Shown here piece after piece: positions 1 to 64,000 of a stretch of 64,000 nucleotides of DNA. Positions within the stretch are counted from its first letter, which is position 1. The number at the start of each line of letters is the position of its first letter. The DNA is from Bradyrhizobium algeriense (lineage in GTDB: Bacteria; Pseudomonadota; Alphaproteobacteria; Rhizobiales; Xanthobacteraceae): contig NZ_JAZHRV010000001.1 in NCBI RefSeq assembly GCF_036924595.1, positions 4,464,001 through 4,528,000 on the forward strand, written 5' to 3'. The position numbers and the translations under genes are program-made. The notes under the pieces were generated by a model, which had not been told where the DNA came from, did not search any database, and saw only the letters and a program-made list of their open reading frames with translations.

Positions 1-662
1 ACCTCGTGCGCGACCAGTTCTTCGAGAGCCACCCGCAGAACGCGGTGCTGAAGGCCGTGATGGACCTCGTCGAGGGCGACGGCAAAAAATTCGACGCCAT
101 CGAGTTGTATAGCTGCTTCCCCTGCGTGCCCAAGATGGCGCGGCGGACGCTCGGCCTTGGCCCCGACGTGCAGCCGACGGTGACCGGCGGACTCACCTTT
201 TTCGGCGCCCCGCTCAACACCTATATGACACATGCGGCCGTCGCGATGGTGCGAAGCTTGCGTGAGCGCGGCAAGCTCGGCCTGCTCTATGGCCAGGGCG
301 GATTCGTTACCAAGCATCACGGGCTGGTGCTGTCGCGCGAAGCGCCGAAGCAAGCCCTCCAGCAGGACACCAGCGTACAGGCCGAGGCCGATCGCAACCG
401 CCGCAAGGTGCCGGACTTCGTCACCGAAGCTTCAGGCAAGGGCAAGGTCGAAAGCTTCACCGTCATCTACAAAGGCAAGGGCGAAGTCGAGCACGGCGTG
501 GTGATGCTGCGCACGGAAACTGATCAACGGGCGCTGGCCCGCATTCCCGCGAATGATACGGCGACGCTGAAGCATTTGCTGAACATGGATCGGACGCCGG
601 TGGGATCGGTCGGCGATATCGTTACGGCAGACGATGGTGTGCTGGAGTGGCGGGCAGGGTAA
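1..662 (+). CDS. Thiolase-like acetyl-CoA acetyltransferase, C-terminal part (5' truncated)
   Basis: The frame is open from the first bases, so the gene starts upstream of the window and the GTG at position 6 is internal. About 219 residues remain. The conserved segments YSCFPCVPKMA, GGLTFFGAPLNTY and GLLYGQGGFVTKHHG match the C-terminal thiolase half of thiolase-like proteins annotated as acetyl-CoA acetyltransferases. The last 70 or so residues fit the extra C-terminal domain of type-1 thiolase-like proteins. The N-terminal catalytic cysteine region is outside the window, so activity cannot be judged. It converges on the MCP gene at 748, and a hairpin lies between them. Confidence 0.8.
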   Translation, partial: LVRDQFFESHPQNAVLKAVMDLVEGDGKKFDAIELYSCFPCVPKMARRTLGLGPDVQPTVTGGLTFFGAPLNTYMTHAAVAMVRSLRERGKLGLLYGQGGFVTKHHGLVLSREAPKQALQQDTSVQAEADRNRRKVPDFVTEASGKGKVESFTVIYKGKGEVEHGVVMLRTETDQRALARIPANDTATLKHLLNMDRTPVGSVGDIVTADDGVLEWRAG

Positions 663-672
663 GAACCTTGCT

Positions 673-742
673 CCGTCATGGCCGGGACATAGGCGAGCGG
701 AAGCGACGCCGTCCTTTGGACGGCTATGCCCGGCCATGACGA
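673..742. repeat. Intergenic palindromic repeat, possible bidirectional terminator
   Basis: Two arms (about 673-691 and 725-742) carrying the ccgtcatggccggg type sequence face each other. Inside them a perfect 7-bp stem with a 3-base loop lies at 708-724. It fills the gap between two convergent genes, so it may end transcription from both sides. The same arm sequence recurs at 44336-44456, so it is a dispersed repeat family. Confidence 0.65.
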
Positions 743-747
743 ACGAG

Positions 748-2487
748 TCAAGCCGCCCGCACGGAATCCAGGAACTTGCCGACTTCGAGCTTGAGGCGGT
801 TGGAGTCTGACGACAGCGACTGCGCCGCGGAGAGCACCTGCGCGGACGCGGAGCCGGTCTCGCTGGCGCCGCGCTGCACGTCGGTGATGTTGGAGGAGAC
901 CTGCTGGGTGCCCAGAGCGGCCTGCTGCACGTTGCGGGAGATTTCCTGCGTCGCCGCGCCCTGCTCCTCCACCGCCGCCGCTATCGTCGATGCGATCTCC
1001 GACAGCCTTTCGATGGTCCCGCTGATTGCCTGGATCGCGTTCACCGACTCCTGGGTCGCGCCCTGGATGCTGGTAATCTGCTGGCCGATCTCGCCGGTGG
1101 CCTTTGCGGTTTGTTCGGCGAGCGCCTTCACTTCGGAGGCTACGACGGCAAAACCGCGGCCGGCCTCACCGGCGCGCGCGGCCTCGATGGTGGCATTGAG
1201 CGCCAGGAGATTGGTCTGGCCGGCGATGGTGTTGATGAGTTCGACAACGTCGCCGATGCGGGCGGCCGCCTTCGACAATTCGCTGACGCGGTCATTGGTG
1301 TGACGGGCCTGGTCCACGGCCTCGCCGGCCATCCGCGCCGATTCCTGGACCTGGCGGCTGATCTCGTTAACCGAGGAGGACAGCTCCTCCGTCGCCGATG
1401 CCACCGACTGCACGTTGGTGGATGCTTCTTCCGAAGCCGCGGCCACCATGGTCGTCACTTGCTGCGCGCGCTCGGCGGTCGACGTCAGCGTGCCGGCGGA
1501 CGCCTCGAGCTCGGTAGACGCCGACGACACGGTTTCGACGATCTCGCCGACCGCGGTCTCAAAGGAATCCGCCAGCCTGACCATATCGGCCCTGCGCTGC
1601 TGCGCCGCGATCTGGTCCTGCCTCATCTTGGCTTCGGCCTCGTCGCGCGCCTTCTGTTCCGAGACGACCTTGAACTTCTCGACGGCGCCGGCGACCGCGC
1701 CGAGTTCGTCCTTGCGGCCGAGGCCCGGCAGCACGACGGCGAAATTGCCGCCGGCGAGCTCGTCCATCGACACGCTCAGCGCGCGCATCGGACGGGCGAT
1801 GGTGAAGAAGGAGAACACGGAAGTGCCGATCAAGAGGAGGATCGTGCAGAGACCGACTGCCATGGACTCCCGTTCGGCGGCGGCCATTTCCCGAGTGGCC
1901 CGGGCCGCTTCCTGATCCACACCCTGCTTGGCCGACTCGGCGATCTGGTCGGCGAGAGATTCCAGTTCGGCCGCAATCGGCAGCGTCACTTCGCGGGCAA
2001 TCCGGATCGCTTCTTCATTCAGTTTGGTCGTCCGCGTAGCGGCGTCGGACCCGCGCGCCGCAGCTACGGCTTCACCGCGAACCGATGCGATCTGTTGGGC
2101 TGCTTTCGCATAGTCTGCTGCCCTGGCCTTGAGCCTCTCGGTGCGTGCGCGGGTTTCTCCGGGGCCAGACAATTGCAGCATCTCGTCGGCAAAACGGTTC
2201 ACCGATTTGAGCCGCGCCGCCAGATAATCATTGGCCTTCTGCAGATCTGCCGCACTGTTTGCGAGACGGAGATCACGGACGCCGGTCTGCATGCCGCGAA
2301 TCGACGCCTTCGCGTCCACCGCATCTCGCGCGATCGTCTGCTGCGCCGACTTGCGCACATCCGCGTCGCGCGTCGCCGCGTTGGCCCGCATCTGGCTGAC
2401 CACCATCACGACGACGAGCAGGACACCGAGGCCCGAGGCGATGCCGAGCTTGACACCGATCGACAGATTCAGAATGAGACGAGACAT
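748..2487 (-). CDS. Methyl-accepting chemotaxis protein (MCP 1)
   Basis: This is a 579-residue transmembrane chemoreceptor that would signal through CheW/CheA. A first membrane segment lies near residues 14-32, an alpha-helical periplasmic part follows to about 208, and a second membrane segment spans about 209-230. A HAMP domain comes next ([17 protein letters not shown]), then a long coiled-coil signalling domain with the conserved tip containing [18 protein letters not shown]. The C-terminus is SVRAA, with no CheR-tethering pentapeptide. The start is supported by AAGGA eight bases upstream. No Cache or PAS fold was recognised in the sensor part, so the ligand is unknown. It is one of four paralogues in this window. 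Confidence 0.93.
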
Positions 2488-2744
2488 GGGTAGCGTCCTT
2501 GAAAAAAGCGTCAGCGAAATCGCAGCGATGCCGGTTTTTCCCGCACGGCGGGATCACGGTTGAAAAAGCGCCGGGCCGGATAATCGGACGAGCCGGTTCG
2601 TTGCGGACGAAGGGCTCCTGCGGCGGCTTGGCCACAGAGCGGCACTCATGCGCACCAGCGTTCCACACGATGGTTAACCGACATCTAAGGCAGCACGGTC
2701 GAAGAATTGGTAGAATTACGGAACGGCGGCGCACAACGCCGGCA

Positions 2745-3806
2745 TCAAGACGGTTCACCCGTCTGCTTCCGCGCCGCCGATAACGTCTGCTGCGGCGTTT
2801 CGCCAAACAACTCGCGATAGAGTGCTGTGAACTCACCCATGTGCCAGAAGCCGTTCACGAGTGCGACCGCCTTGATCGATTGCGGTGACGCACTCCGCAG
2901 CAATTGCTGACGCACGCTCCACAGCCGCCGCAGCCGCATATAACGATGCATGCTCATGCCGCGAATCGCAACCACGGCGTTATGCAGCGTCCGGACCGAG
3001 ACCCCAAGCTGTCGGGCCACGTCGGCGCTGTAGAGCGTCTTGCCGGCGTTGACGGCGACGAACTCGTCGAATTTCCGGACCAGTGCCAAATAGTGGCTCA
3101 GGCTCAGGCGCTTGGCTTCGGACGAAGGCGTCGCCGCAGCCATCGCCAGATCGGCCGCCTGCAATATCGATTCCTCGATGTTCTCGATCACACCAGGCTG
3201 AACCAGGGTATCGGGCGAATGCGATGCGAGCATGAGGACGTCGCGCAAGGTTACCCGAAGCGCATCGAATTTGGCAGGTTCCGTTGTGATCAACTGTGCG
3301 CGGTCGAGTTCACCCGGCCAGCCGCGATCGTCGACGGAATCGAAATTCACGAGGGCGACCAGATTGGCCTGCTGCTCGACGATTTCACATCGCGCGCTGC
3401 CCTTGACCAGCAGCAATGCCGGCGCGCGGCCCTCCACGCCGTTCAGGGTCAGCGAAGCCGCATCGTCCATCAGCAGACCGATAATCGCCCCGGTCGTGGA
3501 ATACTGGATCTGAAGGATTCGCGGAAATGTCCGCTGCAGATAGATCGTGCAGGTCTTCAGTCGCAGCGAGGCGAACGATGCGGCGAAGTTCCGGTAATCG
3601 AGCGGAATGCTGTTTGCCTCGCCCAATCCTTCGATGCTCCGGAAATGATCGAAATCCGGAGACCGGCTGATCTTCACGAAGTCAGACTCAACTAGTTCAT
3701 CAAGCAACGACACGCGGCGGTCATCCGAGCCGTCGGTAGCGATCGTCGCAACAACGAAAAAAGCGCTAGCCGGTATTGAGAGGGATCGAGTGCGCAACTT
3801 GACCAT
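2745..3806 (-). CDS. AraC-family transcriptional regulator
   Basis: A 353-residue protein. The last 100 residues form the two-helix-turn-helix AraC DNA-binding domain (SADVARQLGVSVRTLHNAV near residue 260, then a second HTH ending in FTALYRELFGETPQQTL). The N-terminal 230 residues resemble the ligand-binding half of AraC regulators of the ArbR/OruR-like type, but the effector cannot be read from sequence. It lies between two MCP genes on the same strand, which may be coincidence. A tandem 15-bp repeat sits about 80 bases upstream of its start and could be an autoregulatory site. Confidence 0.88.
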   Translation of the reverse strand: MVKLRTRSLSIPASAFFVVATIATDGSDDRRVSLLDELVESDFVKISRSPDFDHFRSIEGLGEANSIPLDYRNFAASFASLRLKTCTIYLQRTFPRILQIQYSTTGAIIGLLMDDAASLTLNGVEGRAPALLLVKGSARCEIVEQQANLVALVNFDSVDDRGWPGELDRAQLITTEPAKFDALRVTLRDVLMLASHSPDTLVQPGVIENIEESILQAADLAMAAATPSSEAKRLSLSHYLALVRKFDEFVAVNAGKTLYSADVARQLGVSVRTLHNAVVAIRGMSMHRYMRLRRLWSVRQQLLRSASPQSIKAVALVNGFWHMGEFTALYRELFGETPQQTLSAARKQTGEPS

Positions 3807-3886
3807 GGCGAATGGGCGCCTCGACGCGCCCTACCGCCGGATGAAGCGTCTTGAGTCCTGGCGCGTCTTCATTGACGCAGAACACT

Positions 3887-3916
3887 TGGCATCGGATCTT
3901 CTGGCATCAGACCTTC
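3887..3916. promoter_or_regulatory. Tandem 15-bp direct repeat upstream of AraC-type gene
   Basis: Two adjacent 15-base units (3887-3901 and 3902-3916), both starting tggcatc, differ at two positions. They lie about 80 bases upstream of the AraC-type start codon. AraC-family proteins often bind paired direct repeats, so this is a candidate operator. That role is inference. Confidence 0.4.
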
Positions 3917-4117
3917 ACGATGCCTTTGTGTATTACCAGTTTTTCCCGATTTCGGAAATCCGTTCGCCACATTCGGCATCAGTTTCGCCCAGGGCGATTG
4001 GTCGACCCATGCCGCAATCGCAATTTTGCGATCTAGGGATGTCTACCGCTCCTCGTGCAGCCGAAGAGCTCCGCTTGCGACGGCTCACGCTTCTGATTCG
4101 CGTTGTCAGCGATCGCA

Positions 4118-4140
4118 AAGCCGGCATGAGACGCCGGCTT
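4118..4140 (-). terminator. Hairpin terminator after MCP 2
   Basis: Perfect 8-bp stem (aagccggc and its complement) with a 7-base loop, 22 bases past the stop codon of the MCP ending at 4162. The T-tract on the transcribed strand is weak, so this is only a probable intrinsic terminator. Confidence 0.55.
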
Positions 4141-4161
4141 CGGACTGAATAGTCAGCGCGA

Positions 4162-5862
4162 TCAGGCCGCCCGCACCGAGTCGAGGAACCTGCCGACCTC
4201 GAGCTTGAGGCGGTTGCTGTCGCCCGACAGCGATTGCGCCGCCGCAAGCACCTGCGAGGATGCCGATCCGGTTTCGCTGGCGCCGCGCTGCACGTCGCCA
4301 ATATTGGAGGATACCTGCTGGGTACCCGCCGCCGCCTGTTGCACGTTGCGGGAGATTTCCTGCGTCGCGGCGCCCTGCTCTTCCACGGCGGCTGCGATGG
4401 TCGACGAAATCTCCGACAGTTTTTCAATCGTGCCGCTGATGGCCTGGATCGCGTTCACGGACTCCTGGGTCGCGGCCTGGATGCTTGATATCTGTTGTCC
4501 GATCTCGCCGGTGGCTTTCGCGGTCTGTTCCGCAAGCGCCTTCACTTCCGAGGCCACGACGGCAAAACCGCGGCCGGCCTCGCCGGCGCGCGCCGCCTCG
4601 ATGGTGGCGTTGAGCGCGAGCAGGTTGGTCTGGCCCGCGATGGTATTGATCAGTTCGACGACATCGCCGATGCGGGTTGCCGCCTTCGACAGTTCGCTGA
4701 CGCGGTCGTTGGTGACGCGCGCCTGATCGACGGCGTCATTGGCCATCCGCGCCGATTCCTGCACCTGGCGGCTGATCTCGGTGACGGACGAGGCCATCTC
4801 CTCGGTGGCGGAGGCCACCGATTGCACGTTGGTGGAAGCTTCCTCGGAGGCCGCAGCGACTGCGCTCGTGAGTTCCTGCGCGCGCTCCGCGGTCGCGGTC
4901 AGCGTGCCCGCGGATACTTCGAGCTGGCTCGATGCCGACGAAACGGTCTCGACGATCCGACCGACCGCAGTCTCGAAATCGTCGGCCATCTTGTTCATGT
5001 CTGCCTTGCGGCTCCCGACGGCGCGGGTCTCGGCCGCGCGTTGCTCGGCCTCCAGCGACTGACGCGCGACGGCATTGCTCTTGAAGATCTCGACTGCCTT
5101 GGCCATCTCGCCGACCTCGTCGCCGCGTCCGACGCCGGGCACCTCGACGGCAAGGTTGCCGCCAGCGAGATCGTTCATTGCGACCGTCATCCGTTGCAGC
5201 GGACCGGTGACGCTACGCGCCACGAAGATCGACACCACGAGCACAAACAGCAGGATCACGCCGGCAACGATCAGGGACCGCTGGGTCGAAGCCCAGGCCT
5301 GCGCCTTCAGGTCGTCGATGTAGACGCCGGTGCCGACGAGCCAGTTCCACGGCGCGAAGCCGACCACGTAGGACAATTTCGGCTGCGGCTTGTCGAAGCC
5401 CGGCTTGGGCCACTCATAGGGAACGAAGCCTGAGCCGCTCTTTTTGACCGTATCGACGAAATCGACGAACAACAGCTTGCCGTTCGGATCCTTGTAGGCC
5501 GACAGGTCGTTGCCGTTCATTTCCGGCTTGATCGGATGCATCACCATCTTCGGATGCATGTCGTTGATCCAGAAATAGTCGTTGTTGCCGTAGCGGAGCG
5601 CGGCGATCCGCGCCATCGCGCGCTTCTGGGCGTCGGCGTCCGAAACGCCGCCCTTCTGCGCCACGGCATGCTCTTCCTTGATGATGCCGAGCGCGAGGTC
5701 GCCGAGGTGCCGCAGCTCGATCTGTTTCTGCTGGTCGAGGCTCGATGCCAGTTCGCGCGATTCGAGAAAGGTCACGCCCAGGAGCCCGATGAAGCTGAGG
5801 CAGATGAGCGCATAGATCTTTCGGCCAACCGTCATCCTGGCCCGACGTATCATTCCAAACAT
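4162..5862 (-). CDS. Methyl-accepting chemotaxis protein with single Cache sensor (MCP 2)
   Basis: A 566-residue chemoreceptor. After a membrane segment near residues 12-33, the periplasmic part (about 35-190) reads as a single Cache domain: it carries [20 protein letters not shown] and a [14 protein letters not shown] segment, typical of sCache_2 sensors of small molecules. A second membrane segment (about 198-220), a HAMP domain and the MCP signalling domain follow, ending in [14 protein letters not shown] seven bases upstream supports the start. A 40-bp symmetrical element lies just upstream. Its signalling half is almost the same as in the three neighbouring MCPs. Confidence 0.94.
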
Positions 5863-5935
5863 GTCTGATCTCCACGCGACGACGGGGTCGTCCGCCCTTC
5901 TGCACGGAATCGTATAGGTCAGGCGCTCTATTCCC

Positions 5936-5975
5936 GTTAATTTCTACTCAGTAGATATACTGAGTTTCCATTAAC
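5936..5975. promoter_or_regulatory. 40-bp dyad upstream of MCP 2, operator candidate
   Basis: A core of two 8-bp arms (actcagta and tactgagt) is separated by gata at 5946-5965. It is flanked at equal 4-base spacing by a second pair of arms, gttaat and attaac. The whole element is symmetric and begins 74 bases upstream of the MCP 2 start codon. It looks like a binding site for a dimeric regulator. It does not fit a lux box because the CT-N12-AG spacing is absent. Confidence 0.5.
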
Positions 5976-6073
5976 TGTTGCCTCAGGCCGGCGCCAAGAA
6001 GTTTGGCGGTGATTCAGGGGGAGGATGCGAACTGACGACGTAGGAGCCGGCTTTGCCACGGGTTCCGAACATC

Positions 6074-6097
6074 AAAAACCCGCCCCCAGGGGCGGGC
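6074..6097 (-). terminator. Intrinsic terminator after MCP 3
   Basis: Read on the minus strand, a very GC-rich stem (cccgcccc against ggggcggg, tight loop) is followed by a run of five T. It starts 27 bases past the MCP stop at 6124. This is a textbook Rho-independent terminator. Confidence 0.85.
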
Positions 6098-6123
6098 TGT
6101 TTGGTTTGCGGTCTATCGGCTGA

Positions 6124-8154
6124 TTACGCCGCACGCACCGAGCCGAGGAACTTGCCGACTTCGGCCTTGAGGCGGTTGGAGTCCTGCGACAGCGACTGGG
6201 CCGAGGATAGCACCTGCGTCGAGGCCGTGCCGGTTTCGCCGGCGCCGCGCTGTACGTCGGTGATGTTGGCGGAGACCTGCTGGGTGCCACGGGCTGCCTG
6301 CTGCACGTTGCGGGAGATTTCCTGGGTGGCGGCACCCTGCTCTTCCACGGCGGCCGCAATGGTCGAGGATATCTCGGACAGCTTCTCGATCGTGGTGCTG
6401 ATCGCCTGGATCGCCCCGACCGATTCCTGAGTGGCGGCCTGGATGCCGGTGATCTGCTGGCCGATCTCGCCGGTCGCCTTCGAGGTTTGTTCCGCCAGCG
6501 CCTTCACCTCGGACGCCACGACGGCAAAACCGCGGCCGGCGTCGCCGGCGCGGGCCGCCTCGATGGTGGCGTTGAGCGCCAGCAAATTGGTCTGTTCGGC
6601 AATGGTGTTGATGAGCTCGACCACCGCGCCGATGCGGGCGGCCGCCTTCGACAATTCGCTTACCCGGTCATTGGTAGTGCGGGCCTGATCGACGGCCTCA
6701 TTGGCCATCCGCGCCGATTCCTGGACCTGACGGCCGATCTCGGTGATGGACGAGGCCATCTCCTCGGTGGAGGAGGCCACCGACTGCACATTGGTTGAGG
6801 CTTCCTCGGAAGCCGCGGCCACCATCGTGGTCAGTTCCTGGGCGCGTTCGGCGGTCGCCGTCAGCGTGCCCGCGGAGGTTTCGAGTTCGGTCGAAGCCGC
6901 CGACACCGTCTCCACGATCTTGCCGACCGCGCCTTCGAAATCATCGGCGAGCTTGATCATTTCTTGCTTGCGCCGCTGCGCCGCGACCAGGTCCTGCTTG
7001 ATCTTGGCCTCGGCTTCCTCACGCGCCTTCTGCTCGGCGTTCTCGCGGATGACGGTCACCGTCTTGGCGAGGTCGCCGATTTCGTCGCCGCGGGCGGCGC
7101 CGGGAATCTCGACATCGAGATTGCCGCCCGCCATCTTGCCCAATGCACCGTTCAGGCGCGTCATCGGACGTGCGACGCCGAGGAAGGAAAACACCACCGA
7201 GGCGATCAGGGACACGACGACGACGATCGCCATGATCAGGTTGATCTGGTTGGCACGCTCGGTATCGGCCATGACCTCGTCCTTGGAGACCTTCGCATCC
7301 TTTTGCGCGCCAGCGACGGTAGCTTCCATCAGGTGGGCGACGTCAGCGGCGGCCTTGACGGTCCGGCTGGCGATGATTTCGCTCTTCGACTGCTCGGTCC
7401 TGACGGCCTCCTCATTGGCGGCCAGGAAGCGCTTGACGATCGAGGAAAGGTTGCTGACCACGACCAGCAAATCCCGGTCATCGGCTTCGCCACGCAGCTT
7501 GTTGAAAACGTCCTTGAGTGAGGCCTCGGTCTTGGCCATCTCCGTGACCAGCTTGGCATCGCCGGTAGCGCCGAGCTTCCAGGCATTCGCCCGCAGCGCG
7601 TTCACCTTGCCATCGGCCTGAAACAACAAACGCTCGATCTCGAGGCGGTTGTCCAGCTTTTGCATGGCCGGCAACTTCATCTGGGTATCGACCGACTTGT
7701 TCCATTCCTCGGAAATGACCGAGCGCTTCTCGATCTGCGCCAGCAGCGTCGTCTGCGCCTTCGCGAGATCTTCCACTGCCGCAGCAAAGCCTTCCATCAA
7801 CGCCTTGGTCTTCTGGAGTTGTTCCTTGGCTTCCGGCCGCTGGGCTATTGCCAGCGCCGCCTCCAGCTCCTTTGCCGCGCTCGCCTTGTGGTGCTGCAGA
7901 TCGGAAAGGGCCTTCTCGACTTCAGTGGGACTTCTCGCCAGGCGGACATCGTCGGCGGCAAGCTGAATCTTGCGCAGGTCGATATGCGCGGCGAGTGCAT
8001 TATTCGCCACCTGCTGCGATCGCGCTGCGCGATCGCTGCCTTCCTCGATTCTCGATTCGGTGACCATCTGGTTGGCCACCATGCCGATCGCCAGCAAGAC
8101 GCCGATCGCCCCGGCCAAGCCCAGTTTGTTTCCGATACGGTTGAGCTTGATCAT
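6124..8154 (-). CDS. Methyl-accepting chemotaxis protein (MCP 3)
   Basis: A 676-residue chemoreceptor starting [10 protein letters not shown]. The open frame continues upstream to 8322, but this ATG is the first one followed by a plausible membrane anchor, and GGGG lies upstream of it. A first membrane segment lies near residues 10-28, then a long helical periplasmic region of about 270 residues, a second membrane segment near 303-325, a HAMP domain ([17 protein letters not shown]) and the MCP signalling domain. At the tip it has [11 protein letters not shown] where its paralogues have [11 protein letters not shown]. It ends KFLGSVRAA. The sensor fold was not recognised beyond helical content. 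Confidence 0.92.
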
Positions 8155-8293
8155 GTCGACGACCCCAAATTTTCTGAAGCACATTTTCCGGGAAGCGGAA
8201 GTTGCGCCGCGACGGGACCACCCTGCGCGCGCGGCCCCAAAAGTACCGGCAGCGTAGCCGGGACCGGTTAATTTCCGCTTGCGTGAATTTACG

Positions 8294-8326
8294 GAATTTG
8301 GTTTTGGTTGCAGATCGACCAAATTC
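8294..8326. promoter_or_regulatory. 9-bp inverted repeat upstream of MCP 3
   Basis: Perfect arms gaatttggt and accaaattc are separated by 15 bases, about 140 bases upstream of the MCP 3 start codon, in an AT-richer patch. It could be an operator or part of a transcript hairpin. No regulator is implied by the neighbours. Confidence 0.35.
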
Positions 8327-8364
8327 GCGCATCGCGCGAATCAAGCCCCGGCTCCCCGCCGGAA

Positions 8365-8382
8365 GCCGGCCTCGTGGCCGGC
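8365..8382 (-). terminator. GC-rich hairpin after MCP 4
   Basis: Perfect 7-bp stem (gccggcc and ggccggc) with a tcgt loop, 13 bases past the MCP stop at 8396. There is no clear T-tract, so terminator function is probable rather than certain. Confidence 0.5.
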
Positions 8383-8395
8383 CGCGCGGCGGCCG

Positions 8396-10087
8396 TCAGG
8401 CCGCCCGGACCGAATCCAGAAACCTGCCGACCTCGAGCTTGAGGCGATGGCTGTCGCCCGACAGCGACTGCGCCGCCGAGAGCACCTGCGAGGAGGCGGC
8501 ACCGGTCTCGCTGGCACCGCGCTGCACGTCGGAGATGTTGGAGGAAACCTGCTGGGTTCCGCGGGCGGCCTGCTGCACGTTGCGCGAAATTTCCTGCGTC
8601 GCCGCGCCCTGCTCTTCCACGGCAGCCGCGATGGCCGAGGAGATTTCTGCCAGCCGTTCAATGGTGCCGCTGATATCCTTGATCGCATTGACCGACTCCT
8701 GGGTCGCGCCCTGAATGCCGGCAATCTGCTGGCTGATCTCGCCGGTGGCTTTTGCCGTCTGTTCCGCAAGCGCCTTCACTTCCGACGCCACGACGGCAAA
8801 CCCGCGGCCGGCGTCGCCGGCGCGCGCCGCCTCGATGGTGGCGTTGAGCGCCAGCAAATTGGTCTGGCCGGCGATGGTGTTGATGAGCTCGACGACGTCG
8901 CCGATACGGCTCGCCGCCTTGGACAATTGGCTGACCCGGTCGTTTGTGACGCGGGCCTGGCCAACCGCATCGGTTGCCATCCGCGCCGACTCCTGCACCT
9001 GACGGCCAATCTCGGTGACCGAGGAGGAAAGCTCTTCGGTCGCCGATGCCACCGACTGCACGTTGGCAGACGCTTCCCCGGAAGCCGACGCCACCGTCGA
9101 CGTGAGCGTCTGCGACCGTTCGGCCGTCGCCGACAGCGTGCCGGCGGAGGCCTCGAGTTGCGTCGAAGCCGACGACACCGTCTGCACGATTTCGCCGATC
9201 ACGTTTTCAAAATTGCGGGTGATGCCGTCGACGCGGCGGCCGCGCTCGATCTTGGTTTCGGCGTCGACCGCCGCGGCTTCGTCGGCGGCCTTCTTGGCAA
9301 TCAGCGCCTGCTTGAATACCTGCAAGGTGTCCGCCATGACGCCGATTTCGGTCTTTTCGCCCTCATGCGGCACGTCCGCGCTCAGATCGCCTTTGCCCAG
9401 CGCCTGCATCGGCGTGACGATCGAGGCAATGCCGCTGGAAACGTCGCGGACCAGATAGTAGCTGACGGCGATGCCGGCGACGACGGCCACACCCAGGATG
9501 GTCGCGAGCATCATGAAAGCGAATGCATAATTGTCGGCAGCCTCCTGCGCCGCTTTGTCGCCGCCCGCGTTGTTGAGGTCGATATCCTTCTTAAGGACTG
9601 CGTCGGCCTCGAGCCCGATCTTGTTCACGGTGGTCGTGTTCAGGTCGTGCGCTTCCGTCGGCATCTGGCCGGCGGCCTTGCGCGACAGCGCCATGACCTC
9701 CTCGGTGCCCTTCTTGTAGCGCTCCCACAACCTGGCCCATTCGTTGTAAAGCGCGCGCTCTTCCGGCGACGTAATCATCGGCTCATAGGCCGCACGGATC
9801 TTGGTGTTGGACTCGATAACAGTCGCCAGCGTCTTCTCCATCGCCAGCTTTTCTTCCAGCGTCTCAGACAGCATGTGCTCGCGGATCACGTTGCGGTAGG
9901 TGATGACGCCGGCTCGCAGGTCGCCCAGCACGCGGACGCTGGGCAGCCAGCTCGTCGAGATGTCTACCGTGTTGGCATTAATGGCCCGCATGTTCCTGAC
10001 CGCCAGCAGACCCATGCCCGCCATCGCGACGAGCAGGAAGGCAACGACGGTGATGATCTTGGTGCGGATGGAGTATTTGGCGAGCAT
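8396..10087 (-). CDS. Methyl-accepting chemotaxis protein with four-helix-bundle sensor (MCP 4)
   Basis: A 563-residue chemoreceptor from [10 protein letters not shown]; an in-frame ATG 12 codons upstream gives a less natural N-terminus before the membrane segment (about 5-28). The periplasmic part (about 30-187) fits the four-helix-bundle MCP sensor ([21 protein letters not shown]... then [20 protein letters not shown]). A second membrane segment lies near 188-210, then the HAMP and signalling domains, ending RFLDSVRAA. It is the most upstream of the four MCP genes on this strand. Confidence 0.92.
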
Positions 10088-10248
10088 GGCGGGAATCTCT
10101 TGGTTTTGGGCGCGACGGGACACGCCAAACGTGACGAGGCGGAGAAAGTTGGGGGAATCAAAAGGATGCCGTTACAGAAATAAAACCCGGCACGTCCTCA
10201 GGTTGAGTTAACGACGTCGGGGTAAAAATACTTAGGTGCCAGACCGCA

Positions 10249-10267
10249 CCGGCCCCGTGAAGGCCGG
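10249..10267 (-). terminator. Hairpin after otnK
   Basis: A 6-bp GC stem (ccggcc and ggccgg) with a 7-base loop begins 9 bases past the otnK stop. No T-run follows. It is a plausible end for the ltnD-otnI-otnK transcript. Confidence 0.4.
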
Positions 10268-10275
10268 CGCAGCGA

Positions 10276-11553
10276 TCAGCGCATCAGCTTCAGCGCATCG
10301 GAGAAAAATTCCGCACCGCCGAAATTGCCCGATTTCAGTGCAAGTAGCATTTCGCCCTTATCGGCGCCGACGGCGCGCAGAACCGGCACTCCTGCAGCGA
10401 TTTCCTCGCCTACGAGGAATCCGGGAATGCCCAGGCGATCGACGACGGCGCCCGAAGTTTCACCACCGGCGACCACCAGCCGGCGCACGCCTGAGCGCAC
10501 CAAACCTTCCGCGATGTCCGCCATCGCCTGCTCGATGGCATGTCCGGCTGCATCGCGGCCATGCCGGGATTGCAGAGCTGCAACTTGGTCCGGCGTCGAG
10601 CTGCTGGCGATCAGGATCGGACCGTCGGTGATTCGGTCGGCAGCCCAGGCCAGCGCGCGACGCACCTCGCCGGGTCCGGCGATGATCTGTTCGGGATCGA
10701 GATGCAGCACGGCCATGGTCTTTTCGGCATTGGCGATCTGGGCCAGCGTCGCCTGCGAGCAACTCCCGGCCAGGCACGCCGCCGGCCCGCCGACCGGCGC
10801 GCCGGACGCCGCGCCAGCCGAAGCCGATTTGACCTTACCGGAAGCGACCAGCGCCCGGGCCAGGCCGAGGCCGATGCCGGATGCGCCAACCGACAGGCGA
10901 TGATCCAGCGCGACGTCGCCGATGGTTTCCAGATCGCGGTCGAACACGGCGTCGATGATGGCTGCGCCGATGCCCTTCGCCGCCAGATCGGCGAGACGTT
11001 CGCGAACGGCGTCCGCGCCGCGCGAAAGCGTGGCGAGATTGACCAGCCCGACTTTGGTTTGGCTCTGGCGCGCCAGCACGCGCACCAGATTGGAATCGTG
11101 CATCGGGTTGAGCGGATGGTCCTTCAGCGGACTTTCGTTCAGCGGCACGGAACCGACGAACAGGTTGCCCTGATAGACGGTGCGGCCGGTTTCCGGAAAG
11201 GCCGGCGTCACCAGAACGATGGCGTCGCCGGAATCGGCGCGTAGCGCGTCCATCACCGGGCCGATGTTGCCGGCGTCGGTGGAATCGAAGGTCGAGCAGA
11301 TCTTGAACAGCACGTGGCCGGCGCCGCGGCCGCGCAGCCATTTTTCGGCGGCGCGGGAACGATCAACCGCAACGTCAGCCTCGATCGAGCGGCTCTTGAG
11401 CGACACCACGACTGCGTCGACCTCAGGCAGCGCGAGGTCGTCCGACGGTACGCCGATGGTCTGCACCGTGCGCAGGCCCTGACGGGTCAGCGTGTTGGCG
11501 AGATCGGAGGCGCCGGTGTAGTCGTCGGCGATGCAGCCCAGAGACAATTTCAC
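10276..11553 (-). CDS. otnK: 3-oxo-tetronate kinase (DUF1537 four-carbon acid sugar kinase)
   Basis: Phosphorylates 3-oxo-tetronate to 3-oxo-tetronate 4-phosphate, the third step of L-threonate use. The 425-residue protein has the N-terminal sugar-acid-binding motif ADDYTGASDLAN (residues 9-20), FKICSTFDSTDAGNIGP near 83-99, and the C-terminal nucleotide-binding motif VVAGGETSGAVVDRLG typical of this kinase family. The start is a GTG that overlaps the otnI stop codon (gtga), which indicates translational coupling. Its neighbours ltnD, otnI and otnC make the assignment firm. Confidence 0.92.
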   Translation of the reverse strand: MKLSLGCIADDYTGASDLANTLTRQGLRTVQTIGVPSDDLALPEVDAVVVSLKSRSIEADVAVDRSRAAEKWLRGRGAGHVLFKICSTFDSTDAGNIGPVMDALRADSGDAIVLVTPAFPETGRTVYQGNLFVGSVPLNESPLKDHPLNPMHDSNLVRVLARQSQTKVGLVNLATLSRGADAVRERLADLAAKGIGAAIIDAVFDRDLETIGDVALDHRLSVGASGIGLGLARALVASGKVKSASAGAASGAPVGGPAACLAGSCSQATLAQIANAEKTMAVLHLDPEQIIAGPGEVRRALAWAADRITDGPILIASSSTPDQVAALQSRHGRDAAGHAIEQAMADIAEGLVRSGVRRLVVAGGETSGAVVDRLGIPGFLVGEEIAAGVPVLRAVGADKGEMLLALKSGNFGGAEFFSDALKLMR

Positions 11554-12332
11554 GGCTTTACTCCGGCATAGGGCTTGAACCAGGCGAGGCCGTCGGTGGT
11601 CTTGCCGCGCGGATTGTATTCGCAGCCGACGAAGCCGCCATAGCCGAGCCGGTCGAGTTCAGTGAACAGGAAAGGATAGTTCAGTTCCTCGCCGTCGGGT
11701 TCGTTGCGCGAGGGAATGCTGGCGATCTGGACGTGGCCTGTGATCGGCATCATCTCGCGCAGCCGCATGGTGACGTCGCCATGAATGATCTGGCAGTGAT
11801 AGATATCGAACTGCAGTTTTAGATTTGGAATCTTCAGTTCGGTGATCAGGTCGCGCGCGAAGCCAAAATCGTTGAGAAAGTAGCCCGGCACGTTGCGGGC
11901 ATTGATCGGCTCTATCACGACGTCGAGGCCATAGGCTGCGAAGAACTCCGCGGCCCACGTCACCGATTTATAAAACTGCTCGACGGCTTTCGGTTCGCTG
12001 CGATTGGCGATGCCGGCCATCAGATGCAGCCGCTTGACGCCGGTCGCCTGCGCGTAAGGAAGCGCCGTCTCAAGGCCGCGCTTCAGATCGTCAAAACGCT
12101 CCGGCAGCGCCGCAAAGCCCTTTTCGCCGGCGTCCCAATTGCCCGGCGGCAGATTGAACAGCGCCTGCGTCAGGCCGTTGCGCTTCAGGCCGTCGCCGAC
12201 GGCTTCGGCCGGATGGTCGTAAGGGAACAGGAATTCGACGGCGGTGAAGCCCGCTTTCGCCGCCGCCTCGAAGCGGTCGAGGAACGGCACGTCGGTGAAC
12301 ATCATGGAGAGATTGGCGGCAAAATGCGGCAT
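11550..12332 (-). CDS. otnI: 2-oxo-tetronate isomerase
   Basis: A 260-residue TIM-barrel protein of the hydroxypyruvate isomerase/xylose isomerase-like family, predicted to convert 2-oxo-tetronate to 3-oxo-tetronate. Typical segments are FTAVEFLFPYDHPAE, VIEPINARNVPGYFLND and LKLQFDIYHCQIIHGD, which include the metal-binding Glu, Asp and His. AAGGGGA lies eight bases upstream of the start. It sits between ltnD (26-base gap) and otnK (4-base overlap). Hydroxypyruvate isomerase is the alternative, but the gene context favours the tetronate route. Confidence 0.9.
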   Translation of the reverse strand: MPHFAANLSMMFTDVPFLDRFEAAAKAGFTAVEFLFPYDHPAEAVGDGLKRNGLTQALFNLPPGNWDAGEKGFAALPERFDDLKRGLETALPYAQATGVKRLHLMAGIANRSEPKAVEQFYKSVTWAAEFFAAYGLDVVIEPINARNVPGYFLNDFGFARDLITELKIPNLKLQFDIYHCQIIHGDVTMRLREMMPITGHVQIASIPSRNEPDGEELNYPFLFTELDRLGYGGFVGCEYNPRGKTTDGLAWFKPYAGVKP

Positions 12333-12358
12333 CGAGCGTCCCCTTCTTGATCTTGCGG

Positions 12359-13273
12359 CTATTTCGGTTCGCCGGGCAGATGCGTGCCGGTGACGCGGGC
12401 ATACATCCGCGCCACCGAGGCGTCGTCGTCGCGGCCCATGCCCGATGCGGCCGTCATCAAAAACATCTGCAGCGCAGCAGCGGCCACCGGCACCGGGAAC
12501 TTTTGCGAGCGCGCCATGTCCTGGATGATGCCGAGGTCTTTCACGAAAATTTCGACCGCACTGCGCGGCGTATAATCGCCGTCGAGCACATGCGGCATGC
12601 GGTTCTCGAACATCCAGGAATTGCCGGCGGATGCCGTGATCACCTCGTAGACCTTTCTTATGTCGAGGCCCTGCTTGGCAGCGAATGCGATGGCTTCCGA
12701 GGCGGCGGCGATGTGGACGCCGGCGAGCAACTGGTTGATCATCTTGAACGCGGCGCCCTGGCCGGCATCATCGCCGAGTTCGTAAAGTTTTGCGGCCATC
12801 GCATCGAGTGCCGGTCGGGCTTTGGCAAAGGCGGCCGGGCTGCCTGAGGCCAAAACGGTGAGTTCACCCTGCGCCGCCCGCTGCGCACCGCCTGATATCG
12901 GCGCGTCGAGGTAGTGCCGCCCGGTGGCTTCCAACTGTTTGGCGAGCCGCCGCGCGACGTCGGGGTCCATGGTGGCGGAGGAGACGAATACCGCGCCCTT
13001 GCCCAGGGTTTCGGCGACGCCATTGGCACCGAACAGGATGGTCTCGGTCTGGGCCGCGTTGACGACCACGCTGACGACGATGTCAGCCGCCTTGGCGGCT
13101 TCCGCCGGCGTCCCGGCCCCCTTCCCGCCGTCAGCCACGAACCGCGCCACGGAGTCCGCCGAGACGTCGCAGCCGGTGACTTCGAGGCCGGCGCGGCGCA
13201 GCGAGGTCGCCATGCCGAACCCCATCGAGCCCAGTCCGATGACGGCGACACGCGGTTTGGCGGATTCTGGCAT
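12359..13273 (-). CDS. ltnD: L-threonate dehydrogenase
   Basis: NAD-dependent oxidation of L-threonate to 2-oxo-tetronate, the entry step of the pathway. The 304-residue protein belongs to the 3-hydroxyisobutyrate dehydrogenase family: Rossmann motif GLGSMG at residues 13-18, substrate-binding SGGAQRAAQGEL, and the catalytic-lysine motif AFKMINQLLAG. The start MPESAKPRV is supported by GAGGGA eight bases upstream; the longer open frame beyond it has no family similarity. It is the first gene of the minus-strand unit ltnD-otnI-otnK and faces otnC across a 118-base gap. Confidence 0.91.
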   Translation of the reverse strand: MPESAKPRVAVIGLGSMGFGMATSLRRAGLEVTGCDVSADSVARFVADGGKGAGTPAEAAKAADIVVSVVVNAAQTETILFGANGVAETLGKGAVFVSSATMDPDVARRLAKQLEATGRHYLDAPISGGAQRAAQGELTVLASGSPAAFAKARPALDAMAAKLYELGDDAGQGAAFKMINQLLAGVHIAAASEAIAFAAKQGLDIRKVYEVITASAGNSWMFENRMPHVLDGDYTPRSAVEIFVKDLGIIQDMARSQKFPVPVAAAALQMFLMTAASGMGRDDDASVARMYARVTGTHLPGEPK

Positions 13274-13391
13274 GCGGCGATCCCTCAATGGTTCATTTTG
13301 GCCGCCATCAGACCTGACGGCTTTGCCTCTGGGTATCACGGCTTGGCCGCGCTGCCAAAGCGTGGGAAAAGGCGTCAAACGGGGTCGGTTC
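13274..13391. promoter_or_regulatory. Divergent promoter region between ltnD and otnC
   Basis: This 118-base interval must hold promoters for both transcripts of the threonate pathway. It includes a short dyad of the form ttggc-N6-gccaa that could bind a repressor. No regulator gene for the pathway is adjacent, so control is unknown. Confidence 0.4.
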
Positions 13392-14054
13392 ATGAGCGAA
13401 ACAAAAATCCGGGAGGAAATCTGCCGCCTCGGTCGCTCGCTGTTCGAGCGCGGGCTGACGCCGGGCTCCTCGGGCAACATCAGCGTGAAACTCGACAACG
13501 GTGGCTGGCTGGTGACGCCGACCAATGCCTCGCTGGGCTCGCTCGACCCGGCGCGGATGTCGCGGCTCGGCCCCGACGGACGGCTGATATCCGGCGACGC
13601 GCCGACCAAGGAAGTGCCGCTGCACACCGCGCTCTACCAGACTCGCGGCGCTGCGCGCGCGGTCGTGCACCTGCATTCGACCCACTCAGTGGCATTGTCG
13701 ATGCTGCCGGAGATCGACCCCCGCGCCGCGCTGCCGCCGATGACGCCCTACTACCTGATGAAATGCGGCCACACCGCGCTGGTGCCGTATTATCGTCCCG
13801 GCGATCCGGCTGTCGCCGACGCGATCAAGGGGCTGGCCGGAAAATACTCCTCCGTGCTCCTCGCCAATCACGGGCCGGTGGTATCTGGGGACACGCTGGA
13901 AGCTGCGGTGTTCGCGATCGAGGAACTGGAAGAAACGGCGAGATTGTATTTGCTGCTGCGCGGACTGAACCCACGGTATCTGTCGCCGGCGCAGGTAGAG
14001 GATTTGACGAAGACGTTCGGGCTGACATTGCCGGAGCATGGGAAGCATTCATAG
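13392..14054 (+). CDS. otnC: 3-oxo-tetronate 4-phosphate decarboxylase
   Basis: A 220-residue class II aldolase-family enzyme, predicted to decarboxylate 3-oxo-tetronate 4-phosphate to dihydroxyacetone phosphate, which enters glycolysis. It shows the phosphate-binding GSSGNIS motif near residue 26, the metal-ligand motif HLHSTHSVALS near 93, and LLANHGPVVSG near 157. The start MSETKIREE follows GGGG seven bases upstream. It is transcribed away from ltnD, so the pathway is split over two transcripts. Alternative names in this family are L-fuculose-phosphate aldolase-like proteins. Confidence 0.9.
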   Translation: MSETKIREEICRLGRSLFERGLTPGSSGNISVKLDNGGWLVTPTNASLGSLDPARMSRLGPDGRLISGDAPTKEVPLHTALYQTRGAARAVVHLHSTHSVALSMLPEIDPRAALPPMTPYYLMKCGHTALVPYYRPGDPAVADAIKGLAGKYSSVLLANHGPVVSGDTLEAAVFAIEELEETARLYLLLRGLNPRYLSPAQVEDLTKTFGLTLPEHGKHS

Positions 14055-14069
14055 CGCTTGTGTGCCGAA

Positions 14070-14108
14070 CTCTCTCCACGTCATTGCGAGCGAAGCGAAG
14101 CAATCCAG
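14070..14108. repeat. Left copy of 39-bp inverted repeat framing the GIY-YIG gene
   Basis: This 39-base segment is the exact reverse complement of 14522-14560. Its core (cattgcgagcgaagcgaagc) also recurs in the paaC-paaB gap near 39524-39607. It starts 16 bases past the otnC stop. Confidence 0.85.
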
Positions 14109-14171
14109 GGGCCACAGAAAAACTGATTGCTTCAGAGCTAACGCTCCCCACAACGCCGACGGAGAGATCGG

Positions 14172-14459
14172 ATGAAACAGCCCTGCGTCTACATCATGGC
14201 GAGCCGCCGCAACGGAACACTCTATACCGGCGTGACGAGTAACCTCCCAAAACGAGCTTTCGAACATCGCGAAGGGCTGGTCGCGGGGTTTTCAAGGAAG
14301 CACGCGTGCAAGCTTCTGGTTTGGTACGAACTTCACGGCAGCATGATCGAGGCCATTACCCGCGAAAAACAAATCAAGGCAGGCAGCCGCGCGAAGAAGC
14401 TGGCGTTGATTGAGAGTCATAACCCCAGTTGGAAGGATCTTTACGGCGATCTCATTTGA
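14172..14459 (+). CDS. Small GIY-YIG endonuclease-like protein (YhbQ type)
   Basis: A 95-residue single-domain protein. It carries the GIY-YIG signature as VYIMAS (residues 6-11) and LYTGVT (17-22), followed by the conserved Arg28 and an EH pair, and later REKQIKAGSRAKKLALI. Standalone proteins of this size are common and poorly characterised; some act on branched or damaged DNA. GGAGAGA upstream supports the start. It is framed by two inverted copies of a dispersed repeat (14070-14108 and 14522-14560), which suggests that the gene and its repeats may form a mobile or repeat-processing unit. That role is inference. Confidence 0.88.
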   Translation: MKQPCVYIMASRRNGTLYTGVTSNLPKRAFEHREGLVAGFSRKHACKLLVWYELHGSMIEAITREKQIKAGSRAKKLALIESHNPSWKDLYGDLI

Positions 14460-14521
14460 GTTCGTCATTTCGCGGAGCAATAAGCTACGACGCCATCCAG
14501 ACCGTCTCTGCCGTGAAATTT

Positions 14522-14560
14522 CTGGATTGCTTCGCTTCGCTCGCAATGACGTGGAGAGAG
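14522..14560. repeat. Right copy of 39-bp inverted repeat framing the GIY-YIG gene
   Basis: Exact reverse complement of 14070-14108. It lies between the GIY-YIG stop codon and the livF stop codon, 20 bases from the latter. It could also form part of a terminator between these convergent genes. Confidence 0.85.
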
Positions 14561-14580
14561 CTCGCCCTTCACGGCAGCAG

Positions 14581-15268
<688 letters not shown>

Positions 15269-15285
<17 letters not shown>

Positions 15286-16003
15286 GACGGTCTCCCAGAT
15301 AGGCGGTAATGACTTTCGGATCGCGGACCACATCGGTGGGCTTGCCCTCGACCAGCACCTTGCCGAGATCGAGCACGATGGCGCGGTCAACCAGCGGCAT
15401 CACGATTTCCATGACGTGCTCGACCATCAAGACGGTGACGCCGGTGTCGCGCACCTTGCGTACCAGCTCGACGCCGGTCTTGGCTTCGACCGGCGTCAGC
15501 CCGGTGAGCACTTCGTCCAGCAGCAACAGTTTCGGTTCCGTCGCCAGCGCCCGCGCTACCTCGAGCCGGCGCTTTTCAGACGGGACCAGATCGCTGGCCA
15601 GCACATTGGCGCGCGGGCCGAGGCCGCAAAATTCCAGCACCTCATGCGCCTTGCGGCGGGCATCGCGCATCACGGTGGTGCGGACCAGCGCGCCGACGAT
15701 GACGTTGTCGATGACAGTCATGGTCTCGAAACTCTTCACGACCTGAAACGTGCGGCCGATTCCGCGCTGGCAGCGTTCCGCCGCCGGCAACGCGGTGACG
15801 TCCTGGCCGTCGAAGATAATCGAGCCTTGGGTGGGCGGCAGCACGCCCGCGATCAGGTTGAACAGCGTCGACTTGCCGGCGCCGTTCGGGCCGATCAGGC
15901 CGACGATTTCGCCGCGCCCGACCGAAATCGAGACGTCGCTGTTGGCAATCAGGCCGCCAAAACGCTGCCAGACGCCGCGGGTTTCCAGAAGAGGCGTCGT
16001 CAT
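15269..16003 (-). CDS. livG: Branched-chain amino acid-type ABC transporter, ATP-binding protein LivG
   Basis: A 244-residue ATPase partner of LivF. Walker A GPNGAGKST is normal. The ABC signature region reads LVPSEKRRLEVARAL rather than the usual LSGGQ-like form, and Walker B continues as LLLLDEVLTGL instead of DEP. Such variants occur in one branch of LivG-like proteins, so the gene is probably functional. The start overlaps the end of livM by 4 bases. Confidence 0.92.
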
Positions 16004-16980
16004 CGGGCCGCCTCCTTACGTTTGAACGAGAACAGGCCGATCAGCCCCTGCGGCCGCGCCAGCGAAATCGCGATGATCAGGCCGCCATAGACGATCAGGT
16101 CGACACCACGGCCGGAGCCGCCCATGTAGGAACGCGTCAACTCCGTGAGCGGGATCAGGATGACCGCGCCCAGCATCGGACCCCACAGCGTACCGATACC
16201 CCCTAGCACGGCGGGCAAGGCCATCAGCAGCGAGAGCTGAAAGCCCATGATGCTCTCGGGATCGATATAGGAGACGAACTGCGCATAGAAGCTGCCGCCG
16301 ACCGCAACCAGGAACGCCGAGACCGCCGCCGCACCCATCTTGGAATTGAACACGACCACGCCGAGGCTTTCAGCCGCCTCCGGATTGTCCTTTACTGCGC
16401 GCCACCAAAAACCCCATTTGGAATTTTCCAGCCACCAGGTAACGAACCAGGCGACGCAAGCCAACGCCAGCGCGAAGTAGAAGTATGGCAGCTTGCTGCG
16501 TGGGAACTGGAATTTCAGCCAGCTGTCGCCGCGCACGGGAATCTCGATGCCCATCGCAGCACCAGCCCAATCCCAGTTGTGAAACAGCAATAGCCCGATC
16601 TCGGCGATGACAATGGTGGCGATGACGAAGTAATGTCCGCGCAGCCGGAAACAGGGGTAGCCAAGCGCCATCGCAATCAGCGCGGAGATCACGCCGCCGC
16701 CGAGCATGCCGAACCACGGCAGCACGCCGAATTTGGTAAACAGCAGCGCGGTGGTGTAGGCGCCAAGCCCGAAATAGAGCGCGTGGCCGAGCGAGATCTG
16801 TCCGCAATAGCCGGAAAGAATGTTCCAGCTCTGCGACAGCGCGCCCCACATCAGCGTCAGCACCATCATGTTCTGGACGTACACGTCCTTGACGAACAGC
16901 GGCACGACGGCTGCGATCGCGGCGAGAACACATGCGACGACGAGGTCGCGGCGGCGGCGTTCTGCGAAAGCGGTATCCAT
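16000..16980 (-). CDS. livM: Branched-chain amino acid-type ABC transporter permease LivM
   Basis: A 326-residue inner-membrane permease with about nine hydrophobic segments. It contains NILSGYCGQISLGHALYFGLGAY without its flanks (the conserved LivM loop near residues 53-75), and GIGTLWGPMLGA near the C-terminus. The start MDTAFAERRRRD overlaps the livH stop codon by one base (tgatg), so translation is coupled. The frame stays open to 17265, but that part lies inside livH. Confidence 0.92.
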   Translation of the reverse strand: MDTAFAERRRRDLVVACVLAAIAAVVPLFVKDVYVQNMMVLTLMWGALSQSWNILSGYCGQISLGHALYFGLGAYTTALLFTKFGVLPWFGMLGGGVISALIAMALGYPCFRLRGHYFVIATIVIAEIGLLLFHNWDWAGAAMGIEIPVRGDSWLKFQFPRSKLPYFYFALALACVAWFVTWWLENSKWGFWWRAVKDNPEAAESLGVVVFNSKMGAAAVSAFLVAVGGSFYAQFVSYIDPESIMGFQLSLLMALPAVLGGIGTLWGPMLGAVILIPLTELTRSYMGGSGRGVDLIVYGGLIIAISLARPQGLIGLFSFKRKEAAR

Positions 16981-17858
16981 CACATCGATCCGAACAGGCC
17001 GCGCGGCCGGATGAAGACGACAAGGAGATAGACCGCATAGATGCCGACCGCCTTGAGCGAAGGCGGCAGCAGCAACGCAGTCGTGGCCTCGACGAGGCCG
17101 ACGATGATGCCGCCGGCGAAGGCGCCGAACACGCTGCCGAAACCGCCGAGCGCCACCGTCACATAGGCGATCAGCGCGAATGAAGCGCCGACATCCGGAT
17201 AGATGTAGAAGAAGATCGCCATGATCGCGCCTGATAGCCCCACCAGCGCCGCCCCCAGGCCCCAACCCAGCGCGAACACCTTGTTCTTGTCGATGCCGAC
17301 CAGCGCTACGGCGCCGGCGTCCTCCCGGGTCGCTTCGAGCGCGCGGCCAAAGTCAGTGCGGTTGATGAAGAGATAGAGCGCGCCGAATGCTGTGATCGCG
17401 ACCAGGGCGCCGACCAGTTGCGGCACCGGCAGGAAGATGCCGGCGACCGAGACGGTCTTGCCGCCGAGCCAGGAATGCGTAACGCTGCGATAGTCCGGCG
17501 TGAAAAAGTACTGCGCCAGGCCGCGCATGACGATGGCGAGGCCGAAGGTGGAGAAGATCTGCACCATGCCCGCGTTGGCCTTGGCGCGCACGGCAAAGCG
17601 CACGATCAGCAGATAGACGACGGCCCCGAACACGAACAATGCCGCCGCGACCAGCGGCACCGACAGCAACGGGTCGATCGCGAAGAATGCGAACAGGAAG
17701 AACGTCGCGTACATCGCGATCATCAGGAATTCGCCATGGGCGAAGTTCACGACGTCCATCAGGCCGAAGATGAGCGCGAGGCCGACGGCGATGAGACCGT
17801 AGAGCAGTCCCATGAGGAGGCCGCTCGCCAGGCTTTGGATGATGGTTTCGGCGGTCAC
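16980..17858 (-). CDS. livH: Branched-chain amino acid-type ABC transporter permease LivH
   Basis: A 292-residue inner-membrane permease. The N-terminus (SGLLMGLLYGLIAVGLALIF, then MDVVNFAHGEFLM) and C-terminus (GLVEATTALLLPPSLK and FIRPRGLFG) are typical of LivH. It is the first permease gene after the binding-protein gene. The two are separated by about 200 bases that contain a perfect 46-bp inverted repeat. Confidence 0.92.
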   Translation of the reverse strand: MTAETIIQSLASGLLMGLLYGLIAVGLALIFGLMDVVNFAHGEFLMIAMYATFFLFAFFAIDPLLSVPLVAAALFVFGAVVYLLIVRFAVRAKANAGMVQIFSTFGLAIVMRGLAQYFFTPDYRSVTHSWLGGKTVSVAGIFLPVPQLVGALVAITAFGALYLFINRTDFGRALEATREDAGAVALVGIDKNKVFALGWGLGAALVGLSGAIMAIFFYIYPDVGASFALIAYVTVALGGFGSVFGAFAGGIIVGLVEATTALLLPPSLKAVGIYAVYLLVVFIRPRGLFGSM

Positions 17859-17877
17859 CGGGATACCCCCATCGCAC

Positions 17878-18031
17878 GTCGTCCCTGCCTAGTGCGCATT
17901 GCGCACGGGCGCAGGGACCCATAACCACTGGAGTCGCATTTGAACGAAGGACGTGAGGCCACGATGAAACCGATGCTCCTCGGCGTATGGGTCCCTGCGC
18001 CCGTGCGCAATGCGCACTAGGCAGGGACGAC
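17878..18031. repeat. Perfect 46-bp inverted repeat (17878-17923 and 17986-18031)
   Basis: The two arms match over all 46 bases and are separated by 62 bases. Each arm has internal dyads such as gtgcgcattgcgcac. The element lies between the binding-protein gene and livH in the same transcription unit. In RNA it would form a very stable hairpin, which could reduce readthrough from the binding-protein gene into the permease genes or protect the upstream mRNA. It may also be two copies of a dispersed repeat. Confidence 0.85.
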
Positions 18032-18066
18032 ACTGCGTTTGTGATGTCTCGCCAAAAAGCGACGGC

Positions 18067-19311
18067 CTACTTCATCGGCCAGACGGCTTCGGCGATCGCG
18101 GCCTGCGGCGGGAAGATGGTGACGAACTTGCCGCCGATATATTGCAGCAGCACCGGATCGGCGTCGTTGTTCTGACCCAGCTCGTCGAACTTGACGCGCT
18201 TCCACGGCATGATGGTCTGTTCGCCCGGGATGTCGGTCGCGACCAGCGCCTCGCGGATCTTCTCGCCGTCGGTCGATTTGGCGCGATTGATGGCTTCCGC
18301 CATCACCAGGAGGCCCATGAACTGCCGCGACGTCAGGTCGTTGAAATCCTTGCCCGACTTTTCCTTGAACATGGCGTTGATCTTGCCGACCATCGGCCGT
18401 TTGGCCGCGAGGTCGAGCGAGAAGCTGCCGCGCGAGATCACGCCTTCGAGCTTGTCGCCGACCGCATCATACAGCGCCTTCTCGGAGAAGCCGGCGTTCT
18501 GGGCGACGATCGCGTTCGGCTTGTAGCCGAGCTCGGCCATGGTCTTGACCAGCAGGATGCCGTCGGTGGTGTAGCTCGAGGGCATCAGCACGTCGGCGTT
18601 CGCCGTCTTGAGCTGCTGCACTTCCGCCGACAATGAGGGAGAATTGGAGCGATACTTGATGTCCGTGACGATCTTGTAGCCGCGATCGCCAGCCAGCTTG
18701 ATCTGGGTGTTGGCGGAATCGGTGCCGAAGATGGTGTCTTCGTGGAACAGCGACAGCGTGTCGATCTTGGTGCCCTTCTTCTTCATGGCGTCGAAGAAAT
18801 TGAACATCGCCGCCGAGAACATTTCGTCATGCGGCGCTGCGCGGAAATAGAACTTGAGACCGCGCTTGTGCAGGCTCGGCGAGGAATTGTCGGCCGAGAT
18901 GAACGGGATCTGGTAGCGCTCGCAGACCTGGCTGACGGTCACCGCGACCGAACTCTGATAGGTGCCGATGACGGCGCAGACCTTCTCCTGCGTGATCAGG
19001 CGCTCGGTCTCGGCACGGCCCTTCTGCGGATCGGCCTGGTGGTCGGCGAATACGAGGCGGATCTTGGCGCCGCCGAGGCCGGGCAAGCCTTCGCCTTTCG
19101 CCAGCGGCAGATCGAAATCGTGATTCTTGTTGATGATGTCGAGCGCGGTCTCATACGACTTCTGGGCATCGACACCCATCTGGGCGCTGGCGCCGGAGAA
19201 CGGATAGATCACGCCGATCACCACTTCGGAAGTTTGGGCATGGGCGGCGATCGGGCCGAGCGCTGCGGCAGCAGTGGCTCCAAGCAGTACGTTTCGGCGC
19301 GTGATATTCAT
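18067..19311 (-). CDS. ABC transporter substrate-binding protein (LivK-like, Tat signal)
   Basis: A 414-residue periplasmic binding protein of the branched-chain amino acid/amide family (type 1 fold). The N-terminus MNITRRNVLLGATAAAAL with an AHA-like cleavage site is a twin-arginine (Tat) signal, so it is probably exported folded. The body has VIGVIYPFSGASAQMG and VCAVIGTYQSSVAVTVSQV, usual for ligand-binding Leu/Ile/Val-type proteins. It is the first gene of the transporter cluster livKHMGF. Its neighbours do not fix the ligand. Confidence 0.91.
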   Translation of the reverse strand: MNITRRNVLLGATAAAALGPIAAHAQTSEVVIGVIYPFSGASAQMGVDAQKSYETALDIINKNHDFDLPLAKGEGLPGLGGAKIRLVFADHQADPQKGRAETERLITQEKVCAVIGTYQSSVAVTVSQVCERYQIPFISADNSSPSLHKRGLKFYFRAAPHDEMFSAAMFNFFDAMKKKGTKIDTLSLFHEDTIFGTDSANTQIKLAGDRGYKIVTDIKYRSNSPSLSAEVQQLKTANADVLMPSSYTTDGILLVKTMAELGYKPNAIVAQNAGFSEKALYDAVGDKLEGVISRGSFSLDLAAKRPMVGKINAMFKEKSGKDFNDLTSRQFMGLLVMAEAINRAKSTDGEKIREALVATDIPGEQTIMPWKRVKFDELGQNNDADPVLLQYIGGKFVTIFPPQAAIAEAVWPMK

Positions 19312-19393
19312 GGCGATATCCTTTGTTGGATGGCGACTATCGATGAAACGGGCGAAGGTTACGGTAAAGCCTCAATGATCAGCAGGAACTGCA

Positions 19394-20215
19394 TCAAAGC
19401 ACGGCAAGCGCTTTGTTCCTGAGATCGGTCACCAGCATCAATCCGGGCGCATGCGTAATCGCAAACGGCACCTTCGCGGCCTGGATGACAGATTGCGGGG
19501 TCACGCCGCAGGCCCAGAACACCGGAATTTCGTCCGCCTCGACCGGCACCGGATCGCCGTAGTCGGGCTTGGCGAGGTCAGCGATGCCGATCGACTCGGG
19601 AAGACCGATATGAACCGGCGCACCGTGCACCGAGGGGAAGCGCGAAGTGATCTGCACCGCGCGGATCGCGTCCGCCGGCTTGAACGGCCGCATCGTCACC
19701 ACCATCGGACCGGCAAACGGGCCCGCGGGGCTGCAGGCGATGTTGGTGCGGAACATCGGCACGCGCACATCGCGCTCGATATGACGGATCGGCAGACCTT
19801 CCTCCAGCAGCGCCTCCTCGAAGGAGAACGAGCAGCCGAGCACGAAGGCGACGAGATCGTCGCGCCAGTGCGCCATGATGTCGGTCGGCTCCTCCACGAT
19901 TTCGCCGTCGCGCCACACGCGATAGCGCGGCAGGTCGGTGCGGATGTCGAGGTCGATGCCGAGCGCGGGAATGCGGGGGTCACCGACCTCGGACATGCCG
20001 ATGATCGGGCACGGTTTGGGATTGAGCTGGCAGAAGCGATGAAAAGCGCCCGCGAATTTTTCCGGCAGGATGGCGAGGTTGCCCTGGACGAAGCCGTTGG
20101 CGACGCCCGCGGTGTGATGGGCCATGCCGTTGCGGCAGGCATGCCGGGCCGCCACGCTCGGCGATAAATCCGCCGTATCGTGACCGCGTGTTTCCGTCCT
20201 CGCCAAGCTGGTCAT
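19394..20215 (-). CDS. DUF1445 family protein (putative hydro-lyase / D-glutamate cyclase-like)
   Basis: About 273 residues from [16 protein letters not shown] lies five bases upstream of this ATG. An ATG ten codons upstream (20245) is an alternative. Family segments are [50 protein letters not shown], and WACGVTPQ near the C-terminus. Family members are annotated as putative hydro-lyases, and the mammalian member has D-glutamate cyclase activity. The gene is divergent from a LysR-type gene, which may regulate it. Confidence 0.82.
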
Positions 20216-20245
20216 CGTTGTCCCCGCTTCCATTCTTGTCGACAT

Positions 20246-20335
20246 CTACTCCCGCATATGGCTATGATAATGTCTAATCGTCTTTTTTAATCAAGTTCGA
20301 TAAATAAAAATTATCAACCTGCGACCAGAGGGTGC
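20246..20335. promoter_or_regulatory. Divergent AT-rich promoter region of DUF1445 and LysR genes
   Basis: A short, clearly AT-rich interval between two divergent genes, with gataat and attatc arms near its ends (about 20266 and 20310). This arrangement is typical for a LysR regulator that binds between itself and its target. Confidence 0.5.
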
Positions 20336-21253
20336 ATGACTGATTTCAAGGCAATTGAGACCTTCATGTGGGTGGTCACGCTCGGCAGCTTCCGCGGCGC
20401 GGCGCAGAAGCTCAACACCACCCAGCCCGCGATCTCGCAGCGGATCGCCCAGCTCGAGCGCGAGGTGGGTGTAAAACTCCTGCAGCGCGACCGCCGCATG
20501 GTGCTGCCGACGCCGAGCGGACGGCAGTTGATGGTCTATGCCGAGAAGCTGATCGGGCTGCGCTCGGAAATGCTGGCCGTGGTCGGCGACCGCTCGGCGA
20601 TGCGCGGCGTGCTGCGGCTCGGCGTCGCCGAGACCATCGTGCATACCTGGCTGCCGCAGCTGATCAAGAGCGTCAATCACGCCTATCCGAACCTCTCGCT
20701 CGAGATCGAGGTCGACATTACCTCGAACCTGCGCACCCGGCTCCTCGCACAGGAAATCGAACTCGCTTTCGTGCTCGGACCGCTGACGGCTCCGATGGTC
20801 AACAACCGGCCGCTGTGCGATTATTCCGTGGGCTTTCTGGCGAGCCCGTCGCTCGGCCTCGGCAAGCAGGCGTTGACCCTGCACGATCTGGCGAAATTTC
20901 CGATCATCACCTTTTCGCGCCGGACCCAGCCCTACGAGATCGTGCGCTCCCTGTTCAACCGCCCTGATCTGCCGCCGATACGCCTGCATGCCAGCGCCTC
21001 GCTCGCAACCGTCATCCACATGGCGATCGAAGGCCTCGGCATCGCCCTGATACCTACCGCGATTGTCGAGAGCGACATGGCGGACGGGCGGTTGCAATTG
21101 TTGTCGACCAATCTGCAGCTGGCCCCGCTGACATTCTCGGCAAGCTGGCTCGCCTCCCCCGACACGGTCGCGGTGGAGCGCGTGGTCGAACTCGCCGCCA
21201 GCCTTGCGCGCGGCGGCGTCATTGTTGACGCGCCGCGCGAGGCGCGTCATTGA
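20336..21253 (+). CDS. LysR-family transcriptional regulator
   Basis: A 305-residue regulator. The winged HTH is at residues 3-62 (ETFMWVVTLGSFRGAAQKLN, TTQPAISQRIAQLE), and the rest is the periplasmic-binding-like effector domain. It faces the DUF1445 gene and is followed 41 bases later by an M20 amidohydrolase gene on its own strand. It may thus control one or both. The effector is unknown. Confidence 0.9.
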   Translation: MTDFKAIETFMWVVTLGSFRGAAQKLNTTQPAISQRIAQLEREVGVKLLQRDRRMVLPTPSGRQLMVYAEKLIGLRSEMLAVVGDRSAMRGVLRLGVAETIVHTWLPQLIKSVNHAYPNLSLEIEVDITSNLRTRLLAQEIELAFVLGPLTAPMVNNRPLCDYSVGFLASPSLGLGKQALTLHDLAKFPIITFSRRTQPYEIVRSLFNRPDLPPIRLHASASLATVIHMAIEGLGIALIPTAIVESDMADGRLQLLSTNLQLAPLTFSASWLASPDTVAVERVVELAASLARGGVIVDAPREARH

Positions 21254-21294
21254 CAAAGCGCGCCTCGCGTATCGTCTGAACTTCGGAACGGTCA

Positions 21295-22545
21295 ATGACA
21301 AAAATCGCCTCCAACCTGCAAATCGATTCCGCCCGCCTTTGGGACACGATTCACGAAACCGCCAAATTCGGCGCCACCCCGAAAGGCGGCGTGCGGCGGC
21401 TGACGCTGGGGCCTGAGGACAAGCAGGTGCGCGACTGGTTCCGCGCGCGTTGCGAGGCCGCGGGGCTGGAAGTCCATGTCGATGCACTGGGTTCGATGTT
21501 CGGCCTGCGCAAGGGCCGCGACATGTCGAAGGCTCCGATCGGCCTCGGCTCCCACCTCGACACGCAGCCGACCGGCGGCAAATATGACGGCGTGCTCGGC
21601 ACGTTGGCCGCGCTGGAGGTGGTCCGTACGCTCAACGATGCCGGGATCGAAACCGAGACGCCGATCTGCATCTGCAACTGGACCAATGAGGAAGGCTCGC
21701 GGTTTGCGCCAGCGATGATGGCGTCGGCGGCTTACGTCGGCGATTTCACCACCGACGACATTTTGTCGCGTAAGGATGCCGAGGGCGTCACGGTGGCGCA
21801 GGCGCTCGACAGCATCGGTTACCGCGGCGCGACCCCGGTGGGGACGCAGAAATTCTCAGGCTTCGTCGAACTGCACATCGAACAGGGGCCGATTCTCGAG
21901 GCGGAAAACAAGACCATCGGCGTGGTCGATTCCGGCCAGGGCGTGCTCTGGTATGACGGCAAGATCACCGGTTTCGAAAGCCATGCCGGCTCAACGCCGA
22001 TGCCGCTGCGGCGCGACGCGCTGGCGACGCTGTCGGAAATCGTGCTGGCGATGGAAGCGATTGCCAGGAAGCACGGCCCCAAGGCCGTCGGCACCGTCGG
22101 CGAGGCGGTGATTGCCAACCCCTCGCGCAACGTCATTCCCGGCGAGATCGCCTTCACGGTCGACTGCCGCAGCGCGGATGCCGCCATCATGGACGTGCTG
22201 GATAAGGATTTGCGCGCTGCTATTGCCGAAATCGCATCGCGGCGCAAGGTCGAGGTCCAGTTCGATCTGATCTGGCGCAAGCCGCCGACGCATTTCGATC
22301 CCAAACTGGTGGACGCGGTGGAGAACGCCGCGAAGATGCTGGGGCTTTCCCATCGCCGCATCACCTCCGGCGCCGGCCACGATGCCTGCAACCTCAACAC
22401 CGTGATGCCGGCGGCGATGGTGTTCGTGCCCTGCAAGGACGGCATCAGCCACAACGAACTGGAAGACGCTACCCAGGCCGATTGCGCGGCGGGCGCCAAT
22501 GTGCTGATGCATACCGTGCTGGCGCTGGCCGGCGTCGCATCCTGA
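21295..22545 (+). CDS. M20-family Zn-dependent amidohydrolase (N-carbamoyl-L-amino-acid hydrolase type)
   Basis: A 416-residue binuclear metal hydrolase of the HyuC/AmaB/allantoate amidohydrolase group, which cleaves N-carbamoyl or ureido groups. The metal ligands are visible in GLGSHLDTQPTGGKYDG, WTNEEGSRFAPAMM, ELHIEQGPILE and SGAGHDACNLN, with the dimerisation domain between about 210 and 330. It follows the LysR gene and precedes a 2-hydroxyacid dehydrogenase, so the three may form one unit. Its exact substrate cannot be read from the sequence. Confidence 0.88.
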   Translation: MTKIASNLQIDSARLWDTIHETAKFGATPKGGVRRLTLGPEDKQVRDWFRARCEAAGLEVHVDALGSMFGLRKGRDMSKAPIGLGSHLDTQPTGGKYDGVLGTLAALEVVRTLNDAGIETETPICICNWTNEEGSRFAPAMMASAAYVGDFTTDDILSRKDAEGVTVAQALDSIGYRGATPVGTQKFSGFVELHIEQGPILEAENKTIGVVDSGQGVLWYDGKITGFESHAGSTPMPLRRDALATLSEIVLAMEAIARKHGPKAVGTVGEAVIANPSRNVIPGEIAFTVDCRSADAAIMDVLDKDLRAAIAEIASRRKVEVQFDLIWRKPPTHFDPKLVDAVENAAKMLGLSHRRITSGAGHDACNLNTVMPAAMVFVPCKDGISHNELEDATQADCAAGANVLMHTVLALAGVAS

Positions 22546-22568
22546 TAAATAGAGCCTGATAAATAGAA
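22541..22568. repeat. 14-bp tandem duplication at the end of the amidohydrolase gene
   Basis: Two adjacent units beginning cctgataaataga occupy 22541-22554 and 22555-22568 and differ only at the last base. The first unit contains the stop codon of the upstream gene. It looks like a slippage duplication in the short spacer before the next gene. Confidence 0.7.
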
Positions 22569-22582
22569 CTTGGGGAAATGCC

Positions 22583-23497
22583 ATGCGTGGAGTTTTCGTT
22601 GACGCCAATGAATCGCTGGCCGTGATCTTCGAGCGGCTGGAGAAATCAGGCGATCCCAAGGTCGTAATCCACCGGAACCCCGACATCACCTCGGATCAGT
22701 ATCCTGCGATACTCGACGGCGCCGAGATCGCGATCGTCGATCACACCGCACTGCCAACGGATGTCGCGAAGAAGTGCACGGGCTTGAAGCACGTCGTGTT
22801 TCTCGGCACCGGCGCACGCAGCTACATGAACCCGGAAGAGCTCGCCGGGCTCGGGATCGAAGTACATCTGATCAAGGGCTATGGCGATACCGCCGTGGCG
22901 GAATGCGCTGTCGCGCTGATGTGGGAGGGCGCGCGCGGGCTCGCCAAGATGGACCGCGGGATCCGCGCCGGCAACTGGCTGCGTGACGACGGCATGCAGC
23001 TGACGGGCAAGACGCTGGGCCTGATCGGCTTCGGCGGTATCGCCGCCGAGGTCGCCCGCATCGCGATCGGCTCAGGCATGCGTGTCGTCGCCTGGAATCG
23101 TTCGCCGAAGAAGCATCCGAAGGTCGAGTTCGTCGATCTCGACGAATTACTGACCGAGAGCGACGTCGTTTCGATCCATCTGCTGTTGAACGACGAGACG
23201 CGCGGACTGATCTCGGCCGCCTGCATCGAGGCCATGAAGCCCGGCGTCATCCTGGTCAATACCGCGCGCGGCGCAATCGTTGATGAAAAGGCGATGATCG
23301 ATGCGTTGAAGTCTGGCCAGATCCGCCATGCCGGTCTGGATGTCTTCAACATCGAGCCGCTCCCGGCGGATCATCCGCTCACGAAACTGGAGAACGTGAC
23401 GCTGTCGGCGCATTCGGCGTTCCGCACGCCGGAGGCGAGCGAGAATTTGATGCGCGCGGCGTGGGAGCACTGCCGGCGGATCGTGAAGGGAAAATAG
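22583..23497 (+). CDS. D-isomer-specific 2-hydroxyacid dehydrogenase family protein
   Basis: A 304-residue NAD(P)-dependent oxidoreductase. The Rossmann motif GLIGFGGIAAEVAR is near residue 147, followed by the catalytic region NTARGAIVDE (arginine), LDVFNIEPLPADHPL (glutamate) and LSAHSAFRTPE (histidine). It is expected to interconvert a 2-oxo acid and a D-2-hydroxy acid; the substrate is unknown. GGGGAAATGCC precedes the ATG. It is 37 bases after the amidohydrolase gene and is probably cotranscribed with it. Confidence 0.9.
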   Translation: MRGVFVDANESLAVIFERLEKSGDPKVVIHRNPDITSDQYPAILDGAEIAIVDHTALPTDVAKKCTGLKHVVFLGTGARSYMNPEELAGLGIEVHLIKGYGDTAVAECAVALMWEGARGLAKMDRGIRAGNWLRDDGMQLTGKTLGLIGFGGIAAEVARIAIGSGMRVVAWNRSPKKHPKVEFVDLDELLTESDVVSIHLLLNDETRGLISAACIEAMKPGVILVNTARGAIVDEKAMIDALKSGQIRHAGLDVFNIEPLPADHPLTKLENVTLSAHSAFRTPEASENLMRAAWEHCRRIVKGK

Positions 23498-23584
23498 CAG
23501 CACCGAGGATACGCGTTTGAACCGACCGGCGCCGCCTCGCGACAACAGACAGCGTCGCGGCCCGCGGCCGCCCATGAGGTTCAC

Positions 23585-24229
23585 ATGCTGTCACTGCTCA
23601 AGAAACCGTTATTCAATCGCGGCAAGCCTGCAGACCCCACTGGTTCCCACCTGCAACGGCTCGCCATCTACGAACAGGAGCTTGGCGAACGCGAATATAC
23701 GTTCAGCGACGCCAGCGATCGCCGCATCGACGTGCACGCCTTTGGCCGCGATTTCGTGCCGGATTGCGAAGAGGGTTCGGATGAAGGCTACGTTCTTCTG
23801 ACCAATGGCATGAGCGAACATCGCATGGCCGTACCGGATCAGGCAGAGGCGAAGGTTCGCGCCGAGCTGATGTGGTACGTCCGCGAAGCCACACCGGAAG
23901 TCAGCGCTACGCTGCGCTGGCTCGCCACGGTGCCGCTCCTCGATAGCACCTGGTTCGGGTTCGGACACAGGGTGCCGATGCCGGAGCCGCCTATGCCGGA
24001 CACGGACTTCAAGACATTCCTGTTCCTCACGCCGGTCATTACCCCGGACCAGCGTATCGCGGAGCAGCTTTCGATCGCGGGAGACGCGATAGAGATACTG
24101 ACCGTGAACCTGATCTCCGACCGCGAGTACGGGCTGATCAAGAACGAGGGTATCGGCGCGTTTCTCGATCTTCTCGACGAGAATGATTACCCGCCGATTT
24201 TCGATCCGTCGCGGAAATCGTACGTGTAA
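23585..24229 (+). CDS. Suppressor-of-fused (SUFU) domain protein
   Basis: A 214-residue protein matching the bacterial SUFU family: VLLTNGMSEHRM, ELMWYVREATPE, FLFLTPVITPDQ, and the C-terminal YGLIKNEGIGAFLDLLDENDY. In other bacteria SUFU proteins are often immunity proteins of polymorphic toxins, but many are orphans of unknown role. No toxin gene is adjacent here. GAGG lies upstream of the ATG. It may be read through from the dehydrogenase gene 87 bases upstream. Confidence 0.82.
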   Translation: MLSLLKKPLFNRGKPADPTGSHLQRLAIYEQELGEREYTFSDASDRRIDVHAFGRDFVPDCEEGSDEGYVLLTNGMSEHRMAVPDQAEAKVRAELMWYVREATPEVSATLRWLATVPLLDSTWFGFGHRVPMPEPPMPDTDFKTFLFLTPVITPDQRIAEQLSIAGDAIEILTVNLISDREYGLIKNEGIGAFLDLLDENDYPPIFDPSRKSYV

Positions 24230-24252
24230 TTTTGACGTAGACGATCGCTGTC

Positions 24253-24440
24253 CCTTCTCCCCTTGTGGGAGAAGGTGCCGAAGCGAAGCGCAGGCGAATG
24301 AGGGGTTCTCTCCGCGGAGACAGACCCCTCATCCGTCTCGCTGCCGCTGCGCGTCCATAGCCGATGCAAAGCATCGGCGTCCTATTTTAGTACGGCGGCC
24401 AACGGCCGCCTATGCCACCTTCTCCCACAAGGGGAGAAGG
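24253..24440. repeat. Composite palindromic repeat with 25-bp inverted ends
   Basis: Perfect 25-bp inverted arms (24253-24277 and 24416-24440, core cttctccccttgtgggagaa) enclose smaller hairpins, including gccgatgc-aaa-gcatcggc at 24360-24378 and ggcggcc-aac-ggccgcc near 24394-24410. It fills the gap between two convergent genes. A related copy lies at about 41895-42048. It looks like a non-coding repeat family of this genome. Confidence 0.8.
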
Positions 24441-24446
24441 AAGAAC

Positions 24447-25523
24447 TCAGTCCACCATCTCCGCCACTGCCTTGCCACACGCCGCCGTGTCGGCATTGCC
24501 GCCGAGATCCCGCGTCCGCAACGTGCGTTCGCCCAGCGTGCGTTCGATCGCACCGACGATCGAGGCAGCAGCCTGCTTCTCGCCGAGATGCTCCAGCATC
24601 ATCGCGCCGGACCAGATCATGCCGATCGGGTTGGCGATGCCCTGGCCTGCGATGTCGGGCGCCGAGCCGTGCACCGGCTCGAACACCGACGGGAAATTGC
24701 CTTCCGGGTTGATATTGCCCGACGGCGCGATGCCGATAGTGCCGGTGCAGGCGGGGCCAAGGTCCGAGAGGATGTCGCCGAACAAATTGGAGCCGACCAC
24801 GACGTCGAACCAATCCGGATGCAGCACGAAGTTCGCGGTGAGGATGTCGATGTGGTACTTGTCCCACTTCACCTTGGGATAGTTCTTCGCCATCGCCTCC
24901 ACGCGCTCATCCCAATAGGGCATCGTGATCGAGATACCGTTGGACTTGGTCGCCGAGGTCAGATGCTTCTTCGGGCGTGACTGCGCCAGATCAAAAGCAA
25001 ATTTCAAGATGCGGTCGACGCCAACGCGCGTCATCACGGTCTGCTGCGTCACGAATTCACGGTCGGTGTCCGGGAACATGCGGCCGCCGACGGAAGAATA
25101 CTCGCCCTCGGTATTTTCGCGCACCACCCAGAAATCGATATCGCCGGGCTTGCGGTTGGCGAGCGGCGACGGCACGCCGGGCATCAGCCGCACCGGACGC
25201 AGATTGACATATTGATCGAATTCACGCCGGAATTTTATGAGCGAGCCCCACAGGGAAATGTGATCCGGAATTTTGGCGGGCCAGCCGACCGCGCCGAAAT
25301 AAATCGCGTCGTGCTTGCCGATCTTCGCCTTCCAGTCCTCCGGCATCATCTCGCCGTGCTTTTCGTAATAGTCCCAGGACGCGAAGTCGAAATGATCGAA
25401 ATGAACGGACACACCGTGCTTTTTCGCCGCCGCCTCCAGCACGCGCAGGCCTTCCGGGACCACTTCCTTGCCGATACCGTCACCGGGAATGACCGCGATC
25501 CGATATTGCTTTTTGGCGCTCAT
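24447..25523 (-). CDS. Tartrate dehydrogenase / D-malate-type decarboxylating dehydrogenase
   Basis: A 358-residue member of the isocitrate/isopropylmalate dehydrogenase superfamily. It has IAVIPGDGIGKEVVPEGL at the N-terminus, AIYFGAVGWP, WVVRENTEGEYSSVGGR, the metal-binding SNLFGDILSDLGP and the NAD-binding HGSAPDIAGQGIANPIG. The ENTEGEYS region and length fit the tartrate dehydrogenase (TtuC/DmlA) branch, which oxidises L- and meso-tartrate and D-malate. AGGA precedes the start by nine bases. It stands alone on this strand, and the composite repeat follows it. Confidence 0.88.
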   Translation of the reverse strand: MSAKKQYRIAVIPGDGIGKEVVPEGLRVLEAAAKKHGVSVHFDHFDFASWDYYEKHGEMMPEDWKAKIGKHDAIYFGAVGWPAKIPDHISLWGSLIKFRREFDQYVNLRPVRLMPGVPSPLANRKPGDIDFWVVRENTEGEYSSVGGRMFPDTDREFVTQQTVMTRVGVDRILKFAFDLAQSRPKKHLTSATKSNGISITMPYWDERVEAMAKNYPKVKWDKYHIDILTANFVLHPDWFDVVVGSNLFGDILSDLGPACTGTIGIAPSGNINPEGNFPSVFEPVHGSAPDIAGQGIANPIGMIWSGAMMLEHLGEKQAAASIVGAIERTLGERTLRTRDLGGNADTAACGKAVAEMVD

Positions 25524-25698
25524 CGAGAGTTTCCTTGTTGTCTTGTCAGGCGGCTAATGCCGGTTATTTGATTGCCTTGCAATGGACCAAACCTGCCGCC
25601 TGCGCAACGCTGCACTGCAATGTTGACCGCCATGTCGCCGCAAGTCTAACAATTTGCGGCCCCCTCTTCCTGCCTCCCTCACCGAAGCGAGAAATCCC

Positions 25699-26472
25699 AT
25701 GGATCTGCACCTGCGCGGCAAGCGTGTCCTGATTACCGGCGCCTCCAAGGGCATTGGCGCGGCCGCGGCCGAAGCCTTTGCCGAAGAAGGCTGCGACGTC
25801 ATGCTGGCCGCCCGCAACGGCGAGCAGTTGAAGGCCCTCGCGGAGCGGCTGCGTTCGGCGCACCAGATCGGCGCGACCGCCCATGTCGCGGACCTGCGCA
25901 AGCCCGACGACATCGCCAAGCTCGTCAAGGACGCGGCCGACATCGACATCCTCGTCAACAATGCCGGCGATATCCCGGGCGGCTCGATCGACAAGATCGA
26001 CGAGGCGACCTGGCGCCATGCCTGGGAGCTGAAGGTGTTCGGCTATATCAACCTCACCCGCGCGATCTATGCGCAGATGAAGGCGCGTGGGCACGGCGTC
26101 ATCGTCAACGACATTGGTGCGGCCGGCGAAAAGTTCGACGCCAACTACATCTGCGGCAGCGCCGGCAACGCGGCCCTGATGGCCTTCACCCGCGCGCTCG
26201 GCGGCAAGAGCCTCGCCGACAATATCCGTGTGGTCGGCATCAATCCCGGCCCTGTCGGCACCGACCGTCACGTCACGCTCCTGAAGACCCGGGCCAAGAA
26301 CCAGTTCGGCGACGAGAACCGCTACAAGGAATTCCAGAAAGGCATGCCGCTCGGCCGCCCTGCGCATGCGCGCGAGATCGGCGACCTCATGGCGTTCCTG
26401 GCGTCGGATCGATCGGGGTACACGTCGGGGGTGATCTACACGGTGGATGGTGGGTATACGGCGGGGTGGTAA
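25699..26472 (+). CDS. Short-chain dehydrogenase/reductase-fold protein without the YxxxK lysine
   Basis: A 257-residue protein with a clear SDR Rossmann fold: TGASKGIG at residues 13-20, NNAG at 87-90 and GINPGPVGTDR near 194. The expected catalytic YxxxK reads Y150-ICG-S154, so the lysine is missing, and Asn137 sits where the catalytic serine should be. The end (SDRSGYTSGVIYTVDGGYTAGW) is normal for the family. It may bind NAD(P) without classic SDR chemistry or use a different mechanism. ATG 25699 gives the natural N-terminus MDLHLRGKRVLITG. Confidence 0.9.
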   Translation: MDLHLRGKRVLITGASKGIGAAAAEAFAEEGCDVMLAARNGEQLKALAERLRSAHQIGATAHVADLRKPDDIAKLVKDAADIDILVNNAGDIPGGSIDKIDEATWRHAWELKVFGYINLTRAIYAQMKARGHGVIVNDIGAAGEKFDANYICGSAGNAALMAFTRALGGKSLADNIRVVGINPGPVGTDRHVTLLKTRAKNQFGDENRYKEFQKGMPLGRPAHAREIGDLMAFLASDRSGYTSGVIYTVDGGYTAGW

Positions 26473-26500
26473 CCCGCGGGGCCACATACTCGACTCATGC

Positions 26501-26530
26501 CGAGGAGCCGCGCAATTGCGCGGCGTCTCG
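26501..26530. repeat. Hairpin repeat between SDR and SnoaL-like genes
   Basis: An 18-base perfect palindrome (26507-26524, centred on aatt) flanked by cgagga and tctcg. It follows the SDR stop by about 30 bases and could end that transcript. Confidence 0.6.
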
Positions 26531-26621
26531 AGGATGGGCCACAAGCGGACGAAAACAAGAGCAAGGAGTAAGCGGCGTGAGTCTTGCTTTGAGTACAGCG
26601 TAACAGGAAGGAGCTTCGTCA

Positions 26622-27035
26622 ATGTCTGAGGCTGTACGCGGCCTATTCGACCGGTGGGAGCGAGTTTGGCATGAGGGCCAATACGATCTGATCCCGAGTT
26701 GCGTCGGATCGCACTACATCCGGCATGACGAAAAGGACGACCGGACGGTGACGCGGGAGGCCTACGCGGCGGAACTCGCAGCTATCCACAAGGAGCGACC
26801 GGGCACCCGCGTCGTCGTGTACGATCACTCATTCACAGATGACCGTGCGTGGTTTCGCTTCTCGTTCGTGTGGCCTGATCCCACAACTGGCGAGCGCCGC
26901 AGCCGGGCGGGGATGCAAAGCTACCGGATCGAGGGCGGCAAGCTCGCCGAGACCTGGATTACGCTACTCCCACCAGGCACCGCATGGACGGATGCCACTG
27001 CCCAGGAGCGTTGGACGGTGAAGCGTCCTGTCTGA
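26622..27035 (+). CDS. SnoaL-like (NTF2-fold) protein
   Basis: A 137-residue single-domain protein with the conical-barrel pattern: FDRWERVWHEGQYDLIPSCVGSHYIRHD near the start in two parts, YAAELAAIHKERPG, and RFSFVWPDPTTGERRSRAG. SnoaL-like proteins include ester cyclases and many small-molecule isomerases or binding proteins; the substrate here is unknown. AAGGAG lies eight bases upstream. The bases just before it look more AT-rich than its neighbours. Confidence 0.8.
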   Translation: MSEAVRGLFDRWERVWHEGQYDLIPSCVGSHYIRHDEKDDRTVTREAYAAELAAIHKERPGTRVVVYDHSFTDDRAWFRFSFVWPDPTTGERRSRAGMQSYRIEGGKLAETWITLLPPGTAWTDATAQERWTVKRPV

Positions 27036-27092
27036 TCCATCCTTGTCAGTATGCAATTCCTTGCCATGAGGGTCGGACAGGCGTCAGTGCGG

Positions 27093-27950
27093 CTAATTCT
27101 GGCCGGTCGTTCGCTCGAACAATTGCCGGATCAGCGTCGTGATCCGTCCCCTCGGCGACATCATTTCGTGCATGATGGTGAAATGGTTCGCACCCGGAAT
27201 TTCCTCATACGTCACCGGCAAGCCATGTCTGGCACGGTGGCCGGCGAAGTCTGCGGTCTGCTTGCGCAATAGCGGCAGCTCGGCGCTGCCGACCACCAGC
27301 GACAGCGGTTTTGGCGGACCACCTTCCTGCATCATCGGCGAGTTGCGGTGAGAGGTTGCCTCATCGGCCCTCAGCTTTTCGTTGAGGTAGCTGTGGCGGA
27401 TCGGCTCAAGGTCGTAGATGCCTGATATGGCCATGCCTGCCCTCACCTTCGGATGCGACAGCACCATCGAGGTAAGATGCCCGCCGGCGGACCAGCCGGA
27501 AACCACGATGCCTCCGGCCGCGGCACCCAGCGCAGGCAATTGCCCGGAGAGGAAATCAATGCCGGCGTGGATTTCGGCGACGATTTCGTCCAGCGCAGCC
27601 TCCGGCGCCAGCGTATAGCCGATCAGCGCGACATTGATGCCATGCGCCATCGGACCTTCGGTAACGACGGTGAAGACTTCCTTGGCCCGCGCCTGCCAGT
27701 AGCCGCCGTGAATGAACAGCAGCGTCGGCGCGTTGTCGGCGGCCTTCAGGAAATCGATCCGGTTGCGCTCGCGCGGGCCATAGCGCAGGTCGAGATGCCC
27801 GGGGAAACGCTTGCGCATCGCGGCAGAGCGCTGCTCCCAGCCGGCGACCATCTCCAAGCTGCCGGGCGCGGCGACGGCATTATTAAGGCCGAGGTCACGC
27901 GCCTCCTGGCTCATCGCGCGCCAGTCCAGCGCGGAAAACAATGTCGTCAT
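27093..27950 (-). CDS. Alpha/beta hydrolase of the arylformamidase/HGG esterase type
   Basis: A 285-residue hydrolase. The oxyanion motif HGGYW is at residues 81-85, the nucleophile elbow GWSAGGH has Ser154, and His256 in GANHFTIM completes the likely triad. The HGGYW form is typical of kynurenine formamidase-like and BD-FAE-type esterases. It is divergent from an amidase gene, so both may process amides or formamides. No kynurenine pathway gene is next to it. Confidence 0.85.
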   Translation of the reverse strand: MTTLFSALDWRAMSQEARDLGLNNAVAAPGSLEMVAGWEQRSAAMRKRFPGHLDLRYGPRERNRIDFLKAADNAPTLLFIHGGYWQARAKEVFTVVTEGPMAHGINVALIGYTLAPEAALDEIVAEIHAGIDFLSGQLPALGAAAGGIVVSGWSAGGHLTSMVLSHPKVRAGMAISGIYDLEPIRHSYLNEKLRADEATSHRNSPMMQEGGPPKPLSLVVGSAELPLLRKQTADFAGHRARHGLPVTYEEIPGANHFTIMHEMMSPRGRITTLIRQLFERTTGQN

Positions 27951-28056
27951 GCAGATATCTCCAGTCGGCTACGACTCTGGTGCGTTTCCACTTTGCCAAA
28001 AAATGTTCTACAGCACCACCTGCAATCAAGAAACGGAAACGAACGGAGAGTGCGAA

Positions 28057-29478
28057 GTGGCGGATCAGGGGCTGGTGCGTGAGACGGCGTGTGCCATCGT
28101 CGGCAAACTGAAATCGGGCGAAGTTACCCCACTCGACCTGCTCGACGTGCTGGAAAAACGCATCGCCGAAGTCGACGACAAAGTCAACGCGCTGCCGACG
28201 CTGTGCTTCGATCGTGCCCGCAAGCACGCCGCCGCGCTGATGAAGAAGCCGGCCAGCGAACGCGGGCTGCTCGCCGGCCTTCCGATCCCGATCAAGGACC
28301 TGACCAGTGTCGCCGGCGTCCTGACCACGCAGGGTTCGCCGATCTACAAGGATAATATCCCGGCGAAGTCGGATATCCTGGTCGAGCATCTCGAAAACAA
28401 TGGCGGGGTGGTCTACGCCAAGTCGAACACGCCGGAATTCGGCGCCGGCGCCAACACCTTCAACGAAGTGTTCGGCCCGACCCGCAATCCCTGGGACACG
28501 TCACGCTCCGCAGCCGGCTCCTCGGGCGGTGCGGCGGTGGCGCTCGCCACCGGCACGGCATGGCTGGCGCACGGCTCCGACATGGGCGGCAGCTTGCGCA
28601 GCCCGGCGAGCTTCTGCGGCATCGTCGGCATGCGGCCGAGCATCGGCCGCATCGCACGCACGATAGCCGCGGCGGTCGATCGCAATCTCGGCGTCCAGGG
28701 CCCGATGGCGCGCAATGTCGAGGATCTCGCGCTGCTGCTCGATGCCATGAGCGGCGAACATCCGGCCGATCCGCTGTCGCTGCCCGTGCTGCCGACGTCG
28801 TTTCTGTCCGCCGCGCGTTCCGGCAGCAAGCCGCAGCGCGTCGCCTATTCGCCCGATCTCGGCATCACGCCGGTCGATCCTGAAGTCGCGGCCGTCACCC
28901 GCAAGGCCGCGCAGCGCTTTGCGGAAGCGGGCGCGATCGTCGAGGAAGCCCATCCCGACCTGCGCGAGGCCCATGAATGTTTCCACGTGCTGCGCGCGTT
29001 CGATTTTGCGCTGTCAAAGGCGGCGCTGTTACGCTCGAAGCGCAACCTGCTCAAGCCCGAGGTGATCTGGAACATCGAGGAAGGCCTGAAGCTGACGGTC
29101 GAGCAGCTCGAACGCGCCGAAGCACAGCGCGTCGCCATGACCGCGCGCACGCTGGAATTTTTCGACAAATACGATCTATTGCTCGCGCCCGCCACGATCG
29201 TACCGCCCTTCCCGGTCGAGAACCGCTACGTCGCCGAATGCGCCGGCAAGAAGTTCGACAATTACGTCGAATGGCTCGGCATCGTCTATGCGATCACGCT
29301 GGTGTGTTGTCCTGCGCTGTCGCTGCCGTGCGGATTTACCGCCTCCGGCCTGCCGGTCGGGCTGCAGGTGGTGGCGCCACCGCGCGGTGAGGCGCAGTTG
29401 CTGGCGGGGGCCAAGGTGCTTGAGGATATTCTCGGCATGCGCGGCGCGACACCAATCGATCCACGGGCGCCGAAATAA
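28057..29478 (+). CDS. Amidase signature family amidase
   Basis: A 473-residue amidohydrolase with the Ser-cisSer-Lys triad: Lys80 in IPIKDL, Ser155 in GSSGGAAVA and Ser179 in DMGGSLRSPA. The start is GTG 28057 with GGAGAG six bases upstream; the frame is open further up but overlaps the divergent promoter. It is followed by an MHS-type transporter gene, which may import or export a substrate or product. The amide substrate is not predictable. Confidence 0.9.
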   Translation: MADQGLVRETACAIVGKLKSGEVTPLDLLDVLEKRIAEVDDKVNALPTLCFDRARKHAAALMKKPASERGLLAGLPIPIKDLTSVAGVLTTQGSPIYKDNIPAKSDILVEHLENNGGVVYAKSNTPEFGAGANTFNEVFGPTRNPWDTSRSAAGSSGGAAVALATGTAWLAHGSDMGGSLRSPASFCGIVGMRPSIGRIARTIAAAVDRNLGVQGPMARNVEDLALLLDAMSGEHPADPLSLPVLPTSFLSAARSGSKPQRVAYSPDLGITPVDPEVAAVTRKAAQRFAEAGAIVEEAHPDLREAHECFHVLRAFDFALSKAALLRSKRNLLKPEVIWNIEEGLKLTVEQLERAEAQRVAMTARTLEFFDKYDLLLAPATIVPPFPVENRYVAECAGKKFDNYVEWLGIVYAITLVCCPALSLPCGFTASGLPVGLQVVAPPRGEAQLLAGAKVLEDILGMRGATPIDPRAPK

Positions 29479-29637
29479 AGATAATTTGAAGGGTCCGTGA
29501 TCCCGGTCTCGCGTATGCATCCAACCCCTCGGTGTCCATTGAAGGGAACCGGGCGCGTCTTGCGGCCGTTAGCAGTGCTGGTCAAAGAGGCGAACTGATC
29601 CGGAATAAAGGGATCGCAATCGCCCTGGAGGTCGGCC

Positions 29638-30960
29638 ATGACGGATCAAGCCATCAACTCCGCCGACGATCATTTAGACATCAAGGACGTGAAACGGCGG
29701 ATCAAGGCGATCTTCATCGGCTCGATCGGCAATCTCGTCGAATGGTATGATTTCTACGCGTACACCGCGTTCGCGCTGTATTTCGCGCCGGCGTTCTTTC
29801 CGAACAGCGATCCGGTGGTGCAGCAGCTCGACGCCGCAGTGTTGTTCGCTGCAACTTTCCTGATGCGTCCGCTCGGCGGCTGGCTGTTCGGTTTCATCGC
29901 CGACCGCTATGGGAGGCGATTGTCGCTGACGCTCTCGGTGATCTGCATGTGCTTCGGTTCGTTGATCATCGCGGTGACGCCGACCTATGCCACGATCGGG
30001 ATTGCCGCTCCCGCCATCCTGGCGCTGGCGCGCATCATCGAGGGCTTGAGCCTCGGCGGCGAATACGGCGCCAGCGCGACCTACCTGACCGAAGTCGCCG
30101 ACCCCAGGCACCGCGGATTCTATTCAAGCTTTCAGTATGTCACCCTGATCGGCGGCCAGCTCACCGCGATCATGGTGTTGCTCCTGCTGCAGAAGGTGTT
30201 TCTCACCCCGGAAGAACTGAAGGAGTGGGGCTGGCGAATCCCCTTCGTGATCGGCGCCCTGCTCGCGATCTTCGCCGCCGTCATGCGGCGCAATCTGCAT
30301 GAAACGGAAGCGTTCGAGGAAGCCAAGAAAGTCAGCAAGCCCTCGGGATCGATCCGCGGCCTGTTGAAGTATCCGCGCGAATTGCTGCTGGTGGTTGGCC
30401 TCACCGCGGGAGGTACCGCGGCGTTCTATACCTTCACCACCTACATGCAGACCTTCGTCAAGCTGTCCGTCGGACTCACCGAGGACCAGACCACGTTCGT
30501 GATCTTCGGCTCGCTGATCTTTGCAACCCTGTTGCAGCCGATCTATGGCGGCCTCTCCGACCGCATCGGCCGCAAGCCACTGCTGATTTTCTTCGGGCTC
30601 GCCGGCACGCTGGCGACGGTCCCGATCCTGACCACGCTGAAGGAGGCCAGGTCGCCGTTCACGGCCTTTCTGCTGATCTGCGCCGCCTGGATCTTCGTTG
30701 CCGGCTACACCTCGATCAACGCCGTCGTGAAGGCCGAATTATTCCCGACCAATGTCCGCGCGCTCGGCGTCGGCCTGCCCTACGCCATCACGGTATCGCT
30801 GTTCGGCGGCACGGCGCCGGCGGTCGCGCTCTATTTCAAGACGCTGGGGCATGAGGACTGGTTCTATTATTATCTTAGCGGCATGATCTTCCTCTCGCTC
30901 ATCATCTATGCGACGATGCGCGACACCAAGCATGCCTCCGCAATGCATCGCCACGAGTGA
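29638..30960 (+). CDS. MFS transporter, metabolite:H+ symporter (MHS) family
   Basis: A 440-residue inner-membrane carrier with twelve hydrophobic segments. MHS/KgtP-like hallmarks are GNLVEWYDFYAYTAFALYF near residue 28, FLMRPLGGWLFGFIADRYGRR near 80 in two parts, and GLSLGGEYGASATYL near 134. It is a likely proton symporter for an organic acid or similar metabolite. GGAGG lies six bases upstream. It follows the amidase and overlaps the start of the molybdoprotein gene if that gene uses its GTG start. Confidence 0.9.
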   Translation: MTDQAINSADDHLDIKDVKRRIKAIFIGSIGNLVEWYDFYAYTAFALYFAPAFFPNSDPVVQQLDAAVLFAATFLMRPLGGWLFGFIADRYGRRLSLTLSVICMCFGSLIIAVTPTYATIGIAAPAILALARIIEGLSLGGEYGASATYLTEVADPRHRGFYSSFQYVTLIGGQLTAIMVLLLLQKVFLTPEELKEWGWRIPFVIGALLAIFAAVMRRNLHETEAFEEAKKVSKPSGSIRGLLKYPRELLLVVGLTAGGTAAFYTFTTYMQTFVKLSVGLTEDQTTFVIFGSLIFATLLQPIYGGLSDRIGRKPLLIFFGLAGTLATVPILTTLKEARSPFTAFLLICAAWIFVAGYTSINAVVKAELFPTNVRALGVGLPYAITVSLFGGTAPAVALYFKTLGHEDWFYYYLSGMIFLSLIIYATMRDTKHASAMHRHE

Positions 30961-30971
30961 CCGGTTCCGAT

Positions 30972-31637
30972 ATGGTCGACGAGAACGAGCCGCCGCCGGA
31001 AAGCAAGCTGACGCGCAGCAAGGCTCGCTGGGCGCGCGAGGGAAAATTCCTCACCGGCAAGATTTCGCGGCCCGAAGAAGCGCGCCTGCCGCCGGGCCAG
31101 CACCTGACGAAGGATTGGCCGACGCTCGATCTCGGACTGACCCCGAACATTTCACGCGAGCGCTGGCGGCTCGATGTTTACGGCGCGGTCGAGAAGCCGA
31201 TCTTCTGGGATTTCGCGCAGTTTTCCGCGCAGCCGCAGAGCAAGTTCATATCCGACATTCACTGCGTCACCACCTGGTCGCGCTACGACAATCACTGGGA
31301 GGGGTTGGCAACCCGCGATCTCCTCGATGCCTGCCGGCCGCGCGAGGAGGCGCGGTTCGTGGTGCTGCATTCGCATGACGGCTACACCACCAATCTGACG
31401 CTGGAGGATTTCGCCGCCGCGGACGCCATCCTCGTCCATAGCTGGTCGGGCGCGCCGCTCGAGCAGGAGCATGGCGGCCCGGTGCGGCTGGTGGTGCCGC
31501 ATCTCTATTTCTGGAAAAGTGCGAAGTGGCTGCAGAGCATCGAGTTTCTGGCTGAGGATGCGCCGGGCTATTGGGAAGTGCGCGGCTATCACAACCGCGG
31601 TGACCCCTGGGCTGAGCAGAGATATTCCGGAGACTAA
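30972..31637 (+). CDS. Sulfite oxidase-family molybdopterin-dependent oxidoreductase
   Basis: About 221 residues from MVDENEPPPES. A GTG at 30957 overlapping the transporter stop (gtga) is an alternative start. It has the Moco-binding core of the sulfite oxidase/MsrP/YuiH group: the molybdenum-ligating cysteine is likely Cys98 in DIHCVTTWSRYDNHWEG, followed by HSHDGYTTNLTLED and the terminal EVRGYHNRGDPWAEQRYSGD. There is no signal peptide or haem domain, so it appears cytoplasmic with an unknown electron partner. It precedes an OsmC fusion and a YeeE-type transporter. Confidence 0.85.
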   Translation: MVDENEPPPESKLTRSKARWAREGKFLTGKISRPEEARLPPGQHLTKDWPTLDLGLTPNISRERWRLDVYGAVEKPIFWDFAQFSAQPQSKFISDIHCVTTWSRYDNHWEGLATRDLLDACRPREEARFVVLHSHDGYTTNLTLEDFAAADAILVHSWSGAPLEQEHGGPVRLVVPHLYFWKSAKWLQSIEFLAEDAPGYWEVRGYHNRGDPWAEQRYSGD

Positions 31638-31666
31638 GCCGCAACATTTGATTGGGGAGAACGCCC

Positions 31667-32887
31667 GTGCCGACTGAACGCTTCCAATTCACCGGTGAAG
31701 GCGGCCATCAGCTTGCCGCTGCGCTGGACACACCGGATGGTCCGGTGCAGGCCTACGCGCTGTTCGCGCATTGCTTCACCTGCGGCAAGGACGTGCTGGC
31801 CGCGAAACGCATCGCGACCGCGCTGGCCGCCAAAGGGATTGCGGTATTGCGTTTCGACTTTACCGGGCTCGGCTCCAGCGAGGGCGAATTTGCAAATTCG
31901 ACCTTCACTTCCAACGTCGCCGATCTTGTCCGCGCCGCCGACCATCTGCGTGAAACGCGCGGAACGCCTGCGATTCTGATTGGACACAGCCTCGGCGGCG
32001 CCGCGATCCTTGCCGCCGCAGAAAAGATTCCGGATGCGAAAGCGGTCGTGACGATCGCCGCGCCCGCCGATCCCGCACACGTCACCCATCTCTTTGGAGA
32101 TCGCATCGAGGACATCCGCAAGCACGGCAAGGTGGAGGTCCAGCTCGCCGGCCGGCCGTTCCACATCAAGCGCGAATTCCTCGACGATATCGCCGAACAT
32201 GGCCTGATGGCGCATGTCGCGAAGCTTCACAAGGCGCTGCTGATCATGCAGTCGCCGACCGACGACACCGTCGGGATCGACAATGCAACGAAGATCTTCG
32301 TCGCGGCCAAACATCCCAAGAGCTTTGTTTCGCTGGCGGGCGCCGACCATCTTTTGAGCGGCAAGCGCGATGCCGCCTATGTCGCCGACGTCATCGCCGC
32401 ATGGGCTGAGCACTATATCGAGCCCGCCGCCGTGCAGCCCGCCGCCGCGAGCGAGGCGCCCCGCAACGTCGTGGTGCGCGAGACCCGCAACAGCAAGTTC
32501 CAGCAGACCGTGACAACAGGCCCGCATCAGATGCTGGCGGATGAACCGGTTGCCGCCGGCGGCCAGGACAGCGGACCCGGGCCTTATGATTTCGTGCTGG
32601 CGGGCCTGGGCGCCTGCACCTCGATGACGATGCGGATGTATGCCGACCGCAAATCGCTGCCGCTCGATCGCGTCACCGTGACGCTGAAGCACAGCAAGGT
32701 TCACGCAATAGACTGCGAGGAATGCGAAACGCGGGAGGGCATGCTGGACCAGATCGACCGCGTGATCTCGATCGAGGGCACGCTCGACGCCGATCAGCGC
32801 AAGCGATTGATGGAGATTGCCGACAAGTGTCCGGTGCACCGGACGCTCACCTCGGAAATCCGCATCGTGACGAAGGCGGCGGATTAG
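31667..32887 (+). CDS. Bifunctional alpha/beta hydrolase - OsmC family protein
   Basis: A 406-residue fusion. The N-terminal half is an alpha/beta hydrolase with GHSLGG (Ser108), and LSGADHLL-like GADHLLSGK carries a likely catalytic His. The C-terminal half (about 265-406) is an OsmC domain with both redox cysteines: Cys317 in GACTSM and Cys388 in KCPVHRTL. OsmC proteins reduce organic hydroperoxides or handle thiol/persulfide species. The start is GTG 31667 with GGGGAGA six bases upstream. Its stop codon overlaps the stop of the convergent YeeE-type gene by four bases. Confidence 0.9.
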   Translation: MPTERFQFTGEGGHQLAAALDTPDGPVQAYALFAHCFTCGKDVLAAKRIATALAAKGIAVLRFDFTGLGSSEGEFANSTFTSNVADLVRAADHLRETRGTPAILIGHSLGGAAILAAAEKIPDAKAVVTIAAPADPAHVTHLFGDRIEDIRKHGKVEVQLAGRPFHIKREFLDDIAEHGLMAHVAKLHKALLIMQSPTDDTVGIDNATKIFVAAKHPKSFVSLAGADHLLSGKRDAAYVADVIAAWAEHYIEPAAVQPAAASEAPRNVVVRETRNSKFQQTVTTGPHQMLADEPVAAGGQDSGPGPYDFVLAGLGACTSMTMRMYADRKSLPLDRVTVTLKHSKVHAIDCEECETREGMLDQIDRVISIEGTLDADQRKRLMEIADKCPVHRTLTSEIRIVTKAAD

Positions 32888-33948
32888 GCCGCCGCCAGCG
32901 GGCGGACGCGGAGCGCGCCGCGCAGCCCTGCGGCGGCGCCGACCAAAATACCGGCGAAGGCAATCAGCGACGCCAGCGCCAGCGTGGAAAATCCCGTCAG
33001 CCCCTGCCCGATCGAGCAACCGAACGCCATCACACCGCCCGCGCCCATCAATGCCGCGCCGCCGCCGGATCGCAGCATGTGGCGCGGCGATTGAAAGCCC
33101 TCAAGCTGAAAGCGACCGGTCAGCAGCGCCGTGACGAGGCTGCCGGCAAGCACACCGAACACCGTGACGATGCCGAAATTCAGCGTCGATCCCGTCGACA
33201 GCATGACATACTGTAGTGCGTCCGCGATCGGCGCGATGAAGGTAAGCGAGGTCACCGGCGTCGGATTGAAATCGTCGGCGCCGAGATAGCCGGTCGCGAA
33301 CCAGCCGGCCGCCACCAGCAGGCCGACCGCGAGACCCGCGGCGAGCTGGCCCGGCGAGCGCCGGAACGCAGGATGCGCAAAGGCGAAGATGATCAGCGCC
33401 GCCGAGATGATCGAGGCCGCCAGCATCCGCGCGGCCGTTGCGCTCAAGCCTGCCGCCGCAAGCAGCGCGGGCACCGAGTTTGCCGTGGCGGTGGTCTGCG
33501 ATGCGCCGACCATCGCGATGCGCGCCGGCGCGATCAGGCCCTTCAGCGTCATCTGGGCGAAGATCGCCAGCACGACCACCACCACGAAAGAACGGAGATT
33601 GCCGCGCCCGAGCAGCACCAGCGCGCGTGAACCGCAGCCGTTCGAGAGCACCATGCCGTAGCCGAACAAGAGGCCGCCGAAGAACATCACCGGCGCGGAG
33701 AAAGATGACTGCAGATAGATCGATTTGCCGATATCGGCGAGGCCTGCCGCCGTCAGCAACTGCGTCCCTGCGACGGCTACGCCGATCGCCAGTGCATAGG
33801 TGCGCACCAGCCGGCCATCGCCTTCCGCCCAAAAGCCCCGCAGACTGCTGAGCAGGCAAAACCCGCTCAACAATCCGACCGATCCATAAACGAGACCGAT
33901 CAGCAGTCCGCTGATGACGACAATATTGGCACTGTCCAGCACCGGCAT
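32884..33948 (-). CDS. YeeE/YedE family sulfur-compound transporter
   Basis: A 354-residue membrane protein with about nine hydrophobic segments. The conserved cysteine motifs are visible: Cys31 in LLSGFCLL, Cys105 in LSNGCGSRAL and a third near residue 310 in AFGCSIGQGLTG. These match the thiosulfate-conducting cysteines described in YeeE. A start 12 codons upstream (33984) is possible. It converges tail to tail with the OsmC fusion, which suggests a link to reactive sulfur, but no TusA-like gene is adjacent. Confidence 0.88.
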   Translation of the reverse strand: MPVLDSANIVVISGLLIGLVYGSVGLLSGFCLLSSLRGFWAEGDGRLVRTYALAIGVAVAGTQLLTAAGLADIGKSIYLQSSFSAPVMFFGGLLFGYGMVLSNGCGSRALVLLGRGNLRSFVVVVVLAIFAQMTLKGLIAPARIAMVGASQTTATANSVPALLAAAGLSATAARMLAASIISAALIIFAFAHPAFRRSPGQLAAGLAVGLLVAAGWFATGYLGADDFNPTPVTSLTFIAPIADALQYVMLSTGSTLNFGIVTVFGVLAGSLVTALLTGRFQLEGFQSPRHMLRSGGGAALMGAGGVMAFGCSIGQGLTGFSTLALASLIAFAGILVGAAAGLRGALRVRPLAAA

Positions 33949-34060
33949 TTCCCCAGTCTTCTCGCGCGGCCGTCCGGCCGTCATCGCTTAAATAGGAAGC
34001 AATTTCCGTGCTGCTATTACGTTGGAAGCATGGGGCCGTCCACGGCCTGCCGATGCAGAG

Positions 34061-34133
34061 AATTAATCTCTCGCGCAGCCCAGCAATCGGGGAATAAAAC
34101 CGTTGTCGCCGACCATGGCGGGAGAGATTAATT
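34061..34133. promoter_or_regulatory. 12-bp inverted repeat between yeeE-type and oxidoreductase genes
   Basis: Perfect arms aattaatctctc (34061-34072) and gagagattaatt (34122-34133) are separated by 49 bases. The element lies upstream of the YeeE-type gene and just past the end of the oxidoreductase gene. It could be an operator or a transcript hairpin. A separate 12-base palindrome (cctaggcctagg) covers 34143-34154, over the oxidoreductase stop codon. Confidence 0.45.
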
Positions 34134-34149
34134 TCCGCGAGGCCTAGGC

Positions 34150-35169
34150 CTAGGGTCGCAGGATCACGCGATCGCGCGACGAACCGGCCACGGCGATAAA
34201 TGCCGCCTTGGCCTGATCCAGCGGATAGATCGCGTTCGGCTTGATCGGGAACGGCTTGAGATGCCCGCCCGCGAAGCCGGGGCCGAGTTCCCTCAGCACC
34301 GCGCCGGTCGCGACCGACGACAGGCCGAGCGTATCGATGCCCACGTAAGTGTGCTGGCCGCGATAGAACTCCAGGATGTTGAACTGCACGATGCGGTCCA
34401 CCGCGGCGATCAGGATCTGCCGCCCGCGCAAGCCAAGCGATTTGTGCGCGGCCTCGAAATAGGGATCGCCGACCGTGTTGAACACGATGTCGGCGCCCTT
34501 GCCATTAGTGAGTTCGCGCACGCGCGCCGCAACGTCGGTCGCGGAGGCATCGACGACATCGACGGGAGAATTGGCGTGGCCTTCATAGGGCTCGCTCCTG
34601 CGGACGACGCCGATCACCCGCGCGCCGTGCCAACTCGCGATCTGTGTCGCCGCCTGCCCGACCTTGCCGTTGACGCCCATCACCAGCACGGTCTCGCCCG
34701 CCTTGGGAATGCCGGCGCGGCGCAGGCCTTCCATCGCGGTGACAAAGGGCACGCCGATGCCGGCGGCCTCCTCCCAGGAAAGGCTGTTCGGCTTCTCAAC
34801 GGACGCTTCCGCCTCGACCACCAGATGCGTGGCATGGGTGCCGTCGCGGCGGATGCCGAGGTCGCCGGACGAGCCGAACACCTCGCGCCCGATCCAGCCC
34901 TGCGGACCGTCGATCACGACGCCCGCATAGTCGCGGCCCGGCGTGCGCGGAAATACGGCGTAAGGCATCAGCCCGGTTGCGGCCTTCACGTCCGATGGGT
35001 TGACAGCGGCGGCCTTGACCTCGATCAGCAGATCATTCTCGCCGCACGACAAAGCCTGCGTCTCGACGACTGGCGCGAGCGAAGCGGCATCAGCGGCCTT
35101 TGCCGGCAGGCGAACACAGCGCGCCTGGACCGTGGCAGATCGAAGATCGGGCTTCTCGGCAAATGACAT
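34150..35169 (-). CDS. NADPH:quinone oxidoreductase-like MDR-family protein
   Basis: A 339-residue medium-chain dehydrogenase/reductase without the usual catalytic zinc ligands. It has AAAVNPSDVKAATG and FPRTPGRDYAGVV in the N-terminal domain and the NADP-binding VLVMGVNGKVGQAATQIASWHGA near residue 160 in two parts. Its function in the cell is unknown; it may reduce quinones or an enoyl compound. It is the last gene of a minus-strand run that includes paaK, 33 bases upstream, so it may be cotranscribed. Confidence 0.85.
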   Translation of the reverse strand: MSFAEKPDLRSATVQARCVRLPAKAADAASLAPVVETQALSCGENDLLIEVKAAAVNPSDVKAATGLMPYAVFPRTPGRDYAGVVIDGPQGWIGREVFGSSGDLGIRRDGTHATHLVVEAEASVEKPNSLSWEEAAGIGVPFVTAMEGLRRAGIPKAGETVLVMGVNGKVGQAATQIASWHGARVIGVVRRSEPYEGHANSPVDVVDASATDVAARVRELTNGKGADIVFNTVGDPYFEAAHKSLGLRGRQILIAAVDRIVQFNILEFYRGQHTYVGIDTLGLSSVATGAVLRELGPGFAGGHLKPFPIKPNAIYPLDQAKAAFIAVAGSSRDRVILRP

Positions 35170-35202
35170 CAGGCATTCCTGCTGGCTTCTAAGCAGCAGG
35201 AG

Positions 35203-36534
35203 TTACCCTTTCGGCCGCTTGTCGTAAACACGTTTCGCCTTGCCGAGTGAACGTTCCAGCGTGTCCGGGGCCACAGCCTTGATGCGTGCGGTGATGCCGA
35301 TGGTGTTCTTGATGAAGACCGCGACCTTTTCGGCATGCGCGGGCAGCCCGCTGCCGTCCCAGCTTTCGGGGCGGGCTTCGGCGAGCACGGTCATCTCGTC
35401 CATGCGACCCTCGCGCGTCAGCTCGATGATGAAGTGCCCGCCGCACCAATCGGTCGCCAGCAGCGCTTCCTCGATCTGGGTCGGGAATACGTTGACGCCG
35501 CGCAGGATGATCATGTCGTCGGAACGGCCCGTCACCTTCTCCATGCGCCGCATGCCCGGCCGTGCGGTGCCGGGCAACAGCCGCGTCAGGTCGCGGGTAC
35601 GGTAGCGGATGATCGGAAAGCCCTGCTTGGTCAGCGAGGTGAAGACCAACTCGCCCTTCTCGCCGTCAGGCAGCACGGCGCCGGTCTCGGGATCGATCAC
35701 CTCGGGATAGAAATGATCCTCCCAGATATGCAGACCGTCCTTGGTCTCCACGCATTCCTGCGCCACGCCCGGCCCGATCACTTCCGAAAGGCCGTAAATA
35801 TCCGTCGCATCCATGTCAAAGGTCTGCTCGATCTCGGCGCGCATTGCGTTGGTCCAGGGCTCGGCGCCGAAGATGCCGAACTTCAGCGACGATTTGCGCG
35901 GATCGAGCCCCTGCTTCTTGAACTCATCCGAGATCGCCAGCATGTAGCTCGGCGTCACCGTGATGATGTCGGGCTTGAAGTCGTTGATCAGTTGCACCTG
36001 CCGCTCGGTCATGCCGCCGGAAACCGGCACCACCGTGCAGCCGAGCCTTTCGGCGCCGTAGTGCGCACCGAGGCCGCCGGTGAACAGGCCGTAGCCATAG
36101 GCGTTGTGCATCAGCATGCCGGTACGGCCGCCTGCGGCGCGGATCGAGCGCGCCATCACATCAGACCAGATGTCGATGTCTCCTTGCGTATAGCCGACCA
36201 CGATCGGCTTGCCTGTCGTGCCCGAGGACGCATGGACGCGGACCAGCTTTTCGCGCGGCACCGCGAACATGCCAAAGGGGTAATTGTCGCGGAGGTCGGT
36301 CTTCACCGTGAACGGGAATCTGGCGAGATCGGAGAGCTGCCTGAAATCGGACGGATGCATGCCGGCCGCATCGAAGGCCTTCCGGTAATGCCCGACGTTG
36401 TCGTAGGCGTGCTTGAGCGACCAGGCGAGACGCCTGGTCTGCAGCGCCATGATCTCGTCGCGCGAGGCGCGCTCGGCCTCGTCCAATTCAGCGCCGTAAC
36501 CGCTTCCGCTGGATTTCAATCTTGCCATGGCCAT
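35203..36534 (-). CDS. paaK: Phenylacetate-CoA ligase
   Basis: Activates phenylacetate to phenylacetyl-CoA with ATP, the entry step of aerobic phenylacetate breakdown. The 443-residue protein has the AMP-binding loop SSGTTGKP at residues 103-110, YGLSEVIGPG, and the C-terminal LRGVNVFPTQIEEALL. The start MAMARLKSSG is preceded by AAGGGA about six bases upstream. It lies 16 bases after paaI and in line with paaABCDE. Confidence 0.95.
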   Translation of the reverse strand: MAMARLKSSGSGYGAELDEAERASRDEIMALQTRRLAWSLKHAYDNVGHYRKAFDAAGMHPSDFRQLSDLARFPFTVKTDLRDNYPFGMFAVPREKLVRVHASSGTTGKPIVVGYTQGDIDIWSDVMARSIRAAGGRTGMLMHNAYGYGLFTGGLGAHYGAERLGCTVVPVSGGMTERQVQLINDFKPDIITVTPSYMLAISDEFKKQGLDPRKSSLKFGIFGAEPWTNAMRAEIEQTFDMDATDIYGLSEVIGPGVAQECVETKDGLHIWEDHFYPEVIDPETGAVLPDGEKGELVFTSLTKQGFPIIRYRTRDLTRLLPGTARPGMRRMEKVTGRSDDMIILRGVNVFPTQIEEALLATDWCGGHFIIELTREGRMDEMTVLAEARPESWDGSGLPAHAEKVAVFIKNTIGITARIKAVAPDTLERSLGKAKRVYDKRPKG

Positions 36535-36550
36535 GGCGTTTCCCTTCTCG

Positions 36551-37009
36551 CTAATTTTGTGTGGCTCCGTTGTCCGCAACCGGCAGCCACGTTCCGGCGA
36601 TGGTGCGGGAATGGCCGCGGAATTCGGCGATCACGACATCGCCAGCGGTGACGCGAACGTCGTAAATCCCGGACCGTCCGTTGCGCGAAACTTCCCGCGC
36701 GGTCGCGACCAGCACGTCGCCGAGCTTGCCCGGCCTGATGAAGGCGATGTCGCATTGCGCGGCGACGGCGCGTTCGTTACGGGAGTTGCAGGCAAAGGCG
36801 AAGGTGGAATCCGCCAGCAGGAAGATGAAGCCGCCATGGGCGATGCGCTGGCCGTTGACCATGTGCGGCTGCACCGTCATCATCAGCGTCGCCTGCCCGG
36901 GCTTCACCTCGACAAGTTTCATGCCGAGGCCCTTGCTGGCGTCGTCTTCCTTCCACATCGCATCCGCGCAGGCGCGGGCGATCTCGTCGGGCGAAAGCGC
37001 GACGTTCAT
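36551..37009 (-). CDS. paaI: Phenylacetic acid degradation thioesterase PaaI
   Basis: A 152-residue hotdog-fold acyl-CoA thioesterase that rescues CoA from dead-end hydroxyphenylacetyl-CoA products of the pathway. The motif IAHGGFIFLLADSTFAFACN is the helix with the active-site region. The start MNVALSPDEIAR is chosen because the open frame upstream lacks similarity. It sits between paaE and paaK. Confidence 0.92.
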   Translation of the reverse strand: MNVALSPDEIARACADAMWKEDDASKGLGMKLVEVKPGQATLMMTVQPHMVNGQRIAHGGFIFLLADSTFAFACNSRNERAVAAQCDIAFIRPGKLGDVLVATAREVSRNGRSGIYDVRVTAGDVVIAEFRGHSRTIAGTWLPVADNGATQN

Positions 37010-37144
37010 AGCGGGTTGCCCGCTCTGCGAGACGGTTCCACGACGTTCTCTCCCTGTGCGTACGGGCCTGTTTGCACGGGCCTCTTTACGTAGTCTCTTA
37101 GTGTTGGGACGAAGCACCCGAGGTGTCAACGATCCCGCGATTTT

Positions 37145-38224
37145 CTAAACGTGGTCGTAGTCCACGACCACCTTGTCCGAACAGGGCCGCGCTTGGCAGG
37201 TCAGGATGTATCCCGCCTTCAGCTCCCACGGCTCCAGCGAATAATTGACCTCCATCTGCGCATCGCCCTCGACCAGCTTGGCGCGGCAGGTCGAGCACAT
37301 GCCGCCCTTGCAGGCGAACGGCAGATCCATGCCGGCGCGCAACGCCGCGTCGAGGATGGCCTCACCTTCAGCGACCGGCACCTCGCGTCGTTTTCCATCG
37401 ATGATCAAGGACGCCATCGCCCTGGGCGGCGCGGACGCTTCGATCATCTTCTTCGGACGCGGCTTGCCGCCGAACTCGGAGACGAAGCGCTCCACATGAA
37501 TGCGATCCTCGGCGATGCCGATGTCGCGGCAGGTCGCCTCGATGTCCTCGCTCATGCCCATCGGGCCGCAGATGAAGACGTGATCGACGCTTGAAGCCGG
37601 CACCAGCGAGCGCAGCAGCACGCGCACCTTCTCGCCGTCGAGCCGGCCGTGCAGGATCGGAATATCCTGCTCTTCGCCCGAAATGACGTGGAAGAGCGAA
37701 AGCTGCTGCATGAAGCGGTCCTTCAATTCCTCCAACTTTTCGAGGAACAGCATGCTCGATGTTGTGCGGTTGCCATAGAACAGGAAGAAGCGGCTATCGG
37801 GTTCGCGCGCCAGCACGCCCTTGACGATCGACAGGATCGGCGTGATCCCGCTTCCCGCGGCAAAGCCGACATAGATCCGCGCCTCTTCCGGCGCATGGGC
37901 GATGCCGAAGCGACCGGTCGGCGTCATCACATCGAGTTCGTCGCCGCTCTTCAACTCTTCCGCGGCCCAATTGGAGAACGCGCCGCCGTCGACTTTCTTC
38001 ACGGCGATGCGCAATTCGCCATCGTCAGGGCCGGAACAAATCGAATAGGAGCGGCGTACTTCTTCGCCGTCCATCGTCGTGCGCAAGGTGAGGTATTGCC
38101 CTGGCATAAAGCTGTAGTCGCTTTCCAGCTCTTTCGGGATCGCAAACGTCATCGACACTGCGTCGGCCGCTTCGCGGCGGATGTCGTTGACGGCGAGACG
38201 GTGAAAGCGCGGTGCGTGGGACAT
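37145..38224 (-). CDS. paaE: Phenylacetyl-CoA epoxidase reductase subunit PaaE
   Basis: A 359-residue reductase that passes electrons from NADPH to the PaaABC oxygenase. The N-terminal part binds FAD (GQYLTLRTTMDGEEVRRSYS) and NAD(P) (FAAGSGITPILSI). The C-terminal part is a plant-type 2Fe-2S ferredoxin with CKGGMCSTC and a last cysteine in LTCQARPC. ATG 38224 lies two bases after the paaD stop codon, so translation is coupled. Confidence 0.95.
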   Translation of the reverse strand: MSHAPRFHRLAVNDIRREAADAVSMTFAIPKELESDYSFMPGQYLTLRTTMDGEEVRRSYSICSGPDDGELRIAVKKVDGGAFSNWAAEELKSGDELDVMTPTGRFGIAHAPEEARIYVGFAAGSGITPILSIVKGVLAREPDSRFFLFYGNRTTSSMLFLEKLEELKDRFMQQLSLFHVISGEEQDIPILHGRLDGEKVRVLLRSLVPASSVDHVFICGPMGMSEDIEATCRDIGIAEDRIHVERFVSEFGGKPRPKKMIEASAPPRAMASLIIDGKRREVPVAEGEAILDAALRAGMDLPFACKGGMCSTCRAKLVEGDAQMEVNYSLEPWELKAGYILTCQARPCSDKVVVDYDHV

Positions 38225-38226
38225 GA

Positions 38227-38730
38227 TTAATGACACTTGAAATAATCGAACGGTTCACGGCAGCTCTTGCAGCGCCACAGCGCCTTGCAGGAGGTCGAGC
38301 CGAATTCGGAAAGCAATTCGGTATTCTGCGAGCCGCATTGCGGACAGGCCACCTGCTGCTCGCCGAACAGCGCGCGGCGTGAAGTTGAGGCCTGCGGCGG
38401 AGCGATACCGTATTGCCGCAGCTTGCTGCGGCCGTCCTCGCTCATCCAGTCCGTGGTCCAGGCCGGCGACAGCACCGTGCGGACGGTCGGCCGCGCAATG
38501 CCGGCGCGCGCCAGCGCGAGCTCGATCTCCAGAGCGATCATGTTCATGGCGGGACAGCCGGAATAGGTCGGCGTGATCGCGACCTCAACGCGGCCGTCAT
38601 GGACCTCGACCTCGCGCAGCACGCCGAGATCGGCGATGGTGAGCACGGGAATCTCGGGATCGACCACTTGCGCAGCCGCTTCCCAGGCGCGACGGCGCAG
38701 ATCGCTATCGTTGAGAATGGCCGTTACCAT
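38227..38730 (-). CDS. paaD: Phenylacetyl-CoA epoxidase assembly subunit PaaD
   Basis: A 167-residue protein with an N-terminal MIP18/DUF59 domain (VVDPEIPVLTIADLG, residues 22-36) and a C-terminal zinc ribbon (CPQC 129-132 and CKSC 154-157). PaaD is needed for the epoxidase, probably for iron-sulfur or metal maturation. Its start overlaps the end of paaC by 7 bases. Confidence 0.94.
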   Translation of the reverse strand: MVTAILNDSDLRRRAWEAAAQVVDPEIPVLTIADLGVLREVEVHDGRVEVAITPTYSGCPAMNMIALEIELALARAGIARPTVRTVLSPAWTTDWMSEDGRSKLRQYGIAPPQASTSRRALFGEQQVACPQCGSQNTELLSEFGSTSCKALWRCKSCREPFDYFKCH

Positions 38731-39500
38731 GTCGCCCCCGGAAAGGTCCGCTGCATCGACTGCAGCTCGCTGAGGAGATGGCCGAGATGCTCGCTGTGCC
38801 GGCCGCTGCGGCCGCCCTGCTGCATCCAGTCGTTCTTCGGCAACGCAAGCGTCGCCTCGCTAACGACGCCCGTGATCGTCTTCAACCATTGCGAACGCAA
38901 CGGCGCGGGATCGATCGCGATGCCGGCATCGATCAGCGCGCGCTCGCTGTCGTCGACGGCGAACATCTCACCGGTAAAGGCCCAGAGCTCGTCGATCGCA
39001 GATTGAGCGCGGCGGTGGCTTTCCTCGGTGCCGTCGCCGAGGCGGACGATCCATTCCGAACAGTGCCTGACGTGATAGGCGCTTTCCTTTTCCGACTTCG
39101 CCGCGATCGCCGCCAGCGTCGGATCGCCGGAGCACATCATTGCCCGCCAATAGAGATCGGCGAAGGTGGCGTAGAAGAATTGCCGCACCATGGTACGCGC
39201 GAAATCGCCATTGGGCTGTTCCAGCAACAGCAAATTGCGGTACTGCCTGACGTCGCGGAGATAGGCGAACTTGTCCTCGTCGTTATCCTTGCCCTCGACC
39301 TTGGCCGCATAGGAATAGAGCTCGCGCGCCTGGCCAAGCAGATCGAGGCCCATATTGGCGAGCGCCATGTCCTCTTCCAGCATCGGCGCATGACCGCACC
39401 ATTCCGACAGCCGGTGCCCGAGGATCAGCGCATCGTCGGCGCGGCGCAAGGTGTAGAGCACCAGCGGGGTCTCGGAGACAGAGATGTTGGCGACGATCAT
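38724..39500 (-). CDS. paaC: Phenylacetyl-CoA epoxidase subunit PaaC
   Basis: A 258-residue ferritin-like helical protein that forms the structural partner of PaaA. Typical segments are LILGHRLSEWCGHAPMLEED in part, and FAYLRDVRQYRNLLLLEQPN. AGGTGA six bases upstream marks ATG 39500 as the start. A hairpin repeat lies between this gene and paaB. Confidence 0.94.
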   Translation of the reverse strand: MIVANISVSETPLVLYTLRRADDALILGHRLSEWCGHAPMLEEDMALANMGLDLLGQARELYSYAAKVEGKDNDEDKFAYLRDVRQYRNLLLLEQPNGDFARTMVRQFFYATFADLYWRAMMCSGDPTLAAIAAKSEKESAYHVRHCSEWIVRLGDGTEESHRRAQSAIDELWAFTGEMFAVDDSERALIDAGIAIDPAPLRSQWLKTITGVVSEATLALPKNDWMQQGGRSGRHSEHLGHLLSELQSMQRTFPGATW

Positions 39501-39523
39501 TTTCAATCACCTGTTAGCAGTCG

Positions 39524-39607
39524 TCGTCATTGCGAGGAGCGAAGCGACGAAGCAATCCAGACTTTCTTTGCGGCGCGATGGATTGCTTCGCTGCGCTCGC
39601 AATGACG
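39524..39607. repeat. Palindromic repeat pair inside the paa operon (paaC-paaB gap)
   Basis: Two inverted copies (about 39524-39560 and 39579-39607) of the same repeat core found around the GIY-YIG gene. They fill the 114-base gap between paaB and paaC, while the other gaps in the paa unit are short. In mRNA they would form a strong hairpin that could change the PaaB:PaaC ratio. Confidence 0.8.
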
Positions 39608-39614
39608 GAAAAAC

Positions 39615-39902
39615 CTACATATGTCCCACTTCATCCGGCACGTCGTAAAACGTCGGGTGCCGATAGATTTTCGATTCCGCCGGTTCGAACATCATGCCCT
39701 TCTCGGACGGATCGGACGCAGTGATCGCATTCGAGGGCACCACCCAGATCGAGAGGCCCTCGCCGCGGCGGGTATAGATGTCGCGCGCGGCCTGCAGCGC
39801 CAGGGTCGCGTCGGTCGCGTGCAGCGATCCGACATGCTTGTGCGCCAGCCCGTTGCGGCTGCGGATGAAGACCTCCCAGAGCGGAATGTTCGGCGTTGCC
39901 AT
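39615..39902 (-). CDS. paaB: Phenylacetyl-CoA epoxidase subunit PaaB
   Basis: A 95-residue small subunit thought to bridge PaaAC and help reductase interaction. PLWEVFIRSRNGLAHKHVGS and ARDIYTRRGEGLSIWVVP are diagnostic. It lies 11 bases after paaA. Confidence 0.95.
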   Translation of the reverse strand: MATPNIPLWEVFIRSRNGLAHKHVGSLHATDATLALQAARDIYTRRGEGLSIWVVPSNAITASDPSEKGMMFEPAESKIYRHPTFYDVPDEVGHM

Positions 39903-39913
39903 CGCGGGTCTCC

Positions 39914-40906
39914 CTACTCTGCAGCCTGCAAGGCGGCGCGCTGCCGGCGCTTCTCGGCATAGGCCATCGCCGCCTCGCGCACCCAGGCACCATCCTCATG
40001 CGCCTTCCGCCGCGCCGCGAGGCGATCGCGGTTGCAGGGACCGTTGCCGGCCAGCACCTGCTTGAACTCTTCCCAATCGATCGCGCTGTATTCCCAGTTG
40101 CCCGCTTCGTTCTGTTTCATGCCGGGATCTGGAATCGTAAGTCCCAGGAACTGCGCCTGCGGCACGGTCGCATCGACGAATTTCTGGCGCAGCTCGTCGT
40201 TGGAGAAGCGCTTGATCTTCCACTTGGTCGAGGTGTCCGAGTGCTGGCTGGCCTGGTCGGGCGGACCGAACATCATCAGCACCGGCCACCACCAGCGGTT
40301 CAGCGCGTCCTGCGCCATCGCTTTCTGTTCGTCGGTGCCGCGGCACAGCATCAGCATGATCTCAAAGCCCTGGCGCTGATGGAAGGACTCCTCCTTGCAG
40401 ACGCGGATCATCGCGCGCGCATAGGGACCATAGGAGCAGCGGCACAGCGGGATCTGGTTCATGATCGCCGCGCCGTCGACCAGCCAGCCGATCGTGCCGA
40501 TGTCGGCCCAGGTCAGCGTCGGATAGTTGAATATCGAGGAATACTTTGCTTTGCCGGCCAGCATCAGGTCGACCAGTTCTTCGCGTGAAGTGCCGAGCGT
40601 TTCGGCGGCGGCGTAGAGATAGAGCCCGTGGCCGCATTCGTCCTGCACCTTGGCGAGCAATGCGGCCTTGCGGCGCAGCGACGGCGCACGGGTGATCCAG
40701 TTGCCTTCGGGCAGCATGCCGACGATTTCGGAATGCGCGTGCTGGGAAATCTGCCGCGTCAGCGTCTTGCGGTAGGCCGCCGGCATCCAGTCGTTGGGCT
40801 CGATGCGTTCGTCGCTATCGATACGCGCCTGAAACTGCGCGGCCCGCGCGGCGTCCTCAATGTGGCGGTCTTCGCCCTCGGACGAATTGAGCGCCTGCGT
40901 ATACAT
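39914..40906 (-). CDS. paaA: Phenylacetyl-CoA epoxidase catalytic subunit PaaA
   Basis: A 330-residue ferritin-like di-iron subunit that converts phenylacetyl-CoA to its ring 1,2-epoxide. Carboxylate/histidine ligand regions are visible in [20 protein letters not shown] and [18 protein letters not shown]. The start follows AGGGAGG six bases upstream. It is the first gene of the paaABCDE-paaI-paaK unit. Confidence 0.96.
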
Positions 40907-40981
40907 GGCGGACCTCCCTGATATCGTTGGGAGGAAATATATAACATAAATTTAGATGCGCAATATATTTCTGTAACATAT
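40907..40981 (-). promoter_or_regulatory. paaA promoter region with direct repeats
   Basis: An AT-rich 75-base gap between paaX and paaA. On the minus strand a possible -35 ttgcgc and -10 tatatt lie 16 bases apart. Two direct repeats of the type tatgttaca/tatgttata overlap the promoter area. They are candidates for PaaX binding, though they do not match the enterobacterial PaaX box as I know it. Confidence 0.45.
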
Positions 40982-41851
40982 TTACGGATCGCCGAAACGC
41001 CTCGAAAGTTCCGCGACGGGCTTTGGCAAAGGCCCATTTTCGTTGGTCGCATGGCGGTCAAGCCATTGTTCCGACGCGGGAAGTAGCGCGCGATAGATTT
41101 CGCCGCAGAGCGCGCGGGCCGCCCTGCCCGGCCAGTCCGCCGGCAGCAACGCCATCGGCAGCAAGGGATCGCGCAGCACGACGCGGCGGTAATGGTGGAT
41201 CAGGAGAATCCGCGCGGTGAAGGCGTCGGCCTTCGTCAGCCGCTCGCCGCTGACGATCCAGCCGTGCAGCGGCTCGAAGGTTTTCATGAACTTCTGATAG
41301 GCGTCGGCGGTGCGATGCAGCGGCCAGCTTTCGCTGAGCAAGCGCCGCCCGCTGTCGTCTTCGGCGGAGACTTCGAGGCGGATGGCGCCCGAGGCTTCCT
41401 CCGGCACCGGCACGCCCGAAGGCGCAACCCACACGCCTGGCAGCGGACTGCCGAAACCCGCATTCTTCAGCGCCTCGCGCGAGGCGTCGCGGTCTTCGCC
41501 ATTGCCGATCAGCAGCAGTTCAAAGCGCCCGGTCCAGTCAGAAGCCGGCGGGCCGTAGATGTGTTTCGTTGCGATATCAAAAGTTTGCCGCCCACTCTGC
41601 ACCAGACGGTAGAAGCTGTTGCGGCCGACTTTATTGCGTTCGAACCAGCCGTCGGCGGTCAGCCTGGACATCGCGGTGCGCACGACGCTGGCGTCGATGT
41701 CGAGCTGTTCGAAGAATTCGAGCAACGTGCCGAGCCAGACCGAGCCGCCGCGCGGCACGATGGCATCGCCGAAGACGGTGATGACGATCGAACCGGTGCG
41801 CGACGGTTCTCGCTTCAATTGCTGGATGATGCGGGCAAGCGGTGGCGGCAT
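40982..41851 (-). CDS. paaX: Phenylacetic acid degradation repressor PaaX
   Basis: A 289-residue GntR-like repressor that responds to phenylacetyl-CoA. The N-terminal winged helix (VFGDAIVPRGGSVWLGTLLE, DASVVRTAMSRLTADGW) and the C-terminal PaaX domain are both present. It lies directly upstream of paaA on the same strand, so it may bind the promoter between them. Confidence 0.93.
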   Translation of the reverse strand: MPPPLARIIQQLKREPSRTGSIVITVFGDAIVPRGGSVWLGTLLEFFEQLDIDASVVRTAMSRLTADGWFERNKVGRNSFYRLVQSGRQTFDIATKHIYGPPASDWTGRFELLLIGNGEDRDASREALKNAGFGSPLPGVWVAPSGVPVPEEASGAIRLEVSAEDDSGRRLLSESWPLHRTADAYQKFMKTFEPLHGWIVSGERLTKADAFTARILLIHHYRRVVLRDPLLPMALLPADWPGRAARALCGEIYRALLPASEQWLDRHATNENGPLPKPVAELSRRFGDP

Positions 41852-41894
41852 GCGTCAAGGCATACCGCGTTTTTTGGATTTGCGACAACGGTGG

Positions 41895-42048
41895 CTGCCT
41901 CTCCCTCTCCCCGTTCTTCACGGGGAGAGGGTTGGGGTGAGGGGCTGCCTCCGCAAATTCGATAGACGTGAGTACGCGGAGAGCGCCCCTCACCCGGATC
42001 GATCTGACGATGCGATCCGACCTCTCCCCGCAAGAGCGGGGCGAGGTA
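41895..42048. repeat. Composite palindromic repeat between paaX and hydrolase gene
   Basis: Contains a short hairpin with ctccccgttcttcacgggg, segments gtgagggg and cccctcac facing each other, and a second ctccccgcaagagcgggg hairpin. It is related in layout to the repeat at 24253-24440. It lies upstream of paaX and downstream of the hydrolase at 42064. Confidence 0.7.
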
Positions 42049-42063
42049 AGATAACCGCGCCAG

Positions 42064-42834
42064 TCAGCGATGCGGATCCGGATAAACCACGCTGCGCCAG
42101 CCGCTTCGATCGAACGGCGACCATTCACCTTCCGCCTGCGCCAGGCGATCGGCCACCGCATAGACGACGGCGGGGTGATGGCCCATGCCGCAATGGCTGC
42201 TCTCGACCTCGATGCTCTCTGATGTCGCTGACGTCTTTTCCATGCAGCCCTGCCAGGCGCAGATGCCATCGGTGCGGCTGAAGATCGCGGTGGTCGGCAC
42301 CGGCGGCGTGCCGGACAGCGCACCGCCGAAACGGGCGTCTTCTTCGTCGGCGCGTCGGCCGCTTGCCATCTCATAAACGCGCCAGGCGTTGGTCGCCTTC
42401 GGTCCCGCGGCAAACGGGCTGCCGAGCGTGATCACGGAGCGCACGCGCTCCGGCATCATCTTGGCGAGCTGGCGTGCGTAGAGACCGCCGAGGCTCCAGC
42501 CGACCAGCGAGACCTTGCGGCCATGGGTGTCGTTCAACTCGTGCACCAGATCGACCATCGCGTTCTGCACGCCGTGGCGCAGCCCGAGATTGCGGCCCTG
42601 GCGCCAGCCGCTGACCGCGTAGCCGCGGCTCTTCAGGAAGCTGCGCAGCGGACGCGTGGAAGTGTCTGATGCAACAAGCCCGGGCAAAACCAGCACCGGA
42701 TGACCATCGCCTCGTGGGGCGAGGCTGAGCAGCGGCAGCGCGCCGAGAAAAGCGCCCAGTTCGGAAATGGCTCGCCCCTCCAGAAACATCAGCGTTCTGG
42801 ACGGCGGCGAAAGCGTCTGTGTAGCAACGGACAT
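42064..42834 (-). CDS. Alpha/beta hydrolase (lipase-like, paralogue of the gene at 55461)
   Basis: A 256-residue hydrolase. GDGHPVLVLPGLVASD near residue 43 precedes the nucleophile motif GWSLGG (Ser114); SRTDGIC and a likely catalytic His in SSHCGMGHHP follow. It aligns along its whole length with the hydrolase at 55461-56261, including GYAVSGWRQGRNLG against GYDTHAWNMGRNLG. AGGAG lies six bases upstream. TGC-rich repeats upstream resemble those of the phasin gene, so it may have a role in storage lipid or polymer turnover (inference). Confidence 0.85.
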   Translation of the reverse strand: MSVATQTLSPPSRTLMFLEGRAISELGAFLGALPLLSLAPRGDGHPVLVLPGLVASDTSTRPLRSFLKSRGYAVSGWRQGRNLGLRHGVQNAMVDLVHELNDTHGRKVSLVGWSLGGLYARQLAKMMPERVRSVITLGSPFAAGPKATNAWRVYEMASGRRADEEDARFGGALSGTPPVPTTAIFSRTDGICAWQGCMEKTSATSESIEVESSHCGMGHHPAVVYAVADRLAQAEGEWSPFDRSGWRSVVYPDPHR

Positions 42835-42894
42835 TATGTCTCCTCTCGGGCGGGCCCCTTACGTCTCGGCAGCCACGCCACTGGTTCAGTTAGA

Positions 42895-42923
42895 CGCAAC
42901 GCAGTAGAATCGTTCGCAACGCA
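42895..42923 (-). promoter_or_regulatory. Paired cgcaacgca repeats upstream of the hydrolase gene
   Basis: Two identical 9-base units (42895-42903 and 42915-42923) start 20 bases apart, about 60 bases upstream of the start codon. The spacing is two helical turns. TGC-rich sites of this type resemble targets of the PHA regulator PhaR in other bacteria; a match here is inference. Confidence 0.4.
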
Positions 42924-43018
42924 ACATTGTTCCATAAAAAGCTAAGGAACCGGTTTTGCCGTTGCAAGCGGGGCAGATCACAGTCGGGACAACTAAAAGC
43001 GTTGACGTGATCAATTAG

Positions 43019-44305
43019 TCACAGCAGCCGCAGCAGGTATTCGAGGGTGTAGAGCGCCAGCCCTGCAAGCCCGCCGATCAGCGAGCCGTTGAAACGGATG
43101 TATTGCAGGTCGCGGCCGATGTTGATTTCGATCAGCGAGATCAACTGCCCCATGTCCCAGGATTTCACCTGATCCGAGATAAAGGTCGAAACGCCGCTCT
43201 TCTGTTCAGCGACGACGGTGCGCATCACCGCAACGAGCCCCTGATTGATTTCGGTGCGCAACTCGGCGTCGCCGGCCAGCGCCTCGCCCGCTTTCACGAA
43301 CATGCGCACCAGATATTGCTCCAGCACCTGCGTCTCGCCCGACGCGCTGCGTTCAAAGAAGGTGCGCACATTCTCCCAGATATGACGCGCCAGGCTGGTC
43401 AGTTCGGGCCGCGCCAAGAGATCGCGCTTCAGGCCGGCGATGCGTTCGGCGTAAGCCGGATCGGTACCGAGGCGGTCGACGAAGGTCAGCACCATACGGT
43501 CGAACTCGCCGCGAAACGGATGTTGGGGATCGTTGCGGACTTCCTCGAAGAACGCGGTCGCCGAGGCTACGATCTTGTTCACCAGAAACTTGTCGGCGCG
43601 ATAGAGTTTTAAAAGCGTCGGCAATTCGGCGCGGATCTTCTCGCGGATCATCGCCATGGTCTCGGCCTGCGTCATCATCTGATGCACGCCGCGAAGGAGA
43701 TCGTCGAGCAGACCCTGATGCCGCCCCTCCTTCACGAATGCGCGCAGCGTACCAGCAGCAAGCGGCGCGAGATCGATCGCCATCAGTTGCGCGGTGATGC
43801 GGCGGCTGACGAAAGTCATCAGCCCGGAATTCTCCGTCGCCGCCACCGCCTCGGGCAACAGCCGCAGCGCGAAGCGTGCGAGATCCTCGCTGCGCTTGCG
43901 GTCGCGCAGCCAGTCGGCGATGAACGAGCCGAAATCGATCTGTCGCAGCTTGGCTTCGACCGGGGCAGATTCGAGAAAATGCACCTCGATGAATTCACCG
44001 AGCTTGTCGGCGATGCGCTGCTGGTTGCTCTGGATGATCGCGGTGTGTGGGATCGGCAGCCCCAGCGGCCTTTTGAACAGCGCCACCACGGCGTACCAGT
44101 CGGCGAGGCCGCCGATGGTGGCGGCCTCGGCAAAGGCCGCGATAAAGCCGAACACCGGATGCACCGGCAGCAACGCCTTCGCGCCGAGGAAAATCGCAAA
44201 CGTCGCCGCCAGCACCCCCGTCGCCAGCAACTTCACACGCCGCAACTCGGCGGCGCGGACGGCGTCGCCGGGAGTGTCGATGCCGAAGGTGGCGGGAAGC
44301 GTCAT
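43019..44305 (-). CDS. DUF445 family membrane protein
   Basis: A 428-residue protein. Hydrophobic segments near residues 28-68 include FGFIAAFAEAATIGGLADWYAVVALFKRP, quoted only in part as AATIGGLADWYAVVALF, a DUF445 hallmark. A long helical middle and a C-terminal hydrophobic anchor (GGLAGLALYTLEYLLRLL) follow. The family is widespread and its function is not established. The start MTLPATFGID is chosen because the upstream extension falls in a repeat. Confidence 0.87.
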   Translation of the reverse strand: MTLPATFGIDTPGDAVRAAELRRVKLLATGVLAATFAIFLGAKALLPVHPVFGFIAAFAEAATIGGLADWYAVVALFKRPLGLPIPHTAIIQSNQQRIADKLGEFIEVHFLESAPVEAKLRQIDFGSFIADWLRDRKRSEDLARFALRLLPEAVAATENSGLMTFVSRRITAQLMAIDLAPLAAGTLRAFVKEGRHQGLLDDLLRGVHQMMTQAETMAMIREKIRAELPTLLKLYRADKFLVNKIVASATAFFEEVRNDPQHPFRGEFDRMVLTFVDRLGTDPAYAERIAGLKRDLLARPELTSLARHIWENVRTFFERSASGETQVLEQYLVRMFVKAGEALAGDAELRTEINQGLVAVMRTVVAEQKSGVSTFISDQVKSWDMGQLISLIEINIGRDLQYIRFNGSLIGGLAGLALYTLEYLLRLL

Positions 44306-44335
44306 GATTTGGAGTCTACCGCGATGCCCCACTGC

Positions 44336-44456
44336 CGTCATGGCCGGGCTTGTCCCGGCCATCCACGTCTTGATCAACCCAAGCAAGAAAGACGTGGATG
44401 CCCGGGTCAATCTAGCGCGAAGACGCGCTTCGCGCTTCTGCCCGGGCATGACGTGG
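44336..44456. repeat. Palindromic repeat cluster upstream of the DUF445 gene
   Basis: Outer arms cgtcatggccggg and tgcccgggcatgacg, an inner pair atccacgtctt and aagacgtggat, and a central hairpin gcgcgaa-gacgcgc-ttcgcgc. The outer arms match the repeat at 673-742. Confidence 0.75.
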
Positions 44457-44463
44457 AGAGGAC

Positions 44464-44492
44464 AAAAAGAAGGCCCGCCAAAAGCGGGCCTT
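44464..44492 (-). terminator. Intrinsic terminator of the phasin gene
   Basis: On the minus strand a perfect 9-bp stem (aaggcccgc and gcgggcctt) with a 5-base loop is followed by a T-rich tract. It begins 29 bases past the phasin stop codon. The strong terminator fits a highly expressed single gene. Confidence 0.88.
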
Positions 44493-44521
44493 CGAAAATG
44501 CAGTTGTCAGGCGGATCGCGA

Positions 44522-44998
44522 TCAGGCGGTCTTGGAATAGACCTTGGCGAAGTTGTCCTGCGCGTTCTTGGCACCCTCGGTGACGAGCTTGCCGAGATAT
44601 TCGGTGCTGGCCTTCGCCCGCGAGACGAGCACTTCGCCACGCGCACGGACCAGGTCCGACTGGATCTGGGCGGCTTCGCTCAGCGACTTGGCCGACGCGA
44701 GCTTGTCGATGCCGGCGAAGAACGCTTCCGCGTCCTGATAGAACGCCTGCTGGATGTTGCGGCTGATCTTGGCGGCCTCGGAAACCGAACCGGCAACGGC
44801 GGTCTCGATCGCAGCGGTCGCCTTCTCCGAACCTGCGTAAAAGTCGGCAGCGCGCTCCTTGGCGGTCTCGGCCTGCTTCTTCACGAATTCACGGGCGGCT
44901 TCCGGAACTTCCAGGTTCTGAAGCTTGGTGAACGCCTCGGTGACGGGCGCGAAGGCTTCCTTGACGGTGTTCAGCACGGAATTGGTTTCGGTGGTCAT
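44522..44998 (-). CDS. Phasin family protein
   Basis: A 158-residue, mostly alpha-helical protein that coats PHA granules. Characteristic stretches are NLEVPEAAREFVKKQAETAK near residue 30 and RNIQQAFYQDAEAFFAGIDKL in part near 85. The start MTTETNSVLN has GGAGAG seven bases upstream. It lies about 260 bases after the phaE-phaC-GNAT unit and has its own promoter region and terminator. Confidence 0.92.
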   Translation of the reverse strand: MTTETNSVLNTVKEAFAPVTEAFTKLQNLEVPEAAREFVKKQAETAKERAADFYAGSEKATAAIETAVAGSVSEAAKISRNIQQAFYQDAEAFFAGIDKLASAKSLSEAAQIQSDLVRARGEVLVSRAKASTEYLGKLVTEGAKNAQDNFAKVYSKTA

Positions 44999-45085
44999 TG
45001 GGGGTCTCTCCATCCTCAGGTTTGAGCTATGGGCTCACCCCGTCCGGATTGGCCCGGGGCAGGAGTGTTGTGCCATAGTTAATGG

Positions 45086-45113
45086 TGCGGCGCAACATCA
45101 ATGTTGCAGCGCG
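45086..45113 (-). promoter_or_regulatory. TGC-rich palindrome upstream of the phasin gene
   Basis: gcaacat and atgttgc arms separated by two bases lie at 45092-45107. They overlap tgcggcgca (45086-45094) and are followed by gcagcgc. The site is about 90 bases upstream of the start codon. PhaR in other bacteria binds TGC-rich palindromes before phasin genes, so this is a candidate PhaR operator. Confidence 0.5.
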
Positions 45114-45261
45114 ATATCACGAATTCGTGAAAAGCCTGATAGATGGGCGCCTTGCCCGCTGAACCGGCAAAAGTATGACTTTAGTCTAATGCCGGAGCCG
45201 CCACGCTCTACTTTGCATGGGGTTGTTTTGCGAGTTTTGTGTCCGGGCGGTGTCCGGCCGG

Positions 45262-45855
45262 TCAGTGCTGAACCGCCCCCGGCAGCCCATAAGCTTCCAT
45301 CTGGGCGCGCACCTGCGCCACATTATGTCCGAGCACGACGATGTCGTGCTTCTTGCCGTCGACGTCCCGGACGTGGTCCCGCAGCAGGGCCTCGGCCTTG
45401 AAGCCAAGGCTTTCGAACAGCGCGATCGCCGCCTGCTGGTCGACCGTCATCTGCACCGACAGCTTTTCCAGGCCGGCGCCCAGGGCAATGGCAAAAGTCT
45501 CCTGCGACAGCGCCCGGCCGACCCCCTGCCCGCGGACATCCAGCGACACCACCATCCGGATCTCGCCGACATGGGGCGACCAGGAATGTGGGTCGCGCAC
45601 CAGCGTGCCGCAGCCGACCACCGTGCCGTTTTTCACCGCCAGCAGGCTGACGATGGCGCCGCGCTCGATCTCGTTGACCCAGGCCGACAGCACTTTGGGC
45701 TGACTGATATTGCGCGGCAGGAACAGCAGATCGTGCGTCGGGAGCTTTTGCGCAAACGCCAGCACGGCGGCTTCGTCGCTGCGCGCCATCATGCGGAATT
45801 CAATGTCGCCGGCGTCGGTCTTGACGTGGCGCGGATAGGAACGTGTTTCGCTCAT
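45262..45855 (-). CDS. GNAT-family acetyltransferase
   Basis: A 197-residue N-acetyltransferase. The acetyl-CoA binding motif A is VSLDVRGQGVGRALSQETF near residue 107 and LFESLGFKAEALLRD near 150. Its start overlaps the phaC stop by four bases, so it is coexpressed with the PHA synthase. The acceptor is unknown; a regulatory acetylation role for the polymer machinery is possible but unproven. Confidence 0.88.
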   Translation of the reverse strand: MSETRSYPRHVKTDAGDIEFRMMARSDEAAVLAFAQKLPTHDLLFLPRNISQPKVLSAWVNEIERGAIVSLLAVKNGTVVGCGTLVRDPHSWSPHVGEIRMVVSLDVRGQGVGRALSQETFAIALGAGLEKLSVQMTVDQQAAIALFESLGFKAEALLRDHVRDVDGKKHDIVVLGHNVAQVRAQMEAYGLPGAVQH

Positions 45856-46934
45856 GTTGATCTCTTACCTAGCCAGGAGTCCAGTTTCGGCCACAGCCGC
45901 TTGATCGCGTTGGCGCCGGCGACGAGGCTGACATGACCGCCCTTCAGCATCACCTCTTCCTTGTCCGTGGAGCCGACCTTGGTGATCAGGTGTTTTGCCG
46001 CGTCATAGGGCACGATGTGATCGTGTTCGGCGACCGCATGCAGGATCGGCACCTTGATCTTTGAAATATCCGCCGCGCGTCCGCCGACCGTCATGGTGTC
46101 GTTGTAGAGCTTGTTGTCCCACATCAGGTCTTTGGTGATTGCGCGAAAGTACTCACCGGCCAGCGGCAAGGTGTCCGTGCCCCAGCGATCCATCATCCGG
46201 TAGGCTTTGACGTATTCGTCGTTCCAGATGTTCTCCCACAATTGCACCTGGCTGACGGTGCGCGAGGCCGGCCGCAGCATTTCGAACGAGGACAGGATCA
46301 TTTCCGGCGGCACGTTGCCGACGCTGTCGACCAGCTTGTCGACATCGAAATAGCGTCGATCAGAAAAATTCTGGAACAGCTTCATCTCGCGGAAATCGAT
46401 CGGCGTGGTGAAGCAGATCAGGTTCTTCATCGGCCCGTCGTTGAAGATCGAGCCGTACAACAGAGACAGTACGCCACCGAAGCAATAGCCGATCACGTTG
46501 ACATCATGCTCGCCGGAATCCTGCTGCACGCGGCGGACGCAATCCGGGATGAAGTCGAGGACGTAGTCCTCCATCCGCAGGGATTTTTCCTCCGGCTTCG
46601 GCGCGGTCCAGTCCAGCATGTAGACGTCGTAGCCGCGCTTCAACAGAAACTCGATAAAGCTCTGGCCTGGCACCAGGTCGAGGATGTAGCCGCGGTTGGT
46701 GGTCGCCATCACGATCAGGATCGGAATGCGGTAGATTTCGTCCGCGACCGGCCGATAGTGATAGAGGTTCATGGTGCCGCGGACGGCGAGAATGTCCTTT
46801 GGCGTCGAGCCGAGCGATGGACCGGACGAGGAAAAATATTCGACGCCCTTGATGCTGCGCTGGATCGCGCGCTGCACCTCGGACTGGACTCGCTCCGAGA
46901 TCGACGCCAGATCGAGAGCCGCCGGAGCGTTCAT
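45852..46934 (-). CDS. phaC: Class III-type poly(R)-hydroxyalkanoate synthase subunit PhaC
   Basis: A 360-residue alpha/beta-fold synthase that polymerises (R)-3-hydroxyacyl-CoA. The lipase-like box GYCFGG has the catalytic Cys151, with Asp305 in AEHDHIVPY and His334 in GGHVSLVAG. The length and residue spacing match class III PhaC of purple sulfur bacteria closely. It overlaps a short PhaE-like gene upstream and a GNAT gene downstream by four bases each. Class I PhaC proteins are much longer, so this is a different type from the usual rhizobial enzyme. Confidence 0.91.
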   Translation of the reverse strand: MNAPAALDLASISERVQSEVQRAIQRSIKGVEYFSSSGPSLGSTPKDILAVRGTMNLYHYRPVADEIYRIPILIVMATTNRGYILDLVPGQSFIEFLLKRGYDVYMLDWTAPKPEEKSLRMEDYVLDFIPDCVRRVQQDSGEHDVNVIGYCFGGVLSLLYGSIFNDGPMKNLICFTTPIDFREMKLFQNFSDRRYFDVDKLVDSVGNVPPEMILSSFEMLRPASRTVSQVQLWENIWNDEYVKAYRMMDRWGTDTLPLAGEYFRAITKDLMWDNKLYNDTMTVGGRAADISKIKVPILHAVAEHDHIVPYDAAKHLITKVGSTDKEEVMLKGGHVSLVAGANAIKRLWPKLDSWLGKRST

Positions 46935-47311
46935 TTCTGCTCTCCCTCCGATGGCGGACGCTTGGTGCGCGGCGGCCGCGGCGTGCCAAGGCCGCCGTCC
47001 TGCGCCAGCGAGTTATGATGCACCTGATGCAGCATCGCCTTGATCTCGTTGAGCTGGCCTTCGATCGACTGCAGCCGTTCGGCCATGCCGACCATCTGCG
47101 CCCGGCTCGGCAGGTTCATCGCCAGCAGGTATTTCTCCATCAGCTCGCCGAGCTGCTTCTGCGCGCCCGCCGACACGCCGCCGACCTGGTTCATCGCCTT
47201 GGAGAACTCAGGCGAGGCCATCGCCTGGTTGGCGAAGGAGTTGAACCCCTTCTCCATCTCCCCGAGCATGGCCTGCCAGATCGCGGCAGGATCGTTGCCT
47301 TTGTCGGCCAT
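46931..47311 (-). CDS. Short PhaE-like PHA synthase subunit
   Basis: A 126-residue helical protein. It has WQAMLGEMEKGFNSFANQAM near residue 12, KYLLAMNLPSRAQMVGMAERL near 65 in part, and a proline- and lysine-rich tail. The segment LAMNLPSRAQM resembles the C-terminal part of PhaE subunits of class III synthases, which are typically about three times longer. Overlap with phaC by four bases supports the pairing. It may be a reduced PhaE that activates this PhaC. Confidence 0.8.
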   Translation of the reverse strand: MADKGNDPAAIWQAMLGEMEKGFNSFANQAMASPEFSKAMNQVGGVSAGAQKQLGELMEKYLLAMNLPSRAQMVGMAERLQSIEGQLNEIKAMLHQVHHNSLAQDGGLGTPRPPRTKRPPSEGEQK

Positions 47312-47493
47312 AGACGCCCTCTCCCTAAAAGGTTACGAGCGCTTGCCACGCTTCGCTTCATTGACCCCATACCACACCGTTGCGGCGGGCCGGTCAACCG
47401 GACGATGGGCGCCCGCGACAGGTCTTCTGCGGTGCGGGAAACCGTGCCATACAGTTTGCCCGTCAAGGTACCACCCGAGGGAAAGACACAGCG
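47312..47493. promoter_or_regulatory. Divergent promoter region of phaE-like and hydrolase genes
   Basis: A 182-base gap between divergent genes must carry promoters for the phaE-phaC-GNAT unit and for the hydrolase at 47494. No clear palindrome or repeat was recognised. Confidence 0.35.
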
Positions 47494-48408
47494 ATGCTCG
47501 CTCATCAGCCGCCACAGATCGCTCGCGCCAACGGCATCGATATCTGCTACGAAATTTTTGGCGATCCGGCCGCGGAACCGCTGTTGCTGATCATGGGGCT
47601 CGGCGCCCAGATGATCCATTGGGACGACGATTTCTGCCGCCAGCTCGCCGCGCGCGGCTTTCGCGTCATCCGCTTCGACAATCGCGACATCGGCAAATCC
47701 TCGCACCTTTCCGGCGGCAAGCGCCTGACCCCGTTCGAGCTGCTCAAGCTACGGTTCCTGAAGATCCCGGTCGCCTCGACCTACAAATTGATCGACATGG
47801 CGAAGGACACGGTCGGCCTGATCGATGCACTCGGCATCCAATCGGCACACCTCGTCGGAGCATCGATGGGCGGCATGATCGCCCAGGAAGTCGCGCTGTC
47901 GTTTCCGCAGCGGGTGCGTTCGCTGACCTCGATCATGTCGACCACCGGCAACCCGAAAGTGCCGCCGCCGACGCGCGAGGCCGCCGCCGTGCTGATGGCG
48001 CCGCCACCGACATCAAAGGAGGAATATTTCGCGCGGTTCGCCAAAACCTGGAAAGTGCTGCGCGTCGGCTCGTTCCCGGAAGATGAAGCGCTCGACCCCT
48101 CACGCGCCGCGCGCACCTATGAGCGCGGCCTCAATCCGGCCGGCGTCGGACGCCAATTGCGGGCCGTGCTGGCCTCCGGCAGCCGCAAGGAACGGCTGGG
48201 TCAGGTGAAGGTGCCGACGCTGGTCATCCACGGCACCGTCGATCCGCTGGTCCGTCCCGAGGGCGGCAAGGACACGGCGGCGTCGATCCCGGGCGCAACG
48301 CTGCTGATGATCGAAGGCATGGGTCACGCCTTGCCGATCCCGATGTGGCCGCAGATCATCGGTGCGATCGACGAGCACGCGCGTCGCGCGGCAGTGAAGG
48401 CGGCGTAG
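47494..48408 (+). CDS. Alpha/beta hydrolase
   Basis: A 304-residue hydrolase with a CYEIFG N-terminus, LLLIMGLGAQMIHWDDDF, FDNRDIGKSSHL, and the nucleophile motif GASMGGM (Ser124). A likely catalytic Asp is in HGTVDPLV and His in GMGHALP. The start MLAHQPPQIA has GAGGGA upstream. It is divergent from the PHA synthase unit; a depolymerase or esterase role is possible but unproven. Confidence 0.86.
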   Translation: MLAHQPPQIARANGIDICYEIFGDPAAEPLLLIMGLGAQMIHWDDDFCRQLAARGFRVIRFDNRDIGKSSHLSGGKRLTPFELLKLRFLKIPVASTYKLIDMAKDTVGLIDALGIQSAHLVGASMGGMIAQEVALSFPQRVRSLTSIMSTTGNPKVPPPTREAAAVLMAPPPTSKEEYFARFAKTWKVLRVGSFPEDEALDPSRAARTYERGLNPAGVGRQLRAVLASGSRKERLGQVKVPTLVIHGTVDPLVRPEGGKDTAASIPGATLLMIEGMGHALPIPMWPQIIGAIDEHARRAAVKAA

Positions 48409-48416
48409 CTCTGCGC

Positions 48417-48536
48417 AGCCCGGATGGAGCGCAGCGCAATCCGGGAAACCCTATCAGCTCGCGCCTGGCCCGGATTACGCGAAGCCTGTCATCGGGCGCG
48501 CATTCGCGCGACCCGTTGGCTCCATTCGGGCTACGC
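48417..48536. repeat. Palindromic repeat between convergent genes
   Basis: Outer arms agcccggatgga (48417-48428) and tccattcgggct enclose cccggattacgc and gcgcgcattcgcgcg hairpins. It separates the hydrolase gene from the convergent methyltransferase-like gene. Confidence 0.7.
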
Positions 48537-49205
48537 TTTATTGGCAATCCAGATGACGTGGCGCGCGCCGCCGCCTCTGCCAGTGGCGCGGATATTGACT
48601 TCGTTGACGTCGAAGCCTGCACCACGAAGGCGCTTTGCGAATGCCGGATTGGGCCCGGACGACCAGACCGCCAGCACGCCGCCCGGCCGCAACGCCGCGC
48701 GCGCCGCATCCAACCCGGACGGACTATAGAGCCCGTCATTGGCCTTGCGGGTCAGCCCCTCCGGGCCGTTGTCGACGTCGAGCAGAATGGCATCAAATTT
48801 CGAACGATGCGCGCGGATGATTTCGGTGACGTCGGATTCCCGAATGCTCACGCGCGGATCATTCAGGCTGTCGCCAAAAATTTCCGCCATCGGACCTCGC
48901 GCCCAGGCGACGACCGCGGGCACCAGTTCGGCCACCACGATCTGCGCTTTGTTTCCGAGCACGGCGAGCGCCGCGCGCAGGGTGAAGCCCATGCCGAGGC
49001 CGCCGATGAGCACATGCGGCTTTGCAATCTTTTCGATCTTCTTCGCCGCGAGCGTCGCCAGCGCCGCCTCCGAGCCCGAGAGTCGACTGTTCATCAGCTC
49101 GTTGGTGCCGAGCATGATGGAGAACTCCTTGCCGCGCCGCTTCAGGCGGAGTTCGTCGTCGGTGCCGGGGATGCGCGCGGTGTCTATCTTTTCCCAGGGA
49201 ATCAT
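48531..49205 (-). CDS. Spermidine synthase-like methyltransferase-fold protein
   Basis: A 224-residue protein with the Rossmann-like fold of spermidine synthases and class I methyltransferases. HVLIGGLGMGFTLRAAL near residue 64 is the glycine-rich loop, then VVAELVPAVVAWARG, FDAILLDVDNGPEGL and RAALRPGGVLAVWSSG. The usual spermidine synthase N-terminal domain is short. Its substrate is unknown. The start MIPWEKIDTARI is favoured over the longer frame, which lies in a repeat. Confidence 0.8.
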   Translation of the reverse strand: MIPWEKIDTARIPGTDDELRLKRRGKEFSIMLGTNELMNSRLSGSEAALATLAAKKIEKIAKPHVLIGGLGMGFTLRAALAVLGNKAQIVVAELVPAVVAWARGPMAEIFGDSLNDPRVSIRESDVTEIIRAHRSKFDAILLDVDNGPEGLTRKANDGLYSPSGLDAARAALRPGGVLAVWSSGPNPAFAKRLRGAGFDVNEVNIRATGRGGGARHVIWIANKA

Positions 49206-49256
49206 GCTGGAGCTTGTAGCATGATTGCACGATGTCGCGGCCAGCGATGAACCGTA

Positions 49257-49335
49257 GGGTGGGCAAAGCGAAGCGTGCCCACCATTGACGCCGGCGATTT
49301 CGGAGAGATGGTGGGCACGCTGCGCCTTGCCCACC
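49257..49335. repeat. Palindromic gtgggcaaagcgaagc repeat
   Basis: Two inverted arms (about 49257-49285 and 49308-49335) of the gggtgggcaaagc type face each other between the P450 stop and the methyltransferase-like start. It is another dispersed repeat family and may end the P450 transcript. Confidence 0.75.
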
Positions 49336-49346
49336 CCATGAAGAAG

Positions 49347-52300
49347 CTACCCGCCGGCCCACACATCCAGCACGTAACGGTTCTTGGTGCCGAGATCGTC
49401 GATCCAGCGCAGGCCGGCTTCGGCGTCGTCGCCGGACTTTTCGCGGTAGATCGCAACCAGCGCGGCCTTGACGTCCGGCTCCATCTTGCTTCCGTCGCCG
49501 CAGACATAGACGATCGCGCCCTGCTCGATCAGGCTCCAGACGCGTTCCTTCTGCGCCGCCACCTGATGCTGCACATAGGTCTTCGGCCCGTCGGCGCGCG
49601 AGAACGCGGTGTGCAGCTCGGCAATGCCGTCGGCGGCAAAGGCTTTCAATTCATCGGCGTAGAGAAAATCCTGATCGGGATGCCGGCAGCCGAAGAACAG
49701 CATCGCGGGGCCCAGTTTTGCACCTTGCGCCTTGCGGTGCACGCGCTCCTGCAGGAAGCCGCGGAATGGCGCCAGCCCAGTGCCGGGGCCGATCATGATC
49801 ACGGGTTGAGCCGGATCATCGGGTAAGCGGAAGCCAGCCTTGGTCTCGCGCAACGTGGCATGCACGCTGTCGCCGACGCGGCGGCCGGAGAGATAGTTCG
49901 AGCAGACGCCCTTGTAGACGCCGCGCCCCGAACTGGCGGGCGCTTCCACGACGCCGACGGTGACACTGCAGCGCGCCGGGTCGACCGAGGGCGACGACGA
50001 GATCGAATAATAGCGCGGCGCCAGCAGCGACAGCATTTCCAGATAGGCGTGGAACGGCAATTCGCAGGCCGGATGTTCCTCCAGCAGATCGAACACCGAT
50101 TTGCGCCGGGCCAGCACGTCCGAGCGGTAGCGCTCTGCAGACGCGTCATCGTCGCCGACATAGGCGAGCAGTTTTGGCTTGGTGACGGGACACCGCGTGT
50201 GTTCCGTCATGATCTGGATCTGCTTGCGGGTCGCGATCTGCTGCAGCTCGACGAACTCGGTCAGCAACCGCCCGACCGACACGGCATCGCCGACCGGCAA
50301 TTGCGCGCGGCGGCCTTCGGCGACCTGCAGCCGGATCTGATCGGCGGGCAGGAAGCCGAAGCGGCGCGCGACGGAATCGACCAGCGCGGGATCGTTGCGC
50401 GGCACGACGCTGAGATGGTCGCCGACGCGATAGGTGATGCCGGGCGGCAATTGCACCTCGATATGCCGCGTCGAGCGGTCGGAAGGATTGGCGCCGCTTT
50501 TGTTCTGTAGTTCGGAATTGACCGACACCTTCATCGGCGCAACGCCGCCCTGCGACACGAGCACATTGACGGCGGACGGCGCCACCGGCTCGATCGAATA
50601 AAGCGGCGCGTCGTCGGCGCTGCGGGCGAAACTGGAATCGACGCCCAACTCCTTCATCGCCGCGGGCGCGGCTTTCGCGAACCATTTCTCGAACTGGCCG
50701 TCGAGGTCGCTGCGGGCGTCGCCTTCGCCGCGAGCAAAGAGGCTGCGGGCGCCATGCGCCGCCAACTGCTCGTCGATCATCCGCGGCACGGATTGATAGG
50801 TCGCCGCCCAGTCGCTGTTGCCGCAACCGAACACGGCGTAACGCACCTTGGCGAGCGCATCCTTCGGCAGGCCGCTGTCCAGCCACTTGACGAACTGCGT
50901 GGCGTTATCAGGCGCTGCGCCGTTGTAGGAAGCGCAGAAGATCAGCAGTCCGCCCTCTTCCGGCAGCTTGCCGACATAATCGTCGAGCGCGCCGAGCTTG
51001 GTCGCAAAGCCGTTGACCTCGGCGAGGTCAGCCACTCGCGTCGCCAGTTCTTCCGCGGTGCCGAGGTTGGAGCCGTAGAGCACCAATAGCGGCGTGTTGT
51101 GTCCGGGACGAGCGCGTGCCTGCGGCGCCGCTGCGTTCGAGGCGGCCGCGGCTACCGCCGCGCGGCCGGCGAAGGCGCCGCGATCCTTGTCGGCGCGCGG
51201 CCGCACCTTGATCTTGAAGCCGTCGGGCTTGATCGTCAGCGTTTCCTTCAGGTGCATCTGGTACCGGTGGGTGTCGATCAGCTTGAAGCGCTGCAGGATC
51301 ATGCCGATGGCGAGCGCCGCCTCATGCATCGCAAAGCCGCGGCCGATGCAGGCACGCTGGCCGTTGCCGAACGGCTTCCAGGCATTGACCGGGCGCTTGG
51401 CCTCAGCCTCGCGGCTGAAATTTTCGGGATCGAACGCGTCCGGGTTCGGACCCCAGACGCTGGGATCGCGGTGCAGCGCCATCACCAGGACGGTGACGAA
51501 GGTGTTCTTCCTCAGTTTGTATTTGCCGCCGATGGTTTCATCGTTCAGCGGCGCGATGCCATAGGCCGGCGCCGGCGGCCACAGCCGCAGTGCTTCCTTC
51601 AAGATCTGCGTGATGTAGGTGAGCTGCGTGACCTGCTGATAGGTCGGCTTCGCATCGATATCCGGACCGAGCACCCGGTCGACTTCCTCGTAAGCCTTCT
51701 TGAGCACTTCCGGGTGCTTGAGCAGCGCATAGATCGTGCACGACAGAAGTCCGCTGGTAGTCTCGTGGCCCGCGATCAGGAATGTGTTGATCTGGTAACG
51801 GATGTTGACGTCGTCGAGCTGCTCGCCGGTGACACGGTCGACGCCGGTCATCATGGCGCCAAGCATGTCCTTCTTGGCATCAGTGGCTTCCGCATTGCCG
51901 CGGCGCTCGGCAATGATCTCGTCGACCATCTTGTTCATGAAGAGGACGTCCTGGGCGAGCGTCTTGCGCCGCTTCTGCAGCCACAGGCCTTCCAGCGGCA
52001 GGCCGCGGGTCATCATGATGGTCTCGAGCGATCGCACCAGCGATTCCACGAACGGGTGATAGTCGCGGCGGTAGAACGAATTGAAGCGGTAGTCGAAGCC
52101 GCACAGCCCGATCGTATCGAGCGTCAGCGCCGTCATGTCGTGGACGACGTCGATCTCCTCGTCGCCGTTGAGCCGCTCCCATTTCTTCACGAGCTGCTCG
52201 GCGATATCGACCATGCTCGGATGATAGGACGTCATCGCGCGGTTGCCGAACGGCTGCAGCAGGATGTTGTGCGCCTTGCTCCAGTTCGGCTCACTGGTGT

Positions 52301-52583
52301 CGGCGGTAAACAACCCGTCGCCGCCGACAGCGCGGACCCGGCGCAACGAACCGCGCACCGCCTTGTCGAAGCGCTTCTCATCCGAGAGCTCGTCGATCAG
52401 ATCGTGGCCGCCGACAATGACGAGCGGCGCGCCCATCATGTCCAGCCAGAAGATCGGCCCCAGCTCCTTGGTGAGCCGCACCAGATGCTGCACCGGCGCG
52501 TTGGGGTCCAGCGACAGCATGTTGCCGACGACAGGCTTTCTCGGCGGATGCGGTATCGGACTTAGTTTGTTGCTGGCCGCCAT
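49347..52583 (-). CDS. Bifunctional cytochrome P450/NADPH-P450 reductase (CYP102-like)
   Basis: A 1078-residue self-sufficient monooxygenase resembling P450 BM3, which hydroxylates or epoxidises fatty acids. The P450 domain has AGHETTS at 271-277, the ExxR helix (E330, R333), and haem Cys412 in FGNGQRACIG. Phe92 matches BM3 Phe87. A linker of about 40 residues follows, then the FMN domain (LLVLYGSNLGTAEE, CASYNG), the FAD domain (RYYSISSSP) and the NADPH domain (VGPGTG-like IGPGTGLAPF, YVCGDGS), ending in DVWAGG. BM3 Arg47 and Tyr51 correspond to Ala52 and Ile56, so carboxylate anchoring is altered. Confidence 0.95.
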   Translation of the reverse strand: MAASNKLSPIPHPPRKPVVGNMLSLDPNAPVQHLVRLTKELGPIFWLDMMGAPLVIVGGHDLIDELSDEKRFDKAVRGSLRRVRAVGGDGLFTADTSEPNWSKAHNILLQPFGNRAMTSYHPSMVDIAEQLVKKWERLNGDEEIDVVHDMTALTLDTIGLCGFDYRFNSFYRRDYHPFVESLVRSLETIMMTRGLPLEGLWLQKRRKTLAQDVLFMNKMVDEIIAERRGNAEATDAKKDMLGAMMTGVDRVTGEQLDDVNIRYQINTFLIAGHETTSGLLSCTIYALLKHPEVLKKAYEEVDRVLGPDIDAKPTYQQVTQLTYITQILKEALRLWPPAPAYGIAPLNDETIGGKYKLRKNTFVTVLVMALHRDPSVWGPNPDAFDPENFSREAEAKRPVNAWKPFGNGQRACIGRGFAMHEAALAIGMILQRFKLIDTHRYQMHLKETLTIKPDGFKIKVRPRADKDRGAFAGRAAVAAAASNAAAPQARARPGHNTPLLVLYGSNLGTAEELATRVADLAEVNGFATKLGALDDYVGKLPEEGGLLIFCASYNGAAPDNATQFVKWLDSGLPKDALAKVRYAVFGCGNSDWAATYQSVPRMIDEQLAAHGARSLFARGEGDARSDLDGQFEKWFAKAAPAAMKELGVDSSFARSADDAPLYSIEPVAPSAVNVLVSQGGVAPMKVSVNSELQNKSGANPSDRSTRHIEVQLPPGITYRVGDHLSVVPRNDPALVDSVARRFGFLPADQIRLQVAEGRRAQLPVGDAVSVGRLLTEFVELQQIATRKQIQIMTEHTRCPVTKPKLLAYVGDDDASAERYRSDVLARRKSVFDLLEEHPACELPFHAYLEMLSLLAPRYYSISSSPSVDPARCSVTVGVVEAPASSGRGVYKGVCSNYLSGRRVGDSVHATLRETKAGFRLPDDPAQPVIMIGPGTGLAPFRGFLQERVHRKAQGAKLGPAMLFFGCRHPDQDFLYADELKAFAADGIAELHTAFSRADGPKTYVQHQVAAQKERVWSLIEQGAIVYVCGDGSKMEPDVKAALVAIYREKSGDDAEAGLRWIDDLGTKNRYVLDVWAGG

Positions 52584-52617
52584 TGTCGAAGTGTCTCCTG
52601 CCTGACCTCATCCACGC

Positions 52618-52697
52618 TGTCATTACGGGGCGATGCGAAGCATCGAACCCGGAATCTCGAGATTCCGGGTCTGGTCCTTCGGACCATCCCGGAATGA
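52618..52697. repeat. Palindromic repeat before the P450 gene
   Basis: Outer gtcatt and aatgac arms enclose gatgc-gaa-gcatc, a perfect 22-base palindrome at 52648-52669, and ggtcc-ttc-ggacc at 52673-52685. It lies between the epoxide hydrolase end and the P450 start on the same strand, so it may interrupt or regulate readthrough. Confidence 0.78.
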
Positions 52698-52752
52698 CGG
52701 CGCAAGTTGCTGCGCTATCCTCGCAGTGACGGCGAGTTGCTTCTTTTTACGC

Positions 52753-53748
52753 TCACCCAAATCGCTTCCTACGCCATTCGATCAGCTTGGCGCTGACCTC
52801 GTCCGGCTTTTCCTGCTGCGTCCAATGGCCGCTGTCGCGCACGAGATATTTTTCCAGATCGGGAATGAGCTTCTCCATGCCGTCGGCGGCCGATGGCGGC
52901 AGCACGTGATCGTTTTCGGCCATGATCATCAGCGACGGTACCCGCACGGTGTGGTCAAGCCACTCCGAACGCTGCCAGTTGCGCGACATATTGCGGTACC
53001 AATTGATGCCGCCGGTGAACCCGGTTTTAGTGAAGGTATCGACGAATACCTTCTTTTCCTCCGGGCTCAGGATCGGCGCGCGCGGATCATGTTTGGCGTC
53101 GTAGCCGGCGATCATTTGCGGAAACGCCAGGTTGAGCCTGGGCGAGGCGCCAACACCGGCGACCGGCTGGTCTGCGGGCGCGGTGTCGCTGCGTGGCACC
53201 GGCTTGCGCATGAAGGCATCAAAGGTCTGCTCGACCCGGCTGCCGAATATTCGATCGGGTTCGCGCGCCTGGTCCTGAAACTGCACGATATACATCTGGT
53301 CGCCGAAGCGCATGCGGAACAGTTCGATGGGATCCGCCGGCGCGCGGTCCATGTGAGGGGTATTGACGCCGACGACGCCCGCGGTGCGATCGAGATGCCT
53401 CAGCGGCATCTGCCAGACGATGAAGCCGCCCCAGTCGTGACCGACGAAGATCGCGTTGCGGATCTCGAGATGGTCGAGCAGCCCGACAAGATCGTCGGTC
53501 AGGTGCTCTATGTCGTAGTCTTCGACCGGCTCGGGCCGGTCGGTCGCGCCGTAGCCGCGCTGGTCCGGCGCAATCACGCGGATGCCGGCCTCGCTCAGGG
53601 CCTTGATCTGGTGACGCCACGAGAACGCGATTTCCGGCCAGCCGTGGCAGAGGATGAGCGGCGGCGTGTCGGACTTCGGTCCCGCCTCGTAATAGCCCAT
53701 GCGAATACCGTTCACCTGGGCGAACTGCAGCGGCGGCATTTCAATCAT
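52753..53748 (-). CDS. Epoxide hydrolase-type alpha/beta hydrolase
   Basis: A 331-residue hydrolase with the epoxide hydrolase pattern: HGWP at residues 35-38 (oxyanion side), nucleophile Asp105 in GHDWGG, and a likely His in DSGHWTQQEKP near 308. Tyrosines in the cap region could donate protons. It is 9 bases downstream of the WS/DGAT gene and upstream of the P450 gene on the same strand. It may open epoxides made by the P450, but a haloalkane dehalogenase-like role cannot be excluded. Confidence 0.88.
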   Translation of the reverse strand: MIEMPPLQFAQVNGIRMGYYEAGPKSDTPPLILCHGWPEIAFSWRHQIKALSEAGIRVIAPDQRGYGATDRPEPVEDYDIEHLTDDLVGLLDHLEIRNAIFVGHDWGGFIVWQMPLRHLDRTAGVVGVNTPHMDRAPADPIELFRMRFGDQMYIVQFQDQAREPDRIFGSRVEQTFDAFMRKPVPRSDTAPADQPVAGVGASPRLNLAFPQMIAGYDAKHDPRAPILSPEEKKVFVDTFTKTGFTGGINWYRNMSRNWQRSEWLDHTVRVPSLMIMAENDHVLPPSAADGMEKLIPDLEKYLVRDSGHWTQQEKPDEVSAKLIEWRRKRFG

Positions 53749-53757
53749 CGCCAGACC

Positions 53758-55305
53758 CTATTCAGCCGCGCGGGTCATGCTCGGCGGCGGTGCGAACGCC
53801 TCCTCCAGCGCTTCAAATTCGACCGGCAGCATGTCGCACATGACCTGGACATGGGGAATGATGTTGGCGCCGGCGATGAAGCCGAAATCGAGTTGGTCGC
53901 GGTAGCTCTGCACGGTGATGTTGAGCGCGATCCCGTGCGTCGCGATCGATACCGGGAAGATGTGCAGCAATTCCGCGCCCGCTGCATAAAGCGTCTGCCG
54001 CGGCCCCGGTACGTTGGAAACGGTGATGTTGGCCGATGGCGGCAACACGTTCGACAGGTCCGAGCGGCTGTAGAGCAGCGCCATAATCTGCACCAGGATC
54101 GGCGCACCAAGCATCGAGACGTTGGAGACTTGCGGCATGAAGGCCCGCAACGGATGCGACATCTCCTTGGACTTGGTGGATTGCGCGATGATCGCCTCCA
54201 GCCGTTCCTTCGGGTCCTCGATATTGGTGGCGATCGAGCAGATCATGCCGAACACCTGATTATTGGCCTCGGTGTTGCCCTCCTCGCGCAGCGAGATCGG
54301 CACAGCTGCGGTCATCGACTTGGCCGGCAAGGCGCCCCGCTCCAACAGATAGCGGCGGACCACACCCGAAGACAGCGCCAGCACCACATCGTTGAGCTTG
54401 CCGCCGGATTGCTTGGCGACCGCCTTGGCCCGCGACAGCGAGATCGAGGTGCCGGCAAAACTGCGCTCCGACGAAATCGCCTTGTTCAAAATAGTCGACG
54501 GCGAAACCATGCTGGCGATGCTGTCGCGCGACTTCGGATCGGAGATCTTGCCGACCACGTCGGAGACGCTCTTGAGCATCGCCGGAATGCTGCCGGCGAA
54601 TTTCACCGCGCTCTCGATCTGGAACATGGCGTTGTCGAACAGGATCGATCCGAGATCGCTCTTGCCCGAGCGCGGCAGGTCGAGGGTCTTCGGCGTCGAT
54701 GAGCCGTCGAAGGGCTGGCGCCAGAGTTGCTGGTAGGAATCGATCAGGTTGGCGGCGATGTCGCGCGGCTCGTTGCCGCCCTTGGCCTGCGGGATCGGTT
54801 GCTCGACCACGCGCGGCACCGGGGTGACGTCGTAGATCATGTTGGTCAGCGCCGCGCCCGCGCCGCCGTCGATGCAGGCGTGATGCATCTTGGAATAAAG
54901 CCCGATCTCGTTGTCCTTCATGCCCTCGAAGACATAGAACTCCCAGAGCGGCCGGGCGCGGTTGAGCAGCTTGGCATGCATCCAGCCGACGATGCGCTCG
55001 AGCGTCGCGCGGTCATACGGCGCCGGCAGGCTGCCGCGGAAGATGTGACGGTCGATGTCGAACTGGTCGTCCTCGACCCATGACGGATGATCGATGTCGA
55101 GCGGGGCCTTTTCCAGACGGGCTTTGAGGATCGGCGCGATGTGCAGCCGCGAGGCGATCATCGCCTTGAAGTCCTCGAAGAAGTTGCCGTTGTAGTTCTC
55201 CGGCAGGCGGAAGATCGCCATGCTACCGACATGCATCGGCATCTCGGGCGTTTCCAGATACAGAAACGACGCGTCCATCGAAGACAGTTTCTTGGCGTCC
55301 GCCAT
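53758..55305 (-). CDS. Wax ester synthase/diacylglycerol acyltransferase (WS/DGAT)
   Basis: A 515-residue acyltransferase that makes wax esters or triacylglycerol from acyl-CoA. The active-site motif HHACIDG is at 141-147, followed by NDVVLALSSGVVRRYL and the C-terminal ITVSNVPGPRQTLYAAGA. The start MADAKKLSSMDAS has GGGAGGA a few bases upstream. Proteins of this family are bifunctional or specialised, and which product is made cannot be told here. It precedes the epoxide hydrolase by 9 bases. Confidence 0.94.
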   Translation of the reverse strand: MADAKKLSSMDASFLYLETPEMPMHVGSMAIFRLPENYNGNFFEDFKAMIASRLHIAPILKARLEKAPLDIDHPSWVEDDQFDIDRHIFRGSLPAPYDRATLERIVGWMHAKLLNRARPLWEFYVFEGMKDNEIGLYSKMHHACIDGGAGAALTNMIYDVTPVPRVVEQPIPQAKGGNEPRDIAANLIDSYQQLWRQPFDGSSTPKTLDLPRSGKSDLGSILFDNAMFQIESAVKFAGSIPAMLKSVSDVVGKISDPKSRDSIASMVSPSTILNKAISSERSFAGTSISLSRAKAVAKQSGGKLNDVVLALSSGVVRRYLLERGALPAKSMTAAVPISLREEGNTEANNQVFGMICSIATNIEDPKERLEAIIAQSTKSKEMSHPLRAFMPQVSNVSMLGAPILVQIMALLYSRSDLSNVLPPSANITVSNVPGPRQTLYAAGAELLHIFPVSIATHGIALNITVQSYRDQLDFGFIAGANIIPHVQVMCDMLPVEFEALEEAFAPPPSMTRAAE

Positions 55306-55460
55306 ATTTTCCTCCCGCAGTAGAAAACGCGGCGCCTTGGTGGCGCTTCTGGCGTCTCGAATGTCTTTGTTATTGGAGCATATCCGAAAACCTCTCACCA
55401 TCCTGCATCAATTGCCGGGCGGGACCTTTCGGGATCATGCCCTTGGCTCAGGGCGTTGGC

Positions 55461-56261
55461 TCAGGATTGTGCATTTTCAGGTGGGCCGTAGGCAATGGCA
55501 AATGGCCCTGATCGGTCAAAATGCTTAAACTCCCCCTCGGACTGCGCCAGACGGTCGGCCACCGCCCATAATGCTGCGGGGTTGACGCCGAGCCCGATAT
55601 GGCTGGCGAAGTACACCTCGATGTTTTCGGCGGTCTCAGAAGGACGCAGCAGGCTGGTGTGCCAGTTCACGATGCCGTCGGTACGGGAATAGATCGAGGT
55701 CGCCGGCACCGGCAGGTCACCGGCGATCGCCTGGCGGATTTCCAGATTATCGTCGACGGCCTCCCCCGACAGCGCCTCGTAGAGCCGCGTGGCATTGGTC
55801 GCCCTGATGTCATTGGCAAACGGACTGCCGAGCGTGATCACGGCGCGCACCATGTCCGGCATCTGCAGGGCGAGATCGCGCGCATAGACGCCGCCGAGAC
55901 TCCAGCCGATCACGCTGACCTTGCGGCCGGTCTGGTCGTGAATGCGCCGCAGAAGATCGCGCAACGCAACGCGCTTGGAAGCGACGCCGCCGAGATTGCG
56001 GCCCATGTTCCACGCATGGGTGTCGTAGCCGAGTTCTTTCAGGTAGCGCCGCATCGGCGCCATCGACAGATCGCTGGCGAGAAAGCCCGGCAGCGCCAGC
56101 ACCGGATGCCCGTCGCCCTTCGGCGCGCGCAACAATAACGGCGACAGCAAGAGGCTCGAATTCAATTCGAACAGGCCCCTCACCTCGGCCAGCATCAGAA
56201 AGAGGCTCGGCGGCTGTAGCCGTTGCTCGCCCGTCGCTGCGCCGCCTTCCGCGATGGCCAC
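55461..56261 (-). CDS. Alpha/beta hydrolase (lipase-like, paralogue of the gene at 42064)
   Basis: A 266-residue hydrolase with KGDGHPVLALPGFLASDL near residue 48, nucleophile motif GWSLGG (Ser121), SRTDGIV and FASHIGLGVNP with a likely His. GTG 56261 is chosen as start because it lies two bases past the stop of the DUF6489 gene, and the longer frame overlaps that gene. It aligns end to end with the hydrolase at 42064. It may act on storage lipids or polymer. Confidence 0.84.
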   Translation of the reverse strand: MAIAEGGAATGEQRLQPPSLFLMLAEVRGLFELNSSLLLSPLLLRAPKGDGHPVLALPGFLASDLSMAPMRRYLKELGYDTHAWNMGRNLGGVASKRVALRDLLRRIHDQTGRKVSVIGWSLGGVYARDLALQMPDMVRAVITLGSPFANDIRATNATRLYEALSGEAVDDNLEIRQAIAGDLPVPATSIYSRTDGIVNWHTSLLRPSETAENIEVYFASHIGLGVNPAALWAVADRLAQSEGEFKHFDRSGPFAIAYGPPENAQS

Positions 56262-56263
56262 TA

Positions 56264-56515
56264 TTACTTGTCCTTCTTGCCCATGCCGCCGAGGCCGGCC
56301 ATGGTCACGAACATATCCTGGAACCGCTCGGCGATTTTGGGATCGAACGTGAACCAGCTCTGGATCAGCGATTCCGGCGAAACCTTTTCGATATTGGCCA
56401 TCACCTGCTGCTGCATCTTGTCCATCACGGCGTTCTGCATCGGCGAGACGTCGGGCAACCCGAAGAACTGCCTGGCCTCCAGCGGTGTGCAATCGATTTC
56501 GACGTTAACTTTCAT
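56264..56515 (-). CDS. Small DUF6489-like protein
   Basis: An 83-residue soluble protein beginning MKVNVEIDCTPLEARQFFGL, then MQNAVMDKMQQQVMANIEKV, SPESLIQSWFTFDPKIAERF, and a glycine/lysine-rich end. This matches a small conserved alphaproteobacterial family of unknown function. It is directly coupled to the hydrolase downstream, so it may assist it or share its regulation. Confidence 0.8.
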   Translation of the reverse strand: MKVNVEIDCTPLEARQFFGLPDVSPMQNAVMDKMQQQVMANIEKVSPESLIQSWFTFDPKIAERFQDMFVTMAGLGGMGKKDK

Positions 56516-56613
56516 GACCGCTCCTTTTGCTGGCTTGTGACAGTATCGCCACGATGGCCCGCGTCGCGCAAGGACAAGACCTCGCCTCCACCCCCGTCAA
56601 TCGTCCGGTATGG

Positions 56614-57867
56614 TCAACCAAAACGTTCGACGGCAAAAGGCCGGGCGTCGGCAAACGGGGTCTCGCCGGTCATCATTTCGGCCAGCAGGCGGCCGGTTGC
56701 GGGTCCGAGCGTCAGGCCGTGGTGCTGATGGCCGAAGTCGAACCATAGCCCGCCATGGCGGGGGGCCTTGCCGATCACCGGCAACATATCGGGCAAACAG
56801 GGGCGTGCGCCCTTCCACGGCGCGGCGTCAACCGGCTCTCCCAGCGGGAATAGCCCGTGCGCCCGCGGCAGGGCCCGCTCGACCTGGACCGGCGTAGGCG
56901 GCGCATCGCGGTGGGCAAACTCGGCACCGGTGGTCAGGCGAATGCCGCGGTTCATCGGTGCCAGCAGATAGCCGAGATCGGTGTCCAGCACGGGGTGGTT
57001 CAAAACCGCATTGCCGCGCGGCTTGAGGTGCAAATGGTAACCACGCTTGACCTGAAGCGGGATCGAATAGCCAAGCGGCGCAAAAATCTGATCGGACCAC
57101 GGCCCCATCGCCACGACGACGTCGCGCGCGGTGATCGTGCCTTCCAGCGTCGCCACCCGCCACCGTCCGCCGGATTGTTCGAGCGTTCGCGCGTCGCCGA
57201 CAAGGTATCGCCCGCCCTTGCGGCCGAACAGCGCCGAATAGGCTTTGGCCAGGCCGCCGGGATCCGGCACGAAGCCCGGCGCCGGAAAATGGATTGCGCC
57301 GCTGAAATCGCCGGTCAGATGCGGCTCGCGCGCCATAATCGCCGCCGTGTCCAGGATCTCGCCCTCGACCCCATACTGCCTGGCACGCTCCAGATCCCCC
57401 ACCGCGCCCGCAAGCGTCGCCTCGGAGCGAAACAGCTTGATCCAGCCGGTCCGCCGCAATAGCTCCGGCACATTGGCTTCCGCGATCAGCGCTTCATGCT
57501 CGATCAGGCTGCGCTGGATCAGCGGCAGCTCGGCCATCGCACTGTGCAGTGCACGCTCCGGTGATGAGGCGAGGAAATACCGTGTCAGCCACGGCAGGAA
57601 AGCCGGCAAATCCCTGAAGTGGTACCGCACCTGCGGCGCACGCAGGAATGCGTAGCGCAGGATCTGGCCGAGATCACGCGGAAACATGTAAGGAAAGACC
57701 GAGGCGCATTCGATCAATCCGCCATTGCCGTGACTTGTTTCCTCGCCGGCAACCTCGTGCCGGTCGATCAGAACCACGTTCCGGCCGCGCTTCTGCAGGT
57801 GCAAGGCGGCGCTCACGCCGACCATGCCCGCACCCAGGACGAGTACGTCGGCCTTCAGTTCCGCCAT
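56614..57867 (-). CDS. D-amino acid dehydrogenase-like FAD oxidoreductase
   Basis: A 417-residue DadA/DAO-family enzyme. The FAD-binding motif VLVLGAGMVGVSAALHLQKRG is near residue 10 (quoted in part: GAGMVGVSAALHL), then ETSHGNGGLI, and the C-terminal FDFGHQHHGLTLGPATGRLL. It would oxidise a D-amino acid or related amine and pass electrons to the respiratory chain. It faces the peptide transporter genes across a 197-base gap, which suggests use of imported peptides or D-amino acids. Confidence 0.88.
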   Translation of the reverse strand: MAELKADVLVLGAGMVGVSAALHLQKRGRNVVLIDRHEVAGEETSHGNGGLIECASVFPYMFPRDLGQILRYAFLRAPQVRYHFRDLPAFLPWLTRYFLASSPERALHSAMAELPLIQRSLIEHEALIAEANVPELLRRTGWIKLFRSEATLAGAVGDLERARQYGVEGEILDTAAIMAREPHLTGDFSGAIHFPAPGFVPDPGGLAKAYSALFGRKGGRYLVGDARTLEQSGGRWRVATLEGTITARDVVVAMGPWSDQIFAPLGYSIPLQVKRGYHLHLKPRGNAVLNHPVLDTDLGYLLAPMNRGIRLTTGAEFAHRDAPPTPVQVERALPRAHGLFPLGEPVDAAPWKGARPCLPDMLPVIGKAPRHGGLWFDFGHQHHGLTLGPATGRLLAEMMTGETPFADARPFAVERFG

Positions 57868-58064
57868 CAGGCACTCCGAAAGTTCAATGTAACGTGCTTG
57901 CGCGCACGGCTTATGGTGAAACTAGTCAATACTGCACCGCCGCGCAAACCGGCACGCGGTGCGGGATAATGATGCTTGCGCGGTGGCTGGACTCTGGCAA
58001 CATGGCTCGGCAATATCCGCCGCCAGTCGCGGAAATGGCTGATCAAAGCGGGGAAATCGAACAG

Positions 58065-59660
58065 ATGTCGGTACGTCGGAGTTTGTTTGCAGCGGCCACG
58101 GCTTCAATCATCGCGCTCACAATGGCGCCGGCATCGGCCCAGACCCTGCGCTACGCCAACCAGGGCGACCTCAAATCGCTCGACCCCTACACGCTGAACG
58201 AGAGCACGACCCACGCCCATCTCGGACACGTGTTCGAAGGCCTGGTGGCTCGCGACAGGGATTTGAAAATCATCCCCGCTTTGGCGGAGAGCTGGGAAAC
58301 GCCGGAGCCGACCCGCTGGCGGTTCCATTTGCGCAAGGGCGTAAAATTCCAGAACGGCGATCCCTTCACCGCCGATGATGTGGTTTTCTCGGCGGATCGC
58401 GTCCGCAAAAAGGGCTCGAACCTGCAGACCCGCATTCCCACCGACGCCAAGGTCGTCAAGGTCGACGACTACACGGTGGACTTCGTCCTGACCTCGCCAA
58501 ATCCCATTCTCAACTCGCAATGGGATACCTGGTACATCATGAGCAAGAAATGGGCCGAGGCGAACAATTCGGTCGACCCGACGCCGGCCGCGGCAACGAC
58601 GCCGAGCTTTGCCTCGCTCAACGCCAACGGCACCGGCGCCTTCACCGTCGAGAGCCATCAGCCCGGCGTCAAGACCGTGTACAAGGCCAATCCGAACTGG
58701 TGGCGCAAGCCCGAACATAACCTCAAGGAAATCATCTTCACCCCGATCGGCTCGGACGCCACGCGCGTCGCCGCTCTGCTCTCGGGCGAAGTCGATGTCA
58801 TCGAGCCGGTTCCGATCCAGGATATCACGCGCGTCGATTCCAGCGCCAACGCCCAGGTGCTGAAGGGACCGGAACTTCGCACCATCTTCCTCGGCATGGA
58901 TCAGACGCGCGACGAGCTGCTCTATTCCAACGTCAAGGGCAAGAACCCGTTCAAGGACGTCAAGGTGCGTGAGGCCTTCTTCAAGGCCGTCGATATCGAA
59001 CTGATCAAGACCCGCGTCATGCGCGGCCTGTCGACACCCTCGGCGCTGATGATCGCGCCGCAATTGTTCAAGCTGTCCGGTGACTTCACGCGACCGAAAC
59101 TTGATCCCGACGGCGCCAAGAAGCTTCTGACCGAAGCTGGTTATCCCGATGGCTTCGAAGTCACGATGGACTGCCCGAATGACCGCTACGTCAACGACGC
59201 CGCGATCTGTCAGGCGGTCGTCGGCATGCTGGCCCGCATCGGCGTCAAGGTAACTCTGCTGGCACAGCCCAAGGCGCAGTATTTCGCCAAGGTGCTGAAG
59301 CCCGGCGGCTACCAGACCTCGTTCTACCTGCTCGGCTGGACACCCGGCACGCTCGACTCACACAACGTCTTGTTCGACATCATGGGCTGCCGTGACGATC
59401 CGAAATCCAGCCGCGGCGAGGCCAACCTCGGCGGCTACTGCAACAAGAAGCTCGACGAACTCACCGACAAGGTGCTCCAGGAGTCCGACATGACCAAACG
59501 CGATCTCCTGATCAAGCAAGCGTACGAAATCGGCGCCAAGGACTTTGGATATATCCCGCTGCACCAGCAGGCGCTGGCGTGGGGCGTATCGAAGAAAGTG
59601 AAGCTGAGCCAGCGCGCCGACAACCAGGTCCTGCTCTACTGGGCGACCAAACAGGACTAG
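58065..59660 (+). CDS. Peptide-type ABC transporter substrate-binding protein
   Basis: A 531-residue periplasmic binding protein (SBP family 5). The N-terminus MSVRRSLFAAATASIIALTM with ASA cleavage is a signal peptide. TLRYANQGDLKSLDPYTLNE, HLRKGVKFQNGDPFTADDVVF in part, and the late LGWTPGTLDSHN are typical. It binds oligopeptides or similar ligands for the permeases encoded downstream. The start is set by the signal peptide; an ATG at 58034 adds ten residues. Confidence 0.93.
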   Translation: MSVRRSLFAAATASIIALTMAPASAQTLRYANQGDLKSLDPYTLNESTTHAHLGHVFEGLVARDRDLKIIPALAESWETPEPTRWRFHLRKGVKFQNGDPFTADDVVFSADRVRKKGSNLQTRIPTDAKVVKVDDYTVDFVLTSPNPILNSQWDTWYIMSKKWAEANNSVDPTPAAATTPSFASLNANGTGAFTVESHQPGVKTVYKANPNWWRKPEHNLKEIIFTPIGSDATRVAALLSGEVDVIEPVPIQDITRVDSSANAQVLKGPELRTIFLGMDQTRDELLYSNVKGKNPFKDVKVREAFFKAVDIELIKTRVMRGLSTPSALMIAPQLFKLSGDFTRPKLDPDGAKKLLTEAGYPDGFEVTMDCPNDRYVNDAAICQAVVGMLARIGVKVTLLAQPKAQYFAKVLKPGGYQTSFYLLGWTPGTLDSHNVLFDIMGCRDDPKSSRGEANLGGYCNKKLDELTDKVLQESDMTKRDLLIKQAYEIGAKDFGYIPLHQQALAWGVSKKVKLSQRADNQVLLYWATKQD

Positions 59661-59677
59661 CCAGGCGTCAACAACAG

Positions 59678-59713
59678 GTCCCGGCGGCTTGGCGGCTTCC
59701 GGGACTTTCTTTT
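59678..59713 (+). terminator. Terminator or attenuator between binding-protein and permease genes
   Basis: A 7-bp stem (gtcccgg and ccgggac) is followed at once by tttctttt, 18 bases past the binding-protein stop. It should reduce transcription into the permease genes so that the binding protein is made in excess. Confidence 0.75.
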
Positions 59714-59745
59714 CGAGGCGACCGCGACGTCCGCCGCCGCATCTA

Positions 59746-59794
59746 GAGCATGATCCGGAAAAGTGGGTACCGGTTTTCCGAAAAGATCATGCTC
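59746..59794. repeat. 49-base palindromic repeat (gagcatgatc type)
   Basis: An imperfect palindrome with gagcatgatc at one end and gatcatgctc at the other, and gtgggtaccggttttccg inside. Repeats of this type are common between genes in Rhizobiales. It lies between the terminator and the first permease gene. Confidence 0.78.
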
Positions 59795-59866
59795 AGACAA
59801 TAAGATGATCGACGAGCATGATTCAACTCAGTTGAAGCATGCGTTAGAGAGCAGTGAAAGGAATCC

Positions 59867-60847
59867 ATGCTCGCTTTCACTCTTCGCCGTGCTATCCAGG
59901 CCATCGGCGTCATGATCGCGGTCGGCGTCATCGCGTTCTCGATGTTCCGCTTTGCCGGCGACCCGGTCAACCAGATCGTCTCATTGGATACGCCGGCGGC
60001 TGAGCGCGAGGCGGTGCGCAAGTCGCTCGGCCTCGACGATCCCGTGCCGGTGCAGTTCGCCCGCTACTTCGCCAATGCCGCGCAATTCAAGTTCGGCGTC
60101 TCCTACCAATTCCGCCAGCCGGTTTCGAACCTGCTGATGGAGCGGATGCCGGCGACGCTGGAACTGGCCGCCTGCGCCACCGTTTTCGCCATGGTGTTCG
60201 GGATCCTGATGGGGGTCTATTCGGCGCTGCGGCGTGACACCATTCTCACAAAATTTTTCCAGGCGGTGTCGCTGATCGGAATCTCGCTGCCGACCTTCCT
60301 GATCGGCATTCTCCTGATCTATCTGTTCTCGGTGACGCTGGGCTGGCTGCCCTCGTTCGGGCGCGGCGACGTGGTGCGGATCGGCTGGTGGACGACAGGC
60401 CTGCTGACCTTTTCCGGCCTCAAGGCGCTGATCATGCCATCGGTTACGCTGGGGCTGTTCCAGATGACCCTGATCATGCGGCTGGTGCGCGCCGAAATGC
60501 TCGAGGTGCTCCGCACCGATTACATCCGCTTCGCCCGCGCCCGCGGCCTGACGACACGCGCCATCCATTTCGGCCACGCGCTGAAGAACACGCTGGTTCC
60601 CGTCATCACCGTGGCAGGGCTGCAGTTTGGCTCGGTAATTGCATTTGCCATCATCACCGAAACCGTCTTCCAGTGGCCGGGTATGGGATTGTTGTTCGTG
60701 CAGGCCGTGCAAAACGTCGATATCCCGATTATGGCCGCTTATCTGCTGATGGTGTCGCTGATCTTCGTCACTATCAATCTGGTGGTCGACATCCTCTACA
60801 CCATCGTCGATCCGCGCCTGCGCTCGACCATCAGCCGTCCGGCCTAA
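59867..60847 (+). CDS. Peptide-type ABC transporter permease (DppB-like)
   Basis: A 326-residue inner-membrane permease. It has six hydrophobic segments, and the EAA loop region ARARGLTTRAIHFGHALKNT, typical of DppB/OppB. AAGGA lies five bases upstream. It is followed 13 bases later by the second permease gene. Confidence 0.92.
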   Translation: MLAFTLRRAIQAIGVMIAVGVIAFSMFRFAGDPVNQIVSLDTPAAEREAVRKSLGLDDPVPVQFARYFANAAQFKFGVSYQFRQPVSNLLMERMPATLELAACATVFAMVFGILMGVYSALRRDTILTKFFQAVSLIGISLPTFLIGILLIYLFSVTLGWLPSFGRGDVVRIGWWTTGLLTFSGLKALIMPSVTLGLFQMTLIMRLVRAEMLEVLRTDYIRFARARGLTTRAIHFGHALKNTLVPVITVAGLQFGSVIAFAIITETVFQWPGMGLLFVQAVQNVDIPIMAAYLLMVSLIFVTINLVVDILYTIVDPRLRSTISRPA

Positions 60848-60860
60848 AGCGAGACATAAG

Positions 60861-61832
60861 ATGTCCGATGCCGTAGTGCCCCACCGAGTAGAGCCGAGCG
60901 CGCAGCGGACGCGCGCCGGCACGGGCTGGATCAAGCGCGCGCTCGACAGCGATATTTTCTATTCGTTCCGCCGCTCGCGAATGACCATGGTGGCGGCCGC
61001 CGTCACCGTCCTGTTCTTTCTGCTGGCGCTCTTCGCATCGCAGCTCGCGGTGCAGAACCCCTTCGATCCGGCCCAGCTTCAATTGATGAATTCGCGCATC
61101 TCGCCGCTGTGGACCGCCGATGGCCAGAGCCCGTTCCTGCTCGGCACCGACGAACAGGGCCGCGACGTATTTTCAGCCATTCTCTACGGGTTGCGGATCT
61201 CGCTCGTGGTCGGCGTGCTCGGCGTCATCTTTGCCGGGACGCTCGGCATCACGCTTGGCCTGATCGCGGGCTATGTCGGCGGCGCGGTCGACGGCTTGAT
61301 CATGCGCATCGCCGACGTGCAGCTCACCTTCCCCGCGATCCTGATCGCGCTACTCGTCAACGGCGTCGCCAAGTCCGTATTCGGCAACCGGCTGGACGCC
61401 ATGAGTACGCTGGCGGTGCTGGTGGTCGCGATCGGCTTAAGTTTCTGGGTCCAGTATGCCCGCACCGTGCGCGGCTCGGTCATGGTCGAGAAGAGCAAGG
61501 ATTACGTCGCGGCAGCCCAACTGATCGGCCTGCCCGCGCCCAAGATCATGCTGCGGCATGTGCTGCCCAACACGATGGGCCCCATCCTTGTCATCGCCAC
61601 CATCAACCTCGCGCTCGCCGTCATCACCGAGGCGACGCTGTCGTTCCTGGGCGCCGGCATGCCCGACACCATGCCCTCGCTCGGCACCCTGATCCGGATC
61701 GGCAACAACTATCTGTTCGCCGGCGAATGGTGGATCGTCGCCTTCCCCGGCATAGCGCTGGCGGGACTGATCCTCTCCATCAACCTGCTCGGCGACTGGC
61801 TGCGCGACGCGCTCAATCCAAAGCTCCGATGA
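60861..61832 (+). CDS. Peptide-type ABC transporter permease (DppC-like)
   Basis: A 323-residue inner-membrane permease with an N-terminal segment (VAAAVTVLFFLLALFASQLA) and the EAA region AAQLIGLPAPKIMLRHVLPN. LLGTDEQGRDVFSAILYG is a DppC/OppC hallmark. Its stop overlaps the next start by four bases (atga). Confidence 0.92.
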   Translation: MSDAVVPHRVEPSAQRTRAGTGWIKRALDSDIFYSFRRSRMTMVAAAVTVLFFLLALFASQLAVQNPFDPAQLQLMNSRISPLWTADGQSPFLLGTDEQGRDVFSAILYGLRISLVVGVLGVIFAGTLGITLGLIAGYVGGAVDGLIMRIADVQLTFPAILIALLVNGVAKSVFGNRLDAMSTLAVLVVAIGLSFWVQYARTVRGSVMVEKSKDYVAAAQLIGLPAPKIMLRHVLPNTMGPILVIATINLALAVITEATLSFLGAGMPDTMPSLGTLIRIGNNYLFAGEWWIVAFPGIALAGLILSINLLGDWLRDALNPKLR

Positions 61833-62827
61833 CCGTTCCTGTCCTTTCCGTGCGTAACCTCGAGGTGGAATTCCTCACCCGCCGCAGCACACTGCGCGCG
61901 ATCAACGGGGTGTCGTTCGACATCGCCAAGGGCGAAGTGCTCGGCGTGGTCGGCGAGTCCGGCGCCGGCAAATCGGTCACGGGCCTCGCCGTGATCGGGC
62001 TGATCGATCCGCCCGGCCGCATCGCGGGCGGCGAGATCTACCTGTCGGGAATGCGGATCGACCATCTGCCGCCGGAAGAAATCCGCCGCATCCGGGGCAA
62101 GCGGATCGGGATGATTTTCCAGGATCCGCTGACCAGCCTCAATCCGCTGTACCGGATCGGCGACCAGATCGTCGAGACGATCCGGACCCACCTGAATCTG
62201 TCGGAGACCGCGGCGCGCAAGCGCGCTATCGATCTGTTGGCCGAAGTCGGTATCCCCGCGCCGGAGAAACGCATCGACGCCTATCCGCACGAATTCTCTG
62301 GCGGCATGCGCCAGCGCGTCGTGATCGCGCTTGCGATCTGCGCCGAACCCGAACTGATCATCGCCGACGAGCCGACCACCGCGCTCGACGTATCCGTGCA
62401 GGCGCAGATCATTTCGCTAATCAAGCGGCTGGGGCGCGATCACGGCACGGCGGTGATGCTGGTGACCCACGACATGGGCGTGATCGCCGAGACCTCTGAC
62501 CGCGTCGCGGTGATGTATTCGGGGCGGATCGCCGAAATCGGCCCGGTGCAGGACGTGGTGCAGAACCCGCTGCACCCCTACGCCAAGGGATTGATGGGCG
62601 CGATCCCGACGCTGGCCGGCGAGGACAAGCGACTGGTGCAAATTCCCGGCTCGATGCCGCGGCTGTCGGCGATCCCGCCCGGCTGCTCGTTCAATCCGCG
62701 CTGCGCCTTTGCGTTCGACCGTTGCCGCGTCGAACGGCCGGAACCGCTGAAGCACGGCTCGCATGCGGTGGCCTGCCATCTCTTCGATACCGCGCCAGGC
62801 GAAACCGCGAAGGAGACCGCGGCATGA
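61829..62827 (+). CDS. Peptide-type ABC transporter ATP-binding protein (DppD-like)
   Basis: A 332-residue ATPase with Walker A GESGAGKS at 42-49, the signature FSGGMRQR, Walker [14 protein letters not shown], and the C-terminal oligopeptide-transporter Cys motif [15 protein letters not shown], which may bind iron-sulfur or zinc. Both ends overlap neighbours by four bases. Confidence 0.93.
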
Positions 62828-63822
62828 GTCCGCCCTTTGTCGATGTCAGAAATTTACGCCGCGTGTTCGACGTCTCAAAACCGTGGCTCAACCGGGTGCT
62901 GGAAGGCGGCCATCTGGAATTTTTGAAGGCCGTCGACGGCGTGACCTTCGATATCAAAAAGGGCGAAACTTTTGCGCTCGTCGGCGAGTCCGGCTCGGGC
63001 AAGACCACTGTGGCGCGGATGGTGGTGGGATTGCTGCCGCCGAGCTCGGGTGAAGTGATCATCGACGGCGTGTCGATGACAAATGCGCGGCAGGCACAGG
63101 CGCGTCAGCGGCTGCGCCGCCGCATCCAGATGATCTTCCAGGACCCCTATGCGAGCCTCAATCCGCGTTTTCGGGTCGATGCCATCGTCTCCGAACCGAT
63201 CCGCGCCTTCGACCTGATCCAGGGCGAGCGCGATATCAGAACGCGCGTCGGTGAATTGTTGAGCGTCGTCGGCCTGCATCCCGACGACGGGTTGAAATAT
63301 CCGCATGAATTCTCCGGCGGCCAGCGCCAGCGTATCGCGATCGCACGCGCGCTGGCGTCGGAGGCAGAATTCATCGTCTGCGACGAGCCGACCTCGGCGC
63401 TGGATGTTTCCGTTCAGGCGCAGATCCTCAACCTGATGCGCGACCTGCAGGACAAGTTCGGCCTGACCTATCTCTTCATCAGCCACAACCTCGCCGTGGT
63501 CCGCCATATGGCGACCCGGATCGGCGTGATGTATCTCGGCCGTATCGTCGAGATTGCGGAAGGGCGCGAGCTGTTCGCCAATCCCCGCATGCCCTACACC
63601 AAGATGCTGCTGGGGGCGGTCCCGGATCTCGCGATGTCCGGCCGCCAGCGGATCCCGGTCAAGGGCGAAATCCCCAATCCGATCGATCCGCCGCCCGGCT
63701 GCGCTTTCAACCCGCGCTGCCCGCTGGCGTTCGATCTCTGCCGGAAGGAAGCGCCGGCCCTGATCGACGGCGTCGCCTGCCATGCCGTCAACCATCCGGT
63801 TGAGACCACGGCCCTGGTATGA
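62824..63822 (+). CDS. Peptide-type ABC transporter ATP-binding protein (DppF-like)
   Basis: A 332-residue ATPase with Walker A GESGSGKTT at 54-62, signature FSGGQRQR, Walker B FIVCDEPTSALD, and the Cys motif GCAFNPRCPLAFDLC near the end. It completes the binding protein-permease-permease-ATPase-ATPase set. Confidence 0.93.
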   Translation: MSPPFVDVRNLRRVFDVSKPWLNRVLEGGHLEFLKAVDGVTFDIKKGETFALVGESGSGKTTVARMVVGLLPPSSGEVIIDGVSMTNARQAQARQRLRRRIQMIFQDPYASLNPRFRVDAIVSEPIRAFDLIQGERDIRTRVGELLSVVGLHPDDGLKYPHEFSGGQRQRIAIARALASEAEFIVCDEPTSALDVSVQAQILNLMRDLQDKFGLTYLFISHNLAVVRHMATRIGVMYLGRIVEIAEGRELFANPRMPYTKMLLGAVPDLAMSGRQRIPVKGEIPNPIDPPPGCAFNPRCPLAFDLCRKEAPALIDGVACHAVNHPVETTALV

Positions 63823-63925
63823 TCACGGGGATGGGTGCAATGCGTGGCATCCCAGCGGTTGGCATCCAGCCTCGCCTGTGGTCAAGTGCGCCCGCATCAA
63901 GATACCAGCACCGCATCGGACCTCC

Positions 63926-64000
63926 ATGAGCAACATCAATCCCGATCCGTTCACCACAAGGCCGGAAATCGAAGGCACTTTTGGCGTGGTCACCTCGACC
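63926..64000 (+). CDS. Gamma-glutamyltransferase, N-terminal start (3' truncated)
   Basis: Only 25 residues are inside the window, starting MSNINPDPFTTRPEIEGTFG. This N-terminus matches gamma-glutamyltranspeptidase family proteins of Bradyrhizobium as I remember them. It follows the peptide transporter by about 100 bases. A gamma-glutamyltransferase here would suit import and cleavage of gamma-glutamyl peptides. The call rests on a short segment. Confidence 0.6.
   Translation, partial: MSNINPDPFTTRPEIEGTFGVVTST

Follow-up and report, generated by a model that had tools for sequence, protein, structure and literature searches.

The window, by which we mean the whole 64,000-nucleotide stretch of Bradyrhizobium algeriense DNA that was analysed, contains a short intergenic unit on which two genes converge, an aldolase-type gene and a livF-type ABC gene as named from their translations. 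Within the unit lies an open reading frame for a protein of 95 residues, whose sole Pfam match is the GIY-YIG domain (PF01541; 50.4 bits against a cut-off of 22.6). A sequence-only reading had placed this gene between exact inverted repeats of 39 bases, which we can confirm for the innermost 39 nt of the arms; the full arms in the window are 43 nt long and 98% complementary, with one mismatch and a spacer of 413 nt. Degenerate inner repeats, recognised by eye, suggest that the gene may sit between two REP pairs (Table 1). The upstream side would then be a decayed head-to-head REP pair, and a sister copy (L152) retains the CAATGACG end of the inner upstream REP.

Table 1. Features of the GIY-YIG unit and of the related gene-less repeat pair in the window
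Feature	Position	Strand	Basis
Upstream inverted arm	14066..14108	+	inverted-repeat search and motif match
CGTC-tagged REP in upstream arm (CGTC tag, ATTGC/GCAAT stem, CCAG tail)	14079-14108	+	
Putative degenerate inner REP copy, upstream side	14123..14161	-	by eye
95-aa GIY-YIG nuclease gene	14172..14459	+	ORF, Pfam, alignment, model
Putative degenerate inner REP copy, 3' of gene	14463..14500	+	by eye
Downstream inverted arm	14522..14564	-	inverted-repeat search and motif match
CGTC-tagged REP in downstream arm	14522-14551	-	
Gene-less head-to-head pair of the window REP, between paa genes	39525..39607	.	motif match, folding

The repeat core CATTGCGAGCGAAGCGAAGCAATCC, allowing up to three mismatches, occurs three times in the window, at 14082 (+), 14524 (-) and 39580 (-, with one mismatch), and the recurrence of the core inside the paa operon that had been noticed earlier holds, in the form of a head-to-head pair between paa genes, as named from their translations. 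Across the 8.1-Mb genome, which is a single contig, there are 158 copies, 79 on each strand. Chance or a simple palindrome was rejected as the origin of this pattern, because the core was absent from 100 dinucleotide shuffles of the window, the reversed core pattern had no match in the 8.1-Mb genome, and control windows scored lower. Among 30 sampled copies, 18 are accompanied within 60 nt by a copy on the opposite strand (15 distinct pairs, all head-to-head); for the other 12, the motif used revealed no partner. The pair in the paa operon folds into a single long hairpin (z -5.6, -28.4 kcal/mol). A single window REP folds no better than its shuffles (z -0.02), in which the REPs of two related loci (L140 and L099) differ from it; its stem has only 5 bp and a long loop, with ATTGC/GCAAT followed by CCAG.

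The window repeat fits the published superfamily of CGTC-tagged REPs, to judge from an unpaired terminal CGTC tag, a complementary stem starting with AT, an unpaired CCA tail and many dispersed copies that are mainly head-to-head dimers. The consulted part of the description of this superfamily gives stems of 8-9 bp, remarks on odd loops in CGTC-1 of Bradyrhizobium, and counts dRS3 of Neisseria and RPE-4 and RPE-6 of Rickettsia among the members (Di Nocera 2013, PMC3733652). What the two have in common, as far as that part goes, is the CGTC (or TGTC) tag, the AT-starting stem, the CCA tail, the head-to-head dimers and a centre in the Alphaproteobacteria (PMC3733652). The same excerpt states that no dedicated transposase was found for CGTC-tagged REPs (Di Nocera 2013, PMC3733652), whereas the repeats described here frame a GIY-YIG gene.

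The protein has the features of an intact GIY-YIG nuclease. In an alignment of 34 of the 39 sequences tried (all except L082, L095, L101, L104 and L106), Y18, R28, E65 and N84 are invariant and Y7 is nearly so, and we take this Tyr/Tyr/Arg/Glu/Asn set to be the catalytic residues of GIY-YIG enzymes. The structure model (pLDDT 96.7) has the GIY-YIG fold. When solved folds were searched, only a UPF0213 protein came below E 0.001, followed by Slx1 at E 0.013 and other GIY-YIG folds. UPF0213 proteins (1zg2, 1ywl) share the fold and the size of the window protein, and none of the open-access papers among the matches listed connected UPF0213 with repeats; the likeness to Slx1, a nuclease of branched DNA, is weak and its activity serves as a hint. 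GIY-YIG homing endonucleases such as I-TevI and I-BmoI have the catalytic domain and a probable link to DNA mobility in common with the window protein, but the latter consists of 95 residues without a separate DNA-binding domain and is framed by hairpin repeats. Two other identities were rejected: PADLOC gave no match to a described family of defence genes, and a search of 50,697 phage records at E 1e-10 gave none that would mark the gene as phage-borne.

Relatives of the gene were chosen by protein similarity alone, and 80 of at least 413 confirmed ones were used; by their record titles they belong to Alpha-, Beta- and Gammaproteobacteria, Nitrospina, Nitrospiria, Desulfobacteraceae, Planctomycetota and one cyanobacterium. 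A locus was called positive on both sides when a tagged hairpin lay on the + strand upstream and on the - strand downstream, each within 300 bp of the gene. By this rule the tagged hairpin (CGTC, with TGTC or CCTC allowed) flanks the gene on both sides in 56 of these 80 relatives, on one side in 18 and on neither in 6, and the hairpin density elsewhere in the same 80 loci is 0.25 per kb, or 0.008 per kb in reversed sequence. Additional REP copies in opposite orientation also lie near many of the 80. Independently of the motif, an inverted repeat from flank to flank reached at least the 99th percentile of 589 control windows in 62 of the 80. These controls, random windows of related loci, gave a maximum inverted-repeat score of 14; the copy closest to the window unit among the 80 (L035) scored 36. 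Five of the six motif-negative loci (L049, L065, L095, L096 and L098) nevertheless scored above all 589 control windows, and one (L106) did not. In the paralogue regions of 15 genomes, a score of at least 14 was reached in 34 of 40 cases, against 4.6% of 745 cross-genome pairings. A second motif scan of 151 pooled units found the hairpin on both sides in 88, on one side in 40 and on neither in 23, a count in which some hairpins look doubtful (for example 3' of L110). In compact units the hairpins often end 5-30 nt from the gene start and stop. UvrC genes, which carry the same domain and served as a control, had an inverted repeat in 1 of 16 cases; four further family members found via Pfam had one in two loci (L252, L267) and none in the other two (L263, L269). 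The check suggested by the sequence-only reading, whether related copies are flanked by the same repeat, thus has a positive outcome for most of the 80 relatives, in which the type of repeat varies with the type of protein, and we regard it as almost certain from these comparisons that the GIY-YIG gene and the tagged hairpin are linked.

Six loci from a plasmid collection add to this picture, as inverted repeats were found in four of them (Azospirillum lipoferum, Sinorhizobium meliloti pSymB, Rhizobium sp. CIAT894 and Neisseria gonorrhoeae), and the Planktothrix and Photobacterium loci had no inverted repeat. The N. gonorrhoeae gene lies inside an array of 16 dRS3 motifs in 3.3 kb. Two of the 'plasmid' records of this species (NZ_CP119140.1 and NZ_CP119142.1, 2.17 Mb) have a size that makes them look like chromosomes. 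The A. lipoferum gene (L217, AZO_p3) lies between sufB and sufC, and since these two genes are usually adjacent, an operon insertion is likely. The Planktothrix agardhii gene (L219, plasmid p1), which has no inverted repeats, lies between an MmeI restriction gene and the DISARM gene drmA. Three loci (L116, L118, L119) are truncated. L118 and L306, from one genome (G061), have GIY-YIG stretches of 291 nt that are 99% identical and lie on two contigs; one of the stretches is broken by further repeats, and an assembly artefact or a strain mixture is possible there.

The repeat type changes together with the protein, also within single genomes. In the window's genome there is a second such gene (L001) with a different inverted frame of 47 nt, whose repeat has 10 genome copies with up to three mismatches, two of them at the gene, and paralogues with different stems were found within G396, G200, G159, G241, G127 and other genomes. 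For the pairing analysis we used the 128 of 151 units with a detected hairpin and at least 70 residues, and for the Mantel test 99 non-redundant ones; protein and repeat distances correlated with a rho of 0.52, and none of 999 permutations was as high. The nearest protein from another genome predicted the repeat better than same-genome paralogues did in 17 cases, equally well in 6 and less well in 5 (n=28), or 16, 6 and 5 without L035, which duplicates a G200 locus. We could show from these sequences that protein lineage and hairpin sequence covary. The residue that tracks the repeat class best is number 71, which follows the catalytic Glu65 and lies in a turn joining two helices, being Gly with GCGAG stems in 57 of 60 units and Trp with other stems in 65 of 67 (94 of the 128 units were used in one analysis and 127 in the tree analysis). 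Because its class switches no more than 4 times along the tree (median p 0.5), we consider this residue a lead and not independent evidence.

The consensus of Br-REP1 of Bradyrhizobium, CCGGAATCTCGAGATTCCGG, lies within the frame of L203 in G200, and a Br-REP2-like type is present in L202 and L206, which carry GTCATTCCGGGGCG...CCCGGAATC, with CTCGGAATC in one arm of L206 (PMC5082802). In the portion of that study drawn on here, Br-REP1 and Br-REP2 are described as 3'-UTR repeats and no enzyme is named (Hahn 2016, PMC5082802). The sole PF01797 (Y1/RAYT-like) match in the window's genome (L215, G000:C1:1132095-1132385) is framed by a 47-nt inverted repeat with GTAGGGTGGG, and no window-type CGTC repeat occurs in its 3.3-kb locus. 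This RAYT-like gene was therefore rejected as the mover of the window repeats in this genome, as its own repeat differs.

The sites of the units differ between genomes. In total, 29 loci (the window, L001, and the 27 loci L035-L060 and L083, whose record titles mostly name Bradyrhizobium) fell into 10 site groups, or 9 for the 28 loci without L001, and these counts are upper bounds because diverged flanks can hide identity. One of these loci (L055), titled 'Frankia sp. RB7', has its site in common with Bradyrhizobium loci and is probably misnamed or contaminated. One genome (G055) carries three units of about 0.5 kb that are homologous only within the unit and have unrelated flanks. Terminal inverted repeats of 66-79 nt were found in L294, L295, L297 and L298; the edges CTTCGTC and GACGAAG are present on both sides in L297 and L298, and in L296 most of the left repeat is gone. 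Junctions read by eye showed no target duplication. Two copies in another genome (G171) have about 140 nt in common outside the unit and, because of this, may be duplicates of a larger piece.

Comparison of orthologous sites revealed occupied, gene-less and empty states. For the window site, 117 genomes were searched and 30 loci taken, 25 of them with both flanks. Among these 25, the gene is present in 3 (the L147 copy with an in-frame stop, by eye), the pair without the gene in 4 (L146, L155, L162 and L169, by eye) and neither in 18, and here the unit looks as if it had been inherited rather than recently acquired (window, L035, L051, L147). At the paa site, 25 same-genus loci inspected by eye had the pair in 11 cases (some decayed), another repeat in 11, nothing in 2 and a short remnant, CGTCATTGATGACG, in one (L230). 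For the L297 and L298 sites, 61 genomes were searched and 30 loci taken each, with interpretation confined to rows whose flank matches do not overlap. The L297 site had a unit match of at least 400 nt in 5 of 30 loci (L297 included) and one of 50-55 nt in 2 of 30; the L298 site had the full unit in 4 of 30, 179 nt in one and 53-55 nt in 3, and the remaining loci among the 30 per site had no unit match. Sites with a single repeat, which the sequence-only reading had suggested looking for, do exist, as clean solo hairpins occupy the L297 site in L321 and the L298 site in L351 and L353, where relatives hold the full unit. These three hairpins and the CGTCATTGATGACG remnant look collapsed, with full units or pairs in relatives at the same places. 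The gene is neither mostly repeat-free nor confined to one locus, the outcomes named earlier as speaking against a linked unit, given the 9 site groups and the dispersed units of G055. The GIY-YIG unit has, on the evidence of these alignments, very probably been dispersed as a whole.

A relationship was also found at the level of whole genomes. The gene was detected, by a match at E 1e-8, in 119 of 398 Pseudomonadota genomes, and at least 20 REPs were counted in 40 of the 119 genomes with the gene against 14 of the 279 without it (odds ratio 9.6, p 5e-13, a value uncorrected for kinship because related genomes were pooled). With a cut-off of E 1e-20, the counts were 37 of 100 and 17 of 298, with related genomes likewise pooled. 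The median number of REP copies was 11 with the gene and 3 without it, for one repeat pattern in the 398 genomes, several of which have hundreds of matches to it. By this single pattern, 79 of the 119 gene carriers have fewer than 20 REPs, and one genome (G287) has 145 REPs and no detected gene; in the 14 REP-rich genomes without the gene, it may have been lost or have diverged. Some gene copies among the matches listed contain in-frame stops.

The unit resembles the RAYT/TnpA-REP systems (REPtrons, REPINs) in that a small nuclease gene is framed by dispersed palindromic repeats, head-to-head pairs occur, the repeat family tracks the enzyme lineage, and gene-less copies outnumber genes, features of RAYT systems that are in part described in PMC3733652. 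The REPtron trait of a gene flanked by REPs that are dispersed in the genome was found for the window unit and for L001. Unlike RAYT, the enzyme is a GIY-YIG protein and not an HUH/Y1 tyrosine transposase, and neither Pfam nor the model fold of the window protein revealed a Y1/HUH transposase. The repeats also differ, with a CGTC tag and a CCA tail here and a GTAG tag in RAYT repeats, and in the window's genome the RAYT-like gene goes with a different repeat. The sequence-only reading had proposed a RAYT-like unit of repeats and nuclease built on a GIY-YIG enzyme, and the flanking and the pairing support this, with a mobilising role of the enzyme that we infer. The unit is probably a pair of CGTC-REPs with a nuclease gene of its own on board, and would thereby be the GIY-YIG counterpart of the RAYT/REP pair. 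Because enzyme versions match hairpin versions across many bacteria, the nuclease is a strong candidate for the missing REP-spreading partner, and we lean towards the view that it performs the mobilisation itself. In the mechanism that we propose, the protein would recognise the hairpin of its own family, as a single strand or as a cruciform, and a cut or nick at the hairpin base near the CGTC tag would start mobilisation. To our knowledge, the GIY-YIG domain does not rejoin strands; host repair or replication would yield new gene-bearing or gene-less pairs. Gene-less pairs would be the non-autonomous form, as passengers, and solo hairpins would be a product of collapse.

The best rival is that the REP pairs spread by other means and that a free-standing GIY-YIG homing endonuclease cuts gene-less pairs and is copied into them by recombination. 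GIY-YIG enzymes are indeed known as homing endonucleases, a gene-less pair occupies the site of the window's pair-plus-gene in G419 (L146), and the window's genome has 158 repeat copies and one gene framed by that repeat. However, such homing need not produce covariation of protein and repeat across many families, nor need it make gene carriers richer in REPs, and the G055 units lie in unrelated flanks; we therefore consider this parasite unlikely. It is more improbable still that the protein is a host nuclease of the Slx1/UvrC type, which resolves or trims REP hairpins at replication and which, with its gene kept nearby, does not mobilise these repeats. A weak resemblance to Slx1 and UvrC in fold and profile agrees with this, as do the solo hairpins and the CGTCATTGATGACG remnant, which resemble hairpin collapse, but the gene is patchy (119 of 398 genomes) and occupies differing sites, some copies among the matches listed have in-frame stops (L147 by eye), and separate paralogues have different repeats, so that the pattern looks selfish rather than like housekeeping. 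That the gene is a passive neighbour, beside which another transposase inserts repeats or which merely has terminators around it, would agree with the location of the unit between convergent genes and of REPs mostly 3' of or between genes (consulted part of PMC3733652), but is very improbable given the orientation and closeness of the hairpins, the cognate pairing, the UvrC controls and the dispersal of whole units.

A second small GIY-YIG subfamily, scoring 33-64 bits to the first, was often observed beside or running into repeats of another superfamily, CTTCGACAAGCTCAG / CATCCTGAGGAGC (L251, L253, L254, L258, L260, L266 and L268, from G024, G214, G127, G323, G376 and G301; also L261 and L265). 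This motif was found at 7 of 12 genes of the second subfamily, at 0 of 4 genes belonging to a third small type and at 0 of 16 UvrC genes, and inverted repeats from flank to flank in 4 of the 12 (L260, L261, L265, L266). By eye, some C-terminal tails of the second subfamily look repeat-encoded. No literature linking GIY-YIG genes with REPs was found in open-access papers among the matches listed.

Returning to mobilisation by the nuclease, we tentatively put forward a wider proposal, of which we are less confident than of the nuclease's part in mobilisation: CGTC-REPs could be spread by a large stand-alone GIY-YIG family acting on its own hairpin, REP(+)-gene-REP(-) units of about 0.35-0.55 kb could be among the smallest autonomous mobile elements, with GIY-YIG as the sole enzyme, and the second GIY-YIG subfamily may serve another repeat superfamily. 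CGTC-tagged REPs are widespread, and their mobiliser was left open in 2013, according to the part of the description consulted (PMC3733652); the cognate nuclease is a named protein candidate for it. If this is true, the arrangement of a hairpin with a small nuclease would have arisen at least twice, with unrelated enzymes, and there would be a role for genes that are annotated only as 'GIY-YIG nuclease family protein'.
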